A stretch of 64,000 nucleotides of DNA from assembly GCF_030295385.1 (NCBI RefSeq), contig NZ_AP027079.1:2232001-2296000 (forward strand), in the 5' to 3' direction. Below, piece by piece: positions 1 to 64,000 of the stretch (its first letter is position 1; every line of letters starts with the position of its first letter). This DNA comes from Geothrix oryzae (GTDB lineage Bacteria; Acidobacteriota; Holophagae; Holophagales; Holophagaceae). The position numbers were made by a program, and so were the translations under genes. Under the pieces are notes generated by a model that ran no database searches, was not told the origin of the DNA, and saw only the letters and a program-made list of their open reading frames with translations.

Positions 1-2
1 AC

Positions 3-164
3 CTGGAGGATGGCGAACTGTCCGAGGAGACCCTTCTCCAGGAGCTGGCCACGCGCCTGCCCATGGAGGACCCGGAGAAGACCTTCGAGACCCTCGTCGC
101 CTGGGGCCGATTCGGAGAGCTCTTCGCCTACCGCGAGGAACGGGGCGTCCTCACGCCGGAGTAG
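3..164 (+). CDS. ABC transporter ATPase, C-terminal AAA-associated domain (partial)
   Basis: The window opens inside a gene whose last 53 codons are visible, ending at TAG 162-164. The tail reads ...DPEKTFETLVAWGRFGELF... and ends in ...REERGVLTPE. This resembles the AAA-associated domain that follows the ATPase in nitrate/sulfonate/bicarbonate-type ABC importer ATP-binding subunits, where a 'TLVxWGRYxELFxY' block is common. No Walker motifs are in the window, so the assignment rests on this tail alone. The next gene starts 3 bp after the stop, so the two are probably co-transcribed. Confidence 0.5.
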   Translation: MEDGELSEETLLQELATRLPMEDPEKTFETLVAWGRFGELFAYREERGVLTPE

Positions 165-166
165 CC

Positions 167-1507
167 ATGCGAATGTTTCGGACCGCCTTCCTGGGCCTCG
201 CCCTGCCTGCCCTCCTGGCGGCGCAGGGCCCTGTACCCGAGCTGCTGGGCCTCCAGGCCACTCTCATCGGCCAGGACCTGCGGCCCTTCCCCAGCCCCTA
301 CGCGGGGCCGAACAGCCTCACGGGCGGCGGGGACCGGGCCGTCACGCAGACCTACGGAGCCTACTTCGGAGTCCAGCTCACGACCCGCTTCCAGGTCTAC
401 CTGGATGTGGAGCTGTTCCGGGGATCGGGCGTCGGGAAGACCGTCGGCCTGGCCGGCCTGCCGAATGGGGATGCGGTGCGCCAGGGTTCCGGCGACCTCG
501 GGCAGAGCCCCTATCTCGCCCGGCTTTTCGGCCGCTGGACCTTGCCCCTGGGAGGAGCCGAGGAAACCATCGGCCGCGCCATGGACCAGCTGCCAGGGCG
601 GGTTCCCGCCCGGCGCCTGGTTCTCACGGCAGGCAAACTGGCCGCCAACGATCTGTTCGACACCAGCGCCTTCGCCGGCGCGCCGCGGACCCAGTTCATG
701 AACTGGAGCCTGTTCAACGCCCCGGCCTGGGACTTCGCGGCCGATACCCGCGGCTACACCCGTGGCCTGGCCGCGGAGCTGTACCAGCCGGGCTGGGCCC
801 TGGCCCTGGGCCGTTTCCAGATGCCCACCGAGGCCAACGGCAACCAGCTCGACGCCGACCTGCCCCGGGCCCACAGCGACAATGTCCAGCTCACCCTCCA
901 GCCGGACGGGGGCCCCGTCATCCGCCTGCTGGCCTTCGCGAACCACGCCCGGATGGGCGACTACGCGGCGGCCCTCGCCGGGGCCAACACTGGGGCCAAC
1001 ACCGGGGTCAGCACCGGGGTCAGCACCGGGGCCAGTGCCGGAGCCCCTGACATCACCGCCACCCGCCGCCCCGGCCGCGCCAAACGCGGCTGGGTGCTGA
1101 ACCTGGAGCGGCCCCTCGACCCCGAAGGGGCGCAGGGTTTGTTCCTCCGACTGGCCTCGAATGACGGCCGCACCGAATCGTTCGCCTTCACCGAGGCCGA
1201 TCGCTCGCTCGCCTTCGGAGGCCAGGCCCGGGGCCGGGGGAGCGAGGACCGGTGGGGCCTGGCGCTCTCCATCCAGGATCTGTCCCCCGGCCACCGGGCC
1301 TACCTGGCCGCGGGCGGGCAGGGCTTCGTCCTGGGCGATGGCCGGCTGGCGGCCGCCCGCGAGCAGGTGGTCGAGGCCTACTATGCCTGGGCGCCCCGGC
1401 CCTGGCTGCGGCTGTCGCCCGACCTGCAGTGGATCCGCAACCCCGGCTACAACCGCGACCGGGGACCGGCCAAGGTCCTGGGCCTTCGGCTGCGCCTCAG
1501 CGTCTGA
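167..1507 (+). CDS. carbohydrate-porin-like outer membrane protein
   Basis: A 446-residue protein with a signal peptide (MRMFRTAFLGLALPALLAAQ, cleavage near residue 20). The body has alternating short hydrophobic/aromatic segments and phrases such as LTAGKLAANDLFDT and TQFMNWSLFN, which I associate with the OprB/carbohydrate-selective porin superfamily. It ends in a strand-like segment (LGLRLRLSV). Its likely role is a beta-barrel pore for a small solute in the outer membrane. Residues about 270-291 are a low-complexity run of tetrapeptides (GANT/GVST/GAS) from 12-bp tandem repeats, probably an exposed loop. It starts 3 bp after the upstream ABC ATPase gene and its 3' end overlaps the convergent transporter gene by 11 bp. 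The substrate is unknown. Confidence 0.65.
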   Translation: MRMFRTAFLGLALPALLAAQGPVPELLGLQATLIGQDLRPFPSPYAGPNSLTGGGDRAVTQTYGAYFGVQLTTRFQVYLDVELFRGSGVGKTVGLAGLPNGDAVRQGSGDLGQSPYLARLFGRWTLPLGGAEETIGRAMDQLPGRVPARRLVLTAGKLAANDLFDTSAFAGAPRTQFMNWSLFNAPAWDFAADTRGYTRGLAAELYQPGWALALGRFQMPTEANGNQLDADLPRAHSDNVQLTLQPDGGPVIRLLAFANHARMGDYAAALAGANTGANTGVSTGVSTGASAGAPDITATRRPGRAKRGWVLNLERPLDPEGAQGLFLRLASNDGRTESFAFTEADRSLAFGGQARGRGSEDRWGLALSIQDLSPGHRAYLAAGGQGFVLGDGRLAAAREQVVEAYYAWAPRPWLRLSPDLQWIRNPGYNRDRGPAKVLGLRLRLSV

Positions 1508-2411
1508 CCTCCGGTTCGCCGATCGCCACGGGCGGCGCGAAGGCACAGGCGGCGATGCCGGCCAGCACCAGGAGCGTGCCGACGCCCTGCAGGGGCCGCA
1601 CCGATTCGCCCAGCAACAGCCAGCCCAGGATCACCGTGGCCACGGGCTGGACCATCAGGCCCATGGCGCCCAGGTTGGTGGGCACATGGCCCATGCCCCA
1701 GGTGATGAGCCACCAGGCCACCACCTGCACCCCCAGCCCGAGCCCTGCTAGGGCCCACCAGGCCTGGGGCGGGTACCCGTGGAAGGCCTCTCCCTGGGCG
1801 AGGCCGAGCGCCCCGAATCCCGCCGTGCAACAGAGGATGACCCAGAACAGGGCCTCGGGCGCGCTGAGGTCGCGCCGGGCCCGCCCCAGGGCCAGGGTGA
1901 AGGCGCCGTAGGCGAGGGAGGCCAGGGCGCCAAGCAGCTCGCCCAGGCCCGTGCCCCAACGGGCCCCCTTGGCGAAGCCCAGCACCAGGGCTCCCGCCAG
2001 GGCGAGGACCACGCCCAGCCAAAACCGCTTCCGGAGCTTCGCCCCCATCCAGGTCACGGAGACGACCGCCACCCAGATGGGCGCCAGGGCCACCAGGAGC
2101 GTGGAGTTGGCCGCGCTCGTGTGGTGGAGGGAGGTGTGCCACATCCAGAGATCCGCCACGAAGCAGATCCCCGCCACGGCCGCCCAGAGCCGGGCCCGGC
2201 CCGCGCCGGGGCCCCCGCTTCCGCGGGCGCGCCAGGCCAGCCAGGCCACGGGCGGCAGGGCGATGGCCATGCGGTAGAAGCCGATGGCCAGCGGCCCCGC
2301 GGGGGCGGACCAGCGCACGAGCATGGCCGCGAACCCCAGCAGGGAGGCCCCGAGCACCAGGGCCGTCAGCCCCCTTGCGTCCGGCGTACCCGGCGTCACC
2401 GTTTCAGACAT
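1497..2411 (-). CDS. EamA-family (drug/metabolite transporter) permease
   Basis: A 304-residue, very hydrophobic protein with about ten predicted membrane segments arranged as two EamA repeats. Features typical of the DMT superfamily are an early LLGFAAMLVRWSAP segment, a WMWHTSLHHTSAANSTLLVALAPIW region and a second-repeat PVATVILGWLLLGE near the C terminus. It is likely an inner-membrane exporter of amino acids or small metabolites; the substrate cannot be told from sequence. It lies 24 bp downstream of the response regulator on the same strand, so it is probably co-transcribed with it. Its 3' end overlaps that of the porin gene. Confidence 0.85.
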   Translation of the reverse strand: MSETVTPGTPDARGLTALVLGASLLGFAAMLVRWSAPAGPLAIGFYRMAIALPPVAWLAWRARGSGGPGAGRARLWAAVAGICFVADLWMWHTSLHHTSAANSTLLVALAPIWVAVVSVTWMGAKLRKRFWLGVVLALAGALVLGFAKGARWGTGLGELLGALASLAYGAFTLALGRARRDLSAPEALFWVILCCTAGFGALGLAQGEAFHGYPPQAWWALAGLGLGVQVVAWWLITWGMGHVPTNLGAMGLMVQPVATVILGWLLLGESVRPLQGVGTLLVLAGIAACAFAPPVAIGEPEVRR

Positions 2412-2435
2412 GGCTCCAGCCTCTCCGCGGGAGGA

Positions 2436-2807
2436 TCAACCCGCAAGGGCCTCGGCGACCCGGTCGGCCAGGGTCGAAGCATCCACGGGCTTCAGGAGGA
2501 ACCCCGAGATGCCGAGCTGCTGGAGCCGGATCAGGCTGGCGTCGTCCCGGTGGGCCGAGACCACGAGGATGGGCAGATCCTGGAGCGCCCCGTCCTCCCG
2601 GCAGGCGCGGATCAGGCTTTCGCCGGGGCAGGCCGGCATGAGGAAATCGGCCAGGAGCAGGTCCACGGGCGTCACCCGCAGCACCCTCAGCACCTCGAAG
2701 AGCGAGGTGGGCTCCACCTCCACCGTCTCGAAACCCTTGGCCCGCAAGGCGGCCGCGGCGAAGGCCCGAACCAGTCGGCTGTCGTCCACGATGGCGATTC
2801 GGGGCAT
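2436..2807 (-). CDS. single-domain response regulator (CheY-like)
   Basis: A 123-residue stand-alone receiver domain. The acidic pair is D8-D9, the phospho-acceptor is D54 (LLLADFLMPA), the switch Ser is S84 and the conserved Lys is K106 (GFLLKPV). No output domain follows. It would accept phosphate from a histidine kinase and act through protein contact. No kinase is adjacent; the gene lies between the DacB-like gene (83 bp upstream) and the EamA transporter (24 bp downstream). Its partner is unknown. Confidence 0.88.
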   Translation of the reverse strand: MPRIAIVDDSRLVRAFAAAALRAKGFETVEVEPTSLFEVLRVLRVTPVDLLLADFLMPACPGESLIRACREDGALQDLPILVVSAHRDDASLIRLQQLGISGFLLKPVDASTLADRVAEALAG

Positions 2808-2890
2808 GAGAACTCCTGCACCTCTCTATCGTCCCCTCGGCGGGGACCTTCAACAATGACCGATCTGAGGGTCATCAACCCGGCCGGCCC

Positions 2891-4027
2891 TCAGTTGGCC
2901 CAGCGGGACACCTGCTCCCAGACATCCTCGTCGCGGGCCGGGCCGTTCAGCAGGATGGCGAACACGCGAACCTGGCCGTCGAGGGTCTGGAGGTATCCGC
3001 AGAGGCTCGTGACGCGGTCCAGGTGCCCGGTCTTCACCCGCACCCGGCGGGTGAGGTTGGCGTCCTTCACCTTCAGCTTCCAGGGCTCGCCCCCGATGAT
3101 CTTCAGCGACGCCACGAATTCGGGCCCCACCTCGAAATCGTAATAGGCGCCCCGGAGGATGGTGGCCAGGGTGCGGGCCGACAGCCGGTTGTCCTTGCTG
3201 AGGCCCGAACCGTCCGTGATCTGGATGGCCTCCGGCCCCAGGTTGAAGGCCGTGCGGTAGAAGGCCTGGATGCGCTGGACCCCCCGGGGCCAGGATCCCG
3301 CGCCGAACCGGCGCACCAACATCTCGATCATGAAGTTGTTCGACCACTTGTTGATGTCGAGCACCAGGGCGCGCAGCGGCGGCGAGGTCCAGGAGGCCAG
3401 CTTCCTAGGCGCGTCCAAGAGGTTGGCCCGGCCCTCCACGGCGATGCCGGTCTCCTGCAGGATCTTCTGGATGGTCTCCCGGGCCAGTCGGTCGGCATCC
3501 GCCGCCAGGCGGCCGTTCTCGTCCCGGTTGAAGTTCACGGAAAGGGCCCGCACCTCGGGCAGCGTGTCGGCGGAGGTGTTCTCCCATCCCGGCGGCTCGC
3601 GCTGGGCGTCGAAGGCGCTCTGGTCTAGCCGGATGCCGCCCGCGACGCGCCGGATCCCCTGCTTCTTCAGCGACTGGGCCAGCAGCCAGATGCGCTCGCT
3701 GGTGAAGAGGGGGTCGCCATCGCCCTTGAAGGTCAGGTCCCCCTGCACCACCCCGTCCTTCAGATCGCCCCAAACCTCGGTCTCGATCGTGGAATCCGGC
3801 TTGAGCGTCTTGAGGAGCGCGTAAGTGGTCACCGCCTTGGTGGTGCTCGCGGGCACCAGGGCCTGGGTTTCCCGGTGGCGGTCCAGAGCCTTGCCGGTTT
3901 CCGCATCCCAGATTCCCGCGGACACGGCGATGCCCCGGGCCTCCAGGCCCCGGACCCAACCCCGGAAGTCCTGGGCGCCCAGGGCGAGGGCCGGCACCAG
4001 GAGGGCGGTCAGCACTTTCAGGTTCAT
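2891..4027 (-). CDS. dacB: D-alanyl-D-alanine carboxypeptidase/endopeptidase, PBP4 (S13) family
   Basis: A 378-residue protein with a signal peptide (about residues 1-18). All three active-site motifs of serine-type penicillin-binding proteins are present: S61-T-T-K64 (catalytic Ser and Lys), S229-N-N231 and K332-T-G334. The long insertion between the first two motifs (LTFKGDGDPLF region) is characteristic of the S13/PBP4 family. It is expected to trim peptide cross-links or terminal D-Ala in periplasmic peptidoglycan. It is shorter than E. coli DacB (about 477 aa). It starts 6 bp after the pseudopilin-like gene, so the two are likely in one operon with the HD-GYP gene. Confidence 0.88.
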   Translation of the reverse strand: MNLKVLTALLVPALALGAQDFRGWVRGLEARGIAVSAGIWDAETGKALDRHRETQALVPASTTKAVTTYALLKTLKPDSTIETEVWGDLKDGVVQGDLTFKGDGDPLFTSERIWLLAQSLKKQGIRRVAGGIRLDQSAFDAQREPPGWENTSADTLPEVRALSVNFNRDENGRLAADADRLARETIQKILQETGIAVEGRANLLDAPRKLASWTSPPLRALVLDINKWSNNFMIEMLVRRFGAGSWPRGVQRIQAFYRTAFNLGPEAIQITDGSGLSKDNRLSARTLATILRGAYYDFEVGPEFVASLKIIGGEPWKLKVKDANLTRRVRVKTGHLDRVTSLCGYLQTLDGQVRVFAILLNGPARDEDVWEQVSRWAN

Positions 4028-4033
4028 GCACCC

Positions 4034-4606
4034 TCACAGTTTCGGGGAGGTGGGCGTCCCCGGGGTGGCGCCAGGCTTGGTCCCGGTCTTGCTCCGGTCA
4101 TCACCCGAGGTCGCGCCTGACGCCGCGCCCGAGGCCGCCCCCGGGGCTCCGCCGGGGCCGAACCCCAGCAGGTTCTGATCGGCGGTGAAGAGCCAGTCGT
4201 GATACAGCTCCTTGTTCTGGTAGATGCGGAAGCTGTCCTTGATGCTGCGGCTGCGCACGCCGACGATGGGAAGCCCCTCGGTGTTCCCCGAGGCCCCGGG
4301 CTGGACCTGGGTGATGAATTCCCAATCGCCCGCGGCGGTCATCGGATCCTTGTACTTCTGCCGCAGGATGCGGGGCCGGACCTTCATGACTTCCTCGAGA
4401 TCCGTGGGGTAGCGGCCGTTCTTGGCGAAATACACCCGGAGCGCCGTGGCGACGGCCTCGCCCCGGAAGATCAGCTCGGCCTCGTTCTCCCGCTGGACCT
4501 CCGCGCTCACCAGGGGGCCGATCTTCAGCAGCATCACGCCCATCACCACGATCATGGCCAGGGCCAAGGCCATCGTGAATCCATGCTGGGAACGGGGGGT
4601 GGGCAT
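4034..4606 (-). CDS. pseudopilin-like secretion/pilus protein
   Basis: A 190-residue protein with a short basic leader (MPTPRSQHGFTM) followed by a long hydrophobic helix (about residues 12-32) and a soluble region. This is the layout of type II secretion/type IV pilus pseudopilins, but the usual G-F-(T/S)-L-x-E cleavage context lacks the Glu at +5. The soluble part has the ENEAELIFRGEAVATALRVYF segment typical of general secretion pathway G/H-like proteins, with 'NGRYPTDLEEV'. The C terminus is low complexity (GAASGAASGATSG, from a 12-bp repeat). A GGAG ribosome site precedes the start. Its exact role is uncertain. Confidence 0.6.
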   Translation of the reverse strand: MPTPRSQHGFTMALALAMIVVMGVMLLKIGPLVSAEVQRENEAELIFRGEAVATALRVYFAKNGRYPTDLEEVMKVRPRILRQKYKDPMTAAGDWEFITQVQPGASGNTEGLPIVGVRSRSIKDSFRIYQNKELYHDWLFTADQNLLGFGPGGAPGAASGAASGATSGDDRSKTGTKPGATPGTPTSPKL

Positions 4607-4628
4607 GGGAGCTCCGGAACCTAAATTA

Positions 4629-6419
4629 TCAGGCCCGCTCGCCCTTTCGTGTCATGAGCTCGGAAAACGCCTCCAGGACGGTGGGATCGAACTGGGAGCC
4701 GGATTCGTTCTGCAGCTCCGCCAGCACCTGGCGGAACCCCTTGGGGCGCCGGTAGCCCTTGCCGCTGGTCATCACCTCGTAGGCCTCGATGAGGCCGATG
4801 ATGCGGCTGCCGATGGGGATGGCCGTCTCGCGCAACCCGTCCGGGTAGCCGTGGCCGTCCCAGCGCTCGTGATGGTGCCGGATCATCTTCACCACATCGA
4901 AGGGGAAGCGTAGGTCCTTGAGGAAGACCGCCGCCAGCTCGGGATGGTTCCGCACCTTCTTGAGCTCCTCCTCCGTCAGCTGGGGCTTGGCGAGCATCTG
5001 GGGATCCAGCAGCAGCAGGCCCACATCGTGGAGGATGGCCGCGATGCTCACGGCTTCGACCTCCTCGGTGGCCAGCTCGAGGCGCAGGGCGAGGTCCCGG
5101 GCCAGGCGGGCCGTGGCCAGGCTGTGCGGCCGCAGGGTGGGCACCCGGCTTTCGCCGGACTGCAGGATGCGGTGGCTCACCGACAGGAAGGCGTGGTGGT
5201 AGCGCTCGTGGAGGCGGGCCTCCTGGAGGTAGAGCCCCAGCACCCGGCTCAGCTGCTGGATGGCCTCGATCTCGGTGATGGAGAACGAGTGGTCCTCCGT
5301 CCGGAACACCATCATCAGGTCATGGCCCTGGGGCGTTTCGTTGAGCAGGAGGGGCATGTAGGTGGCGAAGGCGCCCTTGAGCTCCGGCACCTCGGGCATC
5401 TCCGTCCGGGTGATGAGGCGGAGGTCCGTCTCCCGCACCGCGGGCAGGTGGAAGGTGGCGTGGGCCAGGATCTGCTGCTGCAGTTCCGGCGAGAGCGGAA
5501 GCGTGCTGAAGGCCAGGATGGGGCGGATCTCCTCGGGGTCCTCCACCCAGAGCGCCACCGCGCTGGCCGACAGGATCTGGCACAGGAGGCCCGCGATCTC
5601 CCAGAAGAAGGCCCGCTGCTCGGGCGGCATCATCCCGTGCTGGCGTTCCGGGCTCACCGGGGGGGGCGCCACCCAGCCGCTGAGGGTGCGGTCCGCTTCC
5701 CAGGGCAGCGCCGCATAGCCGTCCTGCCCCCCCGGGAACCCATGGAGCTGCTCCTGGTCCGCAGGTCCGCTGGAGGGGAGGCGCGTTTCGGGGGCCCGGA
5801 TGGCGGGCACCGCGGACCCCACGACGGGCAGCAATCGCTCGGGCACGGGGGCCACTTCATCGATGATGGCGGAGGCCGTGGGCAGGTCGCCGGGGGCCGG
5901 GCCCGCGTCGAAGTCCGCTGCGGAAACGGTCAGGGGAGAGCCCGCTCCCGACCCGCCGTAGAGATGAAACTCCTTCAGCGACACGGCCAGGTCCTCGCAG
6001 ATGGCCACCGTGGGCGGACCGTCCCGGTCCGCGTCGAAGGTGCCGCCCTTGATGCGGTCCCGCTGGATCAGCAGCCCCACCCAGTCGCCCTGAAGGTAGA
6101 CCGGCGTGATGAGGTAGCGGGGCCACTCCCCGCCCTGGCCGAAGGCGGCCAGCTCGGGCGATTCCGAGGCGTCGTTCACCACGAAGGTCCGGCGTTCCCG
6201 CTGGGCCCGCACCGTCAGCGGGTGGTCCAAGGGCAGGGAGACCGGGGGCCGGGTGCCCCGGGGCCAGCCGTAGAAGCTCACCACCTGGAAGCCGACCCCA
6301 TCCGGCACCCGCAGGTAGAGGGCCCCCTTCGTGCTCCCGACCTCCTCGAGACAGCGGTAGAGCACCTGAGAGCACCGGTTGGCGAGTGCTTCACCGAGGA
6401 TGAGAGAGGATGCCGGCAT
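4629..6419 (-). CDS. GAF-like sensor protein with degenerate HD-GYP domain
   Basis: A 596-residue protein. The N-terminal ~150 residues and residues ~260-400 look like GAF-type sensory domains; residues ~430-590 are an HD-GYP c-di-GMP phosphodiesterase domain. H464-D465, H492, H516-H517-E518, W520-D521-G522 and G524-Y525-P526 are present. The Lys of the canonical HDxGK motif is L468, and the usual 'D-x-x-D-A-(L/M)-T' region reads E545-A-Y-E548-V-M-T, so a normally metal-binding Asp is Glu. It may therefore be a weak enzyme or a c-di-GMP/protein-binding module. The gene is first in a probable three-gene operon with the pseudopilin-like and dacB genes. Confidence 0.82.
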   Translation of the reverse strand: MPASSLILGEALANRCSQVLYRCLEEVGSTKGALYLRVPDGVGFQVVSFYGWPRGTRPPVSLPLDHPLTVRAQRERRTFVVNDASESPELAAFGQGGEWPRYLITPVYLQGDWVGLLIQRDRIKGGTFDADRDGPPTVAICEDLAVSLKEFHLYGGSGAGSPLTVSAADFDAGPAPGDLPTASAIIDEVAPVPERLLPVVGSAVPAIRAPETRLPSSGPADQEQLHGFPGGQDGYAALPWEADRTLSGWVAPPPVSPERQHGMMPPEQRAFFWEIAGLLCQILSASAVALWVEDPEEIRPILAFSTLPLSPELQQQILAHATFHLPAVRETDLRLITRTEMPEVPELKGAFATYMPLLLNETPQGHDLMMVFRTEDHSFSITEIEAIQQLSRVLGLYLQEARLHERYHHAFLSVSHRILQSGESRVPTLRPHSLATARLARDLALRLELATEEVEAVSIAAILHDVGLLLLDPQMLAKPQLTEEELKKVRNHPELAAVFLKDLRFPFDVVKMIRHHHERWDGHGYPDGLRETAIPIGSRIIGLIEAYEVMTSGKGYRRPKGFRQVLAELQNESGSQFDPTVLEAFSELMTRKGERA

Positions 6420-6536
6420 CGGGCGCGTCCTGGGGAAGGGGGTGAGGTGCCCATCATGGCAGAGGCCCCGGCGGCATAGCTAGGGGACCGCGCCCACTTC
6501 GGGATCGGTTTTTACCGACCAATCCCGATGGGCCGC

Positions 6537-7469
6537 TCAGGAAGGCTGCGGGGGCAACTGAAGCGAATCCACCACCAACCCACGCTCCGCCCAGCGGGTC
6601 AGACCCGACAGCTGGGTGCCGTGGCCGCACTCCGCCAGGGGCGCGGAAAGCGTCTTCAGGCGCGCCACCACCGCCAGCCAATCCACGGGAAGGGCCACGG
6701 AGGCGAGGCCCTCATCCCAGGCCGCCCGCCCATCGACGATCAGGCGCCCATCGAAATGGGAGATCAGCGGAAAGGCCGGTACCGCCGGCTCCACCGCCGT
6801 CAGCCGGCGGGCCAGGGCGGGCAGCAGGGCGGCCATGTGGGGCCCGTGCAGGGGGTGCCGGACCGGCAGCAGCCCGACCTTCATGGCCGAGGGGCGCAGG
6901 GTCTCCACCAGACCTTCCAGGGACGGCAGGGGCCCGGACACCGTGAACTGTGCCCGGCCGTTGCGGTTGGACAGCACCAGATCCGCGCGGTCGGACAGCG
7001 CCTGCCGAACCTCTGCCTCGGCCACGCCGATGACGAAGGCCATGCCCATGGGCGTGTCCGCGAAGGCCGCCGCGCTCAAATCCTCCACGGCGGAGATCAG
7101 CGCCAGGGCCGCCTCCAGGGGTACCACCCCCGCGGCCACCAGAGCCGAATAGAAGCCCATGCTGTGCCCCGTCGCCGCCACGGGAAGGGGCATGCCGGCC
7201 TCACGCCGAGCCCGGAAGATGCCCACGGAATGGGCCAGCACCGCGAAGGGCGCGTGGCGCTGCCGGCGGAGCTCCTCCAGAGGGCCTTCCGCCATCAGGC
7301 GCTTCAGGGGGCTGCCCGTGTGGGCCTCCGCGGCCTCCACCGTGCGGCGCCAGGCCCCGTGGGCTTCCCAGCCCGCGGACATGCCCACGGCCTCCGTGCC
7401 CTGGCCGGGAAAGAGGAGGATGCGCGCAGATTCGGAGCGGGATTCAGAGGAGGACATGGCTCCGAGCAT
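6537..7469 (-). CDS. FabD-like acyl carrier protein acyltransferase
   Basis: A 310-residue acyltransferase-fold protein. G22-Q-G24 after LLFP, the nucleophile elbow G101-H-S103-M-G and a His at 208 (HPLHGPHM) match malonyl-CoA:ACP transacylases. The Arg that binds the malonyl carboxylate (R117 in E. coli FabD) is not present in the aligned segment ALISAVEDLSAAA, so malonyl specificity is doubtful. No other fatty-acid synthesis genes are nearby, so this could be a second, specialised acyltransferase. An alternative start at 7457 (MSSSES) is possible. The divergent neighbour starts 20 bp away. Confidence 0.75.
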   Translation of the reverse strand: MLGAMSSSESRSESARILLFPGQGTEAVGMSAGWEAHGAWRRTVEAAEAHTGSPLKRLMAEGPLEELRRQRHAPFAVLAHSVGIFRARREAGMPLPVAATGHSMGFYSALVAAGVVPLEAALALISAVEDLSAAAFADTPMGMAFVIGVAEAEVRQALSDRADLVLSNRNGRAQFTVSGPLPSLEGLVETLRPSAMKVGLLPVRHPLHGPHMAALLPALARRLTAVEPAVPAFPLISHFDGRLIVDGRAAWDEGLASVALPVDWLAVVARLKTLSAPLAECGHGTQLSGLTRWAERGLVVDSLQLPPQPS

Positions 7470-7489
7470 ATCCCGCTAGGCTGAGGGGG

Positions 7490-8524
7490 ATGCCCCCCGA
7501 CCCGCTCCGCCCGCCGGCCCCCTGGCACCAGGTGCCCTGGCATGAGCGACGCTCCTACTGGGAGCTGGAACCGGCGGAGCGGCGGGACCTCCGGGGGGCC
7601 CTGGAGGCCGAGGCCGCAGGCTTGGCCCGCCGTTCCGACGCCGCCCTGGACGACTACGCCACCCGGCCCGGCACCCTGGACGGCCAGCTGGTCAACGGCG
7701 ATGTGCTCGCCACCCTGCTGCCCAGCCTCCGCCGCAATCCCACGCAGGGCTACGAGGCCCTGGAGGATCCGGCGGGACGCGCCTCCGTCCACCTGAACGC
7801 CCTGGGCAAGCGGCTGCGGGACCGCGCCCTCGCCCGCGCCCACGGTGAGCCCGTGATCCTCTTCATGGGCGGCCAGGCCACCGGCAAGACCACCGGCGCC
7901 CTGGCCCTGGGGCCGGCCTTCGGCGCCGTCTTCGACGCGCCCCACACCGATCCCGAGGGCGTCGCCTTCCTGCTGGGCCGCATCCGGCGCGAGGGCTGCG
8001 GCGAGATCCACCTGGCCTACACGGATCGCGACCCGGAGGGCTCCCTCCGGGCCATGCTGGCCCGCTCCGAGCGCGAGGGGCGCTATGTGCCCCTGGACCG
8101 CATGGCCCGGGCCCACGCCTGGGCACCCTTCACCTTCCTGGGTCTGGCCCCGCGGGTGGGCCGCTCTCTGCAGGTCTACCATGTGCGGGTGGACGAGGAA
8201 GGATCGGGCCGCATGACCGAAGGCCAGGATGCCCTCGCCAGCGTGCGCGCACGGCCCAAGCCCGTGGAATCGGTGGTTGCCTACCAGCTCCAGACCGCTT
8301 ACCTTTCTCTTCTGAGGAACCCCACCCATGATCCCCAAGCCTGGTACCCGCGAGATGTCCTCGCAGGACTCAATCGAACGCTCGACGCCTGGCGCCGAAG
8401 CGAAGCCGACCATCTCCTTCGCCGCTTTTTCGACGCTGTGGCGCAGCGAGGTGCCGAAGGTGATCCAGGCCCACGAGGAGCACCGCCTGGAAGTGCGGCG
8501 GAGCCTGGGGCTGGCCTAGGCTGA
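7490..8524 (+). CDS. zeta-toxin-like P-loop kinase
   Basis: A 344-residue open frame. A Walker A motif, GGQATGKT (127-134) in a V-I-L-F-M-G context, and the overall pattern resemble zeta-toxin/AAA-type small kinases that phosphorylate nucleotide sugars or other small molecules. No obvious antitoxin precedes it. From about 8310 on, the third codon positions of this frame lose their GC bias while the +1-shifted frame gains it, so the last ~70 residues may not be natural protein. Either the gene is overlapped by the small ORF at 8328, or a frameshift/assembly error has fused frames. The family call is moderate and the C terminus is uncertain. Confidence 0.55.
   Translation: MPPDPLRPPAPWHQVPWHERRSYWELEPAERRDLRGALEAEAAGLARRSDAALDDYATRPGTLDGQLVNGDVLATLLPSLRRNPTQGYEALEDPAGRASVHLNALGKRLRDRALARAHGEPVILFMGGQATGKTTGALALGPAFGAVFDAPHTDPEGVAFLLGRIRREGCGEIHLAYTDRDPEGSLRAMLARSEREGRYVPLDRMARAHAWAPFTFLGLAPRVGRSLQVYHVRVDEEGSGRMTEGQDALASVRARPKPVESVVAYQLQTAYLSLLRNPTHDPQAWYPRDVLAGLNRTLDAWRRSEADHLLRRFFDAVAQRGAEGDPGPRGAPPGSAAEPGAGLG
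8328..8519 (+). CDS. small hypothetical protein overlapping the zeta-like gene
   Basis: A 63-codon ORF in a different frame from the zeta-toxin-like gene and entirely inside its 3' end. It has a plausible ribosome site (TGAGGAA, 8 bp upstream), begins MIPKPGTREM and ends EEHRLEVRRSLGLA. Its codons have strongly GC-rich third positions, as in true genes here, whereas the enclosing frame loses that bias over the same bases. I do not recognise the product. It could be a separate small gene (for example a partner of the kinase) or the true C terminus reached by a frameshift; an in-frame TGA at 8313 limits it upstream. Confidence 0.5.
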   Translation: MIPKPGTREMSSQDSIERSTPGAEAKPTISFAAFSTLWRSEVPKVIQAHEEHRLEVRRSLGLA

Positions 8525-8540
8525 TGGTTCAGCCCTTGTC

Positions 8541-8570
8541 CGAGTGAGGCCGCGCAAGCGGCCTCACTCG
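8541..8570. terminator. bidirectional hairpin between convergent genes
   Basis: A perfect 13-bp stem (CGAGTGAGGCCGC / GCGGCCTCACTCG) with a 4-base loop lies where the zeta-like gene and the CoA-binding gene converge. It overlaps the last bases of the minus-strand gene, including its stop. There is no clear U-tract on either side, so termination is inferred from position and stem strength. Confidence 0.55.
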
Positions 8571-8965
8571 TGATAGCCCATCACCACAAGCAGGCAGGGC
8601 CCCCCGGCGATGACGCTCATCCCCAGGGCTTCGGCCGTGGCGATGGCCGCGTCGCTCTCGGCGCCGGGCTGCATCCAGATGTGCTTCACACCTGCGGCCG
8701 CAGCCTCGCGCACCACCGACTCCGTGGCGGCGGGCGGCGTGATGATCGAGATGGCCGGCACCCGCACCGGCAGCGCTCCCAGCGAGGGGTAGGCCTTCAG
8801 ACCCTCCACCTCCGGCGCCTTGGGGTTGATGGGATAGACCTCTTTCCCATGCTGCTGGTAGCAGCGCAGCACCTTGTTCCCGTACTTCGAGCGGTCCGTG
8901 CTGGCGCCCACCACGGCGAAGGAGCCGGAGTCCAGGAAGGACTGGATGCGGTCGGTGACGGACAT
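8564..8965 (-). CDS. CoA-binding domain protein (YccU family)
   Basis: A 133-residue Rossmann-fold protein. FAVVGASTDRSKYGNKVLR near the N terminus, VYPINPK, and the C-terminal block KHIWMQPGAES...AGGPCLLV match the small stand-alone CoA-binding proteins (YccU/COG1832). They bind CoA derivatives; their cellular role is not settled. A GGAGG ribosome site lies just upstream. The gene sits 22 bp after carB on the same strand and is probably the third gene of that operon. Confidence 0.9.
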   Translation of the reverse strand: MSVTDRIQSFLDSGSFAVVGASTDRSKYGNKVLRCYQQHGKEVYPINPKAPEVEGLKAYPSLGALPVRVPAISIITPPAATESVVREAAAAGVKHIWMQPGAESDAAIATAEALGMSVIAGGPCLLVVMGYHE

Positions 8966-8987
8966 GGAACCTCCGGGAGGAACGACT

Positions 8988-11900
8988 CTATCGCAGCGTC
9001 TGGATGGCCCGCACCTTCATCTCGCCGCGCAGGGTCTCCACGGCCTCGCAGGCGGCTAGGGCGGCGCTGAGGTTGGTGAGGCAGGGGATCTTCAGGCGCA
9101 GGGCCTCCTTGCGGATGGCGCCTTCGTCGAAGAACGCGTCGCGGCCCAGGGGCGTGTTGATGACCCACTGCACCTCGCCGTTCTTCAGCAGATCCACGGC
9201 GTTGGGGCGGCCTTCGTTCACCTTGAAGATGCGGCGCACCTTGAGGCCCACGGATTCCAGCGTGCGGGCCGTGCCTTCCGTGGCGCAGAGGCCGAAGCCC
9301 AGGGCCACGAGCTTCTGCGCCAGCTCCGGCAGCCGCGCCTTGTCGGCATCGTTCACCGTGAGGAACACCGTGCCCGACAGGGGCAGCGGAATCCCCGCCG
9401 CCAGCAGGGCCTTGGCGTAGGCCTCGCCGAAGGTCTCGCCGATGCCCATGACCTCGCCGGTGCTCTTCATCTCGGGGCCCAGCACCGGATCCACGCCGGG
9501 GAACTTGGCGAAGGGGAAGACCACGCCCTTCACCGAAACCGCCCGGGGCACGCCGTCCGTGACGCCCTGGGCCTTCAGGCTCTGCCCCAGGCCAATGCGC
9601 GCGGCCACGCCGGCCCAGTCCATGCCCGTGGCCTTGCTCACGAAGGGCACCGTGCGACTGGCCCGGGGGTTGGCCTCCAGGCAATAGGCGATGCCATCCT
9701 TCACGGCGAACTGCAGGTTCATGAGGCCGCGCACGCCCAGGTCCAGGGCCAGCTTGCGGGCGTAGCCCTTGACGGTCTCCAGGATGTCCCCGGGCACGCC
9801 CAGGGCGGGGATCACGGCGTAGCTGTCGCCGCTGTGGATGCCCGCCTCCTCGATGTGGGCCAGCAGGCCCGCGATGACCACCTGCTCGCCGTCGCAGACC
9901 ACATCGATGTCGAGCTCCTGCGCGCCGTCCAGGAAGCGGTCCAGCAGCACGGGCTGGTCGTTGCTCACGGCCACGGCCTCGCGCATGTATTTTTCCAGAC
10001 CCGCGTCGTCGAAGACCACGGCCATGGCCCGGCCCCCCAGCACGAAGCTGGGCCGCACCATCACCGGATAGGCGAGGCGGTGGGCGATTTCTTTGGCCTG
10101 CTCAAAGCTGGTGGCCATGCCCCAGGCGGGCGCGGGGATGTTCAGGCGCCTGAGGGCCTGGCCAAAGCGCTCGCGGTCCTCCGCGTCGAGGATGGCGCTC
10201 AGCGGCGTGCCGAGCAGCTTCACGCCCGCCGCGTGCAGGGGCGAGGCCAGCTTCAACGGCGTCTGGCCGCCGAACTGGGCGAAGACGCCCAGGAGGTGGC
10301 CCCCCGCGGCTTCGCGATCCACCACGGCCTTCACATGCTCGTAGGTGAGGGGCTCGAAGTAGAGGCGGTCGCTGGTGTCGAAATCCGTGCTGACGGTCTC
10401 GGGGTTGCAGTTGACGAGGATGGCCTCCACGCCGCTGGCGCGGATGGCCTCCACGGCCTGCACGCAGCAGCAGTCGAACTCCACGCCTTGGCCGATGCGG
10501 TTGGGGCCGCTGCCCAGCACAATGGCCTTGGGCCGGTCCGTGGGCTCGGCTTCGCTGAAGTCCTCCCAGGTGCCGTACAGGTAGGGCGTCTCGGCCTGGA
10601 ACTCGCCGGCGCAGGTGTCCACCCGCTTGTAGGCGGGGCGCAGACCCAGGGCCTCCCGCCGCGCGGCCACCTCGGCCTCCGTACCCGAGCAGAACACCGA
10701 GATCTGATCGTCGGCGAACCCCGCGCGCTTGGCCTTCTCCAGCAGCTCCACAGGCAGCCGGTCCACGGGGAAGCTGCGCAGGCGGCCCTCCAGAACGACG
10801 ATCTCCTCGATCTCCCGCAGGAACCAGGGCGTGATCTTCGTGAGGCGGTGCAGCTCTTCCACGCTGTGCCCGGCCTTCAGCGCGTGGTAGACCCAGAAGA
10901 TGCGCTGGGGCCCGGGGATCAGCAGGTGCTCCTTGAGACGGCCCAGGTCCAGCTTGCCCTCCAGGGCGCCCGAGATCCCGCGGTGGCCCTCCTCGAGGGA
11001 ACGGATGGCCTTCTGCAGGGCCTCCTGGAAGCTCCGGCCCAGGGCCATGACTTCGCCCACGCTCTTCATCTGGGTGCCCAGCACCTTGTCGGCCTGGGGG
11101 AACTTCTCGAAGGTGAAGCGCGGGATCTTCACCACCACATAGTCCAGTACGGGCTCGAAGGCCGCCTTGGTCATGCGGGTGATGGCGTTGGGCAGCTCCC
11201 ACAGCCGGTAGCCCAGGGCCAGCTTCGTGGCCACCCAGGCGATGGGGAACCCCGTGGCCTTCGACGCCAGCGCCGAGCTGCGGCTCACCCGCGGGTTCAT
11301 CTCGATGACGATGATGCGGCTGGTCTCGGGCTCCAGGGCGAACTGGATGTTGGACCCGCCGGTCTCCACGCCCACGGCGCGGATGACGGCCAGCGCCGCG
11401 TCCCGCATGCGCTGGTACTCGGGATCCGTGAGCGTCAGGGCCGGAGCCACCGTGATGCTGTCCCCGGTGTGGATGCCCATGGGATCCAGGTTCTCGATGG
11501 AGCAGATCACCTCGACATTGTCGTCGAGGTCGCGCACCACCTCCAACTCGAACTCCTTCCAGCCGAGGATGCTCTCCTCGATGAGCACCTGCTTGGTGGG
11601 GCTCAGATCCAGGCCCCGGGCCACGATGGTCTCGAACTCGTCCACATTGTAGGCGATGCCGCCGCCGCTGCCGCCCAGGGTGAAGCTGGGGCGGAGGATG
11701 GCGGGAAAGCCCGTGAGCTTGAGGAGGTCGCGGGCCTCGGCCATGTTGTGGGCGAAGCCGCCGCGGCAGGTCTCCAGGCCCAGGTCATCCATGAGGGCCT
11801 TGAAGAGCTGACGGTCCTCGCCGCGCTTGATGGCCTCGGGCTGCGCGCCGATGAGCGTCACGCCCGTCCGTTCGAGCAGGCCGCTCTCGTGGGCCTCCAT

Positions 11901-12197
11901 GGCGAGGTTCAGAGCCGTCTGGCCCCCCACCGTGGGAAGGATGGCGTCGGGCTTCTCCGCCTCGATGACCTTCTCGAGGACCGTCAGCGTGAGGGGCTCG
12001 ATGTAGGTGGCGTCCGCCCGGCCCGGGTCCGTCATGATCGAGGCCGGGTTGGAATTGAGCAGGATCGTGCGGATGCCCTCTTCCCGCAGGGCCTTCAGCG
12101 CCTGCGTCCCCGAGTAGTCGAACTCGCAGGCCTGACCGATCTGGATCGGCCCCGATCCCAGCACCAGCACGCTCTTCAGATCCGTTCGCTTAGGCAT
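8988..12197 (-). CDS. carB: carbamoyl-phosphate synthase large subunit
   Basis: 1069 residues, full length for CarB. It has two homologous ATP-grasp halves, each introduced by a characteristic block ([21 protein letters not shown] near residue 11; [20 protein letters not shown] near 560), an oligomerisation region between them, and a C-terminal MGS-like allosteric domain (from about residue 935). It uses ammonia from CarA, bicarbonate and two ATP to make carbamoyl phosphate for pyrimidine and arginine synthesis. Its start overlaps the carA stop by 8 bp, indicating translational coupling. A long open frame on the opposite strand is a GC-composition shadow. Confidence 0.98.
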
Positions 12198-13272
12198 GGT
12201 GGAACTCCTGCATCAGCTCGACGAAGCGCCGGAACGCGGGATGCGCGTCGTGGGGACCGGGTGAGGCTTCCGGATGGTGCTGGAGCGAGAAGATCGGAAG
12301 CTGGGTGTGCCGCAGGCCCTCGACGGTCCCGTCGCTGAGGTGCTTGTGCGTGACCTCGATCTCCCGGGGCAGGCTGGCCTCGTCCACGGCGAAACCGTGG
12401 TTCTGGGCCGTGATCTCGATGCGGCCGGTCATGAGGTCGTGCACGGGCTGGTTGGCCCCGCGGTGACCGAACTTGAGCTTGAAGGTCCGCCCTCCGAAGG
12501 CCTGGCCCAGCAGCTGGTGGCCCAGGCAGATGCCGAAGATGGGCAGCTGGCCGATGCAGGCCTCCACCTCCTTCTGCATGCCGGGCAGCGCGGCGGGATC
12601 GCCGGGGCCATTGCTGAGGAAGAGGCCCTGGAAGCGCCGGTCCGACAGCTCAGAAGCGGGGGCATCCCAGGGGAACACTTCGAGGTGCAGGCCCACGGCC
12701 GCCAGCTGATCGAGGATGCTCAGCTTGATGCCGCCATCCAGCACCGCCACACGGAAGGCGCCGCCGGGGTTCAGCTCGTAGCGGTCCTGGCAGCTCACCT
12801 CGGCGCAGAGGGCCTGGCCGGTCATGTCCGGCAGGGCCTTCGCCTTGGCCACCCCCGCGTCGAGGCTGCCGTCCAGCTCCGTCCAGATGAGCGAAGGCTG
12901 GGATCCCTGGTCACGCAGGTGCTGGGTGAGCGCCCGGGTGTCGAGATCGGTCATCACGGGAATGTGGTGGCGCTTGAGCCAGCCCGCCAGGTCACCCTCG
13001 CAGCGGGCGTGGTCCGGCGAAAAGGTCAGGCGGCGGCAGAGCAGGCCCGTGGCCCAGGGCCGGGTGCCCTCGTTGAGGTCGGCGTGGATGCCGTAGATGC
13101 CCTGCTCGGGGAAGGTCATGCAGACCATCTGCCCCGCGAAACTCGGATCCGTGAGGATCTCCTGGTAGCCCGCCATGGCGGTGGTGAACACCGCCTCGCC
13201 GCCGCCCCCGAAGCCCAACGGCGCCCGCCCCCGGAAGATGGTTCCGTCCTTCAGGATCAGGTGCGCGCGCAT
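12190..13272 (-). CDS. carA: carbamoyl-phosphate synthase small subunit
   Basis: 360 residues, the usual CarA length. The N-terminal half is the CarA-specific domain ([20 protein letters not shown]). The C-terminal class I glutamine amidotransferase domain has the nucleophile Cys in [11 protein letters not shown] and the His/Glu pair in [12 protein letters not shown]. It hydrolyses glutamine and channels ammonia to CarB. A GGAGG-type ribosome site lies just before the ATG. The ~290-bp region upstream contains a terminator-like hairpin in the leader, which may attenuate the operon. Confidence 0.98.
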
Positions 13273-13397
13273 GTGCCTCCTTCGTTGTCAAACCGAGGCG
13301 CCAGGCTTTGCCTGACGGCGAGGTGGGGGCTCCGGGGGACTTCGCGGGCCGCGTGGGCGGGCGGTCCCCCCGGACCATGCCAAGAACCCTGCAAAAA

Positions 13398-13424
13398 CCC
13401 CGCGAAGGCCAAGCCATCGCGGGG
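13398..13424 (-). promoter_or_regulatory. possible attenuator hairpin in the carA leader
   Basis: Read on the minus strand, an 8-bp stem CCCCGCGA / TCGCGGGG with an 11-base loop is followed immediately by TTTTT, the form of a rho-independent terminator. It lies about 125 bp upstream of the carA start and downstream of any promoter in the 13430-13568 interval. With no gene ending there, a terminator in the leader of a pyrimidine gene suggests transcription attenuation. No PyrR-binding loop or leader peptide was recognised. The rest of the 13273-13568 gap holds only this hairpin and presumed divergent promoters for carA and tadA. Confidence 0.45.
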
Positions 13425-13568
13425 CGGTGAGAAATGACTCGATCCTCCAGGATCAAAGTGAGTGTAACGACCTGGGAATCCGAGGATCAGCCTTTTTGTT
13501 CAAGGGAAAATCGGCCATACTGCTCCTTTGTTCCTGATGTACGGGCCGCGGTTTCGGGCGACACTTGA

Positions 13569-14027
13569 ATGATGTGGAGCGGCGACGACATCTATTTCAT
13601 GAAGCTCGCCCTCGAGGAGGCCGAGAAGGCGGATCGCCTGGACGAGGTGCCCGTGGGGGCCGTGCTCGTCTCCGAGGGCGCCCTGCTGGGCCGGGGGCAC
13701 AACCACCCCGTAAAGCTGAACGACCCCACGGCCCACGCCGAGATCCAGGCCCTGCGCAGCGCCGGATCCTGGGCCAAGAACTACCGACTCACGGGCGCCA
13801 CGCTCTATGTGACGCTGGAGCCCTGCCTCATGTGCTTCGGGGCCCTGATCCATGCGCGCGTGGGACGGGTGGTGTTCGGCGCTTCCGATCCCAAGGTGGG
13901 CGTCAGCCGGTGGCTGGACACGCTCGACGGCGCCGCCCTGAACCACCGCTTCACCTTCGAGGGCGGGCTGCTGGAGCCCGAGTGCCGCGAACAGCTCCAG
14001 GCTTTTTTCCGGCGCCGCCGGGGCTGA
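13569..14027 (+). CDS. tadA: tRNA-specific adenosine deaminase
   Basis: 152 residues, typical TadA length. The zinc-dependent deaminase signature is complete: H56-A-E58 (zinc ligand and catalytic Glu) and P85-C86-L-M-C89 (zinc ligands). It converts adenosine 34 to inosine in tRNA-Arg(ACG), an essential step. The start MMWSGDDIYF leads directly into the family's first helix (MKLALEEAEKA). The diguanylate cyclase gene follows 13 bp later on the same strand. Confidence 0.95.
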   Translation: MMWSGDDIYFMKLALEEAEKADRLDEVPVGAVLVSEGALLGRGHNHPVKLNDPTAHAEIQALRSAGSWAKNYRLTGATLYVTLEPCLMCFGALIHARVGRVVFGASDPKVGVSRWLDTLDGAALNHRFTFEGGLLEPECREQLQAFFRRRRG

Positions 14028-14040
14028 TGAGGCCATTTTC

Positions 14041-15195
14041 ATGTTCGGTACCCGGCTGGTCGATGCTGGGGACTACTGGAGTCAAGCCTTGATCACGCCG
14101 GGGGTTCCCGCCTTCCCGATCCTCTCCGCGGGGATCGCCGCCATCGCCCTCCTGGGCTGGTGGCGCGCGGCCGCCCGGAGCCGGGCCCTGGGCCACCTGG
14201 CCGCGGACCTGTCCCTCGAGATCGACCGGCTCCGCGAGGACCTCAGCCGCATGGAGGAGACCGCCAGCTTCGATCGGCTCACCGGCGCCTGGAACCGGCG
14301 CCGGTTCGACGAGGCCGCCGCCTCGGAAATGGGCCTGGCCCGCCGCCGGCGCGCCCCGCTCTCGCTCATCATGCTCGACCTCGACCACTTCAAGCGGATC
14401 AACGATGCCTTCGGCCATCCGGTGGGCGACACGGTGCTGGCCGGCGCCGCGGCCGCCTTCAGGCCCGTGCTCCGCACTTCGGATGCCCTGATCCGCTGGG
14501 GTGGAGAGGAATTCCTGGTCCTGGCCCCCGCCACCACCCTCGAGGGGGCCATCAGCCTCGCCGAGCGCCTGCGGACCGCCCTGGAAGCCACGCCCTTCCC
14601 CAACGCCGCCCCCATGACCCTCAGCGCCGGCGTGGCGGAATACCTGGATGGCGAGTCCCCGGAGGCCTGGGTGGCCCGTGCCGATCAGGCGCTCTACCGG
14701 GCCAAGGCCGAGGGACGCAACCGGGTCATGGCCAGCCGGAATGGGGGCCCTTCCGGCAACCAGCGGGGCCCGAACCTGCTCGAACTGGTCTGGGAAGAGG
14801 CCTACGGCAGCGGCCACCGCCTCATCGACGAGCAGCACATCCTGCTGTTCGACCTCTCGAACGCCCTCCTCTCCGCCCTGCTGGAGGGCCAGCCCCCGGC
14901 CGTGGTGGAGTCACACCTCGACACCCTGCTCCACCACGCCGAGAAGCACTTCCGCGACGAGGAGGCTCTCCTCCGGAAAGCCGCCTATCCCGATCTTCCG
15001 GAGCACCACGCCGAGCACGCCCGGCTCCTCGCCTCCGCCCACCGCCTGCAGGCGGAGCTGAAGGCGGGCCGGATCGATTTCGGCCGTCTGGTCACCTACC
15101 TCGCCACGGATCTCGTGAAGGGCCACCTCCTCACGGAGGACCGCCACTACTTCACCCACTTGAACGCGAGCCTGGGGCAGGAGTCCCGGGCCTGA
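14041..15195 (+). CDS. diguanylate cyclase with C-terminal hemerythrin domain
   Basis: 384 residues. One N-terminal membrane segment (about 24-42) is followed by a short coiled linker (50-75), a GGDEF domain (78-232) and a hemerythrin domain (250-376). The cyclase active site is G154-G-E-E-F158, with an inhibitory-site motif R145-T-S-D148 exactly five residues before it. The hemerythrin ligands appear complete: H259/H266, H303, E307, H322/H326, H362, D367. It should make c-di-GMP from GTP under control of a diiron site that binds O2 or responds to redox/NO. Transcription is probably coupled to tadA. Confidence 0.92.
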   Translation: MFGTRLVDAGDYWSQALITPGVPAFPILSAGIAAIALLGWWRAAARSRALGHLAADLSLEIDRLREDLSRMEETASFDRLTGAWNRRRFDEAAASEMGLARRRRAPLSLIMLDLDHFKRINDAFGHPVGDTVLAGAAAAFRPVLRTSDALIRWGGEEFLVLAPATTLEGAISLAERLRTALEATPFPNAAPMTLSAGVAEYLDGESPEAWVARADQALYRAKAEGRNRVMASRNGGPSGNQRGPNLLELVWEEAYGSGHRLIDEQHILLFDLSNALLSALLEGQPPAVVESHLDTLLHHAEKHFRDEEALLRKAAYPDLPEHHAEHARLLASAHRLQAELKAGRIDFGRLVTYLATDLVKGHLLTEDRHYFTHLNASLGQESRA

Positions 15196-15214
15196 GCCGG
15201 GCTCGACTCGAGCC

Positions 15215-16294
15215 TCAGCGCGCCTCGAGCATCCGCACGGCGAAGGTCGCGAGCCAGTGCTCGCCCTCGTAGCTGCCGGAGGCCAGATGGGGCAGCGAAG
15301 CCCGGGCGTGCCGATCGGCGGAGCGCAGCAGGGCCGCCCGCCGGGGGTTCTTCGCCCCGAAGGTCCGGGCGAGGTCATACAGCGCCCGCGCGCGGCTCAG
15401 GTTCAGGCCGTCCAGGTGAACGATCTTGGGATCGGTGCGATCCGAGACCCGGGCCGGGGCGAGGGTTCCGGGCAACCCCGGCAGGAAGCCCTCGAGCCAC
15501 ACGCCGAAGCGGCCCCGGGGCAGGACTTTCGCCATGAGGGCGGCCTCCTCCAGGCAGGGCGACAGAAAGTCCTCGCCCCCCGGCTCCCAGGCCAGGGGCC
15601 CCCGGCGGTCCTGGCCAAACCAGCTCTGCGCCCGATCGAGGACCGCGGCCTCCAGCCGGGCGTCCTTCGCCGCGCGCGCGTAGTCCAGGGCCAGATCCAG
15701 GCTGAAGGCCGAGTTGGGATGGACGCCCGTGCGGATGGGATAGGTCTGCTTCGGCAGGAAGTCCAGGAAGGCCCCCGCCACGCGATCCGCCAGCGGCTGC
15801 AGGGCCGCCGACCAGCGCCGGGCCTCGGGCGCGTCCCAGGTCTTCAGCTCCGCCGCCAGCTTGAGCAGCCAGGCCCAGCCGTAGGTCCGCTCGAAACTCC
15901 GTCGGCCGGGCTGGTCGAAATAGGCCACCTCCGCGGCCAAGGGCCCCGGGGCGAGGTTCTCTTCGAGCACCGCGCGGATCTCGGCGGCCTTCGCCATGTC
16001 CGGATGCGTCCGCAGCAGCCGCACCAGCATCCAGTGGCCATGGACTGAGGAGTGCCAGTCGAAGCAACCGTAGAACGCCGGGTGCAGCGCCTTCGGGGAT
16101 TTCACCTCCCCGGCGCCGTTCATCACATGATCCAGCTTGTTCGGGTATTCCTGCCGTGCGCATTTCAGCGCCAGGGCCGCGAAACGGTCCGCGGCCGCAT
16201 CCGTCAACGCGAAATCCGCCTCCTGCGCGGACATCGACACCGCTGCCGTCACCCCCAGCATCCCCATGCCAATCAATCTCAGCCCGCCCCTCAT
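15215..16294 (-). CDS. DUF2891 family secreted protein
   Basis: About 359 residues from the ATG at 16294, giving a signal peptide (MRGGLRLIGMGMLGVTAAVS, cleavage near SAQ). The HPAFYGCFDWHSSVHGHWML segment, the YGWAWLLKLAAEL helix and GVHPNSAFSLDLALDYA are typical of DUF2891 proteins, which have an alpha/alpha-barrel look and no assigned activity. A longer open frame extends upstream into the neighbouring gene, but the signal peptide and spacing favour this start. It converges with the diguanylate cyclase gene, 19 bp apart. Confidence 0.82.
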   Translation of the reverse strand: MRGGLRLIGMGMLGVTAAVSMSAQEADFALTDAAADRFAALALKCARQEYPNKLDHVMNGAGEVKSPKALHPAFYGCFDWHSSVHGHWMLVRLLRTHPDMAKAAEIRAVLEENLAPGPLAAEVAYFDQPGRRSFERTYGWAWLLKLAAELKTWDAPEARRWSAALQPLADRVAGAFLDFLPKQTYPIRTGVHPNSAFSLDLALDYARAAKDARLEAAVLDRAQSWFGQDRRGPLAWEPGGEDFLSPCLEEAALMAKVLPRGRFGVWLEGFLPGLPGTLAPARVSDRTDPKIVHLDGLNLSRARALYDLARTFGAKNPRRAALLRSADRHARASLPHLASGSYEGEHWLATFAVRMLEAR

Positions 16295-16362
16295 GCCAGC
16301 CTCCCGGATGCTGGATTCTAGCGGGCGCGGCGGCCCTCGGCGGTGGGCCCAAGCACCTGGCC

Positions 16363-17004
16363 TCAGCGTCGGCCAGCCTTCGAGACGCAGAACCGGCACA
16401 CGGCGCCCCCCTTGGCGATGCAGGTCTCCAGGTGGACGCTCATACCGGAGGCCTGCTCGATCAGACTCACATCGAACTGGCAGAGCTCCGGGTGCACTTT
16501 GGCCACGGAGTGGTAGACGCAGTTGACGGCCTCGATGGCGGCCTCCCCGGGCGCCTCTCCCGGCTTCAGGACGGCCCGGTAGCCCAGGTCGTTCATGAGC
16601 GCGGTGACCTTCCTCAGCCGCTGCGCGGGCGGATCGGCGGGGCTCACCGGACTTTCCAGCGAGGCCGCCACGGCCCCCGCCAGGTTCTTCATGAAGGCTC
16701 TCGCGCCGCCCGGCCCCAGGTCCGAGGCCAGCTGGGCCAGGATGGCGTTGGCCAGCCAGGAGTACTTCTTGGGGAAGGTGTCGATCCCTTCGTCCGAGAT
16801 CAGGTAGCGCCGGCGCGGCCGGCCCACGGCCCCTTTCGTGTCCGCGTAGGTCAGGTAGCCGAAATCCAGCAGCCTCAGGACATGTTGCTGCACCGCGGTC
16901 CGCGTGAGGGCCAGGTGCGCCGCCAGCTCATCGAGCGAGGCGCCCTCGTGGTGGCCGAGCAGGTGCTCCAGGATCTTGCGCTGGTTGTCGTGCAGGTTCT
17001 TCAC
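16363..17004 (-). CDS. ArsR/SufR-like winged-helix regulator with a cysteine cluster
   Basis: 213 residues. An N-terminal winged helix-turn-helix (about 10-75; LDELAAHLALTRTAVQQHVL and the wing GRPRRRYLIS) is followed by an effector domain with five Cys: C162, C175, C195, C203 and C206. The C-x12-C spacing and later Cys pair recall SufR-type Fe-S-binding repressors of the COG2345 group. It is therefore a candidate redox/iron-sulfur sensor. It is transcribed divergently from the diheme cytochrome/DoxX pair, with an AT-rich inverted repeat between them that is a likely operator. Confidence 0.75.
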   Translation of the reverse strand: MKNLHDNQRKILEHLLGHHEGASLDELAAHLALTRTAVQQHVLRLLDFGYLTYADTKGAVGRPRRRYLISDEGIDTFPKKYSWLANAILAQLASDLGPGGARAFMKNLAGAVAASLESPVSPADPPAQRLRKVTALMNDLGYRAVLKPGEAPGEAAIEAVNCVYHSVAKVHPELCQFDVSLIEQASGMSVHLETCIAKGGAVCRFCVSKAGRR

Positions 17005-17035
17005 GGCCGCCTCCCGGGCGCATCGGCTGAGGAGA

Positions 17036-17052
17036 GTTTAAACAATTTAAAC
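17036..17052. promoter_or_regulatory. AT-rich inverted repeat, candidate operator
   Basis: A perfect 7-3-7 inverted repeat (GTTTAAA CAA TTTAAAC) lies in the 125-bp gap between the winged-helix regulator and the cytochrome gene. It is 32 bp from the regulator start and about 78 bp from the cytochrome start. It stands out strongly in this GC-rich sequence. Its place and symmetry suggest the binding site of the adjacent regulator and overlap with both promoters; this is inferred. Confidence 0.55.
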
Positions 17053-17129
17053 ATTCTTGTTTGTTTTTATTGAGCCCCTAGATTCAGGTGGTGAACCGCT
17101 GAAGCGCCCGCCCGGGCAAGGAGTCCATC

Positions 17130-18356
17130 ATGAAACTGCCTCTGAGATACGCCCTGACCCTCCCGGTCGCGGCCCTGCTCATCGCCGCCGGCTGCTATTC
17201 CAACCATCGCGCTGGAGCCATTCCGGGCGAACCGCCCCTGGATCCGGCCCTGGTCGCCCAGGGCAAGGCCATCTTCCGCGATGACACCTTCGGGGACGAG
17301 GCCTTCTGGACCGACGCCCTGGGCATGCACCAGGTGATCGCCTCGGCTGTGGATCCCACCACCGCCCTGTCCGTGGGCCTGAAGGTGGATGCCGAGGCGC
17401 TGCCCCCGGCGGTGGTCCAGGGGATCCAGAGCGGGGCCATCAGCCTGACGGATCCCGCCACGACGGTGGCCCTGCTGAAGCTCAACGCCGTCGTGGGCGT
17501 GAAGGGCACGGTGGAGAGCGTCAACGGGAAGGACACCCTGACCCGGGTCGGCATCACCTGCGCGCTGTGCCACTCGACCGTGGACGATTCCTTCGCGCCG
17601 GGCATCGGCAGGCGCCTGGACGGCTGGGCCAACCGCGACCTCAATCCGGGCGCCATCATCGCCCTCTCCCCCGCAGTGCCCTCGGGCGCCAAGGCCGTCT
17701 ACGCCTCCTGGGGCAAGGGGAGGTACGATCCCCGCTTCAACCTCGACGGGCAGAACGGGCCCCAGGTGATCCCGCCCGCCTACGGACTCCTGGGCGTGCA
17801 CAGCGTCACCGCCACCGGCGACGGCAGCGACCTCGCCTACTGGAACCGGTATGTGGCCGTGACCCAGATGGGCGGCCAGGGAAGCTTCTCCGAGCCCCGC
17901 ACCGGCGTGAGCGTGACGCACGGCACCACCGACCTGGTGTCCGCCAAGCTGCCAGCCCTCCAGGCCTACCAGCTGAGCCTCACCGCGCCGCGGCCGCCGG
18001 CCGGAAGCTTCGATGCCGCCGCGGCGGTCCGGGGCAAGGCGGTCTTCGATGGCCCGGGGAAATGCGCCACCTGCCACTCGGGCCCGGCGTTGACCGACGC
18101 CAATATCCGGCTGCACCCACCCAGCGAAGTGGTCAGCGAACCCGAACCGGCGGGCGTGCCCAGCTACGCCTCGCGGAGCGCCACCAGGCAGTACCGGACC
18201 GCCCCCCTGGCCGGGCTGTGGCAGCACGCGCCCTACTTCCACAACGGCACCGCCCCCTCGCTGGACGCGGTCGTCGAGACCTACGACGCCCGGAAGGGCC
18301 TCGGGCTGACGAGCGCCCAGAAGGCCGACCTCGTCCAGTACCTGAAGAGCCTGTGA
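17130..18356 (+). CDS. diheme c-type cytochrome lipoprotein
   Basis: 408 residues. A lipoprotein signal ends in the lipobox I-A-A-G-C22. Two heme-binding motifs are visible: C144-A-L-C-H148 and C312-A-T-C-H316. The C-terminal part (PLAGLWQHAPYFHNGTAPSL...) resembles the second domain of MauG/cytochrome c peroxidase-type proteins. It would be a periplasmic, membrane-anchored electron carrier or oxidoreductase. The DoxX-like gene follows 31 bp later with a good ribosome site (AAAGGAACC), so the pair is an operon. Control by the divergent Fe-S-type regulator is likely. Confidence 0.85.
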   Translation: MKLPLRYALTLPVAALLIAAGCYSNHRAGAIPGEPPLDPALVAQGKAIFRDDTFGDEAFWTDALGMHQVIASAVDPTTALSVGLKVDAEALPPAVVQGIQSGAISLTDPATTVALLKLNAVVGVKGTVESVNGKDTLTRVGITCALCHSTVDDSFAPGIGRRLDGWANRDLNPGAIIALSPAVPSGAKAVYASWGKGRYDPRFNLDGQNGPQVIPPAYGLLGVHSVTATGDGSDLAYWNRYVAVTQMGGQGSFSEPRTGVSVTHGTTDLVSAKLPALQAYQLSLTAPRPPAGSFDAAAAVRGKAVFDGPGKCATCHSGPALTDANIRLHPPSEVVSEPEPAGVPSYASRSATRQYRTAPLAGLWQHAPYFHNGTAPSLDAVVETYDARKGLGLTSAQKADLVQYLKSL

Positions 18357-18387
18357 GCCCCATCTCCCGAAAGAAAGGAACCTGACC

Positions 18388-18786
18388 ATGAACGACAAAA
18401 TGAATTCGAGCTGGTGGGCCCTGCGCATCGGCCTCGGCGCCGCGCCCTTCCTGGCCGGACTGGACAAGTACTTCAACCTTCTCGCCAAGTGGGAGCTCTA
18501 CCTGAATCCCCTGGCGCTGCGCCTGATCCCCGTCTCCCCCGCGACCTTCATGCACGCCATCGGGTTGGTGGAGATGGCCGTGGGTCTCGCCATCCTCACC
18601 CGCTGGACCCGCCTGGGCGCCTATGTGGCCGCGGCCTGGCTCGTGGGCATCGCCCTGAACCTGCTCGCCATGGGCGCCTTCCTCGATGTGGCGGTCCGCG
18701 ACCTCCTGCTCGCCCTCGCCGCGCTCACCTTGGCCCAGCTCACAGAGGCCCGGCAGGCCGTGGCCGAAGGCCGGATCCCGGGATGA
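18388..18786 (+). CDS. DoxX-like four-helix membrane protein
   Basis: 132 residues with four hydrophobic segments. WALRIGLGAAPFLAGLDKYF at the N terminus, followed by HAIGLVEMAVGLAILTRWTRLGAYV, is the DoxX/DoxD-like pattern. These small inner-membrane proteins are often associated with quinol/thiosulfate redox chemistry. It directly follows the diheme cytochrome gene and probably works with it in electron transfer; its substrate is unknown. Confidence 0.78.
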   Translation: MNDKMNSSWWALRIGLGAAPFLAGLDKYFNLLAKWELYLNPLALRLIPVSPATFMHAIGLVEMAVGLAILTRWTRLGAYVAAAWLVGIALNLLAMGAFLDVAVRDLLLALAALTLAQLTEARQAVAEGRIPG

Positions 18787-18847
18787 AGCCCGCCCGCACC
18801 TCCCCGAGGCTGGATTCTCCCCGCCGGTTTGATAGAATGACCGTTCC

Positions 18848-18937
18848 GGAGAGATGGCCGAGTGGTTGATGGCACCGCACTCGAAATGCGGAGACGGGGA
18901 AACCTGTTCGGGGGTTCGAATCCCTCTCTCTCCGCCA
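18848..18937 (+). tRNA. tRNA-Ser(CGA)
   Basis: A 90-base class II tRNA. The acceptor stem GGAGAGA/TCTCTCC is perfect, the anticodon loop reads CT-CGA-AA within a GCA..TGC-closed stem, there is a long variable arm, the T-loop is GTTCGAATC-like, and CCA is encoded. It decodes UCG. A terminator hairpin begins 4 bp after CCA, and the 196-bp tandem repeat starts at its very 3' end. Confidence 0.95.
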
Positions 18938-19383
18938 TCTGCGCCCCGCTCAGCGGGGCGCTTTCATTGGCGGAGGGAGAGGGATTCGAAGTCACTGAAA
19001 GGCTGGCAGGTAGCCGTAGGCCTCGGCAGCCCGGGGGGCTGTCGGGGCCGTGAAGCGGCGTGCCAGCCTTTCGTGCGGCCGGAGGGGACGCGGCGCAGCC
19101 GTGGCCCCGGAGGGAATCCCGATGCCCGATCCATCTGCGCCCCGCCCAGCGGGGCGCTTTCATTGGCGGAGAGAGAGGGATTCGAAGTCACTGAAAGGCT
19201 GGCAGGTAGCCGTAGGCCTCGGCAGCCCGGGGGGCTGTCGGGGCCGTGAAGCGGCGTGCCAGCCTTTCGTGCGGCCGGAGGGGACGCGGCGCAGCCGTGG
19301 CCCCGGAGGGAATCCCGATGCCCGATCCATCTGCGCCCCGCCGCAGCGGGGCGCTTTCATTGGCGGAGGGAGAGGGATTCGAA
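18935..19383. repeat. 196-bp tandem repeat with inverted tRNA-Ser 3' ends
   Basis: Two full units (18935-19130, 19131-19326) and a partial third (19327-19383) repeat with a period of exactly 196 bp. Each begins CCATCTGCGCCCCGC, forms a terminator-like hairpin, and then carries an inverted copy of the last 23 bases of the upstream tRNA-Ser (18968-18990, 19164-19186, 19361-19383; the middle copy is exact, the others differ by one base). The remainder of a unit has a 12-bp stem (18997-19008 with 19061-19072) enclosing more GC-rich hairpins. Open frames crossing the array look like composition artefacts. After the third fragment, 19384-19489 holds only the pepD leader. Confidence 0.9.
18941..18961 (+). 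terminator. terminator hairpin after tRNA-Ser(CGA)
   Basis: A 9-bp stem GCGCCCCGC / GCGGGGCGC with a 3-base loop is followed by TTT. It sits just past the tRNA CCA. Nearly identical hairpins recur in the second and third repeat units, near 19137-19157 and 19333-19354. Confidence 0.75.
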
Positions 19384-19489
19384 GTCGCGTCCTCCCGGCA
19401 CCCGTGATCCCCGTCACGCCCTGCCCCTTTCCCGGCCGGTACAGTTGATGGAACCGCCCCGGCTGCCTGGCTGGGCGCATGGAGGTTTT

Positions 19490-20944
19490 GTGGACGCGCT
19501 GCTCGAATCCCTCGAACCGAAAGCCATCTGGTCCTACTTCCTGGAGCTGTCGAAGATCCCGCGCGGATCCAAGCAGGAGCAGGCGGCGGCCAAGTGGGTG
19601 CTGGACCAGGCGAAGGCCATGGGGCTGGACGCGCAGCAGGATGCCATCGGCAATGTCATCGTCCGCAAGCCCGCGACCCCGGGCCGCGAGAAGGCGCCCA
19701 TCACCGTGCTCCAGGCCCATGTGGACATGGTCTGCGAGAAGAACGAGGGCACCCAGCACGACTTCCTGAAGGATCCCATCCGGGTGGTGCGCGACGGTGA
19801 TGTGCTGCGCGCCAGCGGCACCACGCTGGGCGCCGACAACGGCATCGGCGTGGCCGCGGCCATGGCCGTGATGGCCGCCAAGGACATCGCCCACGGGCCG
19901 CTGGAGTTCCTCATCACCATCGACGAGGAGACGGGCCTCACGGGCGCGGGCAACCTCCAGCCCGGACTTCTCAAGGGCAAGTACTTCCTCAACCTCGACA
20001 GCGAGGAGGAGGGCGACCTCACCATCGGCTGCGCGGGAGGCATGGACACCGTCGCCACGAAGACCATGAAGCTCGTGGCCCCCGCCCCTGGCTCGAAGGC
20101 CTACCGCGTGAAGGTGCTGGGCCTCAAGGGCGGCCACTCCGGCATGGAGATCCACCAGGGCCGCGGCAATGCGCTGCGCATCCTGGGCCAGATCCTCTTC
20201 CGGGTGGTGCCCGCCTTCGATCTCCAGGTGGCCTCCTTCACTGGCGGCAACAAGCGCAACGCCATTCCCCGCGAAGCCTCGGCCACGGTGTTCCTGAACC
20301 CCGCCAAGGAACCCGCCCTGAAGGCCGCGCTGGCGACGCTCCAGAAGGAGATCCAGGACGAACTGGGCGCCTTCGACCCGACCCTGGCCCTGGACCTGAG
20401 CCCCGCCTCGGAGGCCCCGGCCCAGGCCTTCGCCGCCGATGACGCCGATGCGGTGACCGACTTCCTGTTCGGCATGGTGCACGGCGTGGTGGCCATGAGC
20501 CCCGACATCCCCGGGCTGGTGCAGTCCTCCACCAACCTCGCCATGATCGCCACCCAGGGCAACCAGGTGGAGGTCTGCCTCAGCCACCGCTCCTCCGTCG
20601 AAAGCGCCAAGTACGCCGTGGCCGATCGCGTCCAGGCCATCTGCCGCCTGGCGGGCTTCACCACGAAGCGCGGCGACGGCTACCCCGGCTGGAAGCCCGA
20701 GCCCAACGCCTCGCTGGTGAAGGTCGTGAACGGCGTCCATGCGAAAGTCTTCGGCAAGGCCATGGGCATCAAGGCCATCCACGCCGGCCTGGAATGCGGC
20801 CTCATCGGCGAGAAATACCCCGCCATGGAGATGGTCTCCTTCGGCCCCGACATGTGGGATGTGCACACCCCCGACGAGCATGTGAGCATCCCCTCCGTCG
20901 GCAACTTCTGGAAGCTGCTGGTGGCGGTTCTCGAGGCCGTGTAG
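19490..20944 (+). CDS. pepD: aminoacyl-histidine dipeptidase (M20 family)
   Basis: 484 residues from the GTG at 19490, chosen because GGAGG lies 4 bp upstream and the protein then begins MDALLESLEPKAIW, as in PepD; an ATG at 19448 is the alternative. Metal-site motifs are H77-V-D79, G-A-D116-N-G and D145-E146-E147-T-G. A long dimerisation/lid insertion lies between residues ~200 and 400. It hydrolyses Xaa-His dipeptides in the cytoplasm. It lies just after the tRNA-Ser-linked repeat array and before tRNA-Ser(GGA). Confidence 0.93.
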   Translation: MDALLESLEPKAIWSYFLELSKIPRGSKQEQAAAKWVLDQAKAMGLDAQQDAIGNVIVRKPATPGREKAPITVLQAHVDMVCEKNEGTQHDFLKDPIRVVRDGDVLRASGTTLGADNGIGVAAAMAVMAAKDIAHGPLEFLITIDEETGLTGAGNLQPGLLKGKYFLNLDSEEEGDLTIGCAGGMDTVATKTMKLVAPAPGSKAYRVKVLGLKGGHSGMEIHQGRGNALRILGQILFRVVPAFDLQVASFTGGNKRNAIPREASATVFLNPAKEPALKAALATLQKEIQDELGAFDPTLALDLSPASEAPAQAFAADDADAVTDFLFGMVHGVVAMSPDIPGLVQSSTNLAMIATQGNQVEVCLSHRSSVESAKYAVADRVQAICRLAGFTTKRGDGYPGWKPEPNASLVKVVNGVHAKVFGKAMGIKAIHAGLECGLIGEKYPAMEMVSFGPDMWDVHTPDEHVSIPSVGNFWKLLVAVLEAV

Positions 20945-20952
20945 CCCCTCCG

Positions 20953-20986
20953 ATCACGGCCCTTGGCCCGCAGCCGGGGCCGTGAT
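20953..20986 (+). terminator. hairpin downstream of pepD
   Basis: A 10-bp stem ATCACGGCCC / GGGCCGTGAT with a 14-base GC-rich loop lies 8 bp after the pepD stop and before tRNA-Ser(GGA). There is no U-tract, so termination is a moderate inference. Confidence 0.5.
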
Positions 20987-21020
20987 AACCTTGCTGCTTC
21001 CGCCGATCAGCGGAGCCACG

Positions 21021-21111
21021 GGAGAGTTGTCCGAGTGGCTGAAGGAGCACGATTGGAAATCGTGTAACGGTCAAAAGCCGTTCGGGGGTTCGAATCCCCC
21101 ACTCTCCGCCA
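21021..21111 (+). tRNA. tRNA-Ser(GGA)
   Basis: A 91-base class II tRNA. The acceptor stem GGAGAGT/ACTCTCC is perfect, the anticodon loop is TT-GGA-AA on a CACGA/TCGTG stem, the variable arm is long (ACGGTC...GCCGT), the T-arm is standard and CCA is encoded. It decodes UCC and UCU. Its 3' end is not repeated downstream, unlike tRNA-Ser(CGA). Confidence 0.95.
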
Positions 21112-21116
21112 GTATG

Positions 21117-21138
21117 GAAGCCGCCGCCAGGCGGCTTC
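21117..21138 (+). terminator. terminator hairpin after tRNA-Ser(GGA)
   Basis: A 9-bp stem GAAGCCGCC / GGCGGCTTC with a GCCA loop, followed by TTTC, begins 5 bp after the CCA end of the tRNA. Confidence 0.75.
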
Positions 21139-21306
21139 TTTCATGATGGCCCGCCGTTCGTGGACCGGCTTGTTCCGGGCGTATCCTGTTCCGAGATACC
21201 AGGGGAGAGAACCGAAGGCCCCTGCCTTGAACCACCGCGAAGCGGGTATCGAACTGGTTGATTCGTTCTTCTCCCACCGCAGGCTTGGCCGGAAGGAGGT
21301 CCTTCG

Positions 21307-21819
21307 TTGAGCGAATTCTCCCAGCGGCCCCCGGCCGACGATCCCCGAGACCGTTCCCTGACCGCCGGGCTGGCGGCCGACCACCGCGCGATCGACGGCC
21401 TCTTCATCGAGGCGCAGACGGCCATGGAGGACGGGCTGCCGGACGGGGCCCACCGGGCGCTGGACCGGATCTGGATGCGCCTGGCCGTTCACATCCGCGC
21501 CGAGCACAAGGTGGTCTTTCCGGCATTGGCGCAGGGTCAGCCCGATCTCCAGACGGCGCTTCAGGCCCTTCGCGAGGACCACGACTTCTTCATGGCCACC
21601 CTGGCGACCGCCGTGCAGGGCCTGCGCGGCCCGTCACCCGACCTGACTTCAGCCCGGGCGGCGATGGAGGCGGTGCAGCTGCGCCTGACCGCGCACAACG
21701 CCCTCGAGGAGGACCGGATCTACCCGGAGGCGGACCGGCTGCCCGGGGCGGAACGAACGTGGATCATCCGGGAAGTGGCCCGGGAACTGGCCTTCCTCCC
21801 GCGGCGCCACGAACCCTGA
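21307..21819 (+). CDS. hemerythrin-like domain protein
   Basis: 170 residues, starting at TTG 21307 with AGGAGG 7 bp upstream. It is a four-helix hemerythrin/HHE-type protein: LAADHRAIDGLF, HIRAEHKVVFPAL, EDHDFFMATL and LTAHNALEEDRIYP carry the His/Glu residues expected to bind a diiron centre. It differs from the bacteriohemerythrin at 37.4 kb. It may bind O2 or NO or assist iron handling. Its 3' end converges with the pentaheme cytochrome gene, 2 bp apart. No promoter motif was recognised in the 195-bp upstream gap. Confidence 0.8.
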   Translation: MSEFSQRPPADDPRDRSLTAGLAADHRAIDGLFIEAQTAMEDGLPDGAHRALDRIWMRLAVHIRAEHKVVFPALAQGQPDLQTALQALREDHDFFMATLATAVQGLRGPSPDLTSARAAMEAVQLRLTAHNALEEDRIYPEADRLPGAERTWIIREVARELAFLPRRHEP

Positions 21820-21821
21820 CC

Positions 21822-22337
21822 CTACTTCCCGGGCATCTTCTTGAGGTCCATCCGCGAAGCGCGATGGGGGAGCCGGGTGTTGAGCTTGTCCAGGAAGGCC
21901 CCGTCGTGGCACTTGCCGCAGGTGGCGTCCATGTTCTTCCGGGCCACCTTGGAAGCCGGATCGCTCTTCGTGACGATCTCATGGGCCTTGCCGTGGCAGG
22001 AGGCGCAGGTGGCCGCGTGGTCCTTCCCCTTCATGCGGGCCAGGCCATGCACGCTGTTGGCGTAGTCCTTGGCCTCGTGGGCATGGCAGCGGGCGCACTT
22101 CACCGGCGGCAGTTTTTCGGGATGCGGGAGCTCGGTGATGGCCGTGTGGCACTGGACGCAGGCCAAGCCGCCGTGGGCGCGGGGGCGGAACGCCTCCAGG
22201 TCCACCTGGTCGTGGCAGGCGACGCAGTCTTTCGCCTGGGGGGGCGGTGCGGCGGCCAGAGCCAAGGCCGATGCGAAGGACAGAACCAGGGTCAGGGCGG
22301 GGGCGAGGGCACGGGAACCCACGGGCAGCAGTCGCAT
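21822..22337 (-). CDS. pentaheme c-type cytochrome
   Basis: 171 residues from the ATG at 22337, which has AAGGAGG upstream and opens a signal peptide (MRLLPVGSRALAPALTLVLS...). Five heme-attachment motifs follow: CVACH, CVQCH, CARCH, CASCH and CGKCH, with extra His (HGGLA, HAHEAK, VHGLA) for axial ligation. It is a small periplasmic multiheme electron carrier, plausibly part of an extracellular or anaerobic respiratory route. No partner oxidoreductase is adjacent. Confidence 0.9.
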   Translation of the reverse strand: MRLLPVGSRALAPALTLVLSFASALALAAAPPPQAKDCVACHDQVDLEAFRPRAHGGLACVQCHTAITELPHPEKLPPVKCARCHAHEAKDYANSVHGLARMKGKDHAATCASCHGKAHEIVTKSDPASKVARKNMDATCGKCHDGAFLDKLNTRLPHRASRMDLKKMPGK

Positions 22338-22395
22338 GGGGGGCCTCCTTGGGGGATGTGGCCACCACCCTAACACACCCGACCTGCCAGTCGCC

Positions 22396-23184
22396 TCAGG
22401 CGGCGTAGGTCTTGTAGAAATACCAGGCCGTCAGGACGAACCCGATGCTGATGACGCCGAAGCGCACGGTGGTGCGACCCACGCGGTGGGCCATGTGGGA
22501 GCCGAAGAGCCCGCCCAGGCCCGCGGCGACGGCCATGAGGCCCACGATGCCCCACTGGACATTGCCCGGATGGCGCAGGTATTCCATCCCCAGGAACGCG
22601 AAGATCGCCACGCCGTTGATGCAGAGGGCCAGCAGGTTCTTCAGGCCGTTCATCTGGTGGATGTCCGTGAGCCCCAGCAGGCTCAGGGCCGCAAGCATCA
22701 GGATGCCGATGCCGGCACCGAAGTAGCCGCCGTAGATGCCGACGATGAACTGGAAGACCATTGCCCCGATCCACCATCCGGCCGTCCGGTCGTGGCCTCC
22801 GATCTTCTTCAGCAGCTTGTTGACCGGATCATTGGCCGCCAGCAGCACCGTGGCCGCCAGGATCAGCCAGGGCACCAGCTGATCGAAGACCTTCTGAGGC
22901 GTCACCAGCATGAGCCAGGCCCCGAGCGCGCCGCCGAGGAGCGAGACCGGCATCAGCCGCAGGGCGAATTCCTTCGTCCCCGCCAGGTCCTCGCGGTGGC
23001 CCCAGAACCCGCCGATGGAGCCGGGCCACAGGGCGATGGTGCTGGTGACATTCGCCTGCTGGCCCGTGAGGCCGATGCCCAGCAGCGCGGGGAACGACAC
23101 GAGCGTGCCGCCCCCTGCGATGGAATTGATGGCTCCGGCGAGGAAGGCCGCCGCCATGACCGTGAACGCGTGTCCGATGTGCAT
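22396..23184 (-). CDS. TSUP (TauE/SafE) family permease
   Basis: About 262 residues from ATG 23184; a TTG at 23214 would add ten. It is highly hydrophobic with about eight membrane segments. FLAGAINSIAGGGTLVSFPALL at the N terminus is the hallmark of the TauE/SafE sulfite/organosulfonate exporter family, and a second half repeats the pattern (GIYGGYFGAGIGILMLAALSL). It would move sulfur-containing or organic anions across the inner membrane. It lies directly downstream of the substrate-binding protein gene on the same strand. Confidence 0.9.
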   Translation of the reverse strand: MHIGHAFTVMAAAFLAGAINSIAGGGTLVSFPALLGIGLTGQQANVTSTIALWPGSIGGFWGHREDLAGTKEFALRLMPVSLLGGALGAWLMLVTPQKVFDQLVPWLILAATVLLAANDPVNKLLKKIGGHDRTAGWWIGAMVFQFIVGIYGGYFGAGIGILMLAALSLLGLTDIHQMNGLKNLLALCINGVAIFAFLGMEYLRHPGNVQWGIVGLMAVAAGLGGLFGSHMAHRVGRTTVRFGVISIGFVLTAWYFYKTYAA

Positions 23185-23225
23185 GCCATCCAAGATGACA
23201 GGCCCGGCGGACAATCAGAAGGCGG

Positions 23226-24374
23226 CTACTTCCACCGGAAGGGATACACCGGTTTCTTCGTACCGTACTCCGGCGGCCACACGGTTTCGTGCTTTCCGTT
23301 CTGGATCTGCTCCACCAGCATCTGGTGCCGGTTCTGGTTCGTGTAGCCGTTGTAGTCCACGAACCGCACCGGGCCCATGATGCCGTTCCAGGTGCCCTCG
23401 CGCAGCGCCGCGCGGGTCTTCTCGCGATCACCTCCCGCCTTCGCGGCGGTCTCGACCATCACCATCATCGAGGCGTAGGCATTGGCGGCGTGATAGGGGA
23501 CTTCGTCCTTGCCGAACTTGGCCTTGTACCGCTTGCCGAAATCCTTGGCCCCGGGCCAGCTCACATCCGTCGTCCACTGGGTGCTCGAGAACACATGGCT
23601 GGAGATGGCCTGCTCGCGGGCGAACTCGGAGGAGGCGAAGCCCGCGCCTGCGCCCAGGAAGGCCTGGGGCTGGAGGCCCACCTCCCGCGCCTGCCGCATG
23701 AGCAGGATGCCGTCGGCCACATAGGAGACCATGAAGACCAGGTCGGGCTTGAGGCCCTTGACCTTGGCCAGGGTGGAGCGGTAGTCCGGCGAGCCTGACG
23801 CGTAGGCCTCCTCGGCCACCACCTGGATGCCCACCTGGGCGGCATAGGCCTTGGCCGACTTGGCGCCGGAGGTGCCGAAATCCGTGTTCTCGTTGAGGAT
23901 CGCCATGGTCTTCGGCTGGCCCAGCTTCTGGGCCATGGAAATGAGGATGGAGGCGTAGTCCTCGGTGGTGGCGCTGAGGCGGAAGACGAACTTCTGGTTC
24001 TGGCGCGTGATGTCCTCCTTCGAGGCCACGGGCACCAGGAGCGGCACCTTGTACTTCTCGGCCAGCTTTGAGACCGCGTTGGCGCAGGCGGAGCTGTAGG
24101 GGCCCACCACGGCCGCCACGCGATCGCGGGTGACGAGCTTCTCCATGGCGGACATGGACACCTGGGGCTTGCCCGTGTCGTCCTCGATCACCAGTTCCAC
24201 CTTGATGCCCTTCTTCAGCAGATCCTCCAGGGCCAGCTTGTAGCCGTTGCTCATGTACTCGCCGATGGGGGCCTGGGTGCCGGTCGCGCAGTTGATGACG
24301 CCGATCTTCAACGGCGCCTGGCCCTGCAGGGCGAGACCGGATGCCAGCAGCAGGGAAAGAATCCCTCGGTTCAT
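23226..24374 (-). CDS. branched-chain-amino-acid-type ABC substrate-binding protein
   Basis: 382 residues with a signal peptide (MNRGILSLLLASGLALQGQA). It is a type I periplasmic binding protein (Peripla_BP_6/LivJ-like): APIGEYMSNGYKLALEDLLK, AVVGPYSSACANAVS, and VPLLVPVASKED for ligand loops, then NENTDFGTSGAKSAK and later GPVRFVDYNGYTNQ. No cognate permease or ATPase is in the window; a TSUP permease follows, so transport components may be encoded elsewhere. The ligand is unknown. Confidence 0.9.
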   Translation of the reverse strand: MNRGILSLLLASGLALQGQAPLKIGVINCATGTQAPIGEYMSNGYKLALEDLLKKGIKVELVIEDDTGKPQVSMSAMEKLVTRDRVAAVVGPYSSACANAVSKLAEKYKVPLLVPVASKEDITRQNQKFVFRLSATTEDYASILISMAQKLGQPKTMAILNENTDFGTSGAKSAKAYAAQVGIQVVAEEAYASGSPDYRSTLAKVKGLKPDLVFMVSYVADGILLMRQAREVGLQPQAFLGAGAGFASSEFAREQAISSHVFSSTQWTTDVSWPGAKDFGKRYKAKFGKDEVPYHAANAYASMMVMVETAAKAGGDREKTRAALREGTWNGIMGPVRFVDYNGYTNQNRHQMLVEQIQNGKHETVWPPEYGTKKPVYPFRWK

Positions 24375-24490
24375 GGGGCCTCCTGGGGGGTGGGTGCTGA
24401 AGCGTGGGGCCTGCCCCCCCGCAGGTCAAGGCCCGGGACCAAGTCTGAGGATCGGGTCTGAGGATCGGGTCCGAGCGTCAGATCTGGAGG

Positions 24491-25078
24491 TCACCCCTTC
24501 GGATCCACCCGGACCACCACCAGGCCCGCCCCGCCCAGCCCCGGAGCCAGGGCCAGGGCCCCGACGCCGGCATCGACCCGCAGCGTGTGCCTCTGGCCCA
24601 GGTGCAGGCCCAGCGACGGTACCGACACCGTGCCCCGGGCGACGAAGATCGCCACCGTGGCCGCTCCCAGATCCAGGGGGCGGGGGGCCTCCAGGCGGAA
24701 GGCCTCGACGCGCGCTCGGCACCGGCGGGGGTCCGCCATCACATTGAAGTCGGTGCAGGGGCCGTCCACCAGGCTCGCGGACACGGGCCAATCGCCGGAG
24801 AACACGAAGGGGATCAGGGGATCCCGCACCACAGCCTGCCCCCGGGACCCCAGGTCCAGGACGAATCCGGCTCCCTCCAGGAGCAGCAGGGTCCGCTCGA
24901 GGCCCGGGAAGGCCGAAAAGGGACCGGAAACGGCCACCTCCGCCGAGCTGAGGCGCCAGCCGAATCCCATATCCACCGTGGCGCCGGGAGGGTCCACGAG
25001 GATCTCCAGGGTCCGGCCTCCGCCGTTCTTCCAGGGCATGAGGCGGCCATCCGCGGGCTTCAGGTGGATCCAATCCAT
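24491..25078 (-). CDS. HutD-family cupin-like protein
   Basis: 195 residues. The opening MPWKNGGGRTLEI and GFGWRLSSAEVAVSGPFSAF, then the central LLLLEGAGFVLDL and CTDFNVMADPRR, are characteristic of HutD/Ves proteins (bicupin fold). HutD proteins are often near histidine-utilisation genes, but none is visible here. Its function is not established. It is divergent from psd with only 32 bp between starts. Downstream (24431-24490) is a short run of 15-bp direct repeats (GTCTGAGGATCGG). Confidence 0.85.
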   Translation of the reverse strand: MDWIHLKPADGRLMPWKNGGGRTLEILVDPPGATVDMGFGWRLSSAEVAVSGPFSAFPGLERTLLLLEGAGFVLDLGSRGQAVVRDPLIPFVFSGDWPVSASLVDGPCTDFNVMADPRRCRARVEAFRLEAPRPLDLGAATVAIFVARGTVSVPSLGLHLGQRHTLRVDAGVGALALAPGLGGAGLVVVRVDPKG

Positions 25079-25110
25079 CGATCGATTCTACAGACGGCTA
25101 TTCTGGTGGG

Positions 25111-26043
25111 ATGCATCTGTCTTGGCCCCCACCGGCGCGCGTCGCGCTCGTCCTCGCCCTGGTCTGGGCGCTCTATGTGCTGATCTGGACGCCCGGCCCC
25201 CTGCCCCTGAGGCTGCTGGGCCTCTATCCCAAGAAGCTGGGCTCCCGCGTGGTGGGCTGGGCGGCTGCCAAGCGCCTGCCGGCGGCCTGGCGCGAGCCCT
25301 TGCTGGGCCGCTTCGCCCGGCACTACGGCATCGATCTCACCGAGGCCGAGTTGCCCCTGGCCGACTACCCCAGCCTCCAGGCCCTGTTCACCCGCCGGCT
25401 CAGGCCGGGCCTCCGCCCCCAGGATGGGCCCCTCCCGGGCTACCTCAACAGCCCTGTGGATGCCCGCATCATCGCCAGCGGCCGCATCGAGGCCGGCACC
25501 GCCATCCAGGCCAAGGGCCTGCCCTACCGCGTGGCGGAACTGCTCAAGCACGAGCGGGGCGCCGAGCGCTTCGACGGCGGCCACTACCTCACCCTGTATC
25601 TCTCGCCGAAGGACTACCACCGCATCCATGTGCCGCTGGAGGGCCGCGTCAGCGCCGTCAGCCATGTGGAAGGCGAGCTGTGGCCCGTGAACGACGCCAG
25701 CACGGGCCATGTCCCCCGCCTCTACGAGCGCAACCGCCGCGCGACCTGGATCGCCCTGGGAACCGGTCCCTGCGAGGGCCTGGAGGTGGCTGCGGTGCTC
25801 GTGGGCGCCACGCATGTGGGCGGAGTCTTGATCGACGGGCGCTGGCTCGGGGGTCGCGACCTGCCCAAGGATGGGGGGTTCCCCGTGAGCCTGCTGCCCT
25901 GCGCCCCCGGCGAGGACCTCGGCACCTTCGAATTCGGCTCCACGGTGGTGCTGCTCGTGGGCGGCCCGAGAGCCAAGGACTGGGCACCGCTGCGCGCCGA
26001 AGGCGCCGTCCGCATGGGCCAACGGCTGGGAGCCTACCGGTGA
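25111..26043 (+). CDS. psd: phosphatidylserine decarboxylase proenzyme
   Basis: 310 residues. The N terminus is hydrophobic (membrane association). The F-G-S-T motif near residues 275-278 is the autocleavage site that yields alpha and beta chains and the pyruvoyl cofactor at the Ser. Supporting motifs are NSPVDARI and YLSPKDYHRIHVP. It decarboxylates phosphatidylserine to phosphatidylethanolamine at the inner membrane. Its stop overlaps the scpB start (GTGA), so the genes are translationally coupled. Confidence 0.95.
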   Translation: MHLSWPPPARVALVLALVWALYVLIWTPGPLPLRLLGLYPKKLGSRVVGWAAAKRLPAAWREPLLGRFARHYGIDLTEAELPLADYPSLQALFTRRLRPGLRPQDGPLPGYLNSPVDARIIASGRIEAGTAIQAKGLPYRVAELLKHERGAERFDGGHYLTLYLSPKDYHRIHVPLEGRVSAVSHVEGELWPVNDASTGHVPRLYERNRRATWIALGTGPCEGLEVAAVLVGATHVGGVLIDGRWLGGRDLPKDGGFPVSLLPCAPGEDLGTFEFGSTVVLLVGGPRAKDWAPLRAEGAVRMGQRLGAYR

Positions 26044-26708
26044 ACGATTCCGAGATCTTCCACCAGGATCCGCTCTGGGATGAGGGCGGCGACCTTCCAG
26101 GGGCCCTGGAAGCCCTGTTCACCGCCGCCGGCGAAGTGCTCGACCTGGCGCGGCTCCGCGAGCTGACGGGCCTGGGCGACGGGGCCCTCCAGCAGGGCAT
26201 CGAGAAGCTGCAGGAGCGCCTGCAGGGCGCTTCCGGACTGCGCCTGTTGGAAGTGGGCGGGGGCTGGCGCATGGCCACCAGCCCCGTCTACAAGGAGATG
26301 GTCTCGCGCCTGGTGACCACCACCCGCAGCGGCAAGCTCACACCGGCCCAGATCGAGGCGCTGGCCATCATCGCCTACCGCCAGCCCGTCACCATCACTG
26401 AGCTGAACGCCATCCGGGGCGTCACCAGCAGCGCCAACCAGGTGAAGAGCCTCATGGAGCGCCAGCTCATCACGCCCGCCGGACGCAAGCCCGTGGTGGG
26501 CCGCCCCATGACCTACGCCACCACCCAGGCCTTCCTGCTGCACTTCGGCCTGAAGGGCCTGCACGACCTGCCCCAGCTGGCGGATTTCGGCGAGGGCCGC
26601 CTCGAGGCCGAAGCCCTGGCCGCCCTGGAGCCGCCCCTTCCCGAAGACGGCCTCTTCGGCGAGGGCATGCTGGCAGACGATTCTCCCGACGAAAGCGCCG
26701 AACCATGA
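26040..26708 (+). CDS. scpB: segregation and condensation protein B
   Basis: 222 residues from a GTG that overlaps the psd stop. The central winged-helix block (LTPAQIEALAIIAYRQPVT, ELNAIRGVTSSANQVKSLM, GRPMTYATTQAFLLHFGLK) is diagnostic for ScpB, the kite subunit of the SMC-ScpAB condensin. ScpA is not in the window. The C-terminal tail is acidic and low-complexity. The stop overlaps the next gene by 4 bp (ATGA). Confidence 0.95.
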   Translation: MNDSEIFHQDPLWDEGGDLPGALEALFTAAGEVLDLARLRELTGLGDGALQQGIEKLQERLQGASGLRLLEVGGGWRMATSPVYKEMVSRLVTTTRSGKLTPAQIEALAIIAYRQPVTITELNAIRGVTSSANQVKSLMERQLITPAGRKPVVGRPMTYATTQAFLLHFGLKGLHDLPQLADFGEGRLEAEALAALEPPLPEDGLFGEGMLADDSPDESAEP

Positions 26709-26953
26709 ACCAGCCCACCCTCAGCCTCGAAGAACAGCCCGCCAAGCCCAAGGCGGAAAGCCCCACGGGCGTCTTCCTCCAGCCCTGGCAGAAGGGCGGC
26801 CTGCTGGTGCTGATCCTCGGATTCCTATACCTGAGGATGTGGCGCCGCAAGCGGGCCCACACCCTCGTGTGCAGCCACTGCGGCAAGAAGAATCCGCCCC
26901 ACCAGAGCAACTGCCAGAAATGCGCCGCTCCGCTGATGCGGATTCACGGATAG
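26705..26953 (+). CDS. small membrane-anchored zinc-ribbon protein
   Basis: 82 residues. One hydrophobic segment (about 30-45: GGLLVLILGFLYLRMW) is followed by a zinc-ribbon, C-S-H-C ... C-Q-K-C, of the short rubredoxin-like type. It is the last gene of the psd-scpB operon, translationally coupled to scpB by ATGA. Its function is unknown; the zinc site suggests protein or nucleic-acid contact at the membrane. Confidence 0.7.
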   Translation: MNQPTLSLEEQPAKPKAESPTGVFLQPWQKGGLLVLILGFLYLRMWRRKRAHTLVCSHCGKKNPPHQSNCQKCAAPLMRIHG

Positions 26954-26997
26954 CCCGACGGATCGTCCGGGATCGCCCGGGATCGTACGGCGGATTC

Positions 26998-27228
26998 CTA
27001 GAACTCGATCTCGATGGACTCTTCGGCGAGGTCGTTCTCTTCGCCCAGCACTTCGCAGGCGGCGCCGTACATCTGCAGCACGGCGGTCTTGCGGTTGCTC
27101 AGGCTGGTGAGCAGATCCTTCACGCGCTGAACCTCGGAGGCGATGGTGTTGTTGATCTGGGACACCTCGGAGCGGCAGCGCTCGCGGGTGGTCTCGTAGA
27201 AGGCCTTCTGGTCCTGGCTCAGATCCAT
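26998..27228 (-). CDS. small conserved helical protein
   Basis: 76 residues from the ATG at 27228, which has AGGAG five bases upstream; an upstream extension lacks a better start. It begins MDLSQDQKAFYETTRE and ends in acidic residues (EESIEIEF). It is predicted to be almost all helical, with a heptad-like middle (INNTIASEVQRVKDLL), so a small coiled-coil. I do not recognise the family. It is convergent with the zinc-ribbon gene. Confidence 0.6.
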   Translation of the reverse strand: MDLSQDQKAFYETTRERCRSEVSQINNTIASEVQRVKDLLTSLSNRKTAVLQMYGAACEVLGEENDLAEESIEIEF

Positions 27229-27360
27229 GGGAACTCCTGGCGGAAAAAGGGGACACAAGGGGGAAACCCCGAGTCTACCCCGGTTGGAGCCTTGCGGTTC
27301 ATCACAATGCCCCCGGCAGCGTGCCGGCGAAACAGACCCGAGGGCCCGAGGATCAGCGGG

Positions 27361-29475
27361 TCAGGACCACCGGGCGATGGCCAGCATGACCACCAGGAGC
27401 ACGGCCAGTCCGAGGATCAGGGGCAGCAGCCAGCGCGGCCGGACGACCGTCTTGGGCGGTTCCGGGAGATCCGCCGCGGGCTCCTGCGGCGACGCCTCGC
27501 TGGCAGTGACGGGAGCGCGTCCGTACGGGGCCGTGGTGCCGGTGTGGTCGCCCATGGACCGGTAGGCCCCGCTGGTGAGGCTGGTGGGCACGGGGAATTG
27601 GGTCGCCACCAGGTGTTCCAGCCGCTCCCGGGTGCCGTTGAGCAGGGCATTCACATACTCGGCCACATCGTGCTCGGCGATGGGTGTCCCCAGGCGCTGG
27701 AGGTAGTCGCGGAGGTCCCGCTCCATGAACCGGGCGGAGGGGTAGCGGTGATCCACGCTCTTCTGGAGGGCCCGGTTCACGATGGCCACCATGTCCCTGG
27801 ACACATTGGGATTCAGGGCGTGCAGGTCCGACACCCGGCCCAGGCGCACCTTCTCCAGCACGCCCAGCTCGGAATCCGCCTGGAAGCACCGTTCCCCCGT
27901 GAGCAGTTCGAAGAGCACGAGGCCCAGCGAATACAGGTCCGACCGGTTGTCCAGGGGCTGTCCCGTGGCCTGCTCGGGGCTCATGTAGAGCAGCTTGCCC
28001 TTGAGCGCGCCGGCCACCGTGTGGCTGGCCTTGTTGGCCGCCTTGGCGATGCCGAAGTCCACCAGCTTCACGGCGCCTTCGGTCGAGAGGATCACATTCT
28101 GCGGGCTGATGTCCCGGTGGACCAGCTTGAGCTCGCGGTCGTCGAAGCCCCGCTTCCGGTGCGCGTAGTCAAGCGCCGCAGCCACCTTCATCACCACGAA
28201 GGCCGCGATCTGCTCCGGGAAGGGCTGCCCGTATTCCCGCACCTTCCGCAGCAGGGTGCGCAGATCCCGGCCGTTCACATATTCCATGGCGATGTAGTGC
28301 GAGCTGCCGGCCTTCCCCAGGTCGAAGATCTGGACGATGTTCGGGTGGGTCAGCTGGGCCGCCAGCTTGGCCTCGTCGATGAACATCGTGACGAAGTCCT
28401 CGTTGTCGCTGAAGTGCGGCAGGATCCGCTTGATGGCCACGATCTTCTGGAAACCCTGCACGCCGCGCTGCTGGGCCTTGAACAGTTCCGCCATGCCGCC
28501 GATGGCGATCTTCTCCAGCAGGAAGTAGTTCCCGTACTCCTCGAGCACCTCCGGAGCCCCACCCGCGGCCGGCCGGGCCACAGGCGGCGCGGCGGGAGGC
28601 GCGGAGGCCCCCTCCCCGGCCCACTCGAAGGGATCGTTCACGCCCGAGATCCCGCTGAGGGTGAAGTCCGAGGGCCCCAGCGGTTCGGTCAGGGCTGGCG
28701 GGGGGGCGACCGGAGCCTGCGGTGCGGCGGCGGGTCTCAGCGGTTCCGCGACCTTCACGGCGGCCACCGGCAGGTTGCCCCGCTCAGGAACGGCCACAGG
28801 AAGGGGCACCGCCCGGGGGACGGCCTGGGGGATGACCCGGGGCACAGGGAGGGCCTCCACCTCCTCGATCACCCGGCCGAAGATGTCCGCGGCGCTGAGC
28901 GGGGGCTGGGAGACCGGATGACCATCCGCCTCGGGGGACCACCCCGCCCCCCCCTCGAACAGGGAGAAGGGATCGGCCGGCGGTTCCGGCCTGGGCTCCA
29001 GGTTCGAGACCGGACTCGAAACCGGGCTCGAAGAAACGCCTGGGCTGGGGCCCACATCCGCTCCCCGCTCCAGGTCGGCCAGAAGGTCCCCGAAGATGTC
29101 GTCCGTGGTGAGCTGGGTGTCCTCCGGGCGGTAGCGGCGCAGGGCCGCGAGGATCTCCGCCTCGGATCCGGACTGTTCCAGGAAACCCTGGAGGTCGAGC
29201 TTCCCGCGCGCCTCGGCCGCCTGCTCGCCCACCCAGGCCAGCACCGGAAGGGTGGGCCGCCGTTCCCGGAGGACCTGGACCAGGCGGTGGCCCACGGCCT
29301 CCGGCGAAGCCAGCTCCACCAGGAGCAGGTCCGGATCCAGGCCCGTCTGCAGGAAGGATTCCGCTCCGGCGGCCCCCACCCAGCGCACGGCCCAGCCGTC
29401 CCCCTCCATGGCGGAGACCAGACCAGGCGTCCGGTAGGATTCGCCTTCCACGATGAGAAGCAGGGGACGGGGCAT
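27361..29475 (-). CDS. Ser/Thr protein kinase with N-terminal pseudo-receiver
   Basis: About 704 residues from ATG 29475. Residues 1-115 resemble a receiver domain, but the phospho-acceptor position is Glu (LLLVELASP) and the conserved Lys is absent. A Pro/Ser-rich linker follows (about 120-300). The kinase domain spans about 316-590: an atypical glycine loop (EKIAIGGMAELF), AIKRI Lys, the catalytic H-R-D-I-S-P-Q-N (near 451), D-F-G (near 471) and SPEQATG. A C-terminal membrane segment (about 682-700) anchors it. It should phosphorylate Ser/Thr in the cytoplasm; the N terminus may be a fixed interaction module. Confidence 0.88.
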   Translation of the reverse strand: MPRPLLLIVEGESYRTPGLVSAMEGDGWAVRWVGAAGAESFLQTGLDPDLLLVELASPEAVGHRLVQVLRERRPTLPVLAWVGEQAAEARGKLDLQGFLEQSGSEAEILAALRRYRPEDTQLTTDDIFGDLLADLERGADVGPSPGVSSSPVSSPVSNLEPRPEPPADPFSLFEGGAGWSPEADGHPVSQPPLSAADIFGRVIEEVEALPVPRVIPQAVPRAVPLPVAVPERGNLPVAAVKVAEPLRPAAAPQAPVAPPPALTEPLGPSDFTLSGISGVNDPFEWAGEGASAPPAAPPVARPAAGGAPEVLEEYGNYFLLEKIAIGGMAELFKAQQRGVQGFQKIVAIKRILPHFSDNEDFVTMFIDEAKLAAQLTHPNIVQIFDLGKAGSSHYIAMEYVNGRDLRTLLRKVREYGQPFPEQIAAFVVMKVAAALDYAHRKRGFDDRELKLVHRDISPQNVILSTEGAVKLVDFGIAKAANKASHTVAGALKGKLLYMSPEQATGQPLDNRSDLYSLGLVLFELLTGERCFQADSELGVLEKVRLGRVSDLHALNPNVSRDMVAIVNRALQKSVDHRYPSARFMERDLRDYLQRLGTPIAEHDVAEYVNALLNGTRERLEHLVATQFPVPTSLTSGAYRSMGDHTGTTAPYGRAPVTASEASPQEPAADLPEPPKTVVRPRWLLPLILGLAVLLVVMLAIARWS

Positions 29476-29620
29476 TGGGATCCAGAAGATGCAGTGAGGA
29501 TCCAGGGTAGCGGGAGGGATTCCGCCTCGCCATAACTCGGAATCTGAGATACACTTCTCGTTCGGTCCGGCCCGTTCCCTGGCGCCGTCCCGAAATCCAC
29601 GGGAAAGGAGGTGCATCCAC

Positions 29621-29827
29621 ATGCCTTTGGTCAAGGTCAAAGAAGACGAGACTTTCGAGTTCGCCCTTCGCCGCTTCAAGCGGAAGTGCGAGAAGTCCGG
29701 CATCCTCAGCGAGCTGAAGAAGCGCCAGCACTACGAAAAGCCCAGCACCAAGCGCAAGCGCAAGATGCTCGCCGCCCGCAAGAAGACCCTGAAGCGCCTC
29801 GCTCAGGAACGGCGCATGATCGGTTGA
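29621..29827 (+). CDS. rpsU: 30S ribosomal protein S21
   Basis: 68 residues, very basic, with the S21 pattern [24 protein letters not shown] and a Lys/Arg-rich tail. A strong AAGGAGG site lies 8 bp before the ATG. A perfect terminator follows at 29851. The upstream 145 bp is shared with the divergent kinase gene and includes a GATACACTT stretch that could be a -10 element. Confidence 0.97.
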
Positions 29828-29850
29828 GATGAAGCTTCGCTTCCTCTCGA

Positions 29851-29876
29851 AAAAGGCCCGCGGAAGCGGGCCTTTT
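29851..29876 (+). terminator. rho-independent terminator after rpsU
   Basis: An 11-bp stem AAAAGGCCCGC / GCGGGCCTTTT with a GGAA loop, followed by GTTTTAC, lies 24 bp after the rpsU stop and 43 bp before mutS2. Confidence 0.9.
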
Positions 29877-29918
29877 GTTTTACTGAAGACTCAAGACTGA
29901 GGACTCAAGACTCCCGCC

Positions 29919-32339
29919 ATGAACCCTGAACTCGACGCCCTGGAATTCCCCGATGCGATCCGGCTGGTGCAGGCGGGCGCGCGCACGCTTCCCGCCCGCG
30001 CCGCCCTCGGCGCCATGCACCCCTGGGATGGGCTCACGGGGCTGCGGCGGCTGTACCAGCTGGAGCTCCAGGATCTCTGGGCCGCCTCGCCGGACCGGCT
30101 GCCCATCCTCCCCATGGATGAATCCCTGGACGAGCTGCTCAACCCTGCGGGTTGGCTGCTGCCCGAGCACTGGCGGCAGCTCCGGGATGGCCTGAAGGCC
30201 CTGTCCCGGCTGCTTTCGAGTCTGGCCGACCTGCCCTGGCCCGAGTGCCGCCCCGCGCCGCCGGGCACGCACCTCGGCATCGACCGGCTCCAGGTGACGG
30301 CCGCCCTGCTGCCGGATCCCGCTCCCGTGGCCGAGCGGCTGGCCAAGAGCTTCAACCCCGACGGCCAGCTGGATCCCCTGCGCATCCCCGCCCTGGCCAG
30401 CCTCCACCGGAGCCGCCAGGAGGCCTTCCAGGCCGTGCAGGCCAAGCTCCAGAAGCTCCTGCGGGCCACGCCCGACGCCTTCAACGAGGCCATGGTCGTC
30501 GATCGCAACGGCCGCTTCTGCCTGCCGGTCCGGTCGGAGCGGCGGAGTCTGGTGCCGGGCCTGGTGCTGGACCGCAGCGGCAGCGGAGCCACGGTCTTCG
30601 TGGAGCCCATGGAGGCCGTGCCCCTCAACAACGCCTTCGTGGAAGCCGATCGCGACTACGCCCAGGCCGTCCAGGCCTTCCTGCGCGACCTGCTGGCGGA
30701 GCTGCGCACCCGGCGGGAGGACTTCACCCGCTGGCGCGACCTCCAGGCCCGGGCGGACCAGGGTCTGGCGCTCCTCCGCTGGGCGGTCCTCTGCGACGGC
30801 CGCCTGCCCGAGCTGGAAGCCGATCCGAAGCAGGGCCGCCTCTGCCTCCTGGAGGCCCGCCACCCCATGCTGCTGCCCGCCGTGCGCGAGGCCATGGGCC
30901 TGGAGCCCCTGCCCCACCCGGTGGTGCCCCTGAACCTAGTCCTGGAGGCGGAGAAGCCAGGGCTCGTCATCTCCGGCTCGAACACCGGCGGCAAGACCGT
31001 CGTCCTCAAGACCGTGGGCCTGCTCTCGGCCCTGGCGGCCAGCGGCTGCGCGGTGCCGGTCCGGGAAGGCTCCAGCTTCCCCGCCCTGCCCAGCCTCCAT
31101 GCGGACATCGGCGACCACCAGACCATCACGGGAAGCCTCTCGACCTTCAGTAGCCATATATTGCACTTAAAAGAGATCCTGAAAAACGTCCATGACGGCG
31201 GACTGGTACTGCTGGATGAGCTGGGCACGGGCACCGATCCCAAGGAAGGCGCCGCCCTGGGCATCGCCCTCCTCCAGACCCTGTCCCGGCGCCGCTGCTG
31301 GATCCTGTGTTCCACCCACCTGGGCGAGATCAGCCAGTGGGCCCTGCGCCACATGCGGTTCCAGAATGCCTCGGTCCAGTTCGACGAGGACCGTCTGGCC
31401 CCCACCTACCGCCTGCTGGTGGGCCAGCCGGGGCAGAGCCGCGCCCTCACCATCGCCGCCAAGCTGGGCCTCCCCAAGCCCGTGCTGGAGCACGCCGACA
31501 AGGTGCTGGGCCAGCGCGAACAGGACTGGCGGGACTTCCTGCGGGAGCTGGAGGCCGAGCGTACGCGCCTGCTGGAGGAGGCCGAGACCCTGCGCCAAGG
31601 GCAGGCCGCCGCGGAAAAGGACCGGGAGATCCTCCGCCAGCGGGAGGAGAAGCTGCGCCTCGAACGCGAGACCTTCCAGCGGGAATCCAAGGAGAAAGTC
31701 GCCCGGGTGCTGGATTTCCTCGACCACGAGGGCAAGCGGCTGGTGCGCGAGCTGAAGGATCGCCAGAAGGCGGCGGAGGTCAACGCCGACCGCCTGGGCA
31801 CCGAGGCCCACGAGCGGGTGAAGCAGCTGACGCGCCTCGCCGAGGCCGAGCTGTCGCCCGGCCGGAACCCCGCCCGGAGCGCCGCCCCCGTGGAGATCCG
31901 CGAAGGCGGCTTCGCCCGCCACCGGGGCCTGGGCGTCGAAGGCAGGGTGGTGGCCCTGAAGGGCGACCGGGCCACGCTGGAAACGCCCCAGGGCCGCCGC
32001 CTGGAATGCCGCCTGGGGGAGCTGGAGCCCATCGGGGCCCGGGAGGCCGCGCCGAAGCCCACGGGCCGGGTCCGGGTGCGCGCCGAGGCCCAGGACATCG
32101 AATCGGAAATGAACCTCATCGGCCGGGCCAGTGACGAGGTGGACAGCGAAATCTACCGCTTCGTGGAGGAGGCCCTGGCCGCGGGCCGCCGCACCATCCG
32201 CATCGTCCATGGCCACGGCACCGGAAAATTGAAAGCTGCCGTAAGGGAGGCCCTGCGGGGACACCCCGGCATCGCCCGGGTCGAGGATGCACCGCAAAAT
32301 CAGGGCGGCGCCGGCGCCACCGTCATCTCCCTCAGGTAG
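29919..32339 (+). CDS. mutS2: MutS2-family DNA-binding ATPase/endonuclease
   Basis: 806 residues, usual MutS2 length. It lacks the mismatch-recognition domain, has a MutS core and ATPase (Walker A G-S-N-T-G-G-K-T near 353; [14 protein letters not shown]), a long coiled-coil region (about 540-640) and a C-terminal Smr domain ([16 protein letters not shown]). In other bacteria MutS2 acts on branched DNA to limit recombination and also rescues collided ribosomes. A short stretch at 31142-31195 has codons (ATA, TTA, TTG, AAA) rare in this window. Confidence 0.95.
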
Positions 32340-32407
32340 CGCCTCGAAACTCAACCCGCGGTCCCGCCCGCCCGATGGGTTGTGGACACACCTCTTTAGG
32401 GGCGGCC

Positions 32408-33961
32408 ATGGAATTCTGGAACAACCTCAATGTCCGAAAGAAGCTGCTGTATTCCATCCTCGCCCTGGCGGCGGTGCTGGGCACTGCGGCGACGGTGTTT
32501 TCCCTCTGGCGCCTGAACACTGCGCTGAATGACGGCCTCAAGCTCGAGGCCAGCAGTCTGGCTTCCCTGGTCTCGGATGGCATCCAGTCGGGTGTCCAGT
32601 TCGAGGACCTGGGGCTCGTCGAGCGCGGCCTGGACGGCATGAAGGACAACAACGACATCACCCAGGCCGCCCTCGTGGCCCTGGATCCCGCCACCAAGGC
32701 CCCCAAGGTCGTCACCAAGTCCAAGGCCAAGCCCTCCCAGATCGACCTGGCCCCCTTCGCCGGTGCCTTCCTCACGGAAGCCGCCAAGAAGGATCTTTCC
32801 AAAGACAACATGACCTTTGAGAAGGACGGCTTCCTGGTCGTCGGCTCCCTCGTGAAGATCGAAGGGGCCCCCAACAAGTCCTACCTCATGCTGCTGGCCA
32901 ACCGGGACCGCGTCCGCAAGGACCAGATGGGCGCCCTCCTGGGCATGGCCATCCTCGGCGTGCTCATGATCGCCGCCGGATTCGGCGCGGCCTGGTTCCT
33001 GGGCAACGCCATCGTCACCCCCCTGGAGAACATCCAGCGGCGCATGCGCGACATCTCCGAGGGCGAGGGCGACCTCACCGCCCGCCTGGATGTGCACGGC
33101 AACGATGAGATCGCCGCCCTGGCCGGCCACTTCAACCGGTTCGTGGAGAACATCCACCAGATCGTCCAGCAGGTGATGGCCATCTCCACCAACATCGCGT
33201 CGGGTTCGCTCCAGATGTCGGCCGGCATGTCCGAGATGCACAGCACGGCCCAGAGCATCGCCCACTCCGCCGAAAACCAGAAGGCCAGCGTCACGACCAC
33301 CACCAGCAGCGTCCAGGGCATCGCCGGCTCCTCCCAGGTGGTCAATTCCAATGTCGCGGACGCCCTCCTGGTCTTCGAGCAGGCCCAGCAGGCCGCGGGC
33401 AAGGGCGGCACGGCCGTGGGCAGCGCCATCTCCGGCATGCGCGCCATCGACCAGAACTCGAAGCAGATCGGCAACATCCTCACCGTGATCACCGAGATCG
33501 CCAACCAGACGAACCTGCTCTCCCTCAACGCCGCCATCGAGGCCGCCAAGGCCGGCGAACACGGCAAGGGCTTCGCGGTGGTCGCCGAGGAGGTGCGCAA
33601 GCTGGCCGAGCGCAGTGCCACCGCCGCCAAGGAGATCACGGCCCTCATCCAGACCTCGAACCGGGCCATCAACGACGGCACGAAGATGGTGAACACGGCC
33701 GGCGAGGCGCTGAACAGCATCCAGAGCGCCATCACCGATTCCGCCGAGCGGATGAAGACCATCGGGGGCCAGAGCGAGACCCAGAGCCACGACAGCCAGT
33801 CCGTGGTGGCCGCCATGGGCAACCTCACCGCCATCGCCGAGCAGAATGCCGCGGCCATGGAGGAGATGGCCGCCACCATCAAGGAATCCACCCGCACCGT
33901 GGACGAGCTGAGCCATCTCGCCGAGCAGCTCAACTCCCTGGTGGCCCGCTTCAGGATCTGA
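32408..33961 (+). CDS. methyl-accepting chemotaxis protein
   Basis: 517 residues from ATG 32408 (AGGGG upstream); an ATG at 32375 is an alternative. TM1 (about 10-32), a small periplasmic domain, TM2 (about 177-200), HAMP (about 198-252) and a long signalling coiled coil with the hairpin tip [20 protein letters not shown]. The ligand is unknown. It is flanked by a terminator just downstream. No che genes are adjacent. Confidence 0.95.
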
Positions 33962-33977
33962 TCCGCGGCCTTGCTGA

Positions 33978-34010
33978 ACGGAAAAGCCCCGCCCTGCGGG
34001 GCTTTTCCGT
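33978..34010 (+). terminator. rho-independent terminator after the chemoreceptor gene
   Basis: A 15-bp stem ACGGAAAAGCCCCGC / GCGGGGCTTTTCCGT with a 3-base loop, rich in A/T at the base so that it can serve either direction. Confidence 0.88.
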
Positions 34011-34100
34011 GTCCAGTCCACGGGGCGAGCCGTCAGGGAACCAGCGCCCTGCCAGCGCTTCCCCGCCGGGAACGGCGCGTCGCAGGTGCCAGTCTCCACC

Positions 34101-34138
34101 CAAAGGAAAGGCCCCGCGGTCGCGGGGCCTTTCCTTTG
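34101..34138 (-). terminator. terminator of the TonB receptor gene
   Basis: An 18-base inverted repeat (CAAAGGAAAGGCCCCGCG and its complement) lies 13 bp past the stop of the minus-strand TonB receptor gene. With the hairpin at 33978 it separates two convergent genes. Confidence 0.85.
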
Positions 34139-34151
34139 GGACCGGGGAGGA

Positions 34152-37100
34152 TCAGAAGCGGGCGCGGACGCCCAGCTGGACCTCGCGGGTGTTGCGGTCG
34201 GGCAGGTTGATGAAGCCGAAGTCGGTGGTCGGCTGGCCGCCCGTGATGGTCGTCCGCTGGGCCGCCCAGTTGGCCAGGTTGAACACATCGATGAAGGCTT
34301 CGGCCTTGAACCGCTTCGTGAATTCGAAGTTCCGGCTCAGACGAAGGTCCAGCTGCTTCACATGGGGCTGGCGGTACTGGTTGCGCTCGGTGCCGGGCGT
34401 GTAGTCGTTGCGGCCGCTGTCGCCGTTAAGGTCGTTGGTGGAGATGGAACTGTAGGGACGGCCGCTGGTGTAGCTGTAGTTCACGGCGCCCTGGATGCCC
34501 CAGATGATCGGGAAGAAGCCCGCGAAGGTCACGCGCAGGCGGCGGTCGTTGTCGCTGTAGGCCTCGGTGCCGGAGGGATTGGCCGGGTTGTTGGTGTTCG
34601 AGTCGGCCGTGGAGCTCGCGGTGGTGCGCTCGTTGGAGTTGTTGTCGCGGGCCTTGGACCAGGTCAGCGTGGAATTGAAGCCCCAGCCGCTCTCGGAACG
34701 CTTGGAGGCCGTCAGGATGAGGGCCTTGTAGGTGCCTTCACCATCGTTCTTGCTGAGGAACACATTGCCGAAGTTCGTGAAGTCCATCATCCGGCCGTTC
34801 ACCACGGCCCGGTTGGGGCGGCCGGTGGTGGAGAAGGTGTTCGAATTGGGCAGGGCGTAGCCGTCGTTGTAGTAGGAGCCCGCCGGAGCGCCCACCTGGG
34901 CCAGATTGATGTTCACGAAGTACTGAAGGTTCTCGAACTTCGCATACACCGCCTGGAGGCCGAGGGTGAGGCCGTTGTCATAGGCGTGCTCGACGCCCAG
35001 GGCGGTGCGCTTGGCCACGGTCATCTCGTTGCGGGGATCCCAGACCTGGCCCACGCGGCTGGCGGAGGCCAGGCCCGCCAGCAGGTTGGACGGCAGGGCG
35101 CTCAGGATCGTGCCGCCGGCGGAGACGCGCTGGGCGTAGGAGAGGGCGCCCGAGTTGAAGAGCGCGTTGGTGGCGGCCCCGTTGTTGATGAAGTAGGTGG
35201 AGGTGGTGTTCCCGTTGCTGTTCATCGTGTTGGACACGGTGAGGCTGGGGTTCGGGCTGGAGAACCAGCCGTAGCCGCCGCGCAGCAGCGTCTTGCCATT
35301 GCCCTTCAGATCGTAGGTGAACCCGAAGCGAGGGTCGTACGAGGTGGTGTCGTTGGCCTGGTCGAGGCCGGCGAACTGGGCGTTCGGCCGCGGGTTGTCC
35401 GGCTGGTCCTCGCGGGTGGCGCGGAGGCCGAGGCTCAGCATGAGGCGGCGATCCAGCAGGCCCTGGTACTGGCCCTGGACGAAGCCCGCGAAGAGCTTGG
35501 ACTTGTAAGAGATGGCACCGCCGAAGTCGCTGTAGGCGCCCACATAGGTCAGGCTGTCGGCCGCGGCCACGGTCCCGGCCGCCCACTTGTTGGCGATGGA
35601 GTAGTTTCCGAACTGGATGGAGCCGTTCTGGTAGCGGAAGAAGGTGTTCTTGAAGTCGAAGAGCTGGAGATCCAGGCCACCCTTGACCGTCCAGTCTCCC
35701 TGGGTCCAGGTGAGGTTGTCGATGACCTGCCAGCTGTACTCGTCCAATCCGTTGGGCAGGAAGTTGTTCTGGCCGGCGGTGAAGCCGCCGTTCACCTGGA
35801 ACTCGGGCGAGGCGGTGCTGTTCGCGATGCGGGGCCGCCGCTCGATGGCGCGCTGGACGCGGGCCTCGTTCACCAGGTTGGAGCCGAGGACGCTGTTCAA
35901 CTCCACCACCCAGCTGAGGCCGCTGTTCTTCTCCTGGCCCTGCTGCGTCTGGCCCGTGGTGGGCGCGAAGCTGCTGGTGAAGGAGGTGGTGCCGTTCTCG
36001 GACTTCCAGTCCTGGGCGTTCACGCGCAGGGTGGCACGGTGGTTCTCGTTGATGGTCCAGTCCAGGCGGCCGAAGTAGACCGTGTTCGTGCGGTCGTTGG
36101 TGTAGCTCCGGCCGCTTTCCTGGGCCAGCGTGCGCCCGTCATTGCCGACGATCAGCTTGCCGTAGGTGTTGAGGAAGTTGGTGAAGTTGGGCACGGGCGA
36201 GTTGCTGTTGCCACCCGAGCTCGAGATGGCGAAGGAGGGCGTGAAGTCCTCCTTGTACTTGTAGGTCTCGACGCCCACGAAGAAGTGCAGCTTGTCCTTG
36301 ATGATCGGGCCGCCCACATTGACATTGAACTGGGTCTGGGTGAAGTTCTTGGTGAGGGCCTGCTGGGTGTTGATGGTGCCCGCCCGGTCGTAGGGCACCG
36401 GCGTGATGCGCGCCACCAGAGACTTGGGCCGCACCTGGTAGAGGGCCGAACCGCCGAACTCGTTGGTGCCGGTCTTGGAGACGGCGTTGATCACCGCGCC
36501 CGCCGCGTTGCCGTACTGGGCATCGAAGGCGTTGGTGATGATCTGGAGTTCCTTGATGGTGTCGGCGCCGAAGGCGAAGGGGATGCGCGTGGAGCCGCGC
36601 TGCTCGCCGAAGAAGTTCGACTGGTAGGAGGCGCCGTCGATGGTCAGGTTGTTCTGGATGCCCCGGGCGCCCTCCATGGACACGCGGTTGTTGTCCGGAT
36701 CGTAGACCGAGCCGGGCGTGAGCTGCACGAGGTTGGTGAAGTCGCGGCCGTTGAGGGGAATGGATTCGACCAGCTTGGCGTCCACGGCCGTGACGCTGTT
36801 CACCTGCGTGGTGTCCAGGCTCTGGCTCGAGGCGACGATCTCCACCGTGGCGGAGGCCTCGGCCTTGTCCAGGCTGAAGTTCGCGGTGGTGTTCTGGCCC
36901 AGCGACACCTGCACGCTGGTGTCCTTCAGGGTGCGCATGCCGGCCGCGGTGACGGTGAGTTCGTAGCCGCCCACGGGCAGGAGGCCGATGTGGTACTCGC
37001 CCTGGGCATTGGCCGTGGCGGTGCGCACCAGACCCGTCTCGCGGTTCCGCAGCGACAGGGTGGCACCGGCCACGCCCTGGCCGCCCTTGTTCTTGATCAC

Positions 37101-37196
37101 GCCCCGGATGGCCCCGGCGGTGGAGGAAGTCTGGGCCGAGGCGATCGTGGCACAGGCCAGCGCCGTCAAGGTGAGGGTCGTCCAGCGTCGATTCAT
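34152..37196 (-). CDS. TonB-dependent receptor, Oar-like with carboxypeptidase-regulatory domain
   Basis: 1014 residues. A signal peptide (about 1-21) is followed by a carboxypeptidase-regulatory/beta-sandwich domain (GAIRGVIKNKGGQGVAGATL, about 27-110), a plug domain (IPLNGRDFTNLVQLTPG, about 145-250), and a long beta-barrel ending in an aromatic C terminus (LGVRARF). This architecture is typical of acidobacterial 'Oar-like' receptors. It would import a TonB-driven ligand through the outer membrane; no transport partner is adjacent. A 10-bp inverted repeat lies ~125 bp upstream. Confidence 0.93.
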   Translation of the reverse strand: MNRRWTTLTLTALACATIASAQTSSTAGAIRGVIKNKGGQGVAGATLSLRNRETGLVRTATANAQGEYHIGLLPVGGYELTVTAAGMRTLKDTSVQVSLGQNTTANFSLDKAEASATVEIVASSQSLDTTQVNSVTAVDAKLVESIPLNGRDFTNLVQLTPGSVYDPDNNRVSMEGARGIQNNLTIDGASYQSNFFGEQRGSTRIPFAFGADTIKELQIITNAFDAQYGNAAGAVINAVSKTGTNEFGGSALYQVRPKSLVARITPVPYDRAGTINTQQALTKNFTQTQFNVNVGGPIIKDKLHFFVGVETYKYKEDFTPSFAISSSGGNSNSPVPNFTNFLNTYGKLIVGNDGRTLAQESGRSYTNDRTNTVYFGRLDWTINENHRATLRVNAQDWKSENGTTSFTSSFAPTTGQTQQGQEKNSGLSWVVELNSVLGSNLVNEARVQRAIERRPRIANSTASPEFQVNGGFTAGQNNFLPNGLDEYSWQVIDNLTWTQGDWTVKGGLDLQLFDFKNTFFRYQNGSIQFGNYSIANKWAAGTVAAADSLTYVGAYSDFGGAISYKSKLFAGFVQGQYQGLLDRRLMLSLGLRATREDQPDNPRPNAQFAGLDQANDTTSYDPRFGFTYDLKGNGKTLLRGGYGWFSSPNPSLTVSNTMNSNGNTTSTYFINNGAATNALFNSGALSYAQRVSAGGTILSALPSNLLAGLASASRVGQVWDPRNEMTVAKRTALGVEHAYDNGLTLGLQAVYAKFENLQYFVNINLAQVGAPAGSYYNDGYALPNSNTFSTTGRPNRAVVNGRMMDFTNFGNVFLSKNDGEGTYKALILTASKRSESGWGFNSTLTWSKARDNNSNERTTASSTADSNTNNPANPSGTEAYSDNDRRLRVTFAGFFPIIWGIQGAVNYSYTSGRPYSSISTNDLNGDSGRNDYTPGTERNQYRQPHVKQLDLRLSRNFEFTKRFKAEAFIDVFNLANWAAQRTTITGGQPTTDFGFINLPDRNTREVQLGVRARF

Positions 37197-37320
37197 GCGT
37201 CACTCCTAGTGGCCATTCCTGGCCGATCATTTGGACTGCAGGTTCCGCGGGCAGAGGTGCCTGGGGCGTCCGTGGCAGGTGGGATGCCCCAGGATCCCCG
37301 AACCCAGCCGGGCGGCTCAA

Positions 37321-37368
37321 GTGCCTTTTTTGCCCGAAAAGTTTCCAGGAAAGCCCACAAAAAGGCAC
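37321..37368. promoter_or_regulatory. spaced inverted repeat upstream of the TonB receptor gene
   Basis: GTGCCTTTTT and its exact complement AAAAAGGCAC are separated by 28 bp, between the TonB receptor start (37196) and the bacteriohemerythrin 3' end. It could be an operator or a terminator-like hairpin for either gene; this is not resolved. Confidence 0.35.
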
Positions 37369-37400
37369 AACTTCATCACATCAGGCCGCTTCAGCGCCAT

Positions 37401-37805
37401 TCAAGCCAGGTTCCGCGCCTTCAGGAAGGTCACGAACCCGAAATCCCCATCGCTGATGTGGTGTTTGAGCCAGCCCTCCATGAAGGTCGGCACCATCAGG
37501 GCCAGCGCATGCGGGCTTTCCCGGAACTTGGCGTGGAGCTCGTGCAGGCTCGTGAGCATGGAGGCGTGCTCGGACACATGCTGCGTCAGGTCCGGGTAGC
37601 CGAACTTGGCCATGAACGCTTCTTCCGTGGAGAAATGGCGTTCGGAACACTGGATCAGATCCGACAGCAGGGCCTCGATCTCTTCGCGGGCGGAGCCGCC
37701 CTGGACGGACTTCCGCAGCCGGTCCACGGTGGCGAAGAGCTCCTGGTGCTGCTCGTCGATGATATGGATGCCCGTGTTGTATCGGGTGTTCCAAACGGCA
37801 TCCAT
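37401..37805 (-). CDS. bacteriohemerythrin
   Basis: 134 residues from the ATG at 37805 (GGGAGG upstream). All ligands of a canonical bacteriohemerythrin diiron site are visible: H20 (IHIIDEQH), H57 and E61 (HFSTEE), H76/H80 (HVSEH), H116 and D121 (HHISDGD). It binds O2 in the cytoplasm and may supply, store or sense it. Single-gene unit; tRNA-Leu(CAA) lies upstream. Confidence 0.93.
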   Translation of the reverse strand: MDAVWNTRYNTGIHIIDEQHQELFATVDRLRKSVQGGSAREEIEALLSDLIQCSERHFSTEEAFMAKFGYPDLTQHVSEHASMLTSLHELHAKFRESPHALALMVPTFMEGWLKHHISDGDFGFVTFLKARNLA

Positions 37806-37980
37806 GGCCCGAGGCCTCCCTTGGCGTTCGACAACCTGCAAGACCCGGGTGCGTCGGCGGAGGGCTGCCTGGGCACGGGAATCCTGATCATGCTAACGAC
37901 AGTTGAATGTAAACTTCTGGCGACCTGCATATCAAGTGATTTGAGACTGTCGACTGCAAAACGCCCAAAAAGGGCCGAAC

Positions 37981-38067
<87 letters not shown>

Positions 38068-38101
38068 TATGGGGCTAGGTTAACCCATAGGCGGGGCTGT
38101 T

Positions 38102-39811
38102 TCATAGCGCGGTGAGCGGGATCCGGCGCCCCGCGCCGAAGGCCTTGGGACTTACCTTGAACGCGAAGGGCAGCTGGCGCCGCTTGAACTCGGTGCGGCG
38201 CAGGAGGCCCAGGATGCGGGGGAGCGCCGCCCGGGCCTGGGCCAGGGCCTCGCCCTCGAGCAGGAGGGCCAGATCGTCCGCCAGGCCTTCCTCGGGCCGC
38301 TGGGCCTCGAGGGCCGCGCCCAGGATGGCGTCCAGCTGGACATAGGGAAGGAGGCTGGCCTCGTCCGTCTGGCCGGGGCGCAGTTCGGCGGTGGGGGGGC
38401 GGTCCACCACGCCCCGGGGCACAGCCTCCCCCAGGTCGCGGGCCAGGGCGTAGACGCGGGCCTTGAGGCAATCCCCCAGCGGCGCGAAGGCGCCGATGCC
38501 ATCGCCGTAGAGGGTGAAGTAGCCGGTGGCGGCCTCGCTCTTGTTGCCCGTGTTCAGCACGGCGATCCGCTCCGTGCCCAGGCGCCGCTGGATGTCCGGC
38601 TCCGAGGTGAGCGCCAGGAGCAGGCTGCCCCGGCAGCGGCTCTGGAGGTTCTCGTCCGTCAGGCCGAAGGTGCGACCCGGCAGGGCCTTTTCCAGGGCCG
38701 TCGAAAAGCCCGCGAACGGGGCCTCCGCGTCGAGGCTGAGGAAGGCCACCCCGAGGTGCCGGGCCTGCTGCTCGGCAAGGGCCGAGCTTTCTGCGCTGCT
38801 GAAGCGCGTGGGCAGCGCCGCGCCCAGCACCCGTCCGGGACCGAGGGCCTCCACCGCCAGGGCCGCGGCCACGGCGCTGTCGATGCCACCCGACAGGCCC
38901 ACCACGAGGGCCTCGAGGCCCTGCTTCGCCAGGTTGTCGCGGAGGCCCGTCACCAGGGCCTTGCGCAGCCAGGGACCGTCCCCCACCGCGTGCCAGGCCT
39001 CGCCCGGGGCCCCCGGGTCCACGCTGAGCGGGCCCTCGTGGAAGGGCGCACACCCCTGCCAGCGCCCGTCCGGCAGCGCCAGGCCCGAGCCGCCGTCGAA
39101 GAGCAGCCAGCTTTCCGCCCCCACGCGGCTGGCGTAGGCGATGGGGATGCCGTGCTTCTGGGTCAGGCCCGGGAGCAACCGGCGGCGCTGGGCATCCTTG
39201 GAGGGGATGGCCCAGGGGGCGCTGCGGCCCGGCGGAAGGTAGCTGCCCAACGCGCTGGGACTGGCACTGGCATTGAGGATCAGCGTGGCGCCCGCGGCGG
39301 CCAGGTCCGCGATGGGGTCGACGCCGTAGCCCACCGGCGCGTTGCCCAGTTGGGGATCGGCCCAGAGGTCCTCGCAGATGGAAAGGCCGATGCGGTGGTC
39401 ATGGAATGCGACGAGCGGCTGGGGGGCGGCGTCCGGCTCGAAGTAGCGGTGCTCGTCGAACACATCGTAGCTGGGCAGCACCCGCTTGTGCGCGCAGTGA
39501 CGGAGGGCGCCGCCTTCGCACCACCACAGCTCGTTCCAGAGCCGGCCCGAAGGCGCGGGCCGCGCCGTGCCGAAGACCAGCGGCACGGCACCGGAGAGCG
39601 CCGCCAGCCGATGGGATTCCACCTCGATGCGCCGGCGCATTCCGGGCTCCCAGAGACGGTCCTCCAGCAGGTAGCCGGGGATGGCCAGCTCCGGCGCCAG
39701 CACCAGCTCCGCGCCTGCCGAGACGGCCTGCGCGTAGGCCGCCTCCACCCGACGGCCATTCCCCTCGGGATCTCCGAGGCGGGCGTTGAGCTGGAGCAGC
39801 GCAATCTTCAC
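38102..39811 (-). CDS. nadE: glutamine-dependent NAD+ synthetase
   Basis: 569 residues, starting at GTG 39811 with GGAGG six bases upstream. The N-terminal nitrilase-fold glutaminase has the triad E41 (LAPELAIPGY), K109 (HKRVLPSY) and C146 (LSICEDLW). The C-terminal synthetase has the PP-loop S-G-G-I-D-S (near residue 305). It makes NAD+ from deamido-NAD+, glutamine and ATP. The 5' end of the gene (17 bp) is duplicated 74 bp upstream, next to a dispersed repeat. Confidence 0.95.
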   Translation of the reverse strand: MKIALLQLNARLGDPEGNGRRVEAAYAQAVSAGAELVLAPELAIPGYLLEDRLWEPGMRRRIEVESHRLAALSGAVPLVFGTARPAPSGRLWNELWWCEGGALRHCAHKRVLPSYDVFDEHRYFEPDAAPQPLVAFHDHRIGLSICEDLWADPQLGNAPVGYGVDPIADLAAAGATLILNASASPSALGSYLPPGRSAPWAIPSKDAQRRRLLPGLTQKHGIPIAYASRVGAESWLLFDGGSGLALPDGRWQGCAPFHEGPLSVDPGAPGEAWHAVGDGPWLRKALVTGLRDNLAKQGLEALVVGLSGGIDSAVAAALAVEALGPGRVLGAALPTRFSSAESSALAEQQARHLGVAFLSLDAEAPFAGFSTALEKALPGRTFGLTDENLQSRCRGSLLLALTSEPDIQRRLGTERIAVLNTGNKSEAATGYFTLYGDGIGAFAPLGDCLKARVYALARDLGEAVPRGVVDRPPTAELRPGQTDEASLLPYVQLDAILGAALEAQRPEEGLADDLALLLEGEALAQARAALPRILGLLRRTEFKRRQLPFAFKVSPKAFGAGRRIPLTAL

Positions 39812-40016
39812 GCGCCGCCTCCTGCGGCGCGCCCTTCGGGCTTCGGCTTCGCCAAAGTGTGGCTCCGCTCCTGCTTCGCCTTCACGCGCCGCCTCCGCCT
39901 ATCGCGCGCGCTGCGCGCTCCGGTTCACTCCGTTCACCGAGGCGTAGCCTCCCCGCGGCGCGCCCTTCGGGCTTCGGCTTCGCCAAAGTGGCACTCCGCT
40001 CCTGCTTCGTCCTCAT
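39806..40016. repeat. two copies of a dispersed intergenic repeat, with a nadE-end duplication
   Basis: Two copies of the sequence beginning GCGGCGCGCCCTTCGGGCTT and ending near CTCCTGCTTCG lie at about 39824-39881 and 39955-40016, 131 bp apart. A related copy lies at 62397-62458. The first copy is bracketed by an exact 17-bp direct repeat, CTTCACGCGCCGCCTCC (39806-39822 and 39880-39896), the left one being the start of nadE. The element fills the 214 bp between nadE and the histidine kinase gene and has no other gene. Confidence 0.85.
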
Positions 40017-40025
40017 CTCTTCACC

Positions 40026-41168
40026 TTACCAGCGGATCTCCGCACAGGTGCCGCCCTCGGGGCGCGGCACCAGCCGCAGGTCCGCGCCCTGGGCGTTGAG
40101 CCATTTCAGGGCCAGGGGGAGGCCCAGCCCCGTGCCGTCCGGGCGGCCGCTCTCGAAGGGCCGCAGCATGCGGATGGCCGTGTCCTCCGACAGGCCCGGC
40201 CCCTCGTCCAGGATCGCCAGCCGTGCCTCGGAGATCCGCACCAGCACCCGGCTTCCCAGGGGACTGGCCTGGCAGGCGTTCTCCAGCAGGTTCACCAGGG
40301 CCTGATGCAGCAGCACGGGATCCCCCGTCGCCATCCCCCGCCCTTCGGTCACCAGCTGTCGTCCCTGGCTCACGGGACGGCGCTTCAGCTCCACCAGCGC
40401 CTGGCCCACGGCCTCTTCGAGCCGCAGCGGCTCCGAGGCCGGATCCAGGGGCTTGGCCCACTGGAGGAAGCGCTGCACCAGCCGCTCGAGGTCCTCGGTC
40501 TCCTCCAGCAGGGCCTCGGCCGAAGCCCCATGGCCCGCCCGCTTGAGCAGCTGACCCTGGCCCTTCAGCACGGCCAGGCCGTTCTTCAGCTGATGGGCGA
40601 CACCGGCGGTCATCTCCCCCAGCTCCGCGAACCGCTCCCGCAGCTGGCGGCGGCGGTCCTCCAATTCGGCCTCGGTGACATCCTCGAACTGCACCAGGGC
40701 GCCGATGCGATCCGGCGCCTCGATGCGCTGGATCCGCCAGCGGCGGCCCTGGGCCCCGAGGCGATGGGCCGGCCCGGGGTCGCCCGCCAGGGCTTCCCGC
40801 AGCCAGGGGAAGGGCTCCAGCACGAAGGCCGCTTCCAGGCCCACCACGCCGGGACGAACGCCCAGCAGGTCGCAGCCCCGTTGGTTCAGGGCCGCCAGCC
40901 GCTGGTGCTGATCCACCCACAGCAGCCCCATGGGCAGCGCGTCCAGCAGGCGCTCATGGACCGTCCGGAGCTCGCCCAGGGTGGCGGCCAGCTCGCCCCG
41001 TTCCCGCAGGCTGCCGGACACCGCCGAGAGCAGCAGGGCCTCCGGATCGGCCGGTGCCCGGCGCCGCAACCGGGCCCAGCGCACCAGGAGCACCGCGAGG
41101 CCACCAAGAGCCCCGCCCACGGGAATCGCCACAGCGAGCCAGGCGAGGGCGTGGGGGAAAGGTTGCAT
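40026..41168 (-). CDS. PAS-containing sensor histidine kinase
   Basis: 380 residues. An N-terminal membrane segment (about 9-30), a linker, a PAS-like domain (about 75-165), a HisKA region with the phospho-acceptor H192 (GVAHQLKN) and a HATPase domain (N box LVNLLENACQAS, G boxes DEGPGL and GTGLGL). The layout resembles NtrB-type nitrogen/energy sensors. No response regulator is adjacent, so it is an orphan. It starts 23 bp from the divergent PEP-synthase regulator gene, so their promoters must overlap coding sequence. Confidence 0.9.
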   Translation of the reverse strand: MQPFPHALAWLAVAIPVGGALGGLAVLLVRWARLRRRAPADPEALLLSAVSGSLRERGELAATLGELRTVHERLLDALPMGLLWVDQHQRLAALNQRGCDLLGVRPGVVGLEAAFVLEPFPWLREALAGDPGPAHRLGAQGRRWRIQRIEAPDRIGALVQFEDVTEAELEDRRRQLRERFAELGEMTAGVAHQLKNGLAVLKGQGQLLKRAGHGASAEALLEETEDLERLVQRFLQWAKPLDPASEPLRLEEAVGQALVELKRRPVSQGRQLVTEGRGMATGDPVLLHQALVNLLENACQASPLGSRVLVRISEARLAILDEGPGLSEDTAIRMLRPFESGRPDGTGLGLPLALKWLNAQGADLRLVPRPEGGTCAEIRW

Positions 41169-41191
41169 GGCCCCAGGGTATGCTGAATTCC

Positions 41192-42019
41192 ATGGACAGG
41201 CAGCCCATCTATGTGGTGTCGGGAGGATCCGGCGAAACCGCCCAGCGCATGGTGCAGGCGGCGCTGACCCAGTTCGCCAAGGGCGAGAGCTCGGCCCTGG
41301 TGCGCCGGTTCCAGAATGTGCGCTCCCATGAGGATGTGGAGCGCGTGCTCCAGATGGCCGCGGAAAAGCGCGCCGTCATCATCCACACCACCGTCTCCCG
41401 CGAGATGCGCGCCTACCTGGCGGACCGCTGCGCGGAGCTGCGCCTCACCCAGGTGGATCTCTTCGGCAACCTGCTGGACACCCTGGCCCTCTACCTCCGC
41501 GAGCGGCCCGAGGAGCGGCCGGGCAGCTTCCACGCCGTGGGCGACAAGTACTTCCGCCGCATCGAGGCCATCGAGTACGCGCAGAAGTACGACGACGGCA
41601 TCGACATGGGCGGTCTTCCGGATGCCGACATCGTCCTGGTGGGCATCAGCCGCACCAGCAAGACGCCGCTCTCCATGTACCTGGCCATGGAGGGCTACAA
41701 GGTGATGAATGTGCCCCTGGTGCCCGGAATCCCGCTGCCCCCGGAGCTCGAGCAGATCCCCCAGGGCCGCATCGTGGGCCTCACCATCGAGCCGGACCGC
41801 CTGCAGGAGATCCGCGCCTACCGCCTGAAGCGCCTGGGCGCCTCCGGCAGCGCCGACAGCTACAGCGACCTCGGCCAGATCCTCGAGGAACTGGCCTTCG
41901 CCGATGGGATCTTCAAGCAGCACCGTCGCTGGCCCGTCCTCGATGTGACGGGCCGCAGCATCGAGGAGACCGCCGGCCTCGTGCTGGACCGGGTGTTCGG
42001 CAAGGAGCGGGCGGTCTAG
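41192..42019 (+). CDS. PEP synthase/PPDK bifunctional regulatory kinase-pyrophosphorylase
   Basis: 275 residues from ATG 41192 (IYVVSGGSGETA, the DUF299 opening); an ATG at 41180 adds four residues. The P-loop-like G-I-S-R-T-S-K-T-P-L-S lies near residue 152. Such proteins use ADP to inactivate, and phosphate to reactivate, PEP synthase or pyruvate phosphate dikinase by phosphorylating a Thr next to its catalytic His. The target enzyme is not in the window. The downstream neighbour converges 14 bp away. Confidence 0.93.
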   Translation: MDRQPIYVVSGGSGETAQRMVQAALTQFAKGESSALVRRFQNVRSHEDVERVLQMAAEKRAVIIHTTVSREMRAYLADRCAELRLTQVDLFGNLLDTLALYLRERPEERPGSFHAVGDKYFRRIEAIEYAQKYDDGIDMGGLPDADIVLVGISRTSKTPLSMYLAMEGYKVMNVPLVPGIPLPPELEQIPQGRIVGLTIEPDRLQEIRAYRLKRLGASGSADSYSDLGQILEELAFADGIFKQHRRWPVLDVTGRSIEETAGLVLDRVFGKERAV

Positions 42020-42033
42020 CGTGGGGATTTCTC

Positions 42034-43506
42034 CTACAGCTCGTCCTCCAGCCGCTGCACCAGCGTCTTCAGGATCTTGATCCGCCCGTAGTACTTGTCC
42101 TCGCTCTCGACGAGGGTCCAGGGGGCGATCTCGGTGCTGGTGCGGTCGAGCATGTCGCAGATGGCGGCCTCATAGGCCGGCCACTTCTCGCGGTTGCGCC
42201 AGTCCTCCTCGGTGATCTTGAAGCGCTTGAAGGGCGTGGCCTGGCGCTCCTCGAAGCGGCGGAGCTGCTCCTCCTGGCTGATGGAGAGCCAGAACTTGAG
42301 CAGCAGGCTCCGGCTGCGGACGATCTGGTCCTCGAACTCGTTGATCTCGCTGTAGGCCCGCTGCCAGTCTGTCTCGGCACAGTAGCCCTCCACCCGCTCC
42401 ACCAGCACCCGGCCGTACCAGCTGCGGTCGAAGATGGCCACCCGGCCCCGCCGTGGGAGGTGCCGCCAGAAGCGCCAGAGGTAGGGCTGGGCCCGCTCTT
42501 CCTCCGTGGGTGCCGCAATGGGGTGGATGTGGTACATGCGGGCGTCCAGGGCCTGGGTGATCCGGCGGATGCCGCCCCCCTTCCCCGCGGCATCCACGCC
42601 CTCGAACACCAGCACCACGGCGTGCTTCTGGAAGTTCCGATGGCGGGTGAGCAGGTTCAGCCGGCCCTGCAGCGTGAGCAGCTCGTCCTCGTAGTCCTTC
42701 TTGTCCAGCCGCTTCGTCAGATCCAGGGCCCTGAGCACATTCATGCCGTCCAGGGACGGGCGCGGATGCGTGGGGATCACCGGCACCACCGGGGCGGGGT
42801 GGTCCAGGCGGGCGCGGAGGCGCTCCAGCAGGATCTTCCCCACCGTGAGGCGCTGGTAGCGGGCGTCCGTGGCCTCCACCACGATCCAGGGCGCGTCCCC
42901 GGTGCTCGTGGAGCGCAGGGCCCGTTCGGACACCTGGCGGAAGGTGTCGTACATCTCGAAGTGCTTCCAGTCCCGAGGCGTCACCCGCCAGCGGGTCTTG
43001 GGATCCTTCTCCAGGCCCTTCAGCCGCTTCTTCTGGGCGTCCTTGCCCAGGTGCATCCAGAACTTCAGCACCAGGGCGCCCTCGTGGATGAGCATCTGCT
43101 CGAAGCGCGCCACCCGGGCCATGTCCTGGTCCAGGTCCGAGGTTTTGCTGCGACCGCAGGCCCGCTCCAGGATGGGCCAGGTGTACCAGGACCCGTCGAA
43201 GATGCCGATCTTCCCCTTGGGCGGGAGCATCCGCCAGTACCGGTACATGTGCGGCCGCTCGCGCTCTTCATCCGAAGGCTCCGCCAGGCCATGGGTCTGG
43301 ATGTGGCGCGGATCCATCCACTCGTTGAGGGTGTTCACGGTCTCGCTCTTGCCGGCCCCGTCGACGCCCGCCACCAGGATGACCACGGGGAACTTCGCCG
43401 CGGCCAGGTCGTACTGGGCGTCCAGCAGCGCCTCCCGCAACGCGGGCACCTCCCTGTCCCAGACCTCTTTCGACACCTTGTGGCCAAGTTCCGCGGATTC
43501 GAACAT
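42034..43506 (-). CDS. pap: polyphosphate:AMP phosphotransferase (two-domain PPK2)
   Basis: 490 residues with two PPK2 domains. The first P-loop is G47-V-D-G-A-G-K-S54 and the second G-V-D-A-A-G-K-G (near 299); each is followed by the PPK2 lid and an R-S-W-Y type motif (FDRSWYGRVLVERV in the second, FDGSWYTWPILE in the first). Two-domain class II enzymes phosphorylate AMP to ADP with polyphosphate. It is a stand-alone gene. Confidence 0.93.
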   Translation of the reverse strand: MFESAELGHKVSKEVWDREVPALREALLDAQYDLAAAKFPVVILVAGVDGAGKSETVNTLNEWMDPRHIQTHGLAEPSDEERERPHMYRYWRMLPPKGKIGIFDGSWYTWPILERACGRSKTSDLDQDMARVARFEQMLIHEGALVLKFWMHLGKDAQKKRLKGLEKDPKTRWRVTPRDWKHFEMYDTFRQVSERALRSTSTGDAPWIVVEATDARYQRLTVGKILLERLRARLDHPAPVVPVIPTHPRPSLDGMNVLRALDLTKRLDKKDYEDELLTLQGRLNLLTRHRNFQKHAVVLVFEGVDAAGKGGGIRRITQALDARMYHIHPIAAPTEEERAQPYLWRFWRHLPRRGRVAIFDRSWYGRVLVERVEGYCAETDWQRAYSEINEFEDQIVRSRSLLLKFWLSISQEEQLRRFEERQATPFKRFKITEEDWRNREKWPAYEAAICDMLDRTSTEIAPWTLVESEDKYYGRIKILKTLVQRLEDEL

Positions 43507-43608
43507 GGTTCCTCCGGGACGGGGCGCGCCTTCGGGTCGGCGCGAGTGTCACGATAGCGGATTACCGATCCCGAAGGCATGAAATGATGGGGGTTCCCCG
43601 GAGCATCC

Positions 43609-44493
43609 ATGCCCCACCCCGCCGCCATCCTGTGTCTCGCCTCCGCCCTCGGGGCCCAGGCTCCCGGGCCCGCGGCGAGCCTGGGCCCCGTGCGCTCCGT
43701 CAGCCTGAAGGTGCTCATTCCCGATTCGAACCGGGCGGCGGTGAGCCTGGATCCGGACCAGGTCCAGGAAGATCTCACCGCCTTCTTCACCCGCAATGGC
43801 CTCCCCGTCCTGCCCGCCTCCGAGGTCGAAGGCGCGGAAGGGGCCTACAGCCTGGAGGTCAGCCCCATCACGCTCCAATACGGCGAGGGCACCTGCCTCC
43901 TCAGCGTCAGCGAGCGCCTGCTTCCCCTGGACTCCCCGAAGACGGGCGCGAAGACGGGCGCGAAGACGCCCCCCCGGGAGTGGGGCACCAACTACATGGC
44001 GGCCCAGGCGGGCGACCAGGGGCTCCTCTTCCAGACCCGGCAGATCGTCCTGAGCATGGCCGCGCATCTCATCCGGCTCTCCAGGGGCGGGACCACGCCG
44101 CCCTTGACGGTCCAGCCCCTCGCCGCCCCGGCCCAGGCGGATGCGGCGCAGCGCCCGGCGCCGGAGCGGCCCAGGGCCCAGGAGGTGGATTTCAGCCGCG
44201 TGAAGGTCAAGGTGCGCCCGCCCGCTCCACCCTATCCCGCGGCCTCCCTCAGCCAGGGCACCGAAGGCACCGTGATCGCCCAGATCACCATCGACCCGGA
44301 CGGCCGCCCCCGGCGGGCCATCGCCGTCAGCGGCCCCGCCGAGTTGAAGCCCACGGCCCTACGATATGCCATGCAGTGGGTCTTCGAGCCCGCCCGGCTG
44401 GACGGCGAGCCCCAGTGGGCCACCTTCAACCTGACCCTGGCCTTCCGGCTGCATCCGGGACCCCTGCCCAACCAGCCTCCCAAGCGGCACTGA
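43609..44493 (+). CDS. TonB C-terminal-domain protein with a signal peptide
   Basis: 294 residues. A cleavable-looking signal (MPHPAAILCLASALGAQA) replaces the usual N-terminal TonB membrane anchor. The middle carries TGAK repeats (12-bp units) and a long linker. Residues ~205-285 are a TonB C-terminal domain (PPYPAASLSQGTEGTVIAQI, then VFEPARLDGEPQWA). It is likely periplasmic and may couple to, or compete for, TonB receptors. GGAGC lies just before the ATG. Confidence 0.8.
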   Translation: MPHPAAILCLASALGAQAPGPAASLGPVRSVSLKVLIPDSNRAAVSLDPDQVQEDLTAFFTRNGLPVLPASEVEGAEGAYSLEVSPITLQYGEGTCLLSVSERLLPLDSPKTGAKTGAKTPPREWGTNYMAAQAGDQGLLFQTRQIVLSMAAHLIRLSRGGTTPPLTVQPLAAPAQADAAQRPAPERPRAQEVDFSRVKVKVRPPAPPYPAASLSQGTEGTVIAQITIDPDGRPRRAIAVSGPAELKPTALRYAMQWVFEPARLDGEPQWATFNLTLAFRLHPGPLPNQPPKRH

Positions 44494-44514
44494 CCGCCGG
44501 GGCAGGCCTTCTCA

Positions 44515-46158
44515 TCAATACTCGTTCGCCAGGTCGCCGGCCCGGACCTGCTTCTCGAAGGGCTGGAACACCGGCGCCCCTGCGCTCTGGGCGATCCACT
44601 CGGCCACGCGGATGCCGTCCACCGCGGCGGAGGTGATGCCGCCCGCGAAACCCGCGCCTTCCCCGCAGGGGTAGAGCCCCGGGTGGGACACGGATTGCCC
44701 GTCCTCGCCGCGCAGGAGCTGGATGGGGCTGCTGGTGCGGCTCTCGATGGCCAGGAGGATGGCTTCGCGGCTGGCGAACCCGTGGATCTTCTGGTCGAAA
44801 GTGGGCAGCGCCCCTGCCAGCTGCTCCTGGACGAAGCCCGGAAGGCAAGTGCTCAAGTCCGCCGCCACCGCGAAGGGCTTGAAGCTGGTCCGCGGCAGCT
44901 TGCCCGTGGCGCGGCCCTTCAGGAAATCCTGCACGGCCATGGCGGGGGCGCCGTAGGTCTCCCCCGCGGCCCGGAAGGCGGCCTGCTCCCACTTCCGCTG
45001 GAAGTACATGCCCCCGAGGAGATGGTCGCTGCCGAAATCCGCCGTGTTCACCTTGGCCACCAGCCCGGAGTTGGCGAAGCCCGAGTCGCGTTTCTCGTTG
45101 CTCATGCCGTTCACCACCACGCCGCCGGGCTCGCTGCTGCACTGGATGACCTCGCCTCCGGGGCACATGCAGAAGCTGTAGGCCGCGCGGTTGAGGCCGA
45201 AGTTGCAGACCAGCTTGTAGTCCGCGGCGGGCAGGGAGGGGTGGCCCGCGCTGGGGCCGTACTGGGACCGGTCGATGAGCTCCTGCGGATGCTCCACCCG
45301 CACGCCCATGGCGAAGGGCTTCTGGCGCATGGCCACGCCATGGCTATGCAGCATCTCGAAGGTGTCCCGGGCGCTGTGGCCCGGCGCCAGCACCAGGGCC
45401 TCGCAGGGAAGCTCCTCACCGCTGGCCAGCACCGCCGCGCGGACACGGCCCTGGTCATCGAAACGGACCTCCGCCAGCCGGGCCCGGAAGCGGTACCGGG
45501 CACCCCGGGCCTCGGCCTCCTTGCGGATGAGCACCGTGCAGCGGCGGATGACATCCGTGCCCACATGGGGCTTGGCGAGGTAGAGTATCCGGGGGTTCGC
45601 GCCGAAGCGCACGAAGGCCTCCAGCACATAGCGCGTGGCCGGATGCCCGATGCGCGTGGTGAGCTTGCCGTCGCTGAAGGTGCCGGCGCCGCCTTCGCCG
45701 AACTGGGCATTGGCCTCGGGATCCAGCACCGCATCCTTCCACAGGCCCGCGATGGCCTGCACCCGTTCCCCCATGGCGGGCCCCCGCTCCAGCACGATGG
45801 GTTCAAAGCCGTAGTCCAGCAGGCGCAGGGCGCAGAAGGTCCCCGCGGGGCCGCTGCCCACCACCACCACCCGCGGACGGCGGGGAGGCGGAACCACCGC
45901 ATAGGGAGCCGGCTCCGGCGCCCGGTCGAGTTTGAGTCCGCCGGACCTCGGCCCCAGCTCCAAGGCGCGCTCCGTCTCGAAGCTCAGGGTCGCCAGGAAG
46001 CGGATGGCCCCCTTGTGCCGGGCATCCAGGCTGCGGCGCTCCAGAACCACCGCGCGATAGTCCTCCGGCGCGCCGCCCAGGGCGTGGGCCAGCGGCCTCG
46101 CCAGATCGAGCGCCTCCTCACCCAGGTTCAGCGACAGGTTGGAGAGCAGGAAGCGCAT
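44515..46158 (-). CDS. NAD(P)/FAD-dependent oxidoreductase (COG2509-like)
   Basis: 547 residues. An N-terminal ~95-residue domain precedes the FAD-binding Rossmann motif (VVVVGSGPAGTFCALRL, near residue 98). Other hallmarks are NAQFGEGGAGTFSDGKLTTR, LAPGHSARDTFEML, CMCPGGEVIQ and the C-terminal GLYPCGEGAGFAGGITSAA. These fit the large family of uncharacterised flavoprotein dehydrogenases. The reaction is unknown. Confidence 0.88.
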   Translation of the reverse strand: MRFLLSNLSLNLGEEALDLARPLAHALGGAPEDYRAVVLERRSLDARHKGAIRFLATLSFETERALELGPRSGGLKLDRAPEPAPYAVVPPPRRPRVVVVGSGPAGTFCALRLLDYGFEPIVLERGPAMGERVQAIAGLWKDAVLDPEANAQFGEGGAGTFSDGKLTTRIGHPATRYVLEAFVRFGANPRILYLAKPHVGTDVIRRCTVLIRKEAEARGARYRFRARLAEVRFDDQGRVRAAVLASGEELPCEALVLAPGHSARDTFEMLHSHGVAMRQKPFAMGVRVEHPQELIDRSQYGPSAGHPSLPAADYKLVCNFGLNRAAYSFCMCPGGEVIQCSSEPGGVVVNGMSNEKRDSGFANSGLVAKVNTADFGSDHLLGGMYFQRKWEQAAFRAAGETYGAPAMAVQDFLKGRATGKLPRTSFKPFAVAADLSTCLPGFVQEQLAGALPTFDQKIHGFASREAILLAIESRTSSPIQLLRGEDGQSVSHPGLYPCGEGAGFAGGITSAAVDGIRVAEWIAQSAGAPVFQPFEKQVRAGDLANEY

Positions 46159-46292
46159 GGGAACCTCGGCGAAGGGGAGCCCGCCCGGGGCTCAAGGCCA
46201 GTCCTTATGGTACCCGGACCTGGACGGGCCGGTTTTCCCGGCCGGACGCCAGCCCGGGAAGGCCTATGCTTGCATCCGGAGCGGAGTCCGCC

Positions 46293-47213
46293 ATGGCCGA
46301 ACAGCCCTTGCAGCGCGTGGTGGTGGCCGGGGGCACCGGCCTGGTGGGCCGGGCCCTCGTGAAGGCCCTGGTGAGGGCGGGCGTCGAGGTGGTGGTCCTC
46401 ACGCGCCGGCCAGGGTCGGCGGTATTGCCCCCCGGGGCCAGGGCGCAGGGGTGGGAGGATCCCGCCGAAGCCCTGGAAGGCGCGGACGCCGTCTTCAACC
46501 TCGCCGGCGAGGGCATCGCGGACCGGCGCTGGACCGCCAAGCGGAAGCAGATCCTCCTCCAGAGCCGGGTGGGTCCCACGGAGGCCCTGGTCGAGGGCCT
46601 CCGTGGCTGCACCCACCGTCCCGCCGTGCTGGTCAACGCCTCGGCCATCGGCTACTACGGAGCGGCCCCCGACGACACGCCCCTGAGCGAGCTGAGCCCG
46701 GCCGGCACGGGCTTTCTGCCGGAGGTATGCCAGGCCTGGGAAGCCGCGGCCCTGGCGGCCCGGAGCCTGGGCGTGCGCGTGGCGATCGCGCGCCTCGGCA
46801 TGGTGCTGGCCCGGAACGGCGGCGCCCTGCCGAAGATGGCGCTCCCCGTGCGGCTGTGGGCCGGCAGCCGGCTCGGGGACGGCCGCCAGGGCCTCAGCTG
46901 GATCCACCTCCACGACCTGGTGGCCATGCTGCTGGCGGCGGCCGGGAACCCGGCCTGGGAGGGCCCCTTCAACGCCACGGCCCCCGAGCCCGTATCCCAG
47001 GCGGTCTTCCTGCGGCTGCTGTCGAAGCAGCTCCACCGCCCGCTGGCGCCCATCCCGGGGGTTCTCGCCGCCGCCGGCGTCCGCCTGGCCCTGGGGGAAC
47101 TCGGCCGCGACCTGCTCCTGCGGGGCGCCTTTGTCCATCCCGGCAAGGCCGAGGTCCTCGGCTTCCCCTTCCGCTTCCCTTCGCCGGAGGAAGCTCTGCT
47201 GGACCTGTTGTAA
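46293..47213 (+). CDS. TIGR01777-family epimerase-like protein
   Basis: 306 residues from ATG 46293, with GGAG-type spacing upstream. It is an extended-SDR protein: G-G-T-G-L-V-G Rossmann motif near residue 14, then NLAGEGIADRRWT, SAIGYYGAAPDD, and the C-terminal PLAPIPGVLAAAGVRLALGE block of the TIGR01777/SulA-like family. It probably acts on a nucleotide-linked or cell-envelope substrate; unproven. It is divergent from the flavoprotein gene by 134 bp. Confidence 0.88.
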   Translation: MAEQPLQRVVVAGGTGLVGRALVKALVRAGVEVVVLTRRPGSAVLPPGARAQGWEDPAEALEGADAVFNLAGEGIADRRWTAKRKQILLQSRVGPTEALVEGLRGCTHRPAVLVNASAIGYYGAAPDDTPLSELSPAGTGFLPEVCQAWEAAALAARSLGVRVAIARLGMVLARNGGALPKMALPVRLWAGSRLGDGRQGLSWIHLHDLVAMLLAAAGNPAWEGPFNATAPEPVSQAVFLRLLSKQLHRPLAPIPGVLAAAGVRLALGELGRDLLLRGAFVHPGKAEVLGFPFRFPSPEEALLDLL

Positions 47214-47273
47214 GGGGGAGAACCTTCGCCGCCCCGGGCCGCCTGCTGCCGGAAAGAGTTCCGACCGGGAGGA

Positions 47274-49574
47274 TCAGGCCCGCTCCAGCCCCCCGAACCG
47301 CGCCATGATGCGCTTGTCGCCGCCCTGGTCGAACCGCACGGTGTAGGTCAGGCCATCCCCCCGGCCCGAGGCCGCCAGGATGGTGCCTGCGCCGAAGCGG
47401 GCGCTCTTCACCCGCGTTCCCGCCTCGAAAGCGGTCGGATCCTTGGACTCGGCAGATTCGGAGAACCTGTCGCCCTCGGGTTCGCCCGAAGGAACCGGAA
47501 CCTCCTTCACCCGGTCGAAGAAGCTGCGGATGCGCTGCAGTTCTGTCGCCACGGAGGCGCCACCGGCCCCGCGGGTGAAGGAGCTGCCCGGCCGCACGCC
47601 CTCCCCGGACTGGTAGAGTTCGGTGCCCCATCGGATGGGTGCCGTCAGGGCCTCGGCGGGAAGCTCCCGCAGGAAACGGCTGGGCATGGAGAGCATCTCG
47701 GTGCCCATGATGCGGCGGCGGCGGGCGGCGCTGAGGGTGAGGCGCCGCTGGGCCCGGGTGATGGCCACATAGAAGAGCCGGCGCTCCTCCTCCAGGCCCT
47801 CGGGCGTCTCCCGGGCGTTGCGATTGGGGAAGACATCCTCCTCCATGCCGATGACGAACACGAAAGGGAACTCCAGGCCCTTGGCGCAGTGGATGGTCAT
47901 GAGGCTGAGCTGCGCGGCCTCTTCCAGCTGGTCCGTGTCCGAGGCCAGGGTGATGCGATCCAGGAACTCCGACAGGCGCAGGCCCAGGGATTCGGATTCG
48001 GCGGCGGCGCTGAGGAATTCCTCCAGGTTGCGGATGCGCCCCTCGGCCTCCAGCGTGGCCTCGTCCTCCAGGCTCTGGAGGTAGCCGCTCTCCTGGAGCA
48101 CCCACTTCACCAGGCCCGCCAGCCCCTGGGCTTCGCGCTCCGATCCGGCGCGGTGGAACAGGTCGAGGAACTTGCCCAGCTCCCGCTGGGCGCGGCCCTT
48201 CAGCTCGCCGGCCCTCAGCAGCAGCGCGAGCCCTTCGAGCGGGGTGCCGCCCTCGGGGATGGCCGCCTCGATCTTCCCCAGCGTGGTGGGCCCCACGCCG
48301 CGGGTGGGCGCGTTCACGCAGCGGCGGAAGCTCACCAGGTCGAAGGGATTCGAGATGAGGCGCAGGTACGAGATGAGGTCCTTCACCTCCTGCCGCTCGT
48401 AGAACTTCACCCCGCCCACCAGCCGGTAGGGCAGGTTCTGGGCGCGCAGGGCCTCTTCCATCTGCCGGGACTGCCAGTTGGCGCGGTAGAGCACGGCGAC
48501 CTTGATCTCCGGTTCGAGATACCGCAGCTCCTGGATGCGCTGCACCACCCACTCCGCCTCCAGGCGCCCCTCGTCCGCCAGCTTGAACTGGATGGGTTCA
48601 CCGTCCCCCAGGTCGGTCTTCAGCGACCCCTTCCCCTCCACGCGCTGGGAGTTGTTGGCGATCACCTCGGAAGCCGCATCCAGGATTTTCTTCGTGGAAC
48701 GGTAGTTCTGCAGCAGCTCGATGCGCACGGCCTCGGGGAAGTCCTGCTGGAAATCGAGGATGTTGCGGATGTCCGCTCCGCGCCAGCCGTAGATCGACTG
48801 GTCTTCGTCGCCCACCACGCAGAGGTTGTGGTGGCGGCGGGCCAGGTGCTGCACCAGCAGGTACTGGGCGCGGTTGGTGTCCTGGTACTCGTCCACCAGG
48901 ATGTAGCGGAACCGCTCGCCGTAGGCCGCCTGCATCACGGGATCGCGGAAGAGCCGCTCGGTCCAGAGCAGCAGGTCGTCGAAATCGCAGGCGCGGTGGT
49001 TCTTCAGGCCCTTCTGGTAGAGATCGTAGGCGTCCAGCACCTTGCGGGTCCAGGGATCCAGGGCCTCCTCGCGGGCCTCCTCCGGCAGCAGGCAGCGGTT
49101 CTTGAAGTCGCTGATGATCTCCAGCACCTTCTTGGGGTGGAACTGCTTCTCGGGCAGCTTCAGCTCCACCAGCACCTGCTTGATGAGGCTCTTCTGGTCA
49201 GCCGGATCGAAGATGACGAAATCTCGGCCGACGGGCGTGCGCTCCCCCTCGCGGCGCAGGATGCGGGTGCAGAAGCTGTGGAAGGTACTCACCCACATCT
49301 GCGCGGCGGGCACGGACACCAGGCGCTGGACGCGCTCCCGCATCTCCTCGGCGGCCTTGTTGGTGAAGGTCATGGCCAGGATGGAGCCCGGATGGACGCC
49401 CTCCTCCTCGATGAGCCAGGCGATGCGGCGGGTGATCACCGTGGTCTTGCCGGACCCCGCCCCGGCCAGGATGAGCAGGGGCCCGCGGGCATGCTGGACG
49501 GCTTCCCGCTGGGGGGCGTTCAGGTTGCGGAGCAGGGGGTGGGTGGAAGGGTGGTCGGAGGGGGCGCCAGGCAT
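47274..49574 (-). CDS. pcrA: ATP-dependent DNA helicase UvrD/PcrA
   Basis: 766 residues. Superfamily 1 motifs: G38-A-G-S-G-K-T44, motif Ia TFTNKAAEEM, motif II DEYQDTNRAQY, motif III GDEDQSIYGWRGAD, motif IV NYRST, motif VI EERRLFYVAITRA. The C-terminal ~50 residues (GTRVKSARFGAGTI...) are the Tudor-like tail typical of PcrA that contacts RNA polymerase. It unwinds DNA in repair and replication. It is 9 bp from the upstream cytochrome gene. Confidence 0.96.
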   Translation of the reverse strand: MPGAPSDHPSTHPLLRNLNAPQREAVQHARGPLLILAGAGSGKTTVITRRIAWLIEEEGVHPGSILAMTFTNKAAEEMRERVQRLVSVPAAQMWVSTFHSFCTRILRREGERTPVGRDFVIFDPADQKSLIKQVLVELKLPEKQFHPKKVLEIISDFKNRCLLPEEAREEALDPWTRKVLDAYDLYQKGLKNHRACDFDDLLLWTERLFRDPVMQAAYGERFRYILVDEYQDTNRAQYLLVQHLARRHHNLCVVGDEDQSIYGWRGADIRNILDFQQDFPEAVRIELLQNYRSTKKILDAASEVIANNSQRVEGKGSLKTDLGDGEPIQFKLADEGRLEAEWVVQRIQELRYLEPEIKVAVLYRANWQSRQMEEALRAQNLPYRLVGGVKFYERQEVKDLISYLRLISNPFDLVSFRRCVNAPTRGVGPTTLGKIEAAIPEGGTPLEGLALLLRAGELKGRAQRELGKFLDLFHRAGSEREAQGLAGLVKWVLQESGYLQSLEDEATLEAEGRIRNLEEFLSAAAESESLGLRLSEFLDRITLASDTDQLEEAAQLSLMTIHCAKGLEFPFVFVIGMEEDVFPNRNARETPEGLEEERRLFYVAITRAQRRLTLSAARRRRIMGTEMLSMPSRFLRELPAEALTAPIRWGTELYQSGEGVRPGSSFTRGAGGASVATELQRIRSFFDRVKEVPVPSGEPEGDRFSESAESKDPTAFEAGTRVKSARFGAGTILAASGRGDGLTYTVRFDQGGDKRIMARFGGLERA

Positions 49575-49583
49575 CCCTTCATC

Positions 49584-49961
49584 CTATCGGCCCGCCTCCG
49601 GTTCCGCGGCGATGGCTTTGCCCTTCTCGGCCTTGCGGAGCACCTCCTTCACCAGGAGCGCCATGTCCGCCTCCGTCAGCTGGTCCTTGAAGGAGGGCAT
49701 GACCCGGCCGAAGAAAATGCCCTTGCGGATGGTCTTCACCATGTCGGCATCGGTCTCGCCGCCGGCCTTCTTCGCATCGGTGAAGTCGAACCCGCCCAGT
49801 TTTTTCCCATCGGCGCCGTGGGCGGAACCATCGGGACCGTGGCATTTCACGCAGTTCTGCGCGAAGAAGGCCCGAAGTTCCTCCACCGTTCGGGCCGGCC
49901 GGGGGGAATCGGCCGCCCGAAGGGCGGCGAGAAGGCAGACAAGGATCGGGAGCATCCGCAT
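49584..49961 (-). CDS. monoheme cytochrome c
   Basis: 125 residues from ATG 49961 (GAGG upstream). A signal peptide (about 1-17) is followed by a class I cytochrome c fold with C37-V-K-C-H41 and a Met ligand (FGRVMPSFK). It is likely a soluble periplasmic electron carrier. It lies between pcrA and a second, similar monoheme cytochrome gene; a common promoter is possible. Confidence 0.85.
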   Translation of the reverse strand: MRMLPILVCLLAALRAADSPRPARTVEELRAFFAQNCVKCHGPDGSAHGADGKKLGGFDFTDAKKAGGETDADMVKTIRKGIFFGRVMPSFKDQLTEADMALLVKEVLRKAEKGKAIAAEPEAGR

Positions 49962-50022
49962 GGGCACCTCGGGAGCAAACATTCAGCCAGGATGCGCCGG
50001 GGATCCCCCCGCGCAAGATCCG

Positions 50023-50355
50023 CTAGGGTTTTTTCCGGTAGGCCGGGGGGCGTCCCGTCTCTGCCAGAAGGCGCCGGGCCTCGGGCTCGGAGATCTGGCG
50101 CCCGAAACCGGGCATGGCGCCGCGTCCCTTCAGAATCGAGGCCACCAGCGCGTCCTCGTCCTGTCTTGCCAGCCAGCGGGCATCGGTCAGGTTCCGGCCG
50201 CCTAGCTTCGTGCCGCCGGGACCTCGGCCCGTGCCGTCGACCCCGTGGCAGGCCACGCAGCGTTCTCGGTAGAAGCCCCGCAGGTCCCGGACCTGGGCGG
50301 TCAGGAGGGCGGCCGGAAGGATCGCCAGCAGCAGCGCGGCGGGACGGAGCTTCAT
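50023..50355 (-). CDS. monoheme cytochrome c
   Basis: 110 residues. A signal peptide (about 1-20) and one heme site, C33-V-A-C-H37, with a Met ligand (GAMPGFG). The short class I fold matches the neighbour at 49584, with which it shares the block HGxDGxGxxxGGxKLGG(R/F)(N/D). It is probably the product of a duplication. It is upstream of that gene on the same strand. Confidence 0.85.
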   Translation of the reverse strand: MKLRPAALLLAILPAALLTAQVRDLRGFYRERCVACHGVDGTGRGPGGTKLGGRNLTDARWLARQDEDALVASILKGRGAMPGFGRQISEPEARRLLAETGRPPAYRKKP

Positions 50356-50402
50356 GGGTCGAAGCTACCACGCCGGCCCCGGCGCCGTTAGGCTGGAACG
50401 AC

Positions 50403-50488
50403 GCGCCCGTGGCGAAATGGCAGACGCGGCGGACTTAAAATCCGCTTCCGGCAACGGAGTACCAGTTCGAGTCTGGTCGGGCGCACCA
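50403..50488 (+). tRNA. tRNA-Leu(TAA)
   Basis: An 86-base class II tRNA: perfect acceptor GCGCCCG/CGGGCGC, anticodon loop CT-TAA-AA on a GGA/TCC stem, long variable arm, T-loop GTTCGAGTC, encoded CCA. It decodes UUA and UUG. The GH19-like gene converges 29 bp downstream. Confidence 0.95.
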
Positions 50489-50517
50489 CTACCTTGTGAA
50501 TGACCTTGCGAACGGCT

Positions 50518-51060
50518 TCAGCCCTGCTCAGGCATCAGCTTCAGCAGGGAGATGAGGATCCCGTTGAAGCGTTTCCAGCCGGAGAGATCCCCGCGGACCA
50601 GGCGGTGGACCTTGATCCAGTCCCCCTCGGCGGCGGCCTTGGGCACGCCCTTCAGCATGAAGTCGTAGGCCAGGATGCGGGCGGCCACGGCCGGATCCAG
50701 CGCCCGGTCCGGATCCTCCACCAGATCCGCGCCCACCAGCTTGCCGAAGCGGGCGTACTCGGCGCGGCCCAGCACGGGGATGAAGCCCCGGCCGCAGAAG
50801 CGGGCGCCGTCGCCGGGCTCGGTGTTGCCCAGGGCCCGCTTGAACGCGTACATGCGCCGGAAGTAGGCCTCCGTACCCTGCTCCTTCTCGGGTGCGAACA
50901 GGTAGCTCTCGGCCCCGATGGTGGCGATGGCCGCCACCTCGGTGGCCGGCTCCAGGATCTTGAGGGTGGCCAGGGCCTCGGTCACCAGCGGCCAGTGTCT
51001 CTCCACATTCGCGAGGGGCGCATGGAGAGTCGTCGCGATGACATCCGCCGTGAAAGACAT
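50518..51060 (-). CDS. GH19-like (chitinase/lysozyme-fold) protein
   Basis: 180 residues. The helical pattern and the block G-D-G-A-R-F-C-G-R-G-F-I-P-V-L-G-R-A-E-Y resemble glycoside hydrolase family 19 and phage endolysins (usual form GDGxRxRGRGxIQLTGRxNY). E51 (TIGAES) may be the catalytic acid. There is no signal peptide or other phage gene, so export or use as an endolysin is not evident. It could be a domesticated phage or toxin-type lysozyme. Confidence 0.6.
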   Translation of the reverse strand: MSFTADVIATTLHAPLANVERHWPLVTEALATLKILEPATEVAAIATIGAESYLFAPEKEQGTEAYFRRMYAFKRALGNTEPGDGARFCGRGFIPVLGRAEYARFGKLVGADLVEDPDRALDPAVAARILAYDFMLKGVPKAAAEGDWIKVHRLVRGDLSGWKRFNGILISLLKLMPEQG

Positions 51061-51125
51061 GGCTGCTCCCGGAGAATTGCGGCAGGCTAGGCCGGCAATC
51101 TACCACGGTCCGGTAACCTGACGGC

Positions 51126-52004
51126 ATGGACATCCATCGATTGCAGGCCGGCCCCTCGAGCGCGGTCATCGGCACCACCGGGGCCGAGCTCCACGCCCTG
51201 CGCCTCGCCGGACACGACCTGCTCTGGGAGGCGGGCCCACTCTGGCCCCGGCATGCCCCCCTGCTCTTCCCCATCGTGGGCCGGTTGAACGGTGACATCC
51301 TCCGGCACCGGGGCCGGACCTTTTCCATGCCCCGGCACGGGTTCGCCCGGGAGCGGGACTTCACCTGGATCGAGCGGTCGGAGGCCGCCTGCACGCTGGA
51401 ACTTCGCGATGACGCCGCCACCCGGGCCTGTTATCCCTTCGCCTTCTCGCTGCAGGTGACCTGGACCCTGGGCGCCACGGGCCTGCGCATGGATCTCGCC
51501 CTCCACAATCCGGGGTCCGATCCGCTGCCCGCCAGCCTGGGCCTTCATCCCGCCTTCCGCTGGCCGTTGGTCCCCGGCCTTCCGAAATCGGCCCACCGCC
51601 TGGTCTTTGAAGCCGACGAACCCGGCCCCCTCCGTCGTCTCACCCGCGAGGGGCTCCTCGATCCGGCCCTGCGGACCAGTCCCATCCAGGACCGGATCCT
51701 GCCCCTCCGCGAGTCCCTCTTCACGGAAGACGCGCTCATCTTCGATCGGCCCCGCAGCCGCGCCCTGCGCCTCGAGGCCGAAGGCGGCCCCGCCCTCGAC
51801 CTGCGCTGGGAGGGCTTCCCCCACCTGGGCCTCTGGGCCAAGCCCGATCCCGGCCCCGCCTTCCTCTGCCTCGAGCCCTGGGAGGGACATGCCGATCCTG
51901 AGGGCTGGGCCGGCGAATTCAGTGAGAAGCCCGGGAGCTTCCAGCTGCCTCCCGGCGCTACCCGCTGCTGGGCCCTCGACCTGTCCATGGCGATGGCGCC
52001 GTAG
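51126..52004 (+). CDS. aldose 1-epimerase-family protein
   Basis: 292 residues with the beta-sandwich (GalM-like) fold. Blocks such as LLFPIVGRLNGD, MPRHGFARERDF, ASLGLHPAFRWP and FLCLEPWEGH carry the His/Glu residues used for sugar binding in this family. The closest pattern is the LACX/YihR-type group. It would mutarotate an aldose or bind a sugar. It is a single-gene unit; a 165-bp imperfect palindrome follows. Confidence 0.85.
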   Translation: MDIHRLQAGPSSAVIGTTGAELHALRLAGHDLLWEAGPLWPRHAPLLFPIVGRLNGDILRHRGRTFSMPRHGFARERDFTWIERSEAACTLELRDDAATRACYPFAFSLQVTWTLGATGLRMDLALHNPGSDPLPASLGLHPAFRWPLVPGLPKSAHRLVFEADEPGPLRRLTREGLLDPALRTSPIQDRILPLRESLFTEDALIFDRPRSRALRLEAEGGPALDLRWEGFPHLGLWAKPDPGPAFLCLEPWEGHADPEGWAGEFSEKPGSFQLPPGATRCWALDLSMAMAP

Positions 52005-52005
52005 C

Positions 52006-52170
52006 AAACGCGGAACACAGAGACCGCGGAGTTCCACAGAGGGCACAAGGCAAAGCGCTGGCCTCGGAAGAAAACAGGCATACACGGAAAGGGCGCGGGC
52101 TCACGCTCCAAGGCACATCCCCATCCAGCGATCCTCTGCGTTCTCAGCGGGCCCCTGCGTTCCTGCGTTT
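52006..52170. repeat. 165-bp imperfect palindromic intergenic element
   Basis: Left arm beginning AAACGCGGAACACAGAG and right arm whose complement begins AAACGCAGGAACGCAG align over ~40 bp with gaps. The segment has lower GC than its surroundings and contains the 'ACAGAG...ACAGAGGGCAC' style of words. It occupies nearly all of the gap between the aldose-epimerase gene and miaB. It is probably a REP/MITE-like non-autonomous element. Confidence 0.6.
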
Positions 52171-52186
52171 CAAAAACTTCCGCAGC

Positions 52187-53491
52187 CTAGACCAGCTCCG
52201 CGCCCAGGAAATGGGGGCTGGCCAGGGTGACCCGGGCGCGCACGAGCTCGCCGAACGGCAGCTCGCGGCCCGGCCCGGCCGCCAGATGGATCGTCTTCCA
52301 CTCGCCGCTGCGGGCCAGCCACCAGCCCTGCTCGTTGGGACCGTGGGTCTCGATGCGCACGGGGATCTCGCGCCCCAGGAACCGCTCGTTGCTGGCTCGC
52401 GTGAGCTCGCTCTGGCGCTGCTGGAGGCGCGTCAGGCGGGCGGATTTCACCGCCATGGGCAGGTCGTCCTTGAGGCGCAGCGAAGGCGTGCCGGGCCGCG
52501 GCGAGTAGATGAAGCTGAAGGAGCCGTCGAAGGCCACCTCGTCCAGCACCCGCATCGTGGCGTCGAAGTCCTCATCGGTCTCCCCGGGGAAGCCCACGAT
52601 GAAGTCCGTGCTGAGGGCCATGCGGGACCGGCCTTCGCCCAGGTAGCCCAGGCGTTCCAGGTACTCGGCCACGGTGTACTCGCGCAGCATGCGCTTCAGC
52701 ACGCGGTCGCTGCCGCTCTGCAGGGGCAGGTGCAGGAAGGGCGCCACCTTGGGGTTGGCCACCAGCACCCGCGCCAGGTCCTTCGTGAAGTTCATGGGAT
52801 GGCTGGTGGTGAATCGGATCCACTCCAGGCCCTCCACCTCGGAGACGCGCTCCAGCAGGTCCGCGAAGGTGCAGCCTCCGGCGTAGCTGTTCACATTCTG
52901 GCCCAGCAGTTCCACCTCGCGGTAGCCGCGCTCGACGAGGCCGCGCACCTCGGCCAGCACATCCCCGTACGGCCGATGGCGCTCGGCGCCGCGGGTGGTG
53001 GGCACGATGCAGTAGGTGCAGGCGTGGTTGCAGCCTTCCGTGATGGTCACCAGGGCCTTGGCCGTATCCCGCCGCCGCGTGACCGAGGGCGGGAAGAGGT
53101 GGTTGTCCGGGTATTCGCCCGCGTCCATCACCCGGGCCTTGCCTGCCTGGGCCTCGGCCACGAGCCGCGGCAGCTGCTTCAGGGCCATGGTGCCCAGCAC
53201 GAAGTCGATGTGGGGCGCGCGCTTGAAGAGCGCGGCCTGCTCCTGCTGGGCCAGGCAGCCGGTGACGCCCACCATCAGCGGGCGCCGCTGCTTCTCCTCG
53301 CGGAGGCGGCCCAGCTCCGAATAGACCTTGTGCACGGCCTTCTCGCGGATGGAGCAGGTGTTCAGCAGCACCAGCTCGGCCTCCTCCGCCGAATCCACCG
53401 CCTCGAAGCCCTCGGCCGACAGCAATCCCGACAGCTTTTCGCCGTCGTGATCGTTCATCTGGCAGCCCCAGGTCTGGATGTGGAACTTCAT
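52187..53491 (-). CDS. miaB: tRNA-2-methylthio-N6-dimethylallyladenosine synthase
   Basis: 434 residues from ATG 53491, giving the family opening MKFHIQTWGCQMN; a TTG 12 bp upstream is less likely. The N-terminal cluster Cys are C10, C46 and C79; the radical-SAM Cys are C154, C158 and C161. A C-terminal TRAM domain (about 365-430) follows. It methylthiolates i6A37 of tRNAs reading UNN codons, such as the Leu and Ser tRNAs in this window. Confidence 0.96.
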   Translation of the reverse strand: MKFHIQTWGCQMNDHDGEKLSGLLSAEGFEAVDSAEEAELVLLNTCSIREKAVHKVYSELGRLREEKQRRPLMVGVTGCLAQQEQAALFKRAPHIDFVLGTMALKQLPRLVAEAQAGKARVMDAGEYPDNHLFPPSVTRRRDTAKALVTITEGCNHACTYCIVPTTRGAERHRPYGDVLAEVRGLVERGYREVELLGQNVNSYAGGCTFADLLERVSEVEGLEWIRFTTSHPMNFTKDLARVLVANPKVAPFLHLPLQSGSDRVLKRMLREYTVAEYLERLGYLGEGRSRMALSTDFIVGFPGETDEDFDATMRVLDEVAFDGSFSFIYSPRPGTPSLRLKDDLPMAVKSARLTRLQQRQSELTRASNERFLGREIPVRIETHGPNEQGWWLARSGEWKTIHLAAGPGRELPFGELVRARVTLASPHFLGAELV

Positions 53492-53546
53492 GCACCGGCC
53501 CAAAACCCTCGATTGTACCGGAAGCCTGTTGAAACGCCTTCTGAGA

Positions 53547-55664
53547 TCAGAACCGGTATCGGGCCCCCAGGGTCACCTGCCGGCCGGGCAGCAGGTAGTA
53601 CTGGGCATCCCCCAGCTCACTCTCGGCCACGGGCTTGCGGCGATCCGTGAGGTTCTGGCCGCTGAGGCGGAGGTCCCAGCTGCGCTCCCGCCATCCGAGA
53701 CTGGCGGCGCAGGTGGCGTAACCGCCCATGGGCGCGGTGTTCCGCTGGTTGAGGAGGACCGCCCCCACATAGTTCATCTCCACCGTGGCCGTCAGTCCCC
53801 TGGCCGGCGCATAGGCCAGGCCCAGCCCTGCCAGGTGGTAGGGGGACATCTCCAGCCGCTTGCCCGCCAGCTGCGTGAGGGTGCCATCCCCGAAGTCCTT
53901 CCGGTAGTCCCGGAACCGGGCGTCGTGGTAGCTGTAGGCCGCCCGGGCCGTGAGGTCGCCGGCGATCCGGAAGGTGGCGCTGGCTTCGGCCCCCTGGAAG
54001 CGCTCCGTACCGGCGTTCACGAGCACCGGCGCCCCCGCCACGGATTGGGGGACGACCAGGTTCTGGAAGTCCATGAGGAAGGTGCTGACCTCGAGGGCGA
54101 GGCGCCGGTCCAGGAGGTCGGCCTTCAGGCCGAGGTCGTAGCTGGTGGCCGTCTCCGGCTCGAGGATCCGGGCGCTGCTGTCCAGGCCGAAATCCATGGC
54201 CGCCGGTTTGAAGGTGCTGCGGACGCCGGCGAAGAGATTCACCCGGTCGGTGCCCGACTGCCAGGCGGTCCAGGTGGCCCCAGCGCTGCCCGACAGGCGC
54301 GTCGTGGTCTTGGTGTCCGAGCCATCGTCGAGGGCGCCGCTGCCGAAGTCCAGCGTGGCCGCGCGACGGGCCTCGTCGGCCCGCGTGAGCCGGAGACCGG
54401 CCTCCAGCACCAGCCTGGGCACGGTCTGCCACTGGACGAAGGCGTAGAGTCCGGAGAAGTCGCGGCGATCGTCGATGCGGATGTCAGCCTGACTGGGCAG
54501 GGCCGCCGCCCCGGGCGCGTTGGACCCGTCCAGGTTCACGGCGTAGTCGAAGTCTCCGCCCCGGCCGCTGCCCTGACCGTGAAGGTGGTCCACGCCGGTC
54601 ACGACCTTGAGCGCTTCGCCCAGGGACCAGGTCAGATGGGAATCGAAGTAGACATCCGTGAGGTCGATGCGCTCGCGGAACCCATGGGCGTTGGGATCCG
54701 TGGGTCCCACTTCGGTGAGGAACCCGCGGAAGGCATCCTGCCGCGCCCGCGCGACGGAGAGGGTGGTGGACCAGAGGAACGAGGCATCCAGGACCCTGTC
54801 GTATCCGGTGGTGAAGGTGAAACGCCGGTCGTTGAGGAAGGCCCCGGCCGGATTGTGGTTCGCATCGATGGGCACCTGGTCGGTCAGGATCCTGCCCACC
54901 CGGGGGAAGGGACTCGCGGGCTTCTGATCCACCGCCGCGCCTTCCAGATCGAACCGGATCACGCCGTCCAGGGCCTGGAGCCGGTTCCGCCACAGCAGGT
55001 GGCTCCGCTTGAAGTCGGTGCGGGCATCCTCGAAGCCCTGCTGGTCGTGATCGACCGTCAGGCTGGAATCCACGCCCGACCAGACTGGCAGCCGCAGGGT
55101 CCCGCCGGCGCCGAAGCTGCCGTGGGTCCCCAGGGAGAGGCGCGCCGAGTTCCGGGCGTCCGCGGGCAGGCTGCGGATCACCTGGATCACGCCGACGAAG
55201 GAGGTCGCTCCGTACATCACGGGGGCCGCGCCCCGCTGGACTTCGATGCGCTCCACACCCTCCAGGCTGAGGGTGGACAGGGCCGGATTGAAAGCGCCGC
55301 CCCAGGGCACCCCATCCACCACGAGCAGGAAGGCGTCGAACTCCTTCAGGCCCCAGAACTCCGGCACGCTTCCCGCCGGGCCGCCATCGCCGCCGGGCGC
55401 GATGAACACCCCGGCCGCCAGGCCGAGGGCGGACCGGAGGTCCGTGGCCCCGCGGTCCGCGAGCTCCTTGGCGGAAAAGACGCTGATCGAGGCCGGCACC
55501 TTGGCCGGGTCCTCGGGGAACCGCGTGGCGGTCACCTCGACCGTGGCGGTTCCTTCAGCCTTGGTGGCAGCCTTGGCGGTGGCCTGGGAAGGAGCCTGGG
55601 CCTGGAGGCTCGCACCCGCCACCAGGAGGCAGGAGATCAGGGGCAGACACGGATGGGACGCCAT
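53547..55664 (-). CDS. TonB-dependent receptor
   Basis: 705 residues. A signal peptide (about 1-23), an N-terminal TonB-box-like stretch (TATVEVTATR), a plug domain (about 40-165; LVVDGVPWGG, VERIEVQRGAAPVMYGA) and a 22-strand-type barrel ending LGARYRF. The ligand is unknown; no carboxypeptidase-regulatory domain is present. It lies 39 bp downstream of the larger receptor on the same strand, so the two may bind related ligands. Confidence 0.93.
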   Translation of the reverse strand: MASHPCLPLISCLLVAGASLQAQAPSQATAKAATKAEGTATVEVTATRFPEDPAKVPASISVFSAKELADRGATDLRSALGLAAGVFIAPGGDGGPAGSVPEFWGLKEFDAFLLVVDGVPWGGAFNPALSTLSLEGVERIEVQRGAAPVMYGATSFVGVIQVIRSLPADARNSARLSLGTHGSFGAGGTLRLPVWSGVDSSLTVDHDQQGFEDARTDFKRSHLLWRNRLQALDGVIRFDLEGAAVDQKPASPFPRVGRILTDQVPIDANHNPAGAFLNDRRFTFTTGYDRVLDASFLWSTTLSVARARQDAFRGFLTEVGPTDPNAHGFRERIDLTDVYFDSHLTWSLGEALKVVTGVDHLHGQGSGRGGDFDYAVNLDGSNAPGAAALPSQADIRIDDRRDFSGLYAFVQWQTVPRLVLEAGLRLTRADEARRAATLDFGSGALDDGSDTKTTTRLSGSAGATWTAWQSGTDRVNLFAGVRSTFKPAAMDFGLDSSARILEPETATSYDLGLKADLLDRRLALEVSTFLMDFQNLVVPQSVAGAPVLVNAGTERFQGAEASATFRIAGDLTARAAYSYHDARFRDYRKDFGDGTLTQLAGKRLEMSPYHLAGLGLAYAPARGLTATVEMNYVGAVLLNQRNTAPMGGYATCAASLGWRERSWDLRLSGQNLTDRRKPVAESELGDAQYYLLPGRQVTLGARYRF

Positions 55665-55703
55665 GGGTTCTCCGGGGGCAATGGGTGGGGGCGGGATTGG
55701 TGC

Positions 55704-58463
55704 TCAGAACGCGGCCCGGAGGCTGAACTGCCACACGCGCGGCTGCTGGAAGTTGCCCGGCGTGAAGGCTCCGCCCAGGTTGTTCACCCAGGTCATGGGC
55801 TGACGGTTGGTGGCGTTGAGGATGTCCACCGCGGCCCGGAGATCCATCTTCTGCACGCGGATCCGCCAGGCCAGGCCCAGGTCGAGGCTCATGACATGGG
55901 GCAATTCCTGATCGCCGCGCGCAGTGCCGGGAGCCAGCACATTGTCGCCGGAGACCTTCACGAGGCTGCTGTACCGCAGGCCCGACCGCCAGAGGAACGC
56001 GAAGGAGGACTCCAGGTTCCAGGGCAGGGCCGCGCTGCCGAAGGCCTTCCAGGCGTGCTTCACTTCCTCGTTCAGGGTGCCGTCGTAGGGCGACGGGCGG
56101 TAGTCCTGGCGCAGGCTCGGGATGGAGGCGAATCCTGTGTTCTTGGCGGTGGAGGTGTTCACATTGCCCACCTCGGAGTTGCCGTTCAGGTCGCCCTGGC
56201 TGTAGCTCAACTGGAGCCGGTGGCCGCCCTCGAAGGTCCGCCGCGCCATCAAGTCGAAGCCCCGGAAGTCCCGCCTCAGCCCCGGCAGGTTGGCGATCAC
56301 CTTCTTCGTGGCGGAGGCGTTGGCCAGGGCATCCAGCTCGGGCAGGTAGCCGTAGGTGGAACTGTAGGTGTCGATGAGGTCGCGCACGGCCTTGACCGTG
56401 ACCGTGGCCTCGAAGGTCCAGGTCCCGAGCCAGGGCAGGTCCTGGACCCGCTCCACACCCGCCTGGTAGAGGTCCGTGCGCGGCGCCTTGAGATCGCCCA
56501 CCGCCACATTCTTCACGCCCTGCACGCCCGTGGCCTGCCAGGTGCGCCAGTCGTTCAGGGAGGGGATCCACACCTGCTTCACCGTGGCGGGGCCGCCGGT
56601 GGTGGCTCCGGCCGCGGCGAGGTTGCCCGGGGTCGCGGGGCTGTAGATGCGGCCGGCGTAGGCGTAGAACCGCGTCCGCCCGTCCGCCGCCGGATCCCAG
56701 GACAGACCCACGCGGGGGCTCAGCAGGGTCTGGCGGTAGAGCGGCCGTCCGTCCTCCGCATCGAGACTCGCCCGATCCGCCCGCAGCCCCAGATTGGCGA
56801 TCCAGCCGGCGGCGAAGGCCCAGTCATCCTGGGCGAAGAGCCCCACCACCCGCTGCTTGAGCGGGCTGCCGTAGGAACCCGCATCCGCCAGGGTGCGCTG
56901 GTAGAGGTAGCTGGCCCGGCCGCCCACCAGCTGGCCGGAGACCGGACTGGCGGTGGCGAGGCTGTCGCCGGCGGCGTAGCCGTAGTCGCTGCCTTGGATC
57001 GACAGCAGGCCCGCCCGGATCGCCGCCAGGTCGCCAGCGGCGGGCCCGGCACCACCGGCGGCCCGGTCCAGGTAGGCCAGGCCGAACGAAGGCCGCTGGA
57101 AGACCTTCGTGTACTCGGAGGCCAGGCCCTGGAAGCCGGCCTTGATCTGGTGCGGCCCGGCGAAGTAGGCGAACTCGCTCCGCAAGGTCAGGTTCCGGAC
57201 GCGGTCCAGACGATCTTCCGCATAGGCCCCGAAAGCTTCGGCGCCGGGCGCGTCCAGCTGCCCCCGGGACGGACCGGCCTCCGGCGTCGCCGGGAACCAG
57301 TGGAAGCGGGTGCGGTGCAAGCCCAGGGTGTTCTCCCAGGCGAGCTGGGGGCTCATCGCGCCCACATGCTTCAGGAGGTAGCTGTCGCCGCCCCGGGTGC
57401 GGTTGGGCTGCTGGAGGTCCTTCACGCTGCTGTCGCCGGCCGTGTCGAAGTTGGTCTGGGTGACGGGGTCCCCGAAATAGCTGAACTCCAGGCGATGCTC
57501 CGCGCTGGCCAGCCAGGTGAGCTTGAGGAAGCGGTAGCTGCGGTCCTCCTCTTGGCTCCGCCGGTGGGGGGTCGCTCCCGCGGGCTGGACATTCTCGAAG
57601 TCCAGGTTCATCAGCTGGCGGTTGAAGGCTCCGAAGAAGAAGAGGCTGTCCTTCACGAGGGGGCCGCCCAGGCTGAAGCCGAACTCGTTCGAGTCCGTGG
57701 GCCGCTCCTCCGGCGTGGTGGCCTTGCCCGCATCGGGTCTGGCGTTCATCCCCCGGAAGATGCGGCTGGTGAACGCGGCCCCGTGGTATTCGCTGCCGCC
57801 GCTCTTGGTGACCAGGTTGTAGACCCCGCCGGAGGCGAAGCCCACCTCGGCCTTGTGACCCCCGGTGGTGAGGGTCTGGCTCTCCAGGATCTCCGTCGAG
57901 AGGTTCATGCCGAAGCGGCCCGTGGAGCTGAGCCCCGTGGCCATGCCGTCCACCAGATAGGCGTTGGCGTCGAGCATGGAACCCAGCACCACGGGTTCCG
58001 GCTTGCCGGAGGGCGTGACGCCGGGCGCCAGGTAGCCGTGCTCCACATAGCGGTGGGGGGAGAAGGGCAGGCGGACGAGGTCTTCCGCGTCCAGGACCGT
58101 GTGAGCGGTGACGGAGCTGCCCTCCGCCCGGAGCGGCGAGGCCTCCACGGCCACCGTGGCCTGGGCCTCCTCCAGGCGCAGGCGGATCTGGATCCGTTCG
58201 TCGGCCCGCAGGTGGAGGGTCCGACCCTCCAGGCGGTAGGTGCCCGGAATCAGGCCGGCCACCGTGGCGAGACCCTGGCCGTCGGCCTTCAGGTTCCGCC
58301 GCTCGCCCCGCTCCACCGATTCGAGCACCAGCAGCGCGCCCGGCCGGGGCTTTCCCCCTCGGTCGAGGACCTCCACCCGGAGCGCCCCCGTGGTCTGCGC
58401 GGCGGCGGAGGCAGCCAGCAGGAAGGCCAGGGGTCCGAGGACGGGCACGCGGGGAAACGGCAT
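55704..58463 (-). CDS. TonB-dependent receptor with carboxypeptidase-regulatory domain
   Basis: 919 residues. A signal peptide (about 1-22), a carboxypeptidase-regulatory domain (ALRVEVLDRGGKPRPGALLV, about 26-110), a plug domain (about 115-235; LVDGMATGLSSTGRFG) and a large barrel ending in FSLRAAF. It resembles acidobacterial Oar-like receptors. A candidate direct-repeat operator lies ~70 bp upstream, just after the histidine kinase gene. Ligand unknown. Confidence 0.93.
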   Translation of the reverse strand: MPFPRVPVLGPLAFLLAASAAAQTTGALRVEVLDRGGKPRPGALLVLESVERGERRNLKADGQGLATVAGLIPGTYRLEGRTLHLRADERIQIRLRLEEAQATVAVEASPLRAEGSSVTAHTVLDAEDLVRLPFSPHRYVEHGYLAPGVTPSGKPEPVVLGSMLDANAYLVDGMATGLSSTGRFGMNLSTEILESQTLTTGGHKAEVGFASGGVYNLVTKSGGSEYHGAAFTSRIFRGMNARPDAGKATTPEERPTDSNEFGFSLGGPLVKDSLFFFGAFNRQLMNLDFENVQPAGATPHRRSQEEDRSYRFLKLTWLASAEHRLEFSYFGDPVTQTNFDTAGDSSVKDLQQPNRTRGGDSYLLKHVGAMSPQLAWENTLGLHRTRFHWFPATPEAGPSRGQLDAPGAEAFGAYAEDRLDRVRNLTLRSEFAYFAGPHQIKAGFQGLASEYTKVFQRPSFGLAYLDRAAGGAGPAAGDLAAIRAGLLSIQGSDYGYAAGDSLATASPVSGQLVGGRASYLYQRTLADAGSYGSPLKQRVVGLFAQDDWAFAAGWIANLGLRADRASLDAEDGRPLYRQTLLSPRVGLSWDPAADGRTRFYAYAGRIYSPATPGNLAAAGATTGGPATVKQVWIPSLNDWRTWQATGVQGVKNVAVGDLKAPRTDLYQAGVERVQDLPWLGTWTFEATVTVKAVRDLIDTYSSTYGYLPELDALANASATKKVIANLPGLRRDFRGFDLMARRTFEGGHRLQLSYSQGDLNGNSEVGNVNTSTAKNTGFASIPSLRQDYRPSPYDGTLNEEVKHAWKAFGSAALPWNLESSFAFLWRSGLRYSSLVKVSGDNVLAPGTARGDQELPHVMSLDLGLAWRIRVQKMDLRAAVDILNATNRQPMTWVNNLGGAFTPGNFQQPRVWQFSLRAAF

Positions 58464-58529
58464 GGAGGCTCCGGAAGGGGAGGACGGATCCGCCGCGGGC
58501 CCGAGGTCGGACGCCGAAGAGGTGAGGTT

Positions 58530-58545
58530 AACCTTACATCAACCT
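58530..58545 (-). promoter_or_regulatory. 11-bp-spaced direct repeat, candidate OmpR-type operator
   Basis: Reading the minus strand, AGGTTGATGTAAGGTTAACC contains AGGTT twice with an 11-bp period. Direct repeats at one helical turn are the usual binding-site form of OmpR/PhoB-family regulators, one of which is encoded just upstream. The site lies ~67 bp before the ATG of the larger TonB receptor. It is short and could be chance. Confidence 0.4.
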
Positions 58546-58547
58546 GA

Positions 58548-59924
58548 TTATCGCGTCAGGTCCCTCGGAATCCACAGCTCCACTCGGGTGCCCTCACCCA
58601 GACGGCTCTGGATCTCCATGCGGCCGCCGAGCATGCCCGCGATGCGCTTCACGATGGCCAAGCCAAGCCCGTACCCTTCGAGGGGCCGGCCATCCGGCGG
58701 GCGGAGGAAAGGCGTCCCCAGCCGCGGGATCCACGCCTCGGGAATGCCCGGGCCATCGTCTGCCACGAACAGCCCCACGGCCTCCGGCGCCGCCTGGGCC
58801 CCCAGGGTCACGCGCCCTCCCCGGGACGCGTGATGCAGGGACGCGTGGCGCAGGGCATTGGCCACCAGGTTGTGCAGGGCCCGGGTCAGGAGCAGGCGGT
58901 CGCCCGAGACGGCGAGACCCGCCCCGCCCTCGAGGCACAGGGCCACGCCCGCATGCTCCGCCGCCGCCTCGAAGAACCCCCGGACCTCCTCCAGGAGGTC
59001 GGCGACGGGCACCCGGACCCGCCGCAGCTCCGGCGGCGCGTGCTCGGACCGGGCCAGGAACAGGATCTGCTCGATGAGGGCCGCCATGCGGTCGCACTCC
59101 TCCAGCAGCCCCCCCAGGGCGGCGGCCTCGGGTTCAGGGCAGTCCGGCCTCAGGGCCCGGTTCTCCAGGGTGCTGCGCAGGTTCTGCAGGGGCGTCCGCA
59201 GCTCATGGGCCAGTTCCGCGCCCAGGTTGCCCACCCGGTCGAAGGCCTCCTGAAGCCTCGAGAGCGTGGCGTTCAAGGTGGTCACCAGCTCCTGGAGCTC
59301 GCGGGGAAAGTGTTCCGTGGCCAACCGGCGGTCCAGGTTCCGGTCGCTGATGGAGCCCGCTTCCCGGGCGATCCGGCCCAGGGGCGCCAGGCCCCACCGC
59401 GCGATGGCCCGGGCCACCAGGGCCGCCGCGGCCGTCGCCAGCACCACGCCCAGCGCCAGGGTGCGCCGGAAATCGTGGATCAGGGCCTCTTCGTGGGTGC
59501 GATCCATGACGAGGACCAGCGTCCCTGCCTGCCCCCCGCCCGACCAGGCCCGGGCCACCACGGAGTACACGCCCCCTCCGGGGGCCTGCTGCTCCAGGAC
59601 CGGCGCCCCCAAGGGAGGGGCCTCCAAAGCCGGGAGCGCCGCCATGTCTCCGCTCTCGGCCAGGATCCGGCCTGAGGCGTCCCGCACGCGCCAGGCGGCC
59701 TTCTCCGGCCGCGGGTGTCCGCCCGGATCCAGCAGCGGCAGGCCGGCGGCCAGGCGCTGGGTGAGGGCCCGGGCCTGGCCCTCCATCACCTGGGCGTCTT
59801 CCGCCTCCAGCGAACCGCGCAGCGCCCCGTCCATGAAGAGGGCCAGGAGCGCGGCCAGGACCATGGCCGCCAGGCCGAAACCCAGCTGGAGCTTGAGGAG
59901 GATGCTGCCGCTATGCGGTTTCAC
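58548..59924 (-). CDS. sensor histidine kinase (HAMP-HisKA-HATPase)
   Basis: 458 residues. TM1 (about 8-30), a periplasmic loop, TM2 (about 163-185), HAMP (about 185-235), HisKA with the phospho-His in A-E-L-A-H-E-L-R-T-P (near 240) and HATPase (LHNLVANALRHAS, DDGPGIP, YGLGLAIVKRI). This is the CusS/QseC-type layout. Its start overlaps the response regulator gene's end by 14 bp. Signal unknown. Confidence 0.93.
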   Translation of the reverse strand: MKPHSGSILLKLQLGFGLAAMVLAALLALFMDGALRGSLEAEDAQVMEGQARALTQRLAAGLPLLDPGGHPRPEKAAWRVRDASGRILAESGDMAALPALEAPPLGAPVLEQQAPGGGVYSVVARAWSGGGQAGTLVLVMDRTHEEALIHDFRRTLALGVVLATAAAALVARAIARWGLAPLGRIAREAGSISDRNLDRRLATEHFPRELQELVTTLNATLSRLQEAFDRVGNLGAELAHELRTPLQNLRSTLENRALRPDCPEPEAAALGGLLEECDRMAALIEQILFLARSEHAPPELRRVRVPVADLLEEVRGFFEAAAEHAGVALCLEGGAGLAVSGDRLLLTRALHNLVANALRHASLHHASRGGRVTLGAQAAPEAVGLFVADDGPGIPEAWIPRLGTPFLRPPDGRPLEGYGLGLAIVKRIAGMLGGRMEIQSRLGEGTRVELWIPRDLTR

Positions 59925-60642
59925 GGGGCTCCAGCAGGAGCCCCACTCCGCGCAGCGTATGGATCAGCTTCACGGGGTAGGGTCCATCCACCTTCCGGCG
60001 CAGGCGCAGGATCTGGACATCCACCGCATTCGGATCCACCGCGCAGTCCATGCCCCAGATGGCCTGCACCATCTGGCCCCTGGGAACCACATGGCCCGCA
60101 TGTTCGAGCAGGAGGGTCATGAGGGCGTATTCCTTGGGCGTCAGGTCGATGCGGTGGCCCGAGCGGCTGATCTGGCGGTGCCCCGCATCCCAGACCAGAT
60201 CCGCCACCTGCATCCGCCCCGTCTGCTGCCGTCCCTGGACGCGCCGGGCGATGGTCCGCAGGCGGGCCACCACCTCCAGGATGCTGTAGGGCTTGGCCAG
60301 GTAGTCGTCGCCGCCGGCCTCCAGGCCGTGCAGGCGATCCACCAGGTCGCCCTTGGCGGACAGGAAGATCACCGGGGTGTCGTTTCCCGCCTCCCGCAGG
60401 CGCCGGACCAGGGTGAGGCCCGAAATCCCCGGAAGCATCACATCGACCACCATGGCCTCGAATGCCTCTTCGGCGCAAAGGCGGAGGCCCTCTTCCCCGC
60501 TGGAGGCCTGCCGGACTTCAAGCCCCGCGGCTTCCAGCCCCACGCGGAGCTCGGAAGAGGTCCGGGCCTCGTCTTCCACGATCAGGACATGGAGCGAGGC
60601 CGGGCCCCGGGCCGACAGGGGGAGAATCCCGGTCCGCGGCAT
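59911..60642 (-). CDS. OmpR/PhoB-family response regulator
   Basis: 243 residues from ATG 60642. A ~17-residue N-terminal extension precedes the receiver domain: acidic residues E23-D24, phospho-acceptor D67 (VVDVMLPG), T/S switch and K117 (YLAKPY). The winged-helix C-terminal domain (about 145-240; LTPKEYALMTLLLEHAG, RLRRKVDGPYPVKLIHTLRG) binds DNA. Its start overlaps the stop of the upstream phosphotransfer-like gene (TGATG) and its stop overlaps the kinase start. Confidence 0.95.
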   Translation of the reverse strand: MPRTGILPLSARGPASLHVLIVEDEARTSSELRVGLEAAGLEVRQASSGEEGLRLCAEEAFEAMVVDVMLPGISGLTLVRRLREAGNDTPVIFLSAKGDLVDRLHGLEAGGDDYLAKPYSILEVVARLRTIARRVQGRQQTGRMQVADLVWDAGHRQISRSGHRIDLTPKEYALMTLLLEHAGHVVPRGQMVQAIWGMDCAVDPNAVDVQILRLRRKVDGPYPVKLIHTLRGVGLLLEPRETA

Positions 60643-61265
60643 CAAGGCACCAGGTGATCAGGATCGGCGGGCGGGCGCGGCGCCTGGATCTGAAGGCACC
60701 CGGTCACGGCCTCGAGCCGCAGATCCATGTGGCCCGCCATGCTCCGGAGCCAGAAGGAGGCCAGGTTCTTCGGAGCGTCGGGAGGGGGATCGGCCCGCAG
60801 GGCCGGCGGCATGGGGGCGTCGGTGATCCAGCGGAGCACCCAGGCATCGGGCCGTGCCTCGGCCTCCACGATCAGGGGCCCGGGAACGGCCCAGGGCAGG
60901 ACCTGTCTCGTGAAGACGGTGACCCAATCCTGCAGCATGGGCTCCGGCCAGAGCGAGTGCCGGGCGCCGGCATCCACCACCTCGACGCGGCAGCGGAAAA
61001 GTTCTGCCATGGGATCCAGGCGACGGCGGAGCCCCGCCTCCCACTCCGCCCAGGACGCCACCCCTCCGGCGGGCAGGCGACCCAGGGCCAGGGCTCGGGC
61101 CATGTCGATCAGGGACTTGCCGTCGTCGAGAACCGATCCGAGCCGCATGCGGTTGCGCGGATCCATGGGCTGTCCCGGCTCGCTCAGATCCAACACGCCC
61201 TGAAGTCCCGCCATCAGGTTGTTGAAGTCGTGCAGGGCCGCCCTCCAGAGCTCTTCGGAATCCAT
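60642..61265 (-). CDS. histidine-phosphotransfer-like protein
   Basis: 207 residues from ATG 61265 (GGGGGGAG upstream). H12 in A-L-H-D-F-N-N-L resembles the H-box of the ChpT/HWE-type dimerisation domain. The following ~150 residues have the size of an HATPase domain, but no N, G1 or G2 box is recognisable. It may be a phosphotransferase or a pseudo-kinase that feeds the adjacent response regulator. First gene of the operon phosphotransfer-RR-HK. Confidence 0.6.
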   Translation of the reverse strand: MDSEELWRAALHDFNNLMAGLQGVLDLSEPGQPMDPRNRMRLGSVLDDGKSLIDMARALALGRLPAGGVASWAEWEAGLRRRLDPMAELFRCRVEVVDAGARHSLWPEPMLQDWVTVFTRQVLPWAVPGPLIVEAEARPDAWVLRWITDAPMPPALRADPPPDAPKNLASFWLRSMAGHMDLRLEAVTGCLQIQAPRPPADPDHLVP

Positions 61266-61352
61266 GCTCCCCCCGGGCCGCACAAAAAGCCTTGAATAAA
61301 GTTACCTTGGAGAGGACCTTCTGTGCATCATCGGAAGACCCCAGGATCTCTC

Positions 61353-62231
61353 ATGCAGCAAACCATCAAGCGACTGGGCGAACTGCTCGTGGAGTCCGGC
61401 CTCATCACGCCGGCCCAGCTTCAGAGCGCCATCACCCATCAGAAGATTGCACGAGGCCGGCTGGGCAGCAACCTGGTGGCGCTCGGTTACATCAGCGAAG
61501 AAGTGCTGATGGACTTCCTCAGCCATCAGACCGGCGTGCCCCAGATGGATGTGAGGAACCTGGAGGTTCCCGCCGCGGTGCTCAAGCTGGTGCCCCAGCG
61601 GTTGGCCGACCAGTTCACGGTGCTGCCCATCGCCATCAAGGAACCCAAGTCCCTGGTGCTGGCCATGTCGGATCCCTCGGACCTGAATGCCATCGACAGC
61701 GCCCGGTTCGCCTCGGGACTGCACATCCAGCCGGTCGTGGCCTCCCACAGCGCACTGAAGAAGGCCATCGGGGACCTCTACCGCCGGCTGGACGGGTCGG
61801 CCCCGACGCCGCTGACCGTCGAGGTGGGGGGCGATCCCTCCCAGGATGACGCCCTGCCCGTCACCTTCAGCCTCCAGCCTCAGGCGGTGCCGTCTCCACC
61901 CCCCTCCGCCCAGGACCTGCTCTTCCCGCCCGATCCCTTCTTCGGCATCGAGAGCACCCCCACCCAGCCGGTCAACATCGACCCCTTCGGGCTCTTCGAG
62001 GGCGCCTCTCCGGCCCGCCCGGCCCCTCCGGCCGCGAGCGCCGACCTCATCCACAGCCGGACCCACAGCCAGACCGTCCCGCGCCTGGAGACCTACCAGA
62101 CCCGCGCCCTGGTGCTGGGCCTCATCCGGCTCTTCCAGCGGCGGGGCATCATTGGCCAGGACGAGCTCCAGCGGCTTCTCGCCAACCTGATCGAGTCCGG
62201 CGAGATCAAGGACGACGACCGGGTCGGCTAG
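61353..62231 (+). CDS. stand-alone MshEN-domain protein
   Basis: 292 residues from ATG 61353. Two tandem 24-residue RLG...L...G...L...Q motifs (residues 7-30 and 36-59), separated by exactly five residues, are the c-di-GMP-binding MshEN signature. The rest of the MshEN fold follows to about 145, then a Pro-rich, low-complexity linker and a short helical C-terminal region. No ATPase domain (as in GspE/PilB) is present. It is a likely c-di-GMP effector or adaptor. Confidence 0.8.
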   Translation: MQQTIKRLGELLVESGLITPAQLQSAITHQKIARGRLGSNLVALGYISEEVLMDFLSHQTGVPQMDVRNLEVPAAVLKLVPQRLADQFTVLPIAIKEPKSLVLAMSDPSDLNAIDSARFASGLHIQPVVASHSALKKAIGDLYRRLDGSAPTPLTVEVGGDPSQDDALPVTFSLQPQAVPSPPPSAQDLLFPPDPFFGIESTPTQPVNIDPFGLFEGASPARPAPPAASADLIHSRTHSQTVPRLETYQTRALVLGLIRLFQRRGIIGQDELQRLLANLIESGEIKDDDRVG

Positions 62232-62243
62232 CCGTTCGGATTG

Positions 62244-62377
62244 CCTAGTTGTCGACCTTGAGGATGGCCAGGAAGCTTCGCCTCGCTGGGTGCCCGGCTC
62301 GGAGCAGGGCATTCAGCCCTGCCCACTCGCCACCCAGCTGAGGCTCGGCCTGCGGGATGTCCACATTGCCGATGGAC
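62244..62377 (-). pseudogene. decayed partial duplicate of the lepA 3' end
   Basis: On the minus strand it repeats the lepA C-terminal words: S-I-G-N-V-D-I-P-Q near 62377, then FLAILKVDN and a stop at 62245. The two parts are separated by a ~73-bp palindromic insertion. The true lepA end lies 247 bp to the right with the same flank (GCCGTTCG...CCTAG). No start or full domain is present, so it is not a gene. Confidence 0.85.
62276..62348. repeat. palindromic insertion inside the lepA-tail duplicate
   Basis: About 73 bp absent from the true lepA end. It has near-terminal complementary arms (GCTGGGTG ... CACCCAGC) and an inner stem GCAGGGC / GCCCTGC with a 5-base loop, so it can fold as a nested hairpin. 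This is the form of a REP/MITE-type unit. Confidence 0.65.
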
Positions 62378-62396
62378 CTGACGCGGCCCTTCCATG

Positions 62397-62458
62397 GGCC
62401 GCGCCCTTCGGGCTTCGCCTGCGGCAAAGTCGCCCTACGCTCCTGCTTCGGGCTCATC
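62397..62458. repeat. third copy of the dispersed intergenic repeat
   Basis: Starts GGCCGCGCCCTTCGGGCTTC and continues through GCAAAGTCGCCCTACGCTCC to TGCTTCGGG. It matches the two copies near 39.8-40.0 kb with scattered substitutions. It sits between the decayed lepA tail and the true lepA end, that is, inside the 247-bp duplicated unit. Confidence 0.8.
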
Positions 62459-62491
62459 ACATAAGGCGGTCCATCGGGGCCGTTCGAGTTC

Positions 62492-64000
62492 CTAGTTGTC
62501 GACCTTGAGGATGGCCAGGAAGGCCTCCTGGGGGATGTCCACATTGCCGATGGACTTCATCCGCTTCTTGCCCTCTTTCTGCTTGTTGAGGAGCTTCTTC
62601 TTGCGGCTGACATCGCCGCCGTAGCACTTGGCGAGCACATCCTTGCGGCGGGCCTTCACATTGGTGCGGGCGATGATCTTGCTCCCGATGGCGGCCTGGA
62701 TGGCCACATCGAACATCTGCTGGTGGATGACTTCCTTCATCTTCTGGCAGAGGGCGAGGCCCAGGGCCTGGCTCTTGCTGCGGTGCACCAGGATGGACAG
62801 CGCATCCACCGGCTCGGCGTTCACCAGGATGTCCATCTTCACGAGGTCGGACTCGGTGTAGTGCTTCATGTGGTAGTCGAAGCTGGCGTAGCCCTTGGAG
62901 ATGGACTTGAGCTTGTCGTAGAAGTCCATCACCACTTCGTTCAGGGGCAGTTCGTAGACGAGCATCACGCGGTCCTGGCTCAGGTACTCCAGCTTCTGCT
63001 GGAAGCCGCGGCGCTCCTCGCAGAGCTTGATCAGGCCGCCCACGAAATCCGTGCGGGTGAGGATGGTGGCCTCGATGATGGGCTCCTCGATCTTGGCGAT
63101 CTTCTGGAGCGGAGGCAGCTTCGAGGGGTTGTCCACCGAGGTCTCGGTGCCGTCGGTCAGGTGCACATGGTACCGCACGCTGGGAGCCGTGGTGATGAGG
63201 TCCAGGTCGAACTCGCGCTCCAGGCGCTCCTGCACGATCTCCATGTGGAGCAGGCCCAGGAAGCCGCAGCGGAAGCCGAACCCCAGCGCGGTGGAGGTCT
63301 CGGGCTCGTAGGTGAAGCTGCTGTCGTTGAGGCGCAGCTTGTCCATGGCGTTGCGGAGGTTCTCGTAGTCGTCGCTGGAGGTGGGGAAGATCCCCGCGAA
63401 GACCACGGGCTGGATCTCCTTGAAGCCCTTCAGCATCTCGGTGGCGGGCTTGGTCGTGAGCGTGACCGCGTGGGTCACCGTGTCGCCGACCTTCACATCC
63501 ACCAGCTGGCGGATGTTGGCCACCAGGTAGCCCACCTCGCCCACGGACAGCGAGTCCTGCTTGTCCATCTTGGGGTCGAAGATGCCGATCTCATCCACCC
63601 GGTGCTCGCTGCCCGTGGACATGAAGCGGATCTGGTCCCCCGCCTTCAGCGTGCCGTTCACGACGCGGATGAGGTTCACCACGCCGCGGTAGGCGTCGTA
63701 GTAGCAGTCGAAGACCAGCGCCTGGAGCGGCGCGGCCGGATCGCCCTGGGGCGCGGGAATGCACTTCACGATCTGCTCGAGCACCTGTTCGCAGTTCTCG
63801 CCGGTCTTGGCGCTCACATTCACGGCGTGGGCGGTGTCCACCAGGCCGATGACCGTGTCGATCTGCTGCAGCACGCGCTCGGGATCCGCACTGGGCAGGT
63901 CGGTCTTGTTCAGCACCGGGAACACTTCCAGGCCGTTCTCCAGGGCCAGGTAGGTATTGGCCAGGGTCTGGGCCTCCACGCCCTGGGTGGCGTCCACCAC
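62492..64000 (-). CDS. lepA: elongation factor 4 (LepA), partial
   Basis: The last 502 codons of lepA; the N terminus, with most GTPase motifs, is outside the window. The first visible block retains the GTPase N-K-T-D guanine-specificity motif ([12 protein letters not shown]). Domains II, III/V and the LepA-specific C-terminal domain ([20 protein letters not shown]) follow. EF4 acts on stalled or back-translocated ribosomes at the membrane-rich or ion-stressed state. The last codons are duplicated 247 bp downstream. Confidence 0.96.

Follow-up and report, generated by a model that had tools for sequence, protein, structure and literature searches.

tRNA genes are classic landing sites of phages and genomic islands, and the att sites of islands and prophages are copies of the tRNA 3' end that start in or near the T-arm and border the inserted unit. 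A different kind of folded element, the integron attC site, is marked by the motif GTTRRRY. The available part of PMC3733652 describes REP/BIME elements of the GTAG family as small, folded intergenic repeats that carry a GTAG tag by the hairpin, form clusters and lie downstream of genes. The same part of that text places GTAG repeats in other phyla and, for Acidobacteria, mentions tyrosine transposases flanked by other inverted repeats.

The locus analyzed here lies in a window of 64,000 nucleotides from the Geothrix oryzae genome (G000:C1:2232001-2296000; G000 is a single contig of 3.27 Mb). Behind the tRNA-Ser(CGA) gene of this window stands an array of two tandem members of a tRNA-anchored family of folded repeats, an assignment in which we are confident. 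The family has two classes of core, A and B. Like att sites, its units are bordered by copies of a tRNA 3' end that start in or near the T-arm; unlike them, the units carry the tail in inverted form as well, hold no genes, and at three sites have their core outside an island. With REP/BIME elements the repeats share small size, folding, intergenic clustering downstream of genes and, in class A, the GTAG by the hairpin. They differ in standing almost only behind tRNA and tmRNA genes rather than dispersed between ordinary genes, in measuring about 90-140 bp, and in having copies of the host tRNA tail on either flank. The RAYT-type domain (Y1_Tnp) is absent from 42 of the 47 Geothrix genomes, G000 included, and present in the other five, and a RAYT-driven REP was rejected on that ground.

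The cores are folded DNA of a size similar to attC, and G000 does have an integron. Its integrase (TIGR02249, 465.8 bits against a cut-off of 265) and three to four attC-like repeats of 125 nt make up a chromosomal integron at L340:1-3016 (G000:C1:579500-582515). However, GTTRRRY is present on both strands in none of the 19 class A seeds and none of the six class B seeds, with the attC array of G000, which has the motif, as control, and the cores show no sequence match to the attC repeats of this genome; attC identity was therefore rejected. The Rfam model sX4 (RF02223) matches window positions 18840-18980, spanning the tRNA-Ser, the next hairpin and the start of the inverted tail, but the match scores 36.7 bits, below the model's gathering cut-off of 70, and ends at 18980, before the core. 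We note that sX4, called a proteobacterial sRNA, may itself be a tRNA-Ser with its 3' flank. At gathering score, Rfam returns tRNA and tmRNA alone at nine element loci and tRNA alone in the array stretch of the window, and identity with an Rfam family was rejected as well. A literature search covering few subscription journals, and the available parts of PMC11124144 and PMC3733652, gave no description of such elements, that is, of a repeat apparently restricted to tRNA genes that carries the end of its host gene in both orientations. An earlier note on this DNA had considered that the layout might be a conserved and known tRNA spacer; it is conserved in Geothrix, but that search did not turn it up as a known one.

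Anatomy of the array

The host gene tRNA-Ser(CGA) occupies positions 18848-18937 on the + strand (ARAGORN; Rfam tRNA model, 60.3 bits). A tandem repeat with a period of 196, 2.3 copies and 98% matches extends over 18935-19386 (Tandem Repeats Finder). Three inverted copies of the last 23 bases of the gene follow downstream, each preceded by a terminator-like, G+C-rich hairpin detected by a hairpin scan. In the first unit, this hairpin (18941-18961, + strand; nine G-C pairs and a T-containing tail) leads to an inverted tail (18968-18990, - strand) that matches 22 of 23 bases of the tRNA 3' end and ends at the T-loop TTCGAA. A structured class A core of 138 nt (18983-19120, + strand) overlaps the inverted T-loop and folds into a long hairpin plus a second, shorter one. 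The long hairpin (18997-19072, + strand) bears the GTAG, and its arms, at 18997-19008 and 19061-19072, were recognized as an inverted repeat and by DNA folding. The unit closes with a decayed direct copy of the tRNA tail (19114-19136, + strand), which belongs to direct repeat D3 (19114-19145 is 75% like 18918-18949) and is far better kept in a relative, L028.

The second unit repeats this order, with hairpin (19137-19157, + strand), inverted tail (19164-19186, - strand; 23 of 23 identical), core (19179-19316, + strand) and decayed direct tail (19310-19332, + strand; again D3). Its core is identical to that of the first unit (tandem-sister identity 1.0), and both score 154.4 bits with the class A covariance model R1 (E 5.3e-33 for the first copy, which belongs to the training alignment of the model). 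The third unit is a hairpin that is one base longer (19333-19354, + strand) and an inverted tail (19361-19383, - strand; 22 of 23), with which the array ends, and nothing more. Within the window, R1 reports the two array cores alone; the next matches are the same hairpins on the other strand, followed by matches with E of at least 0.11.

When the 150 nt that follow the tRNA are shuffled 200 times, the inverted-tail match is never equaled. Folded as single-stranded DNA, the tail, terminator and inverted tail reach -38.9 kcal/mol (z -10.7), so that the long hairpin or cruciform proposed in the earlier note can indeed form. The 196-bp units that it described, with a terminator hairpin and inverted 23-base tails of which one is exact and two have a single mismatch, are confirmed, except that the last spacing is 197 bp; the direct tails and the 138-nt core were missing from its account. 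Its remark that no integrase is nearby is also borne out, as none of the ten neighboring proteins at 14041-24374 has an integrase or transposase domain according to Pfam (protein 5 is without any Pfam match). An assembly artefact was rejected, since in further genomes one to three units stand behind this tRNA or others, and the array sits in a single-contig genome.

Elsewhere in the window, tRNA-Ser(GGA) at 21021-21111, 2 kb away, is without an element, and in many relatives the same gene is followed by one to three units. The stretch 37880-38067 behind tRNA-Leu(CAA) resembles, by eye, a decayed start of class A, and R1 reports nothing there; genome G009 has a class A copy behind this same tRNA.

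Core classes, distribution and host genes

R1 was built from an alignment of 26 class A cores (A1) and the class B model, R2, from six copies. Class A is found in 42 of the 47 Geothrix genomes (R1, E <= 0.001) and class B in 45. The 26 class A copies share 33 invariant columns, part of them unpaired, and their GGTAG columns are at least 90% conserved; GTAG is not seen in the class B consensus. The class B core is about 90 bp long and is often present in tandem, mostly at spacings of about 122-132 bp. In G000 it stands behind the Asp, His, Met, Arg(TCT), Pro(TGG) and Pro(GGG) tRNAs, and a longer class B variant was located by regular expression behind Pro(CGG). In some class A cores (L178, L140, L043, L052 and L173), a further repeat of about 95 bp is nested within the hairpin or adjoins it.

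The family is largely confined to one lineage. One array unit used as DNA query, the search that the earlier note had proposed for Holophagaceae, matches 21 of 41 genomes, all of them among the 25 of the same genus, and none of the 16 from other families of the class. Across 297 genomes of the phylum, R1 finds class A in 25, of which 24 belong to the same family. The 25th is G164 (family f5), where the hairpin part lies behind a tmRNA-type tail on a 10-kb contig with an integrase adjoining; this match may reflect either transfer or contamination. A pattern scan of a named genome collection (84,980 species) gives 58 stretches, of which 35 were confirmed by HMM (34 in Geothrix or Holophagaceae, one in Acidobacteria) and the remaining 23 were dropped as chance. 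One class A core has no match in 50,697 phage and 72,556 plasmid records, and in viral contigs the core patterns give a single class A match, which the HMM did not confirm, and none for class B. This spread through genus and family, the conserved core and the existence of two classes had escaped the earlier note.

The position of class A was evaluated at 60 loci picked by hand from R1 matches, with copies called by HMM. Of these copies, 67 of 69 lie within 700 bp of the 3' side of a tRNA or tmRNA gene and on the same strand; of the remaining two, one adjoins an island (L119) and one is near a contig end (L131). For first copies the distance from the gene is 40-62 bp, apart from two tmRNA loci with 175 and 176 bp. 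The hosts include all four Ser tRNAs, Gly(CCC), Gln(TTG), Glu(CTC, TTC), Leu(CAA) and tmRNA, and weaker R1 matches that the HMM missed lie behind Cys, Val, Phe, Met and Arg(TCT) tRNAs. In G000, the Ser(GGA), Gln(TTG) and Gly(CCC) genes are without the element that some relatives carry there. For class B, 45 of 58 copies (30 loci) are behind a tRNA; the other 13 come from five loci, four of which are short contig-end stretches. Four single-contig genomes give a similar picture, with all 16 class A matches of R1 at tRNAs (one truncated and overlapping the tRNA end) and, for class B, 14 of 15 behind tRNAs among the matches listed (15 of 34). The class B exception, G020:C1:2273820, has no RF00005 tRNA nearby. 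tmRNA genes that carry the element were seen at L055, L123, L134 and L146; at some of them another hairpin comes first, and about 175 bp separate the gene from its first complete class A copy.

Local tails, fold and inheritance

The tails match the gene behind which the repeat stands. At 96 distinct loci, gapped alignments compared the inverted tail with the tail of the tRNA in front of it and with the tails of every other isotype in the set. The own tail exceeds the mean score of the other isotypes at 95 loci and even their best score at 85. Within the Ser isoacceptors, the own tail is best in 27 cases, ties in 15 and is surpassed in six. Without gaps the result is weaker (own tail best at 60 of 96), since indels then lower the score of a tail. 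The direct tails that follow the core are weaker than the inverted ones: they are strong in 24 of 82 full cores, and in 38 of the 82 the own tail fits better than that of every other isotype. Some reach the CCA intact, as at the Val, Phe, Cys and Met tRNAs of L140, L148, L121 and L161. Many class A tail copies run from the CCA to the T-loop; those of class B and several of class A extend beyond the T-loop or are without the CCA end. As one class is found behind many isotypes with local tails, the copying of the tail must belong to the settling of the repeat.

In G000, 39 tRNAs were amenable to the test, and 11 of these bear an inverted tail that is significant (p <= 0.01), with scores of 16.5-22, the next best score being 11. 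Eight of the 11 have a core detected by HMM or covariance model, namely Ser(CGA), Ser(GCT), Asp, His, Met, Arg(TCT), Pro(TGG) and Pro(GGG); for Pro(CGG) and Val a core was located by regular expression or by eye, and for Ser(TGA) a remnant by eye. No significant inverted tail is present at 30 tRNAs in four genomes from other families, these being the best-scoring 30 of about 168. Together, these two results indicate that the tail seems to arrive with the core; tRNA terminators in these genomes do not in general have one. The earlier note had suggested that the element may be tRNA-derived; the conserved core is not derived from tRNA.

The fold of class A is supported by covariation. In 86 distinct sequences, 36 of 39 pairs are changed on both sides and 95.5% of the cells pair, in an alignment that was fitted to the model, which favors G-U. 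Double changes number 463; shuffles average 123, and slid controls do not exceed 89. The type of imperfect pair bears on whether DNA or RNA is folded. In the core helices of 55 representatives, G-U cells outnumber A-C cells by 55 to 28 (p 0.004), and counted by columns the figures are 26 and 21 (p 0.56). The acceptor and T stems of 46 tRNAs of G000, taken as control, have 38 G-U and two A-C. Folded as DNA, the + strand of the core does better than the - strand (z -4.7 versus -2.4). The G-U to A-C ratio, unlike that of tRNA stems, points to DNA folding or to palindrome correction while copying, as opposed to a pure RNA constraint; this is suggestive only, because decaying copies also add A-C. 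The 2:1 excess of G-U by cells leaves room for RNA.

Class A copies are for the most part inherited in place at their locus. For 77 labeled copies, the nearest neighbor outside the own array is behind the same tRNA in another genome in 47 cases (17% expected), behind a different tRNA in another genome in 28, and behind a different tRNA in the same genome in two (3% expected). Tandem sisters are 0.96-1.0 identical in 10 of 18 pairs and 0.38-0.93 in the other eight, so that part of the arrays are old or mixed. Where G000 has two units, G002 has a single one. These comparisons speak for a slow turnover of class A, with arrays that grow in tandem and, from time to time, a jump from one tRNA to another, as with Ser(GCT) in G008 and Ser(GGA) in G006 (0.94). 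The earlier suggestion of a mobile element is thus right in part: one class with local tails behind many tRNAs must have moved, but most copies are inherited in place.

Origin and spread of the repeats

We favor, with a probability of about one half, a reading in which the array consists of two units, in tandem, of a non-coding and lineage-specific selfish repeat with rare spread via T-arm homology and with tandem duplication. The identity as a repeat family is well supported; the route of spread we infer from the anatomy, that is, from the T-arm borders, the local tails, the direct tails that suit slippage, and a search that found no dedicated enzyme. The unit consists of the terminator hairpin, the inverted 3' end of the host from the CCA back to the T-loop, the folded core (of class A in this array, of class B at other loci) and a direct, often decayed copy of the 3' end. 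In the scheme that we propose, the repeat would be selfish and slow-moving, with no enzyme of its own. Its rare arrival at a new tRNA gene would take place by a template switch during repair or replication at the shared T-arm sequence GGTTCGAATCC, which borders the cores, and would leave the new copy between copies of the new host's tail. The direct tails would then permit copy number to rise and fall by slippage or unequal exchange, and the fold would act on, or be copied as, single-stranded DNA.

Several observations count against parts of this scheme. The 33 invariant columns and the long persistence suggest some function beyond being copied, which speaks against a selfish repeat. An enzyme may take part in the spread, given the tyrosine recombinases in 46 of 47 genomes and the integron integrase of G000. 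Eight sister pairs are dissimilar, and strong direct tails come after as few as 24 of 82 cores. Two copies depart from the usual placement at tRNAs, namely the class B copy G020:C1:2273820 and the class A copy of L119/L193, which is flipped relative to its tRNA.

A functional RNA would account for the strong covariation (36 of 39 pairs), the invariant columns of class A, the constant orientation (67 of 69), the locus-wise inheritance and the excess of G-U over A-C cells. The core would then be transcribed, by read-through from the tRNA or alone, for a role in tRNA 3' processing, termination or a stress response, and the host would need its copies. Against this, the element is patchy, being absent behind three G000 tRNAs named above; the terminator comes before the core; a simple consensus scan of 18750-19500 gives no promoter-like site; and A-C mismatches are far commoner than in tRNA stems. 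We regard this explanation as doubtful and are moderately confident that the repeats are selfish DNA rather than host RNA. It is more improbable still that a REP- or MITE-type hairpin owes its movement to a single-strand transposase (RAYT) or to the integron integrase of the genome, which would prefer tRNA T-arms. The GTAG beside the class A hairpin, the DNA-like fold and the integron integrase of G000 would agree with such a hairpin, but G000 is not among the five genomes with the RAYT-type domain, the attC core motif is missing from one or both strands in every seed, and the copies are not dispersed among ordinary genes. Priming of reverse transcription by tRNA, where the inverted tail would be a primer-binding site and plus-strand synthesis would copy the tRNA end up to the T-loop, has a parallel in retroviral primer-binding sites and fits the many class A tail copies that start at the CCA and stop at the T-loop. 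We consider it highly improbable, as G000 and 31 others of the 47 genomes are without a reverse transcriptase domain (15 have one) and the class B tails, with several of class A, pass the T-loop or are without the CCA end.

The units could also be the leftovers between two att copies (tRNA 3' ends) of tyrosine-integrase phages or islands. Direct tails do border some cores (strong in 24 of 82), and related integrases adjoin cores at three islands. At all three, however, a tRNA or tmRNA tail copy lies between integrase and core and thus places the core on the chromosomal side. In L193, the tail is at 1079, the integrase starts at 1267 and the core is at 899-1036, with a same-strand tail at the intact tRNA at 14726; in L194, the tail is at 8160, the integrase starts at 8372 and the core is at 7977-8114; in L195, the tail is at 815, the integrase starts at 1101 and a hairpin is at 700-763. 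Both ends of the island are visible in L193 (G006) alone, where the core is flipped relative to the tRNA. Plain att duplication was rejected because the cores are outside the islands at these sites, in agreement with the earlier note. Given also that one class A core has no match in the phage and plasmid records, we judge an origin from islands unlikely. The L193 island (L193:1079-14814, about 14 kb, with a P4-like integrase) is located at tRNA-Ser(CGA), and its flipped far-end core is what inversion between palindromic tails would give.

Returning to the selfish repeat, we suggest tentatively that it could be a new kind of enzyme-less mobile DNA that uses the T-arm, common to nearly all tRNA genes, as a landing strip. 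Each move would then copy the tail of the new host both ways, so that the tRNA gene would never be broken and the copy would always look local. The family would offer a natural system for studying spread by T-arm homology and would explain copy-number changes behind tRNA genes; classes A and B define two folded families that the Rfam searches did not recognize. On the practical side, ORF listings put long open frames across such arrays.

Finally, tyrosine recombinases similar in size and span to the integron integrase were seen by eye in many genomes of the genus. In G055, an attC-like repeat (L152:3613-3736) that is 89% similar to the G000 repeats follows the tRNA-Gly element at a distance of about 800 bp, and an IS200-type transposase gene directly adjoins a class B copy (G055:C1:2191956-2192586).
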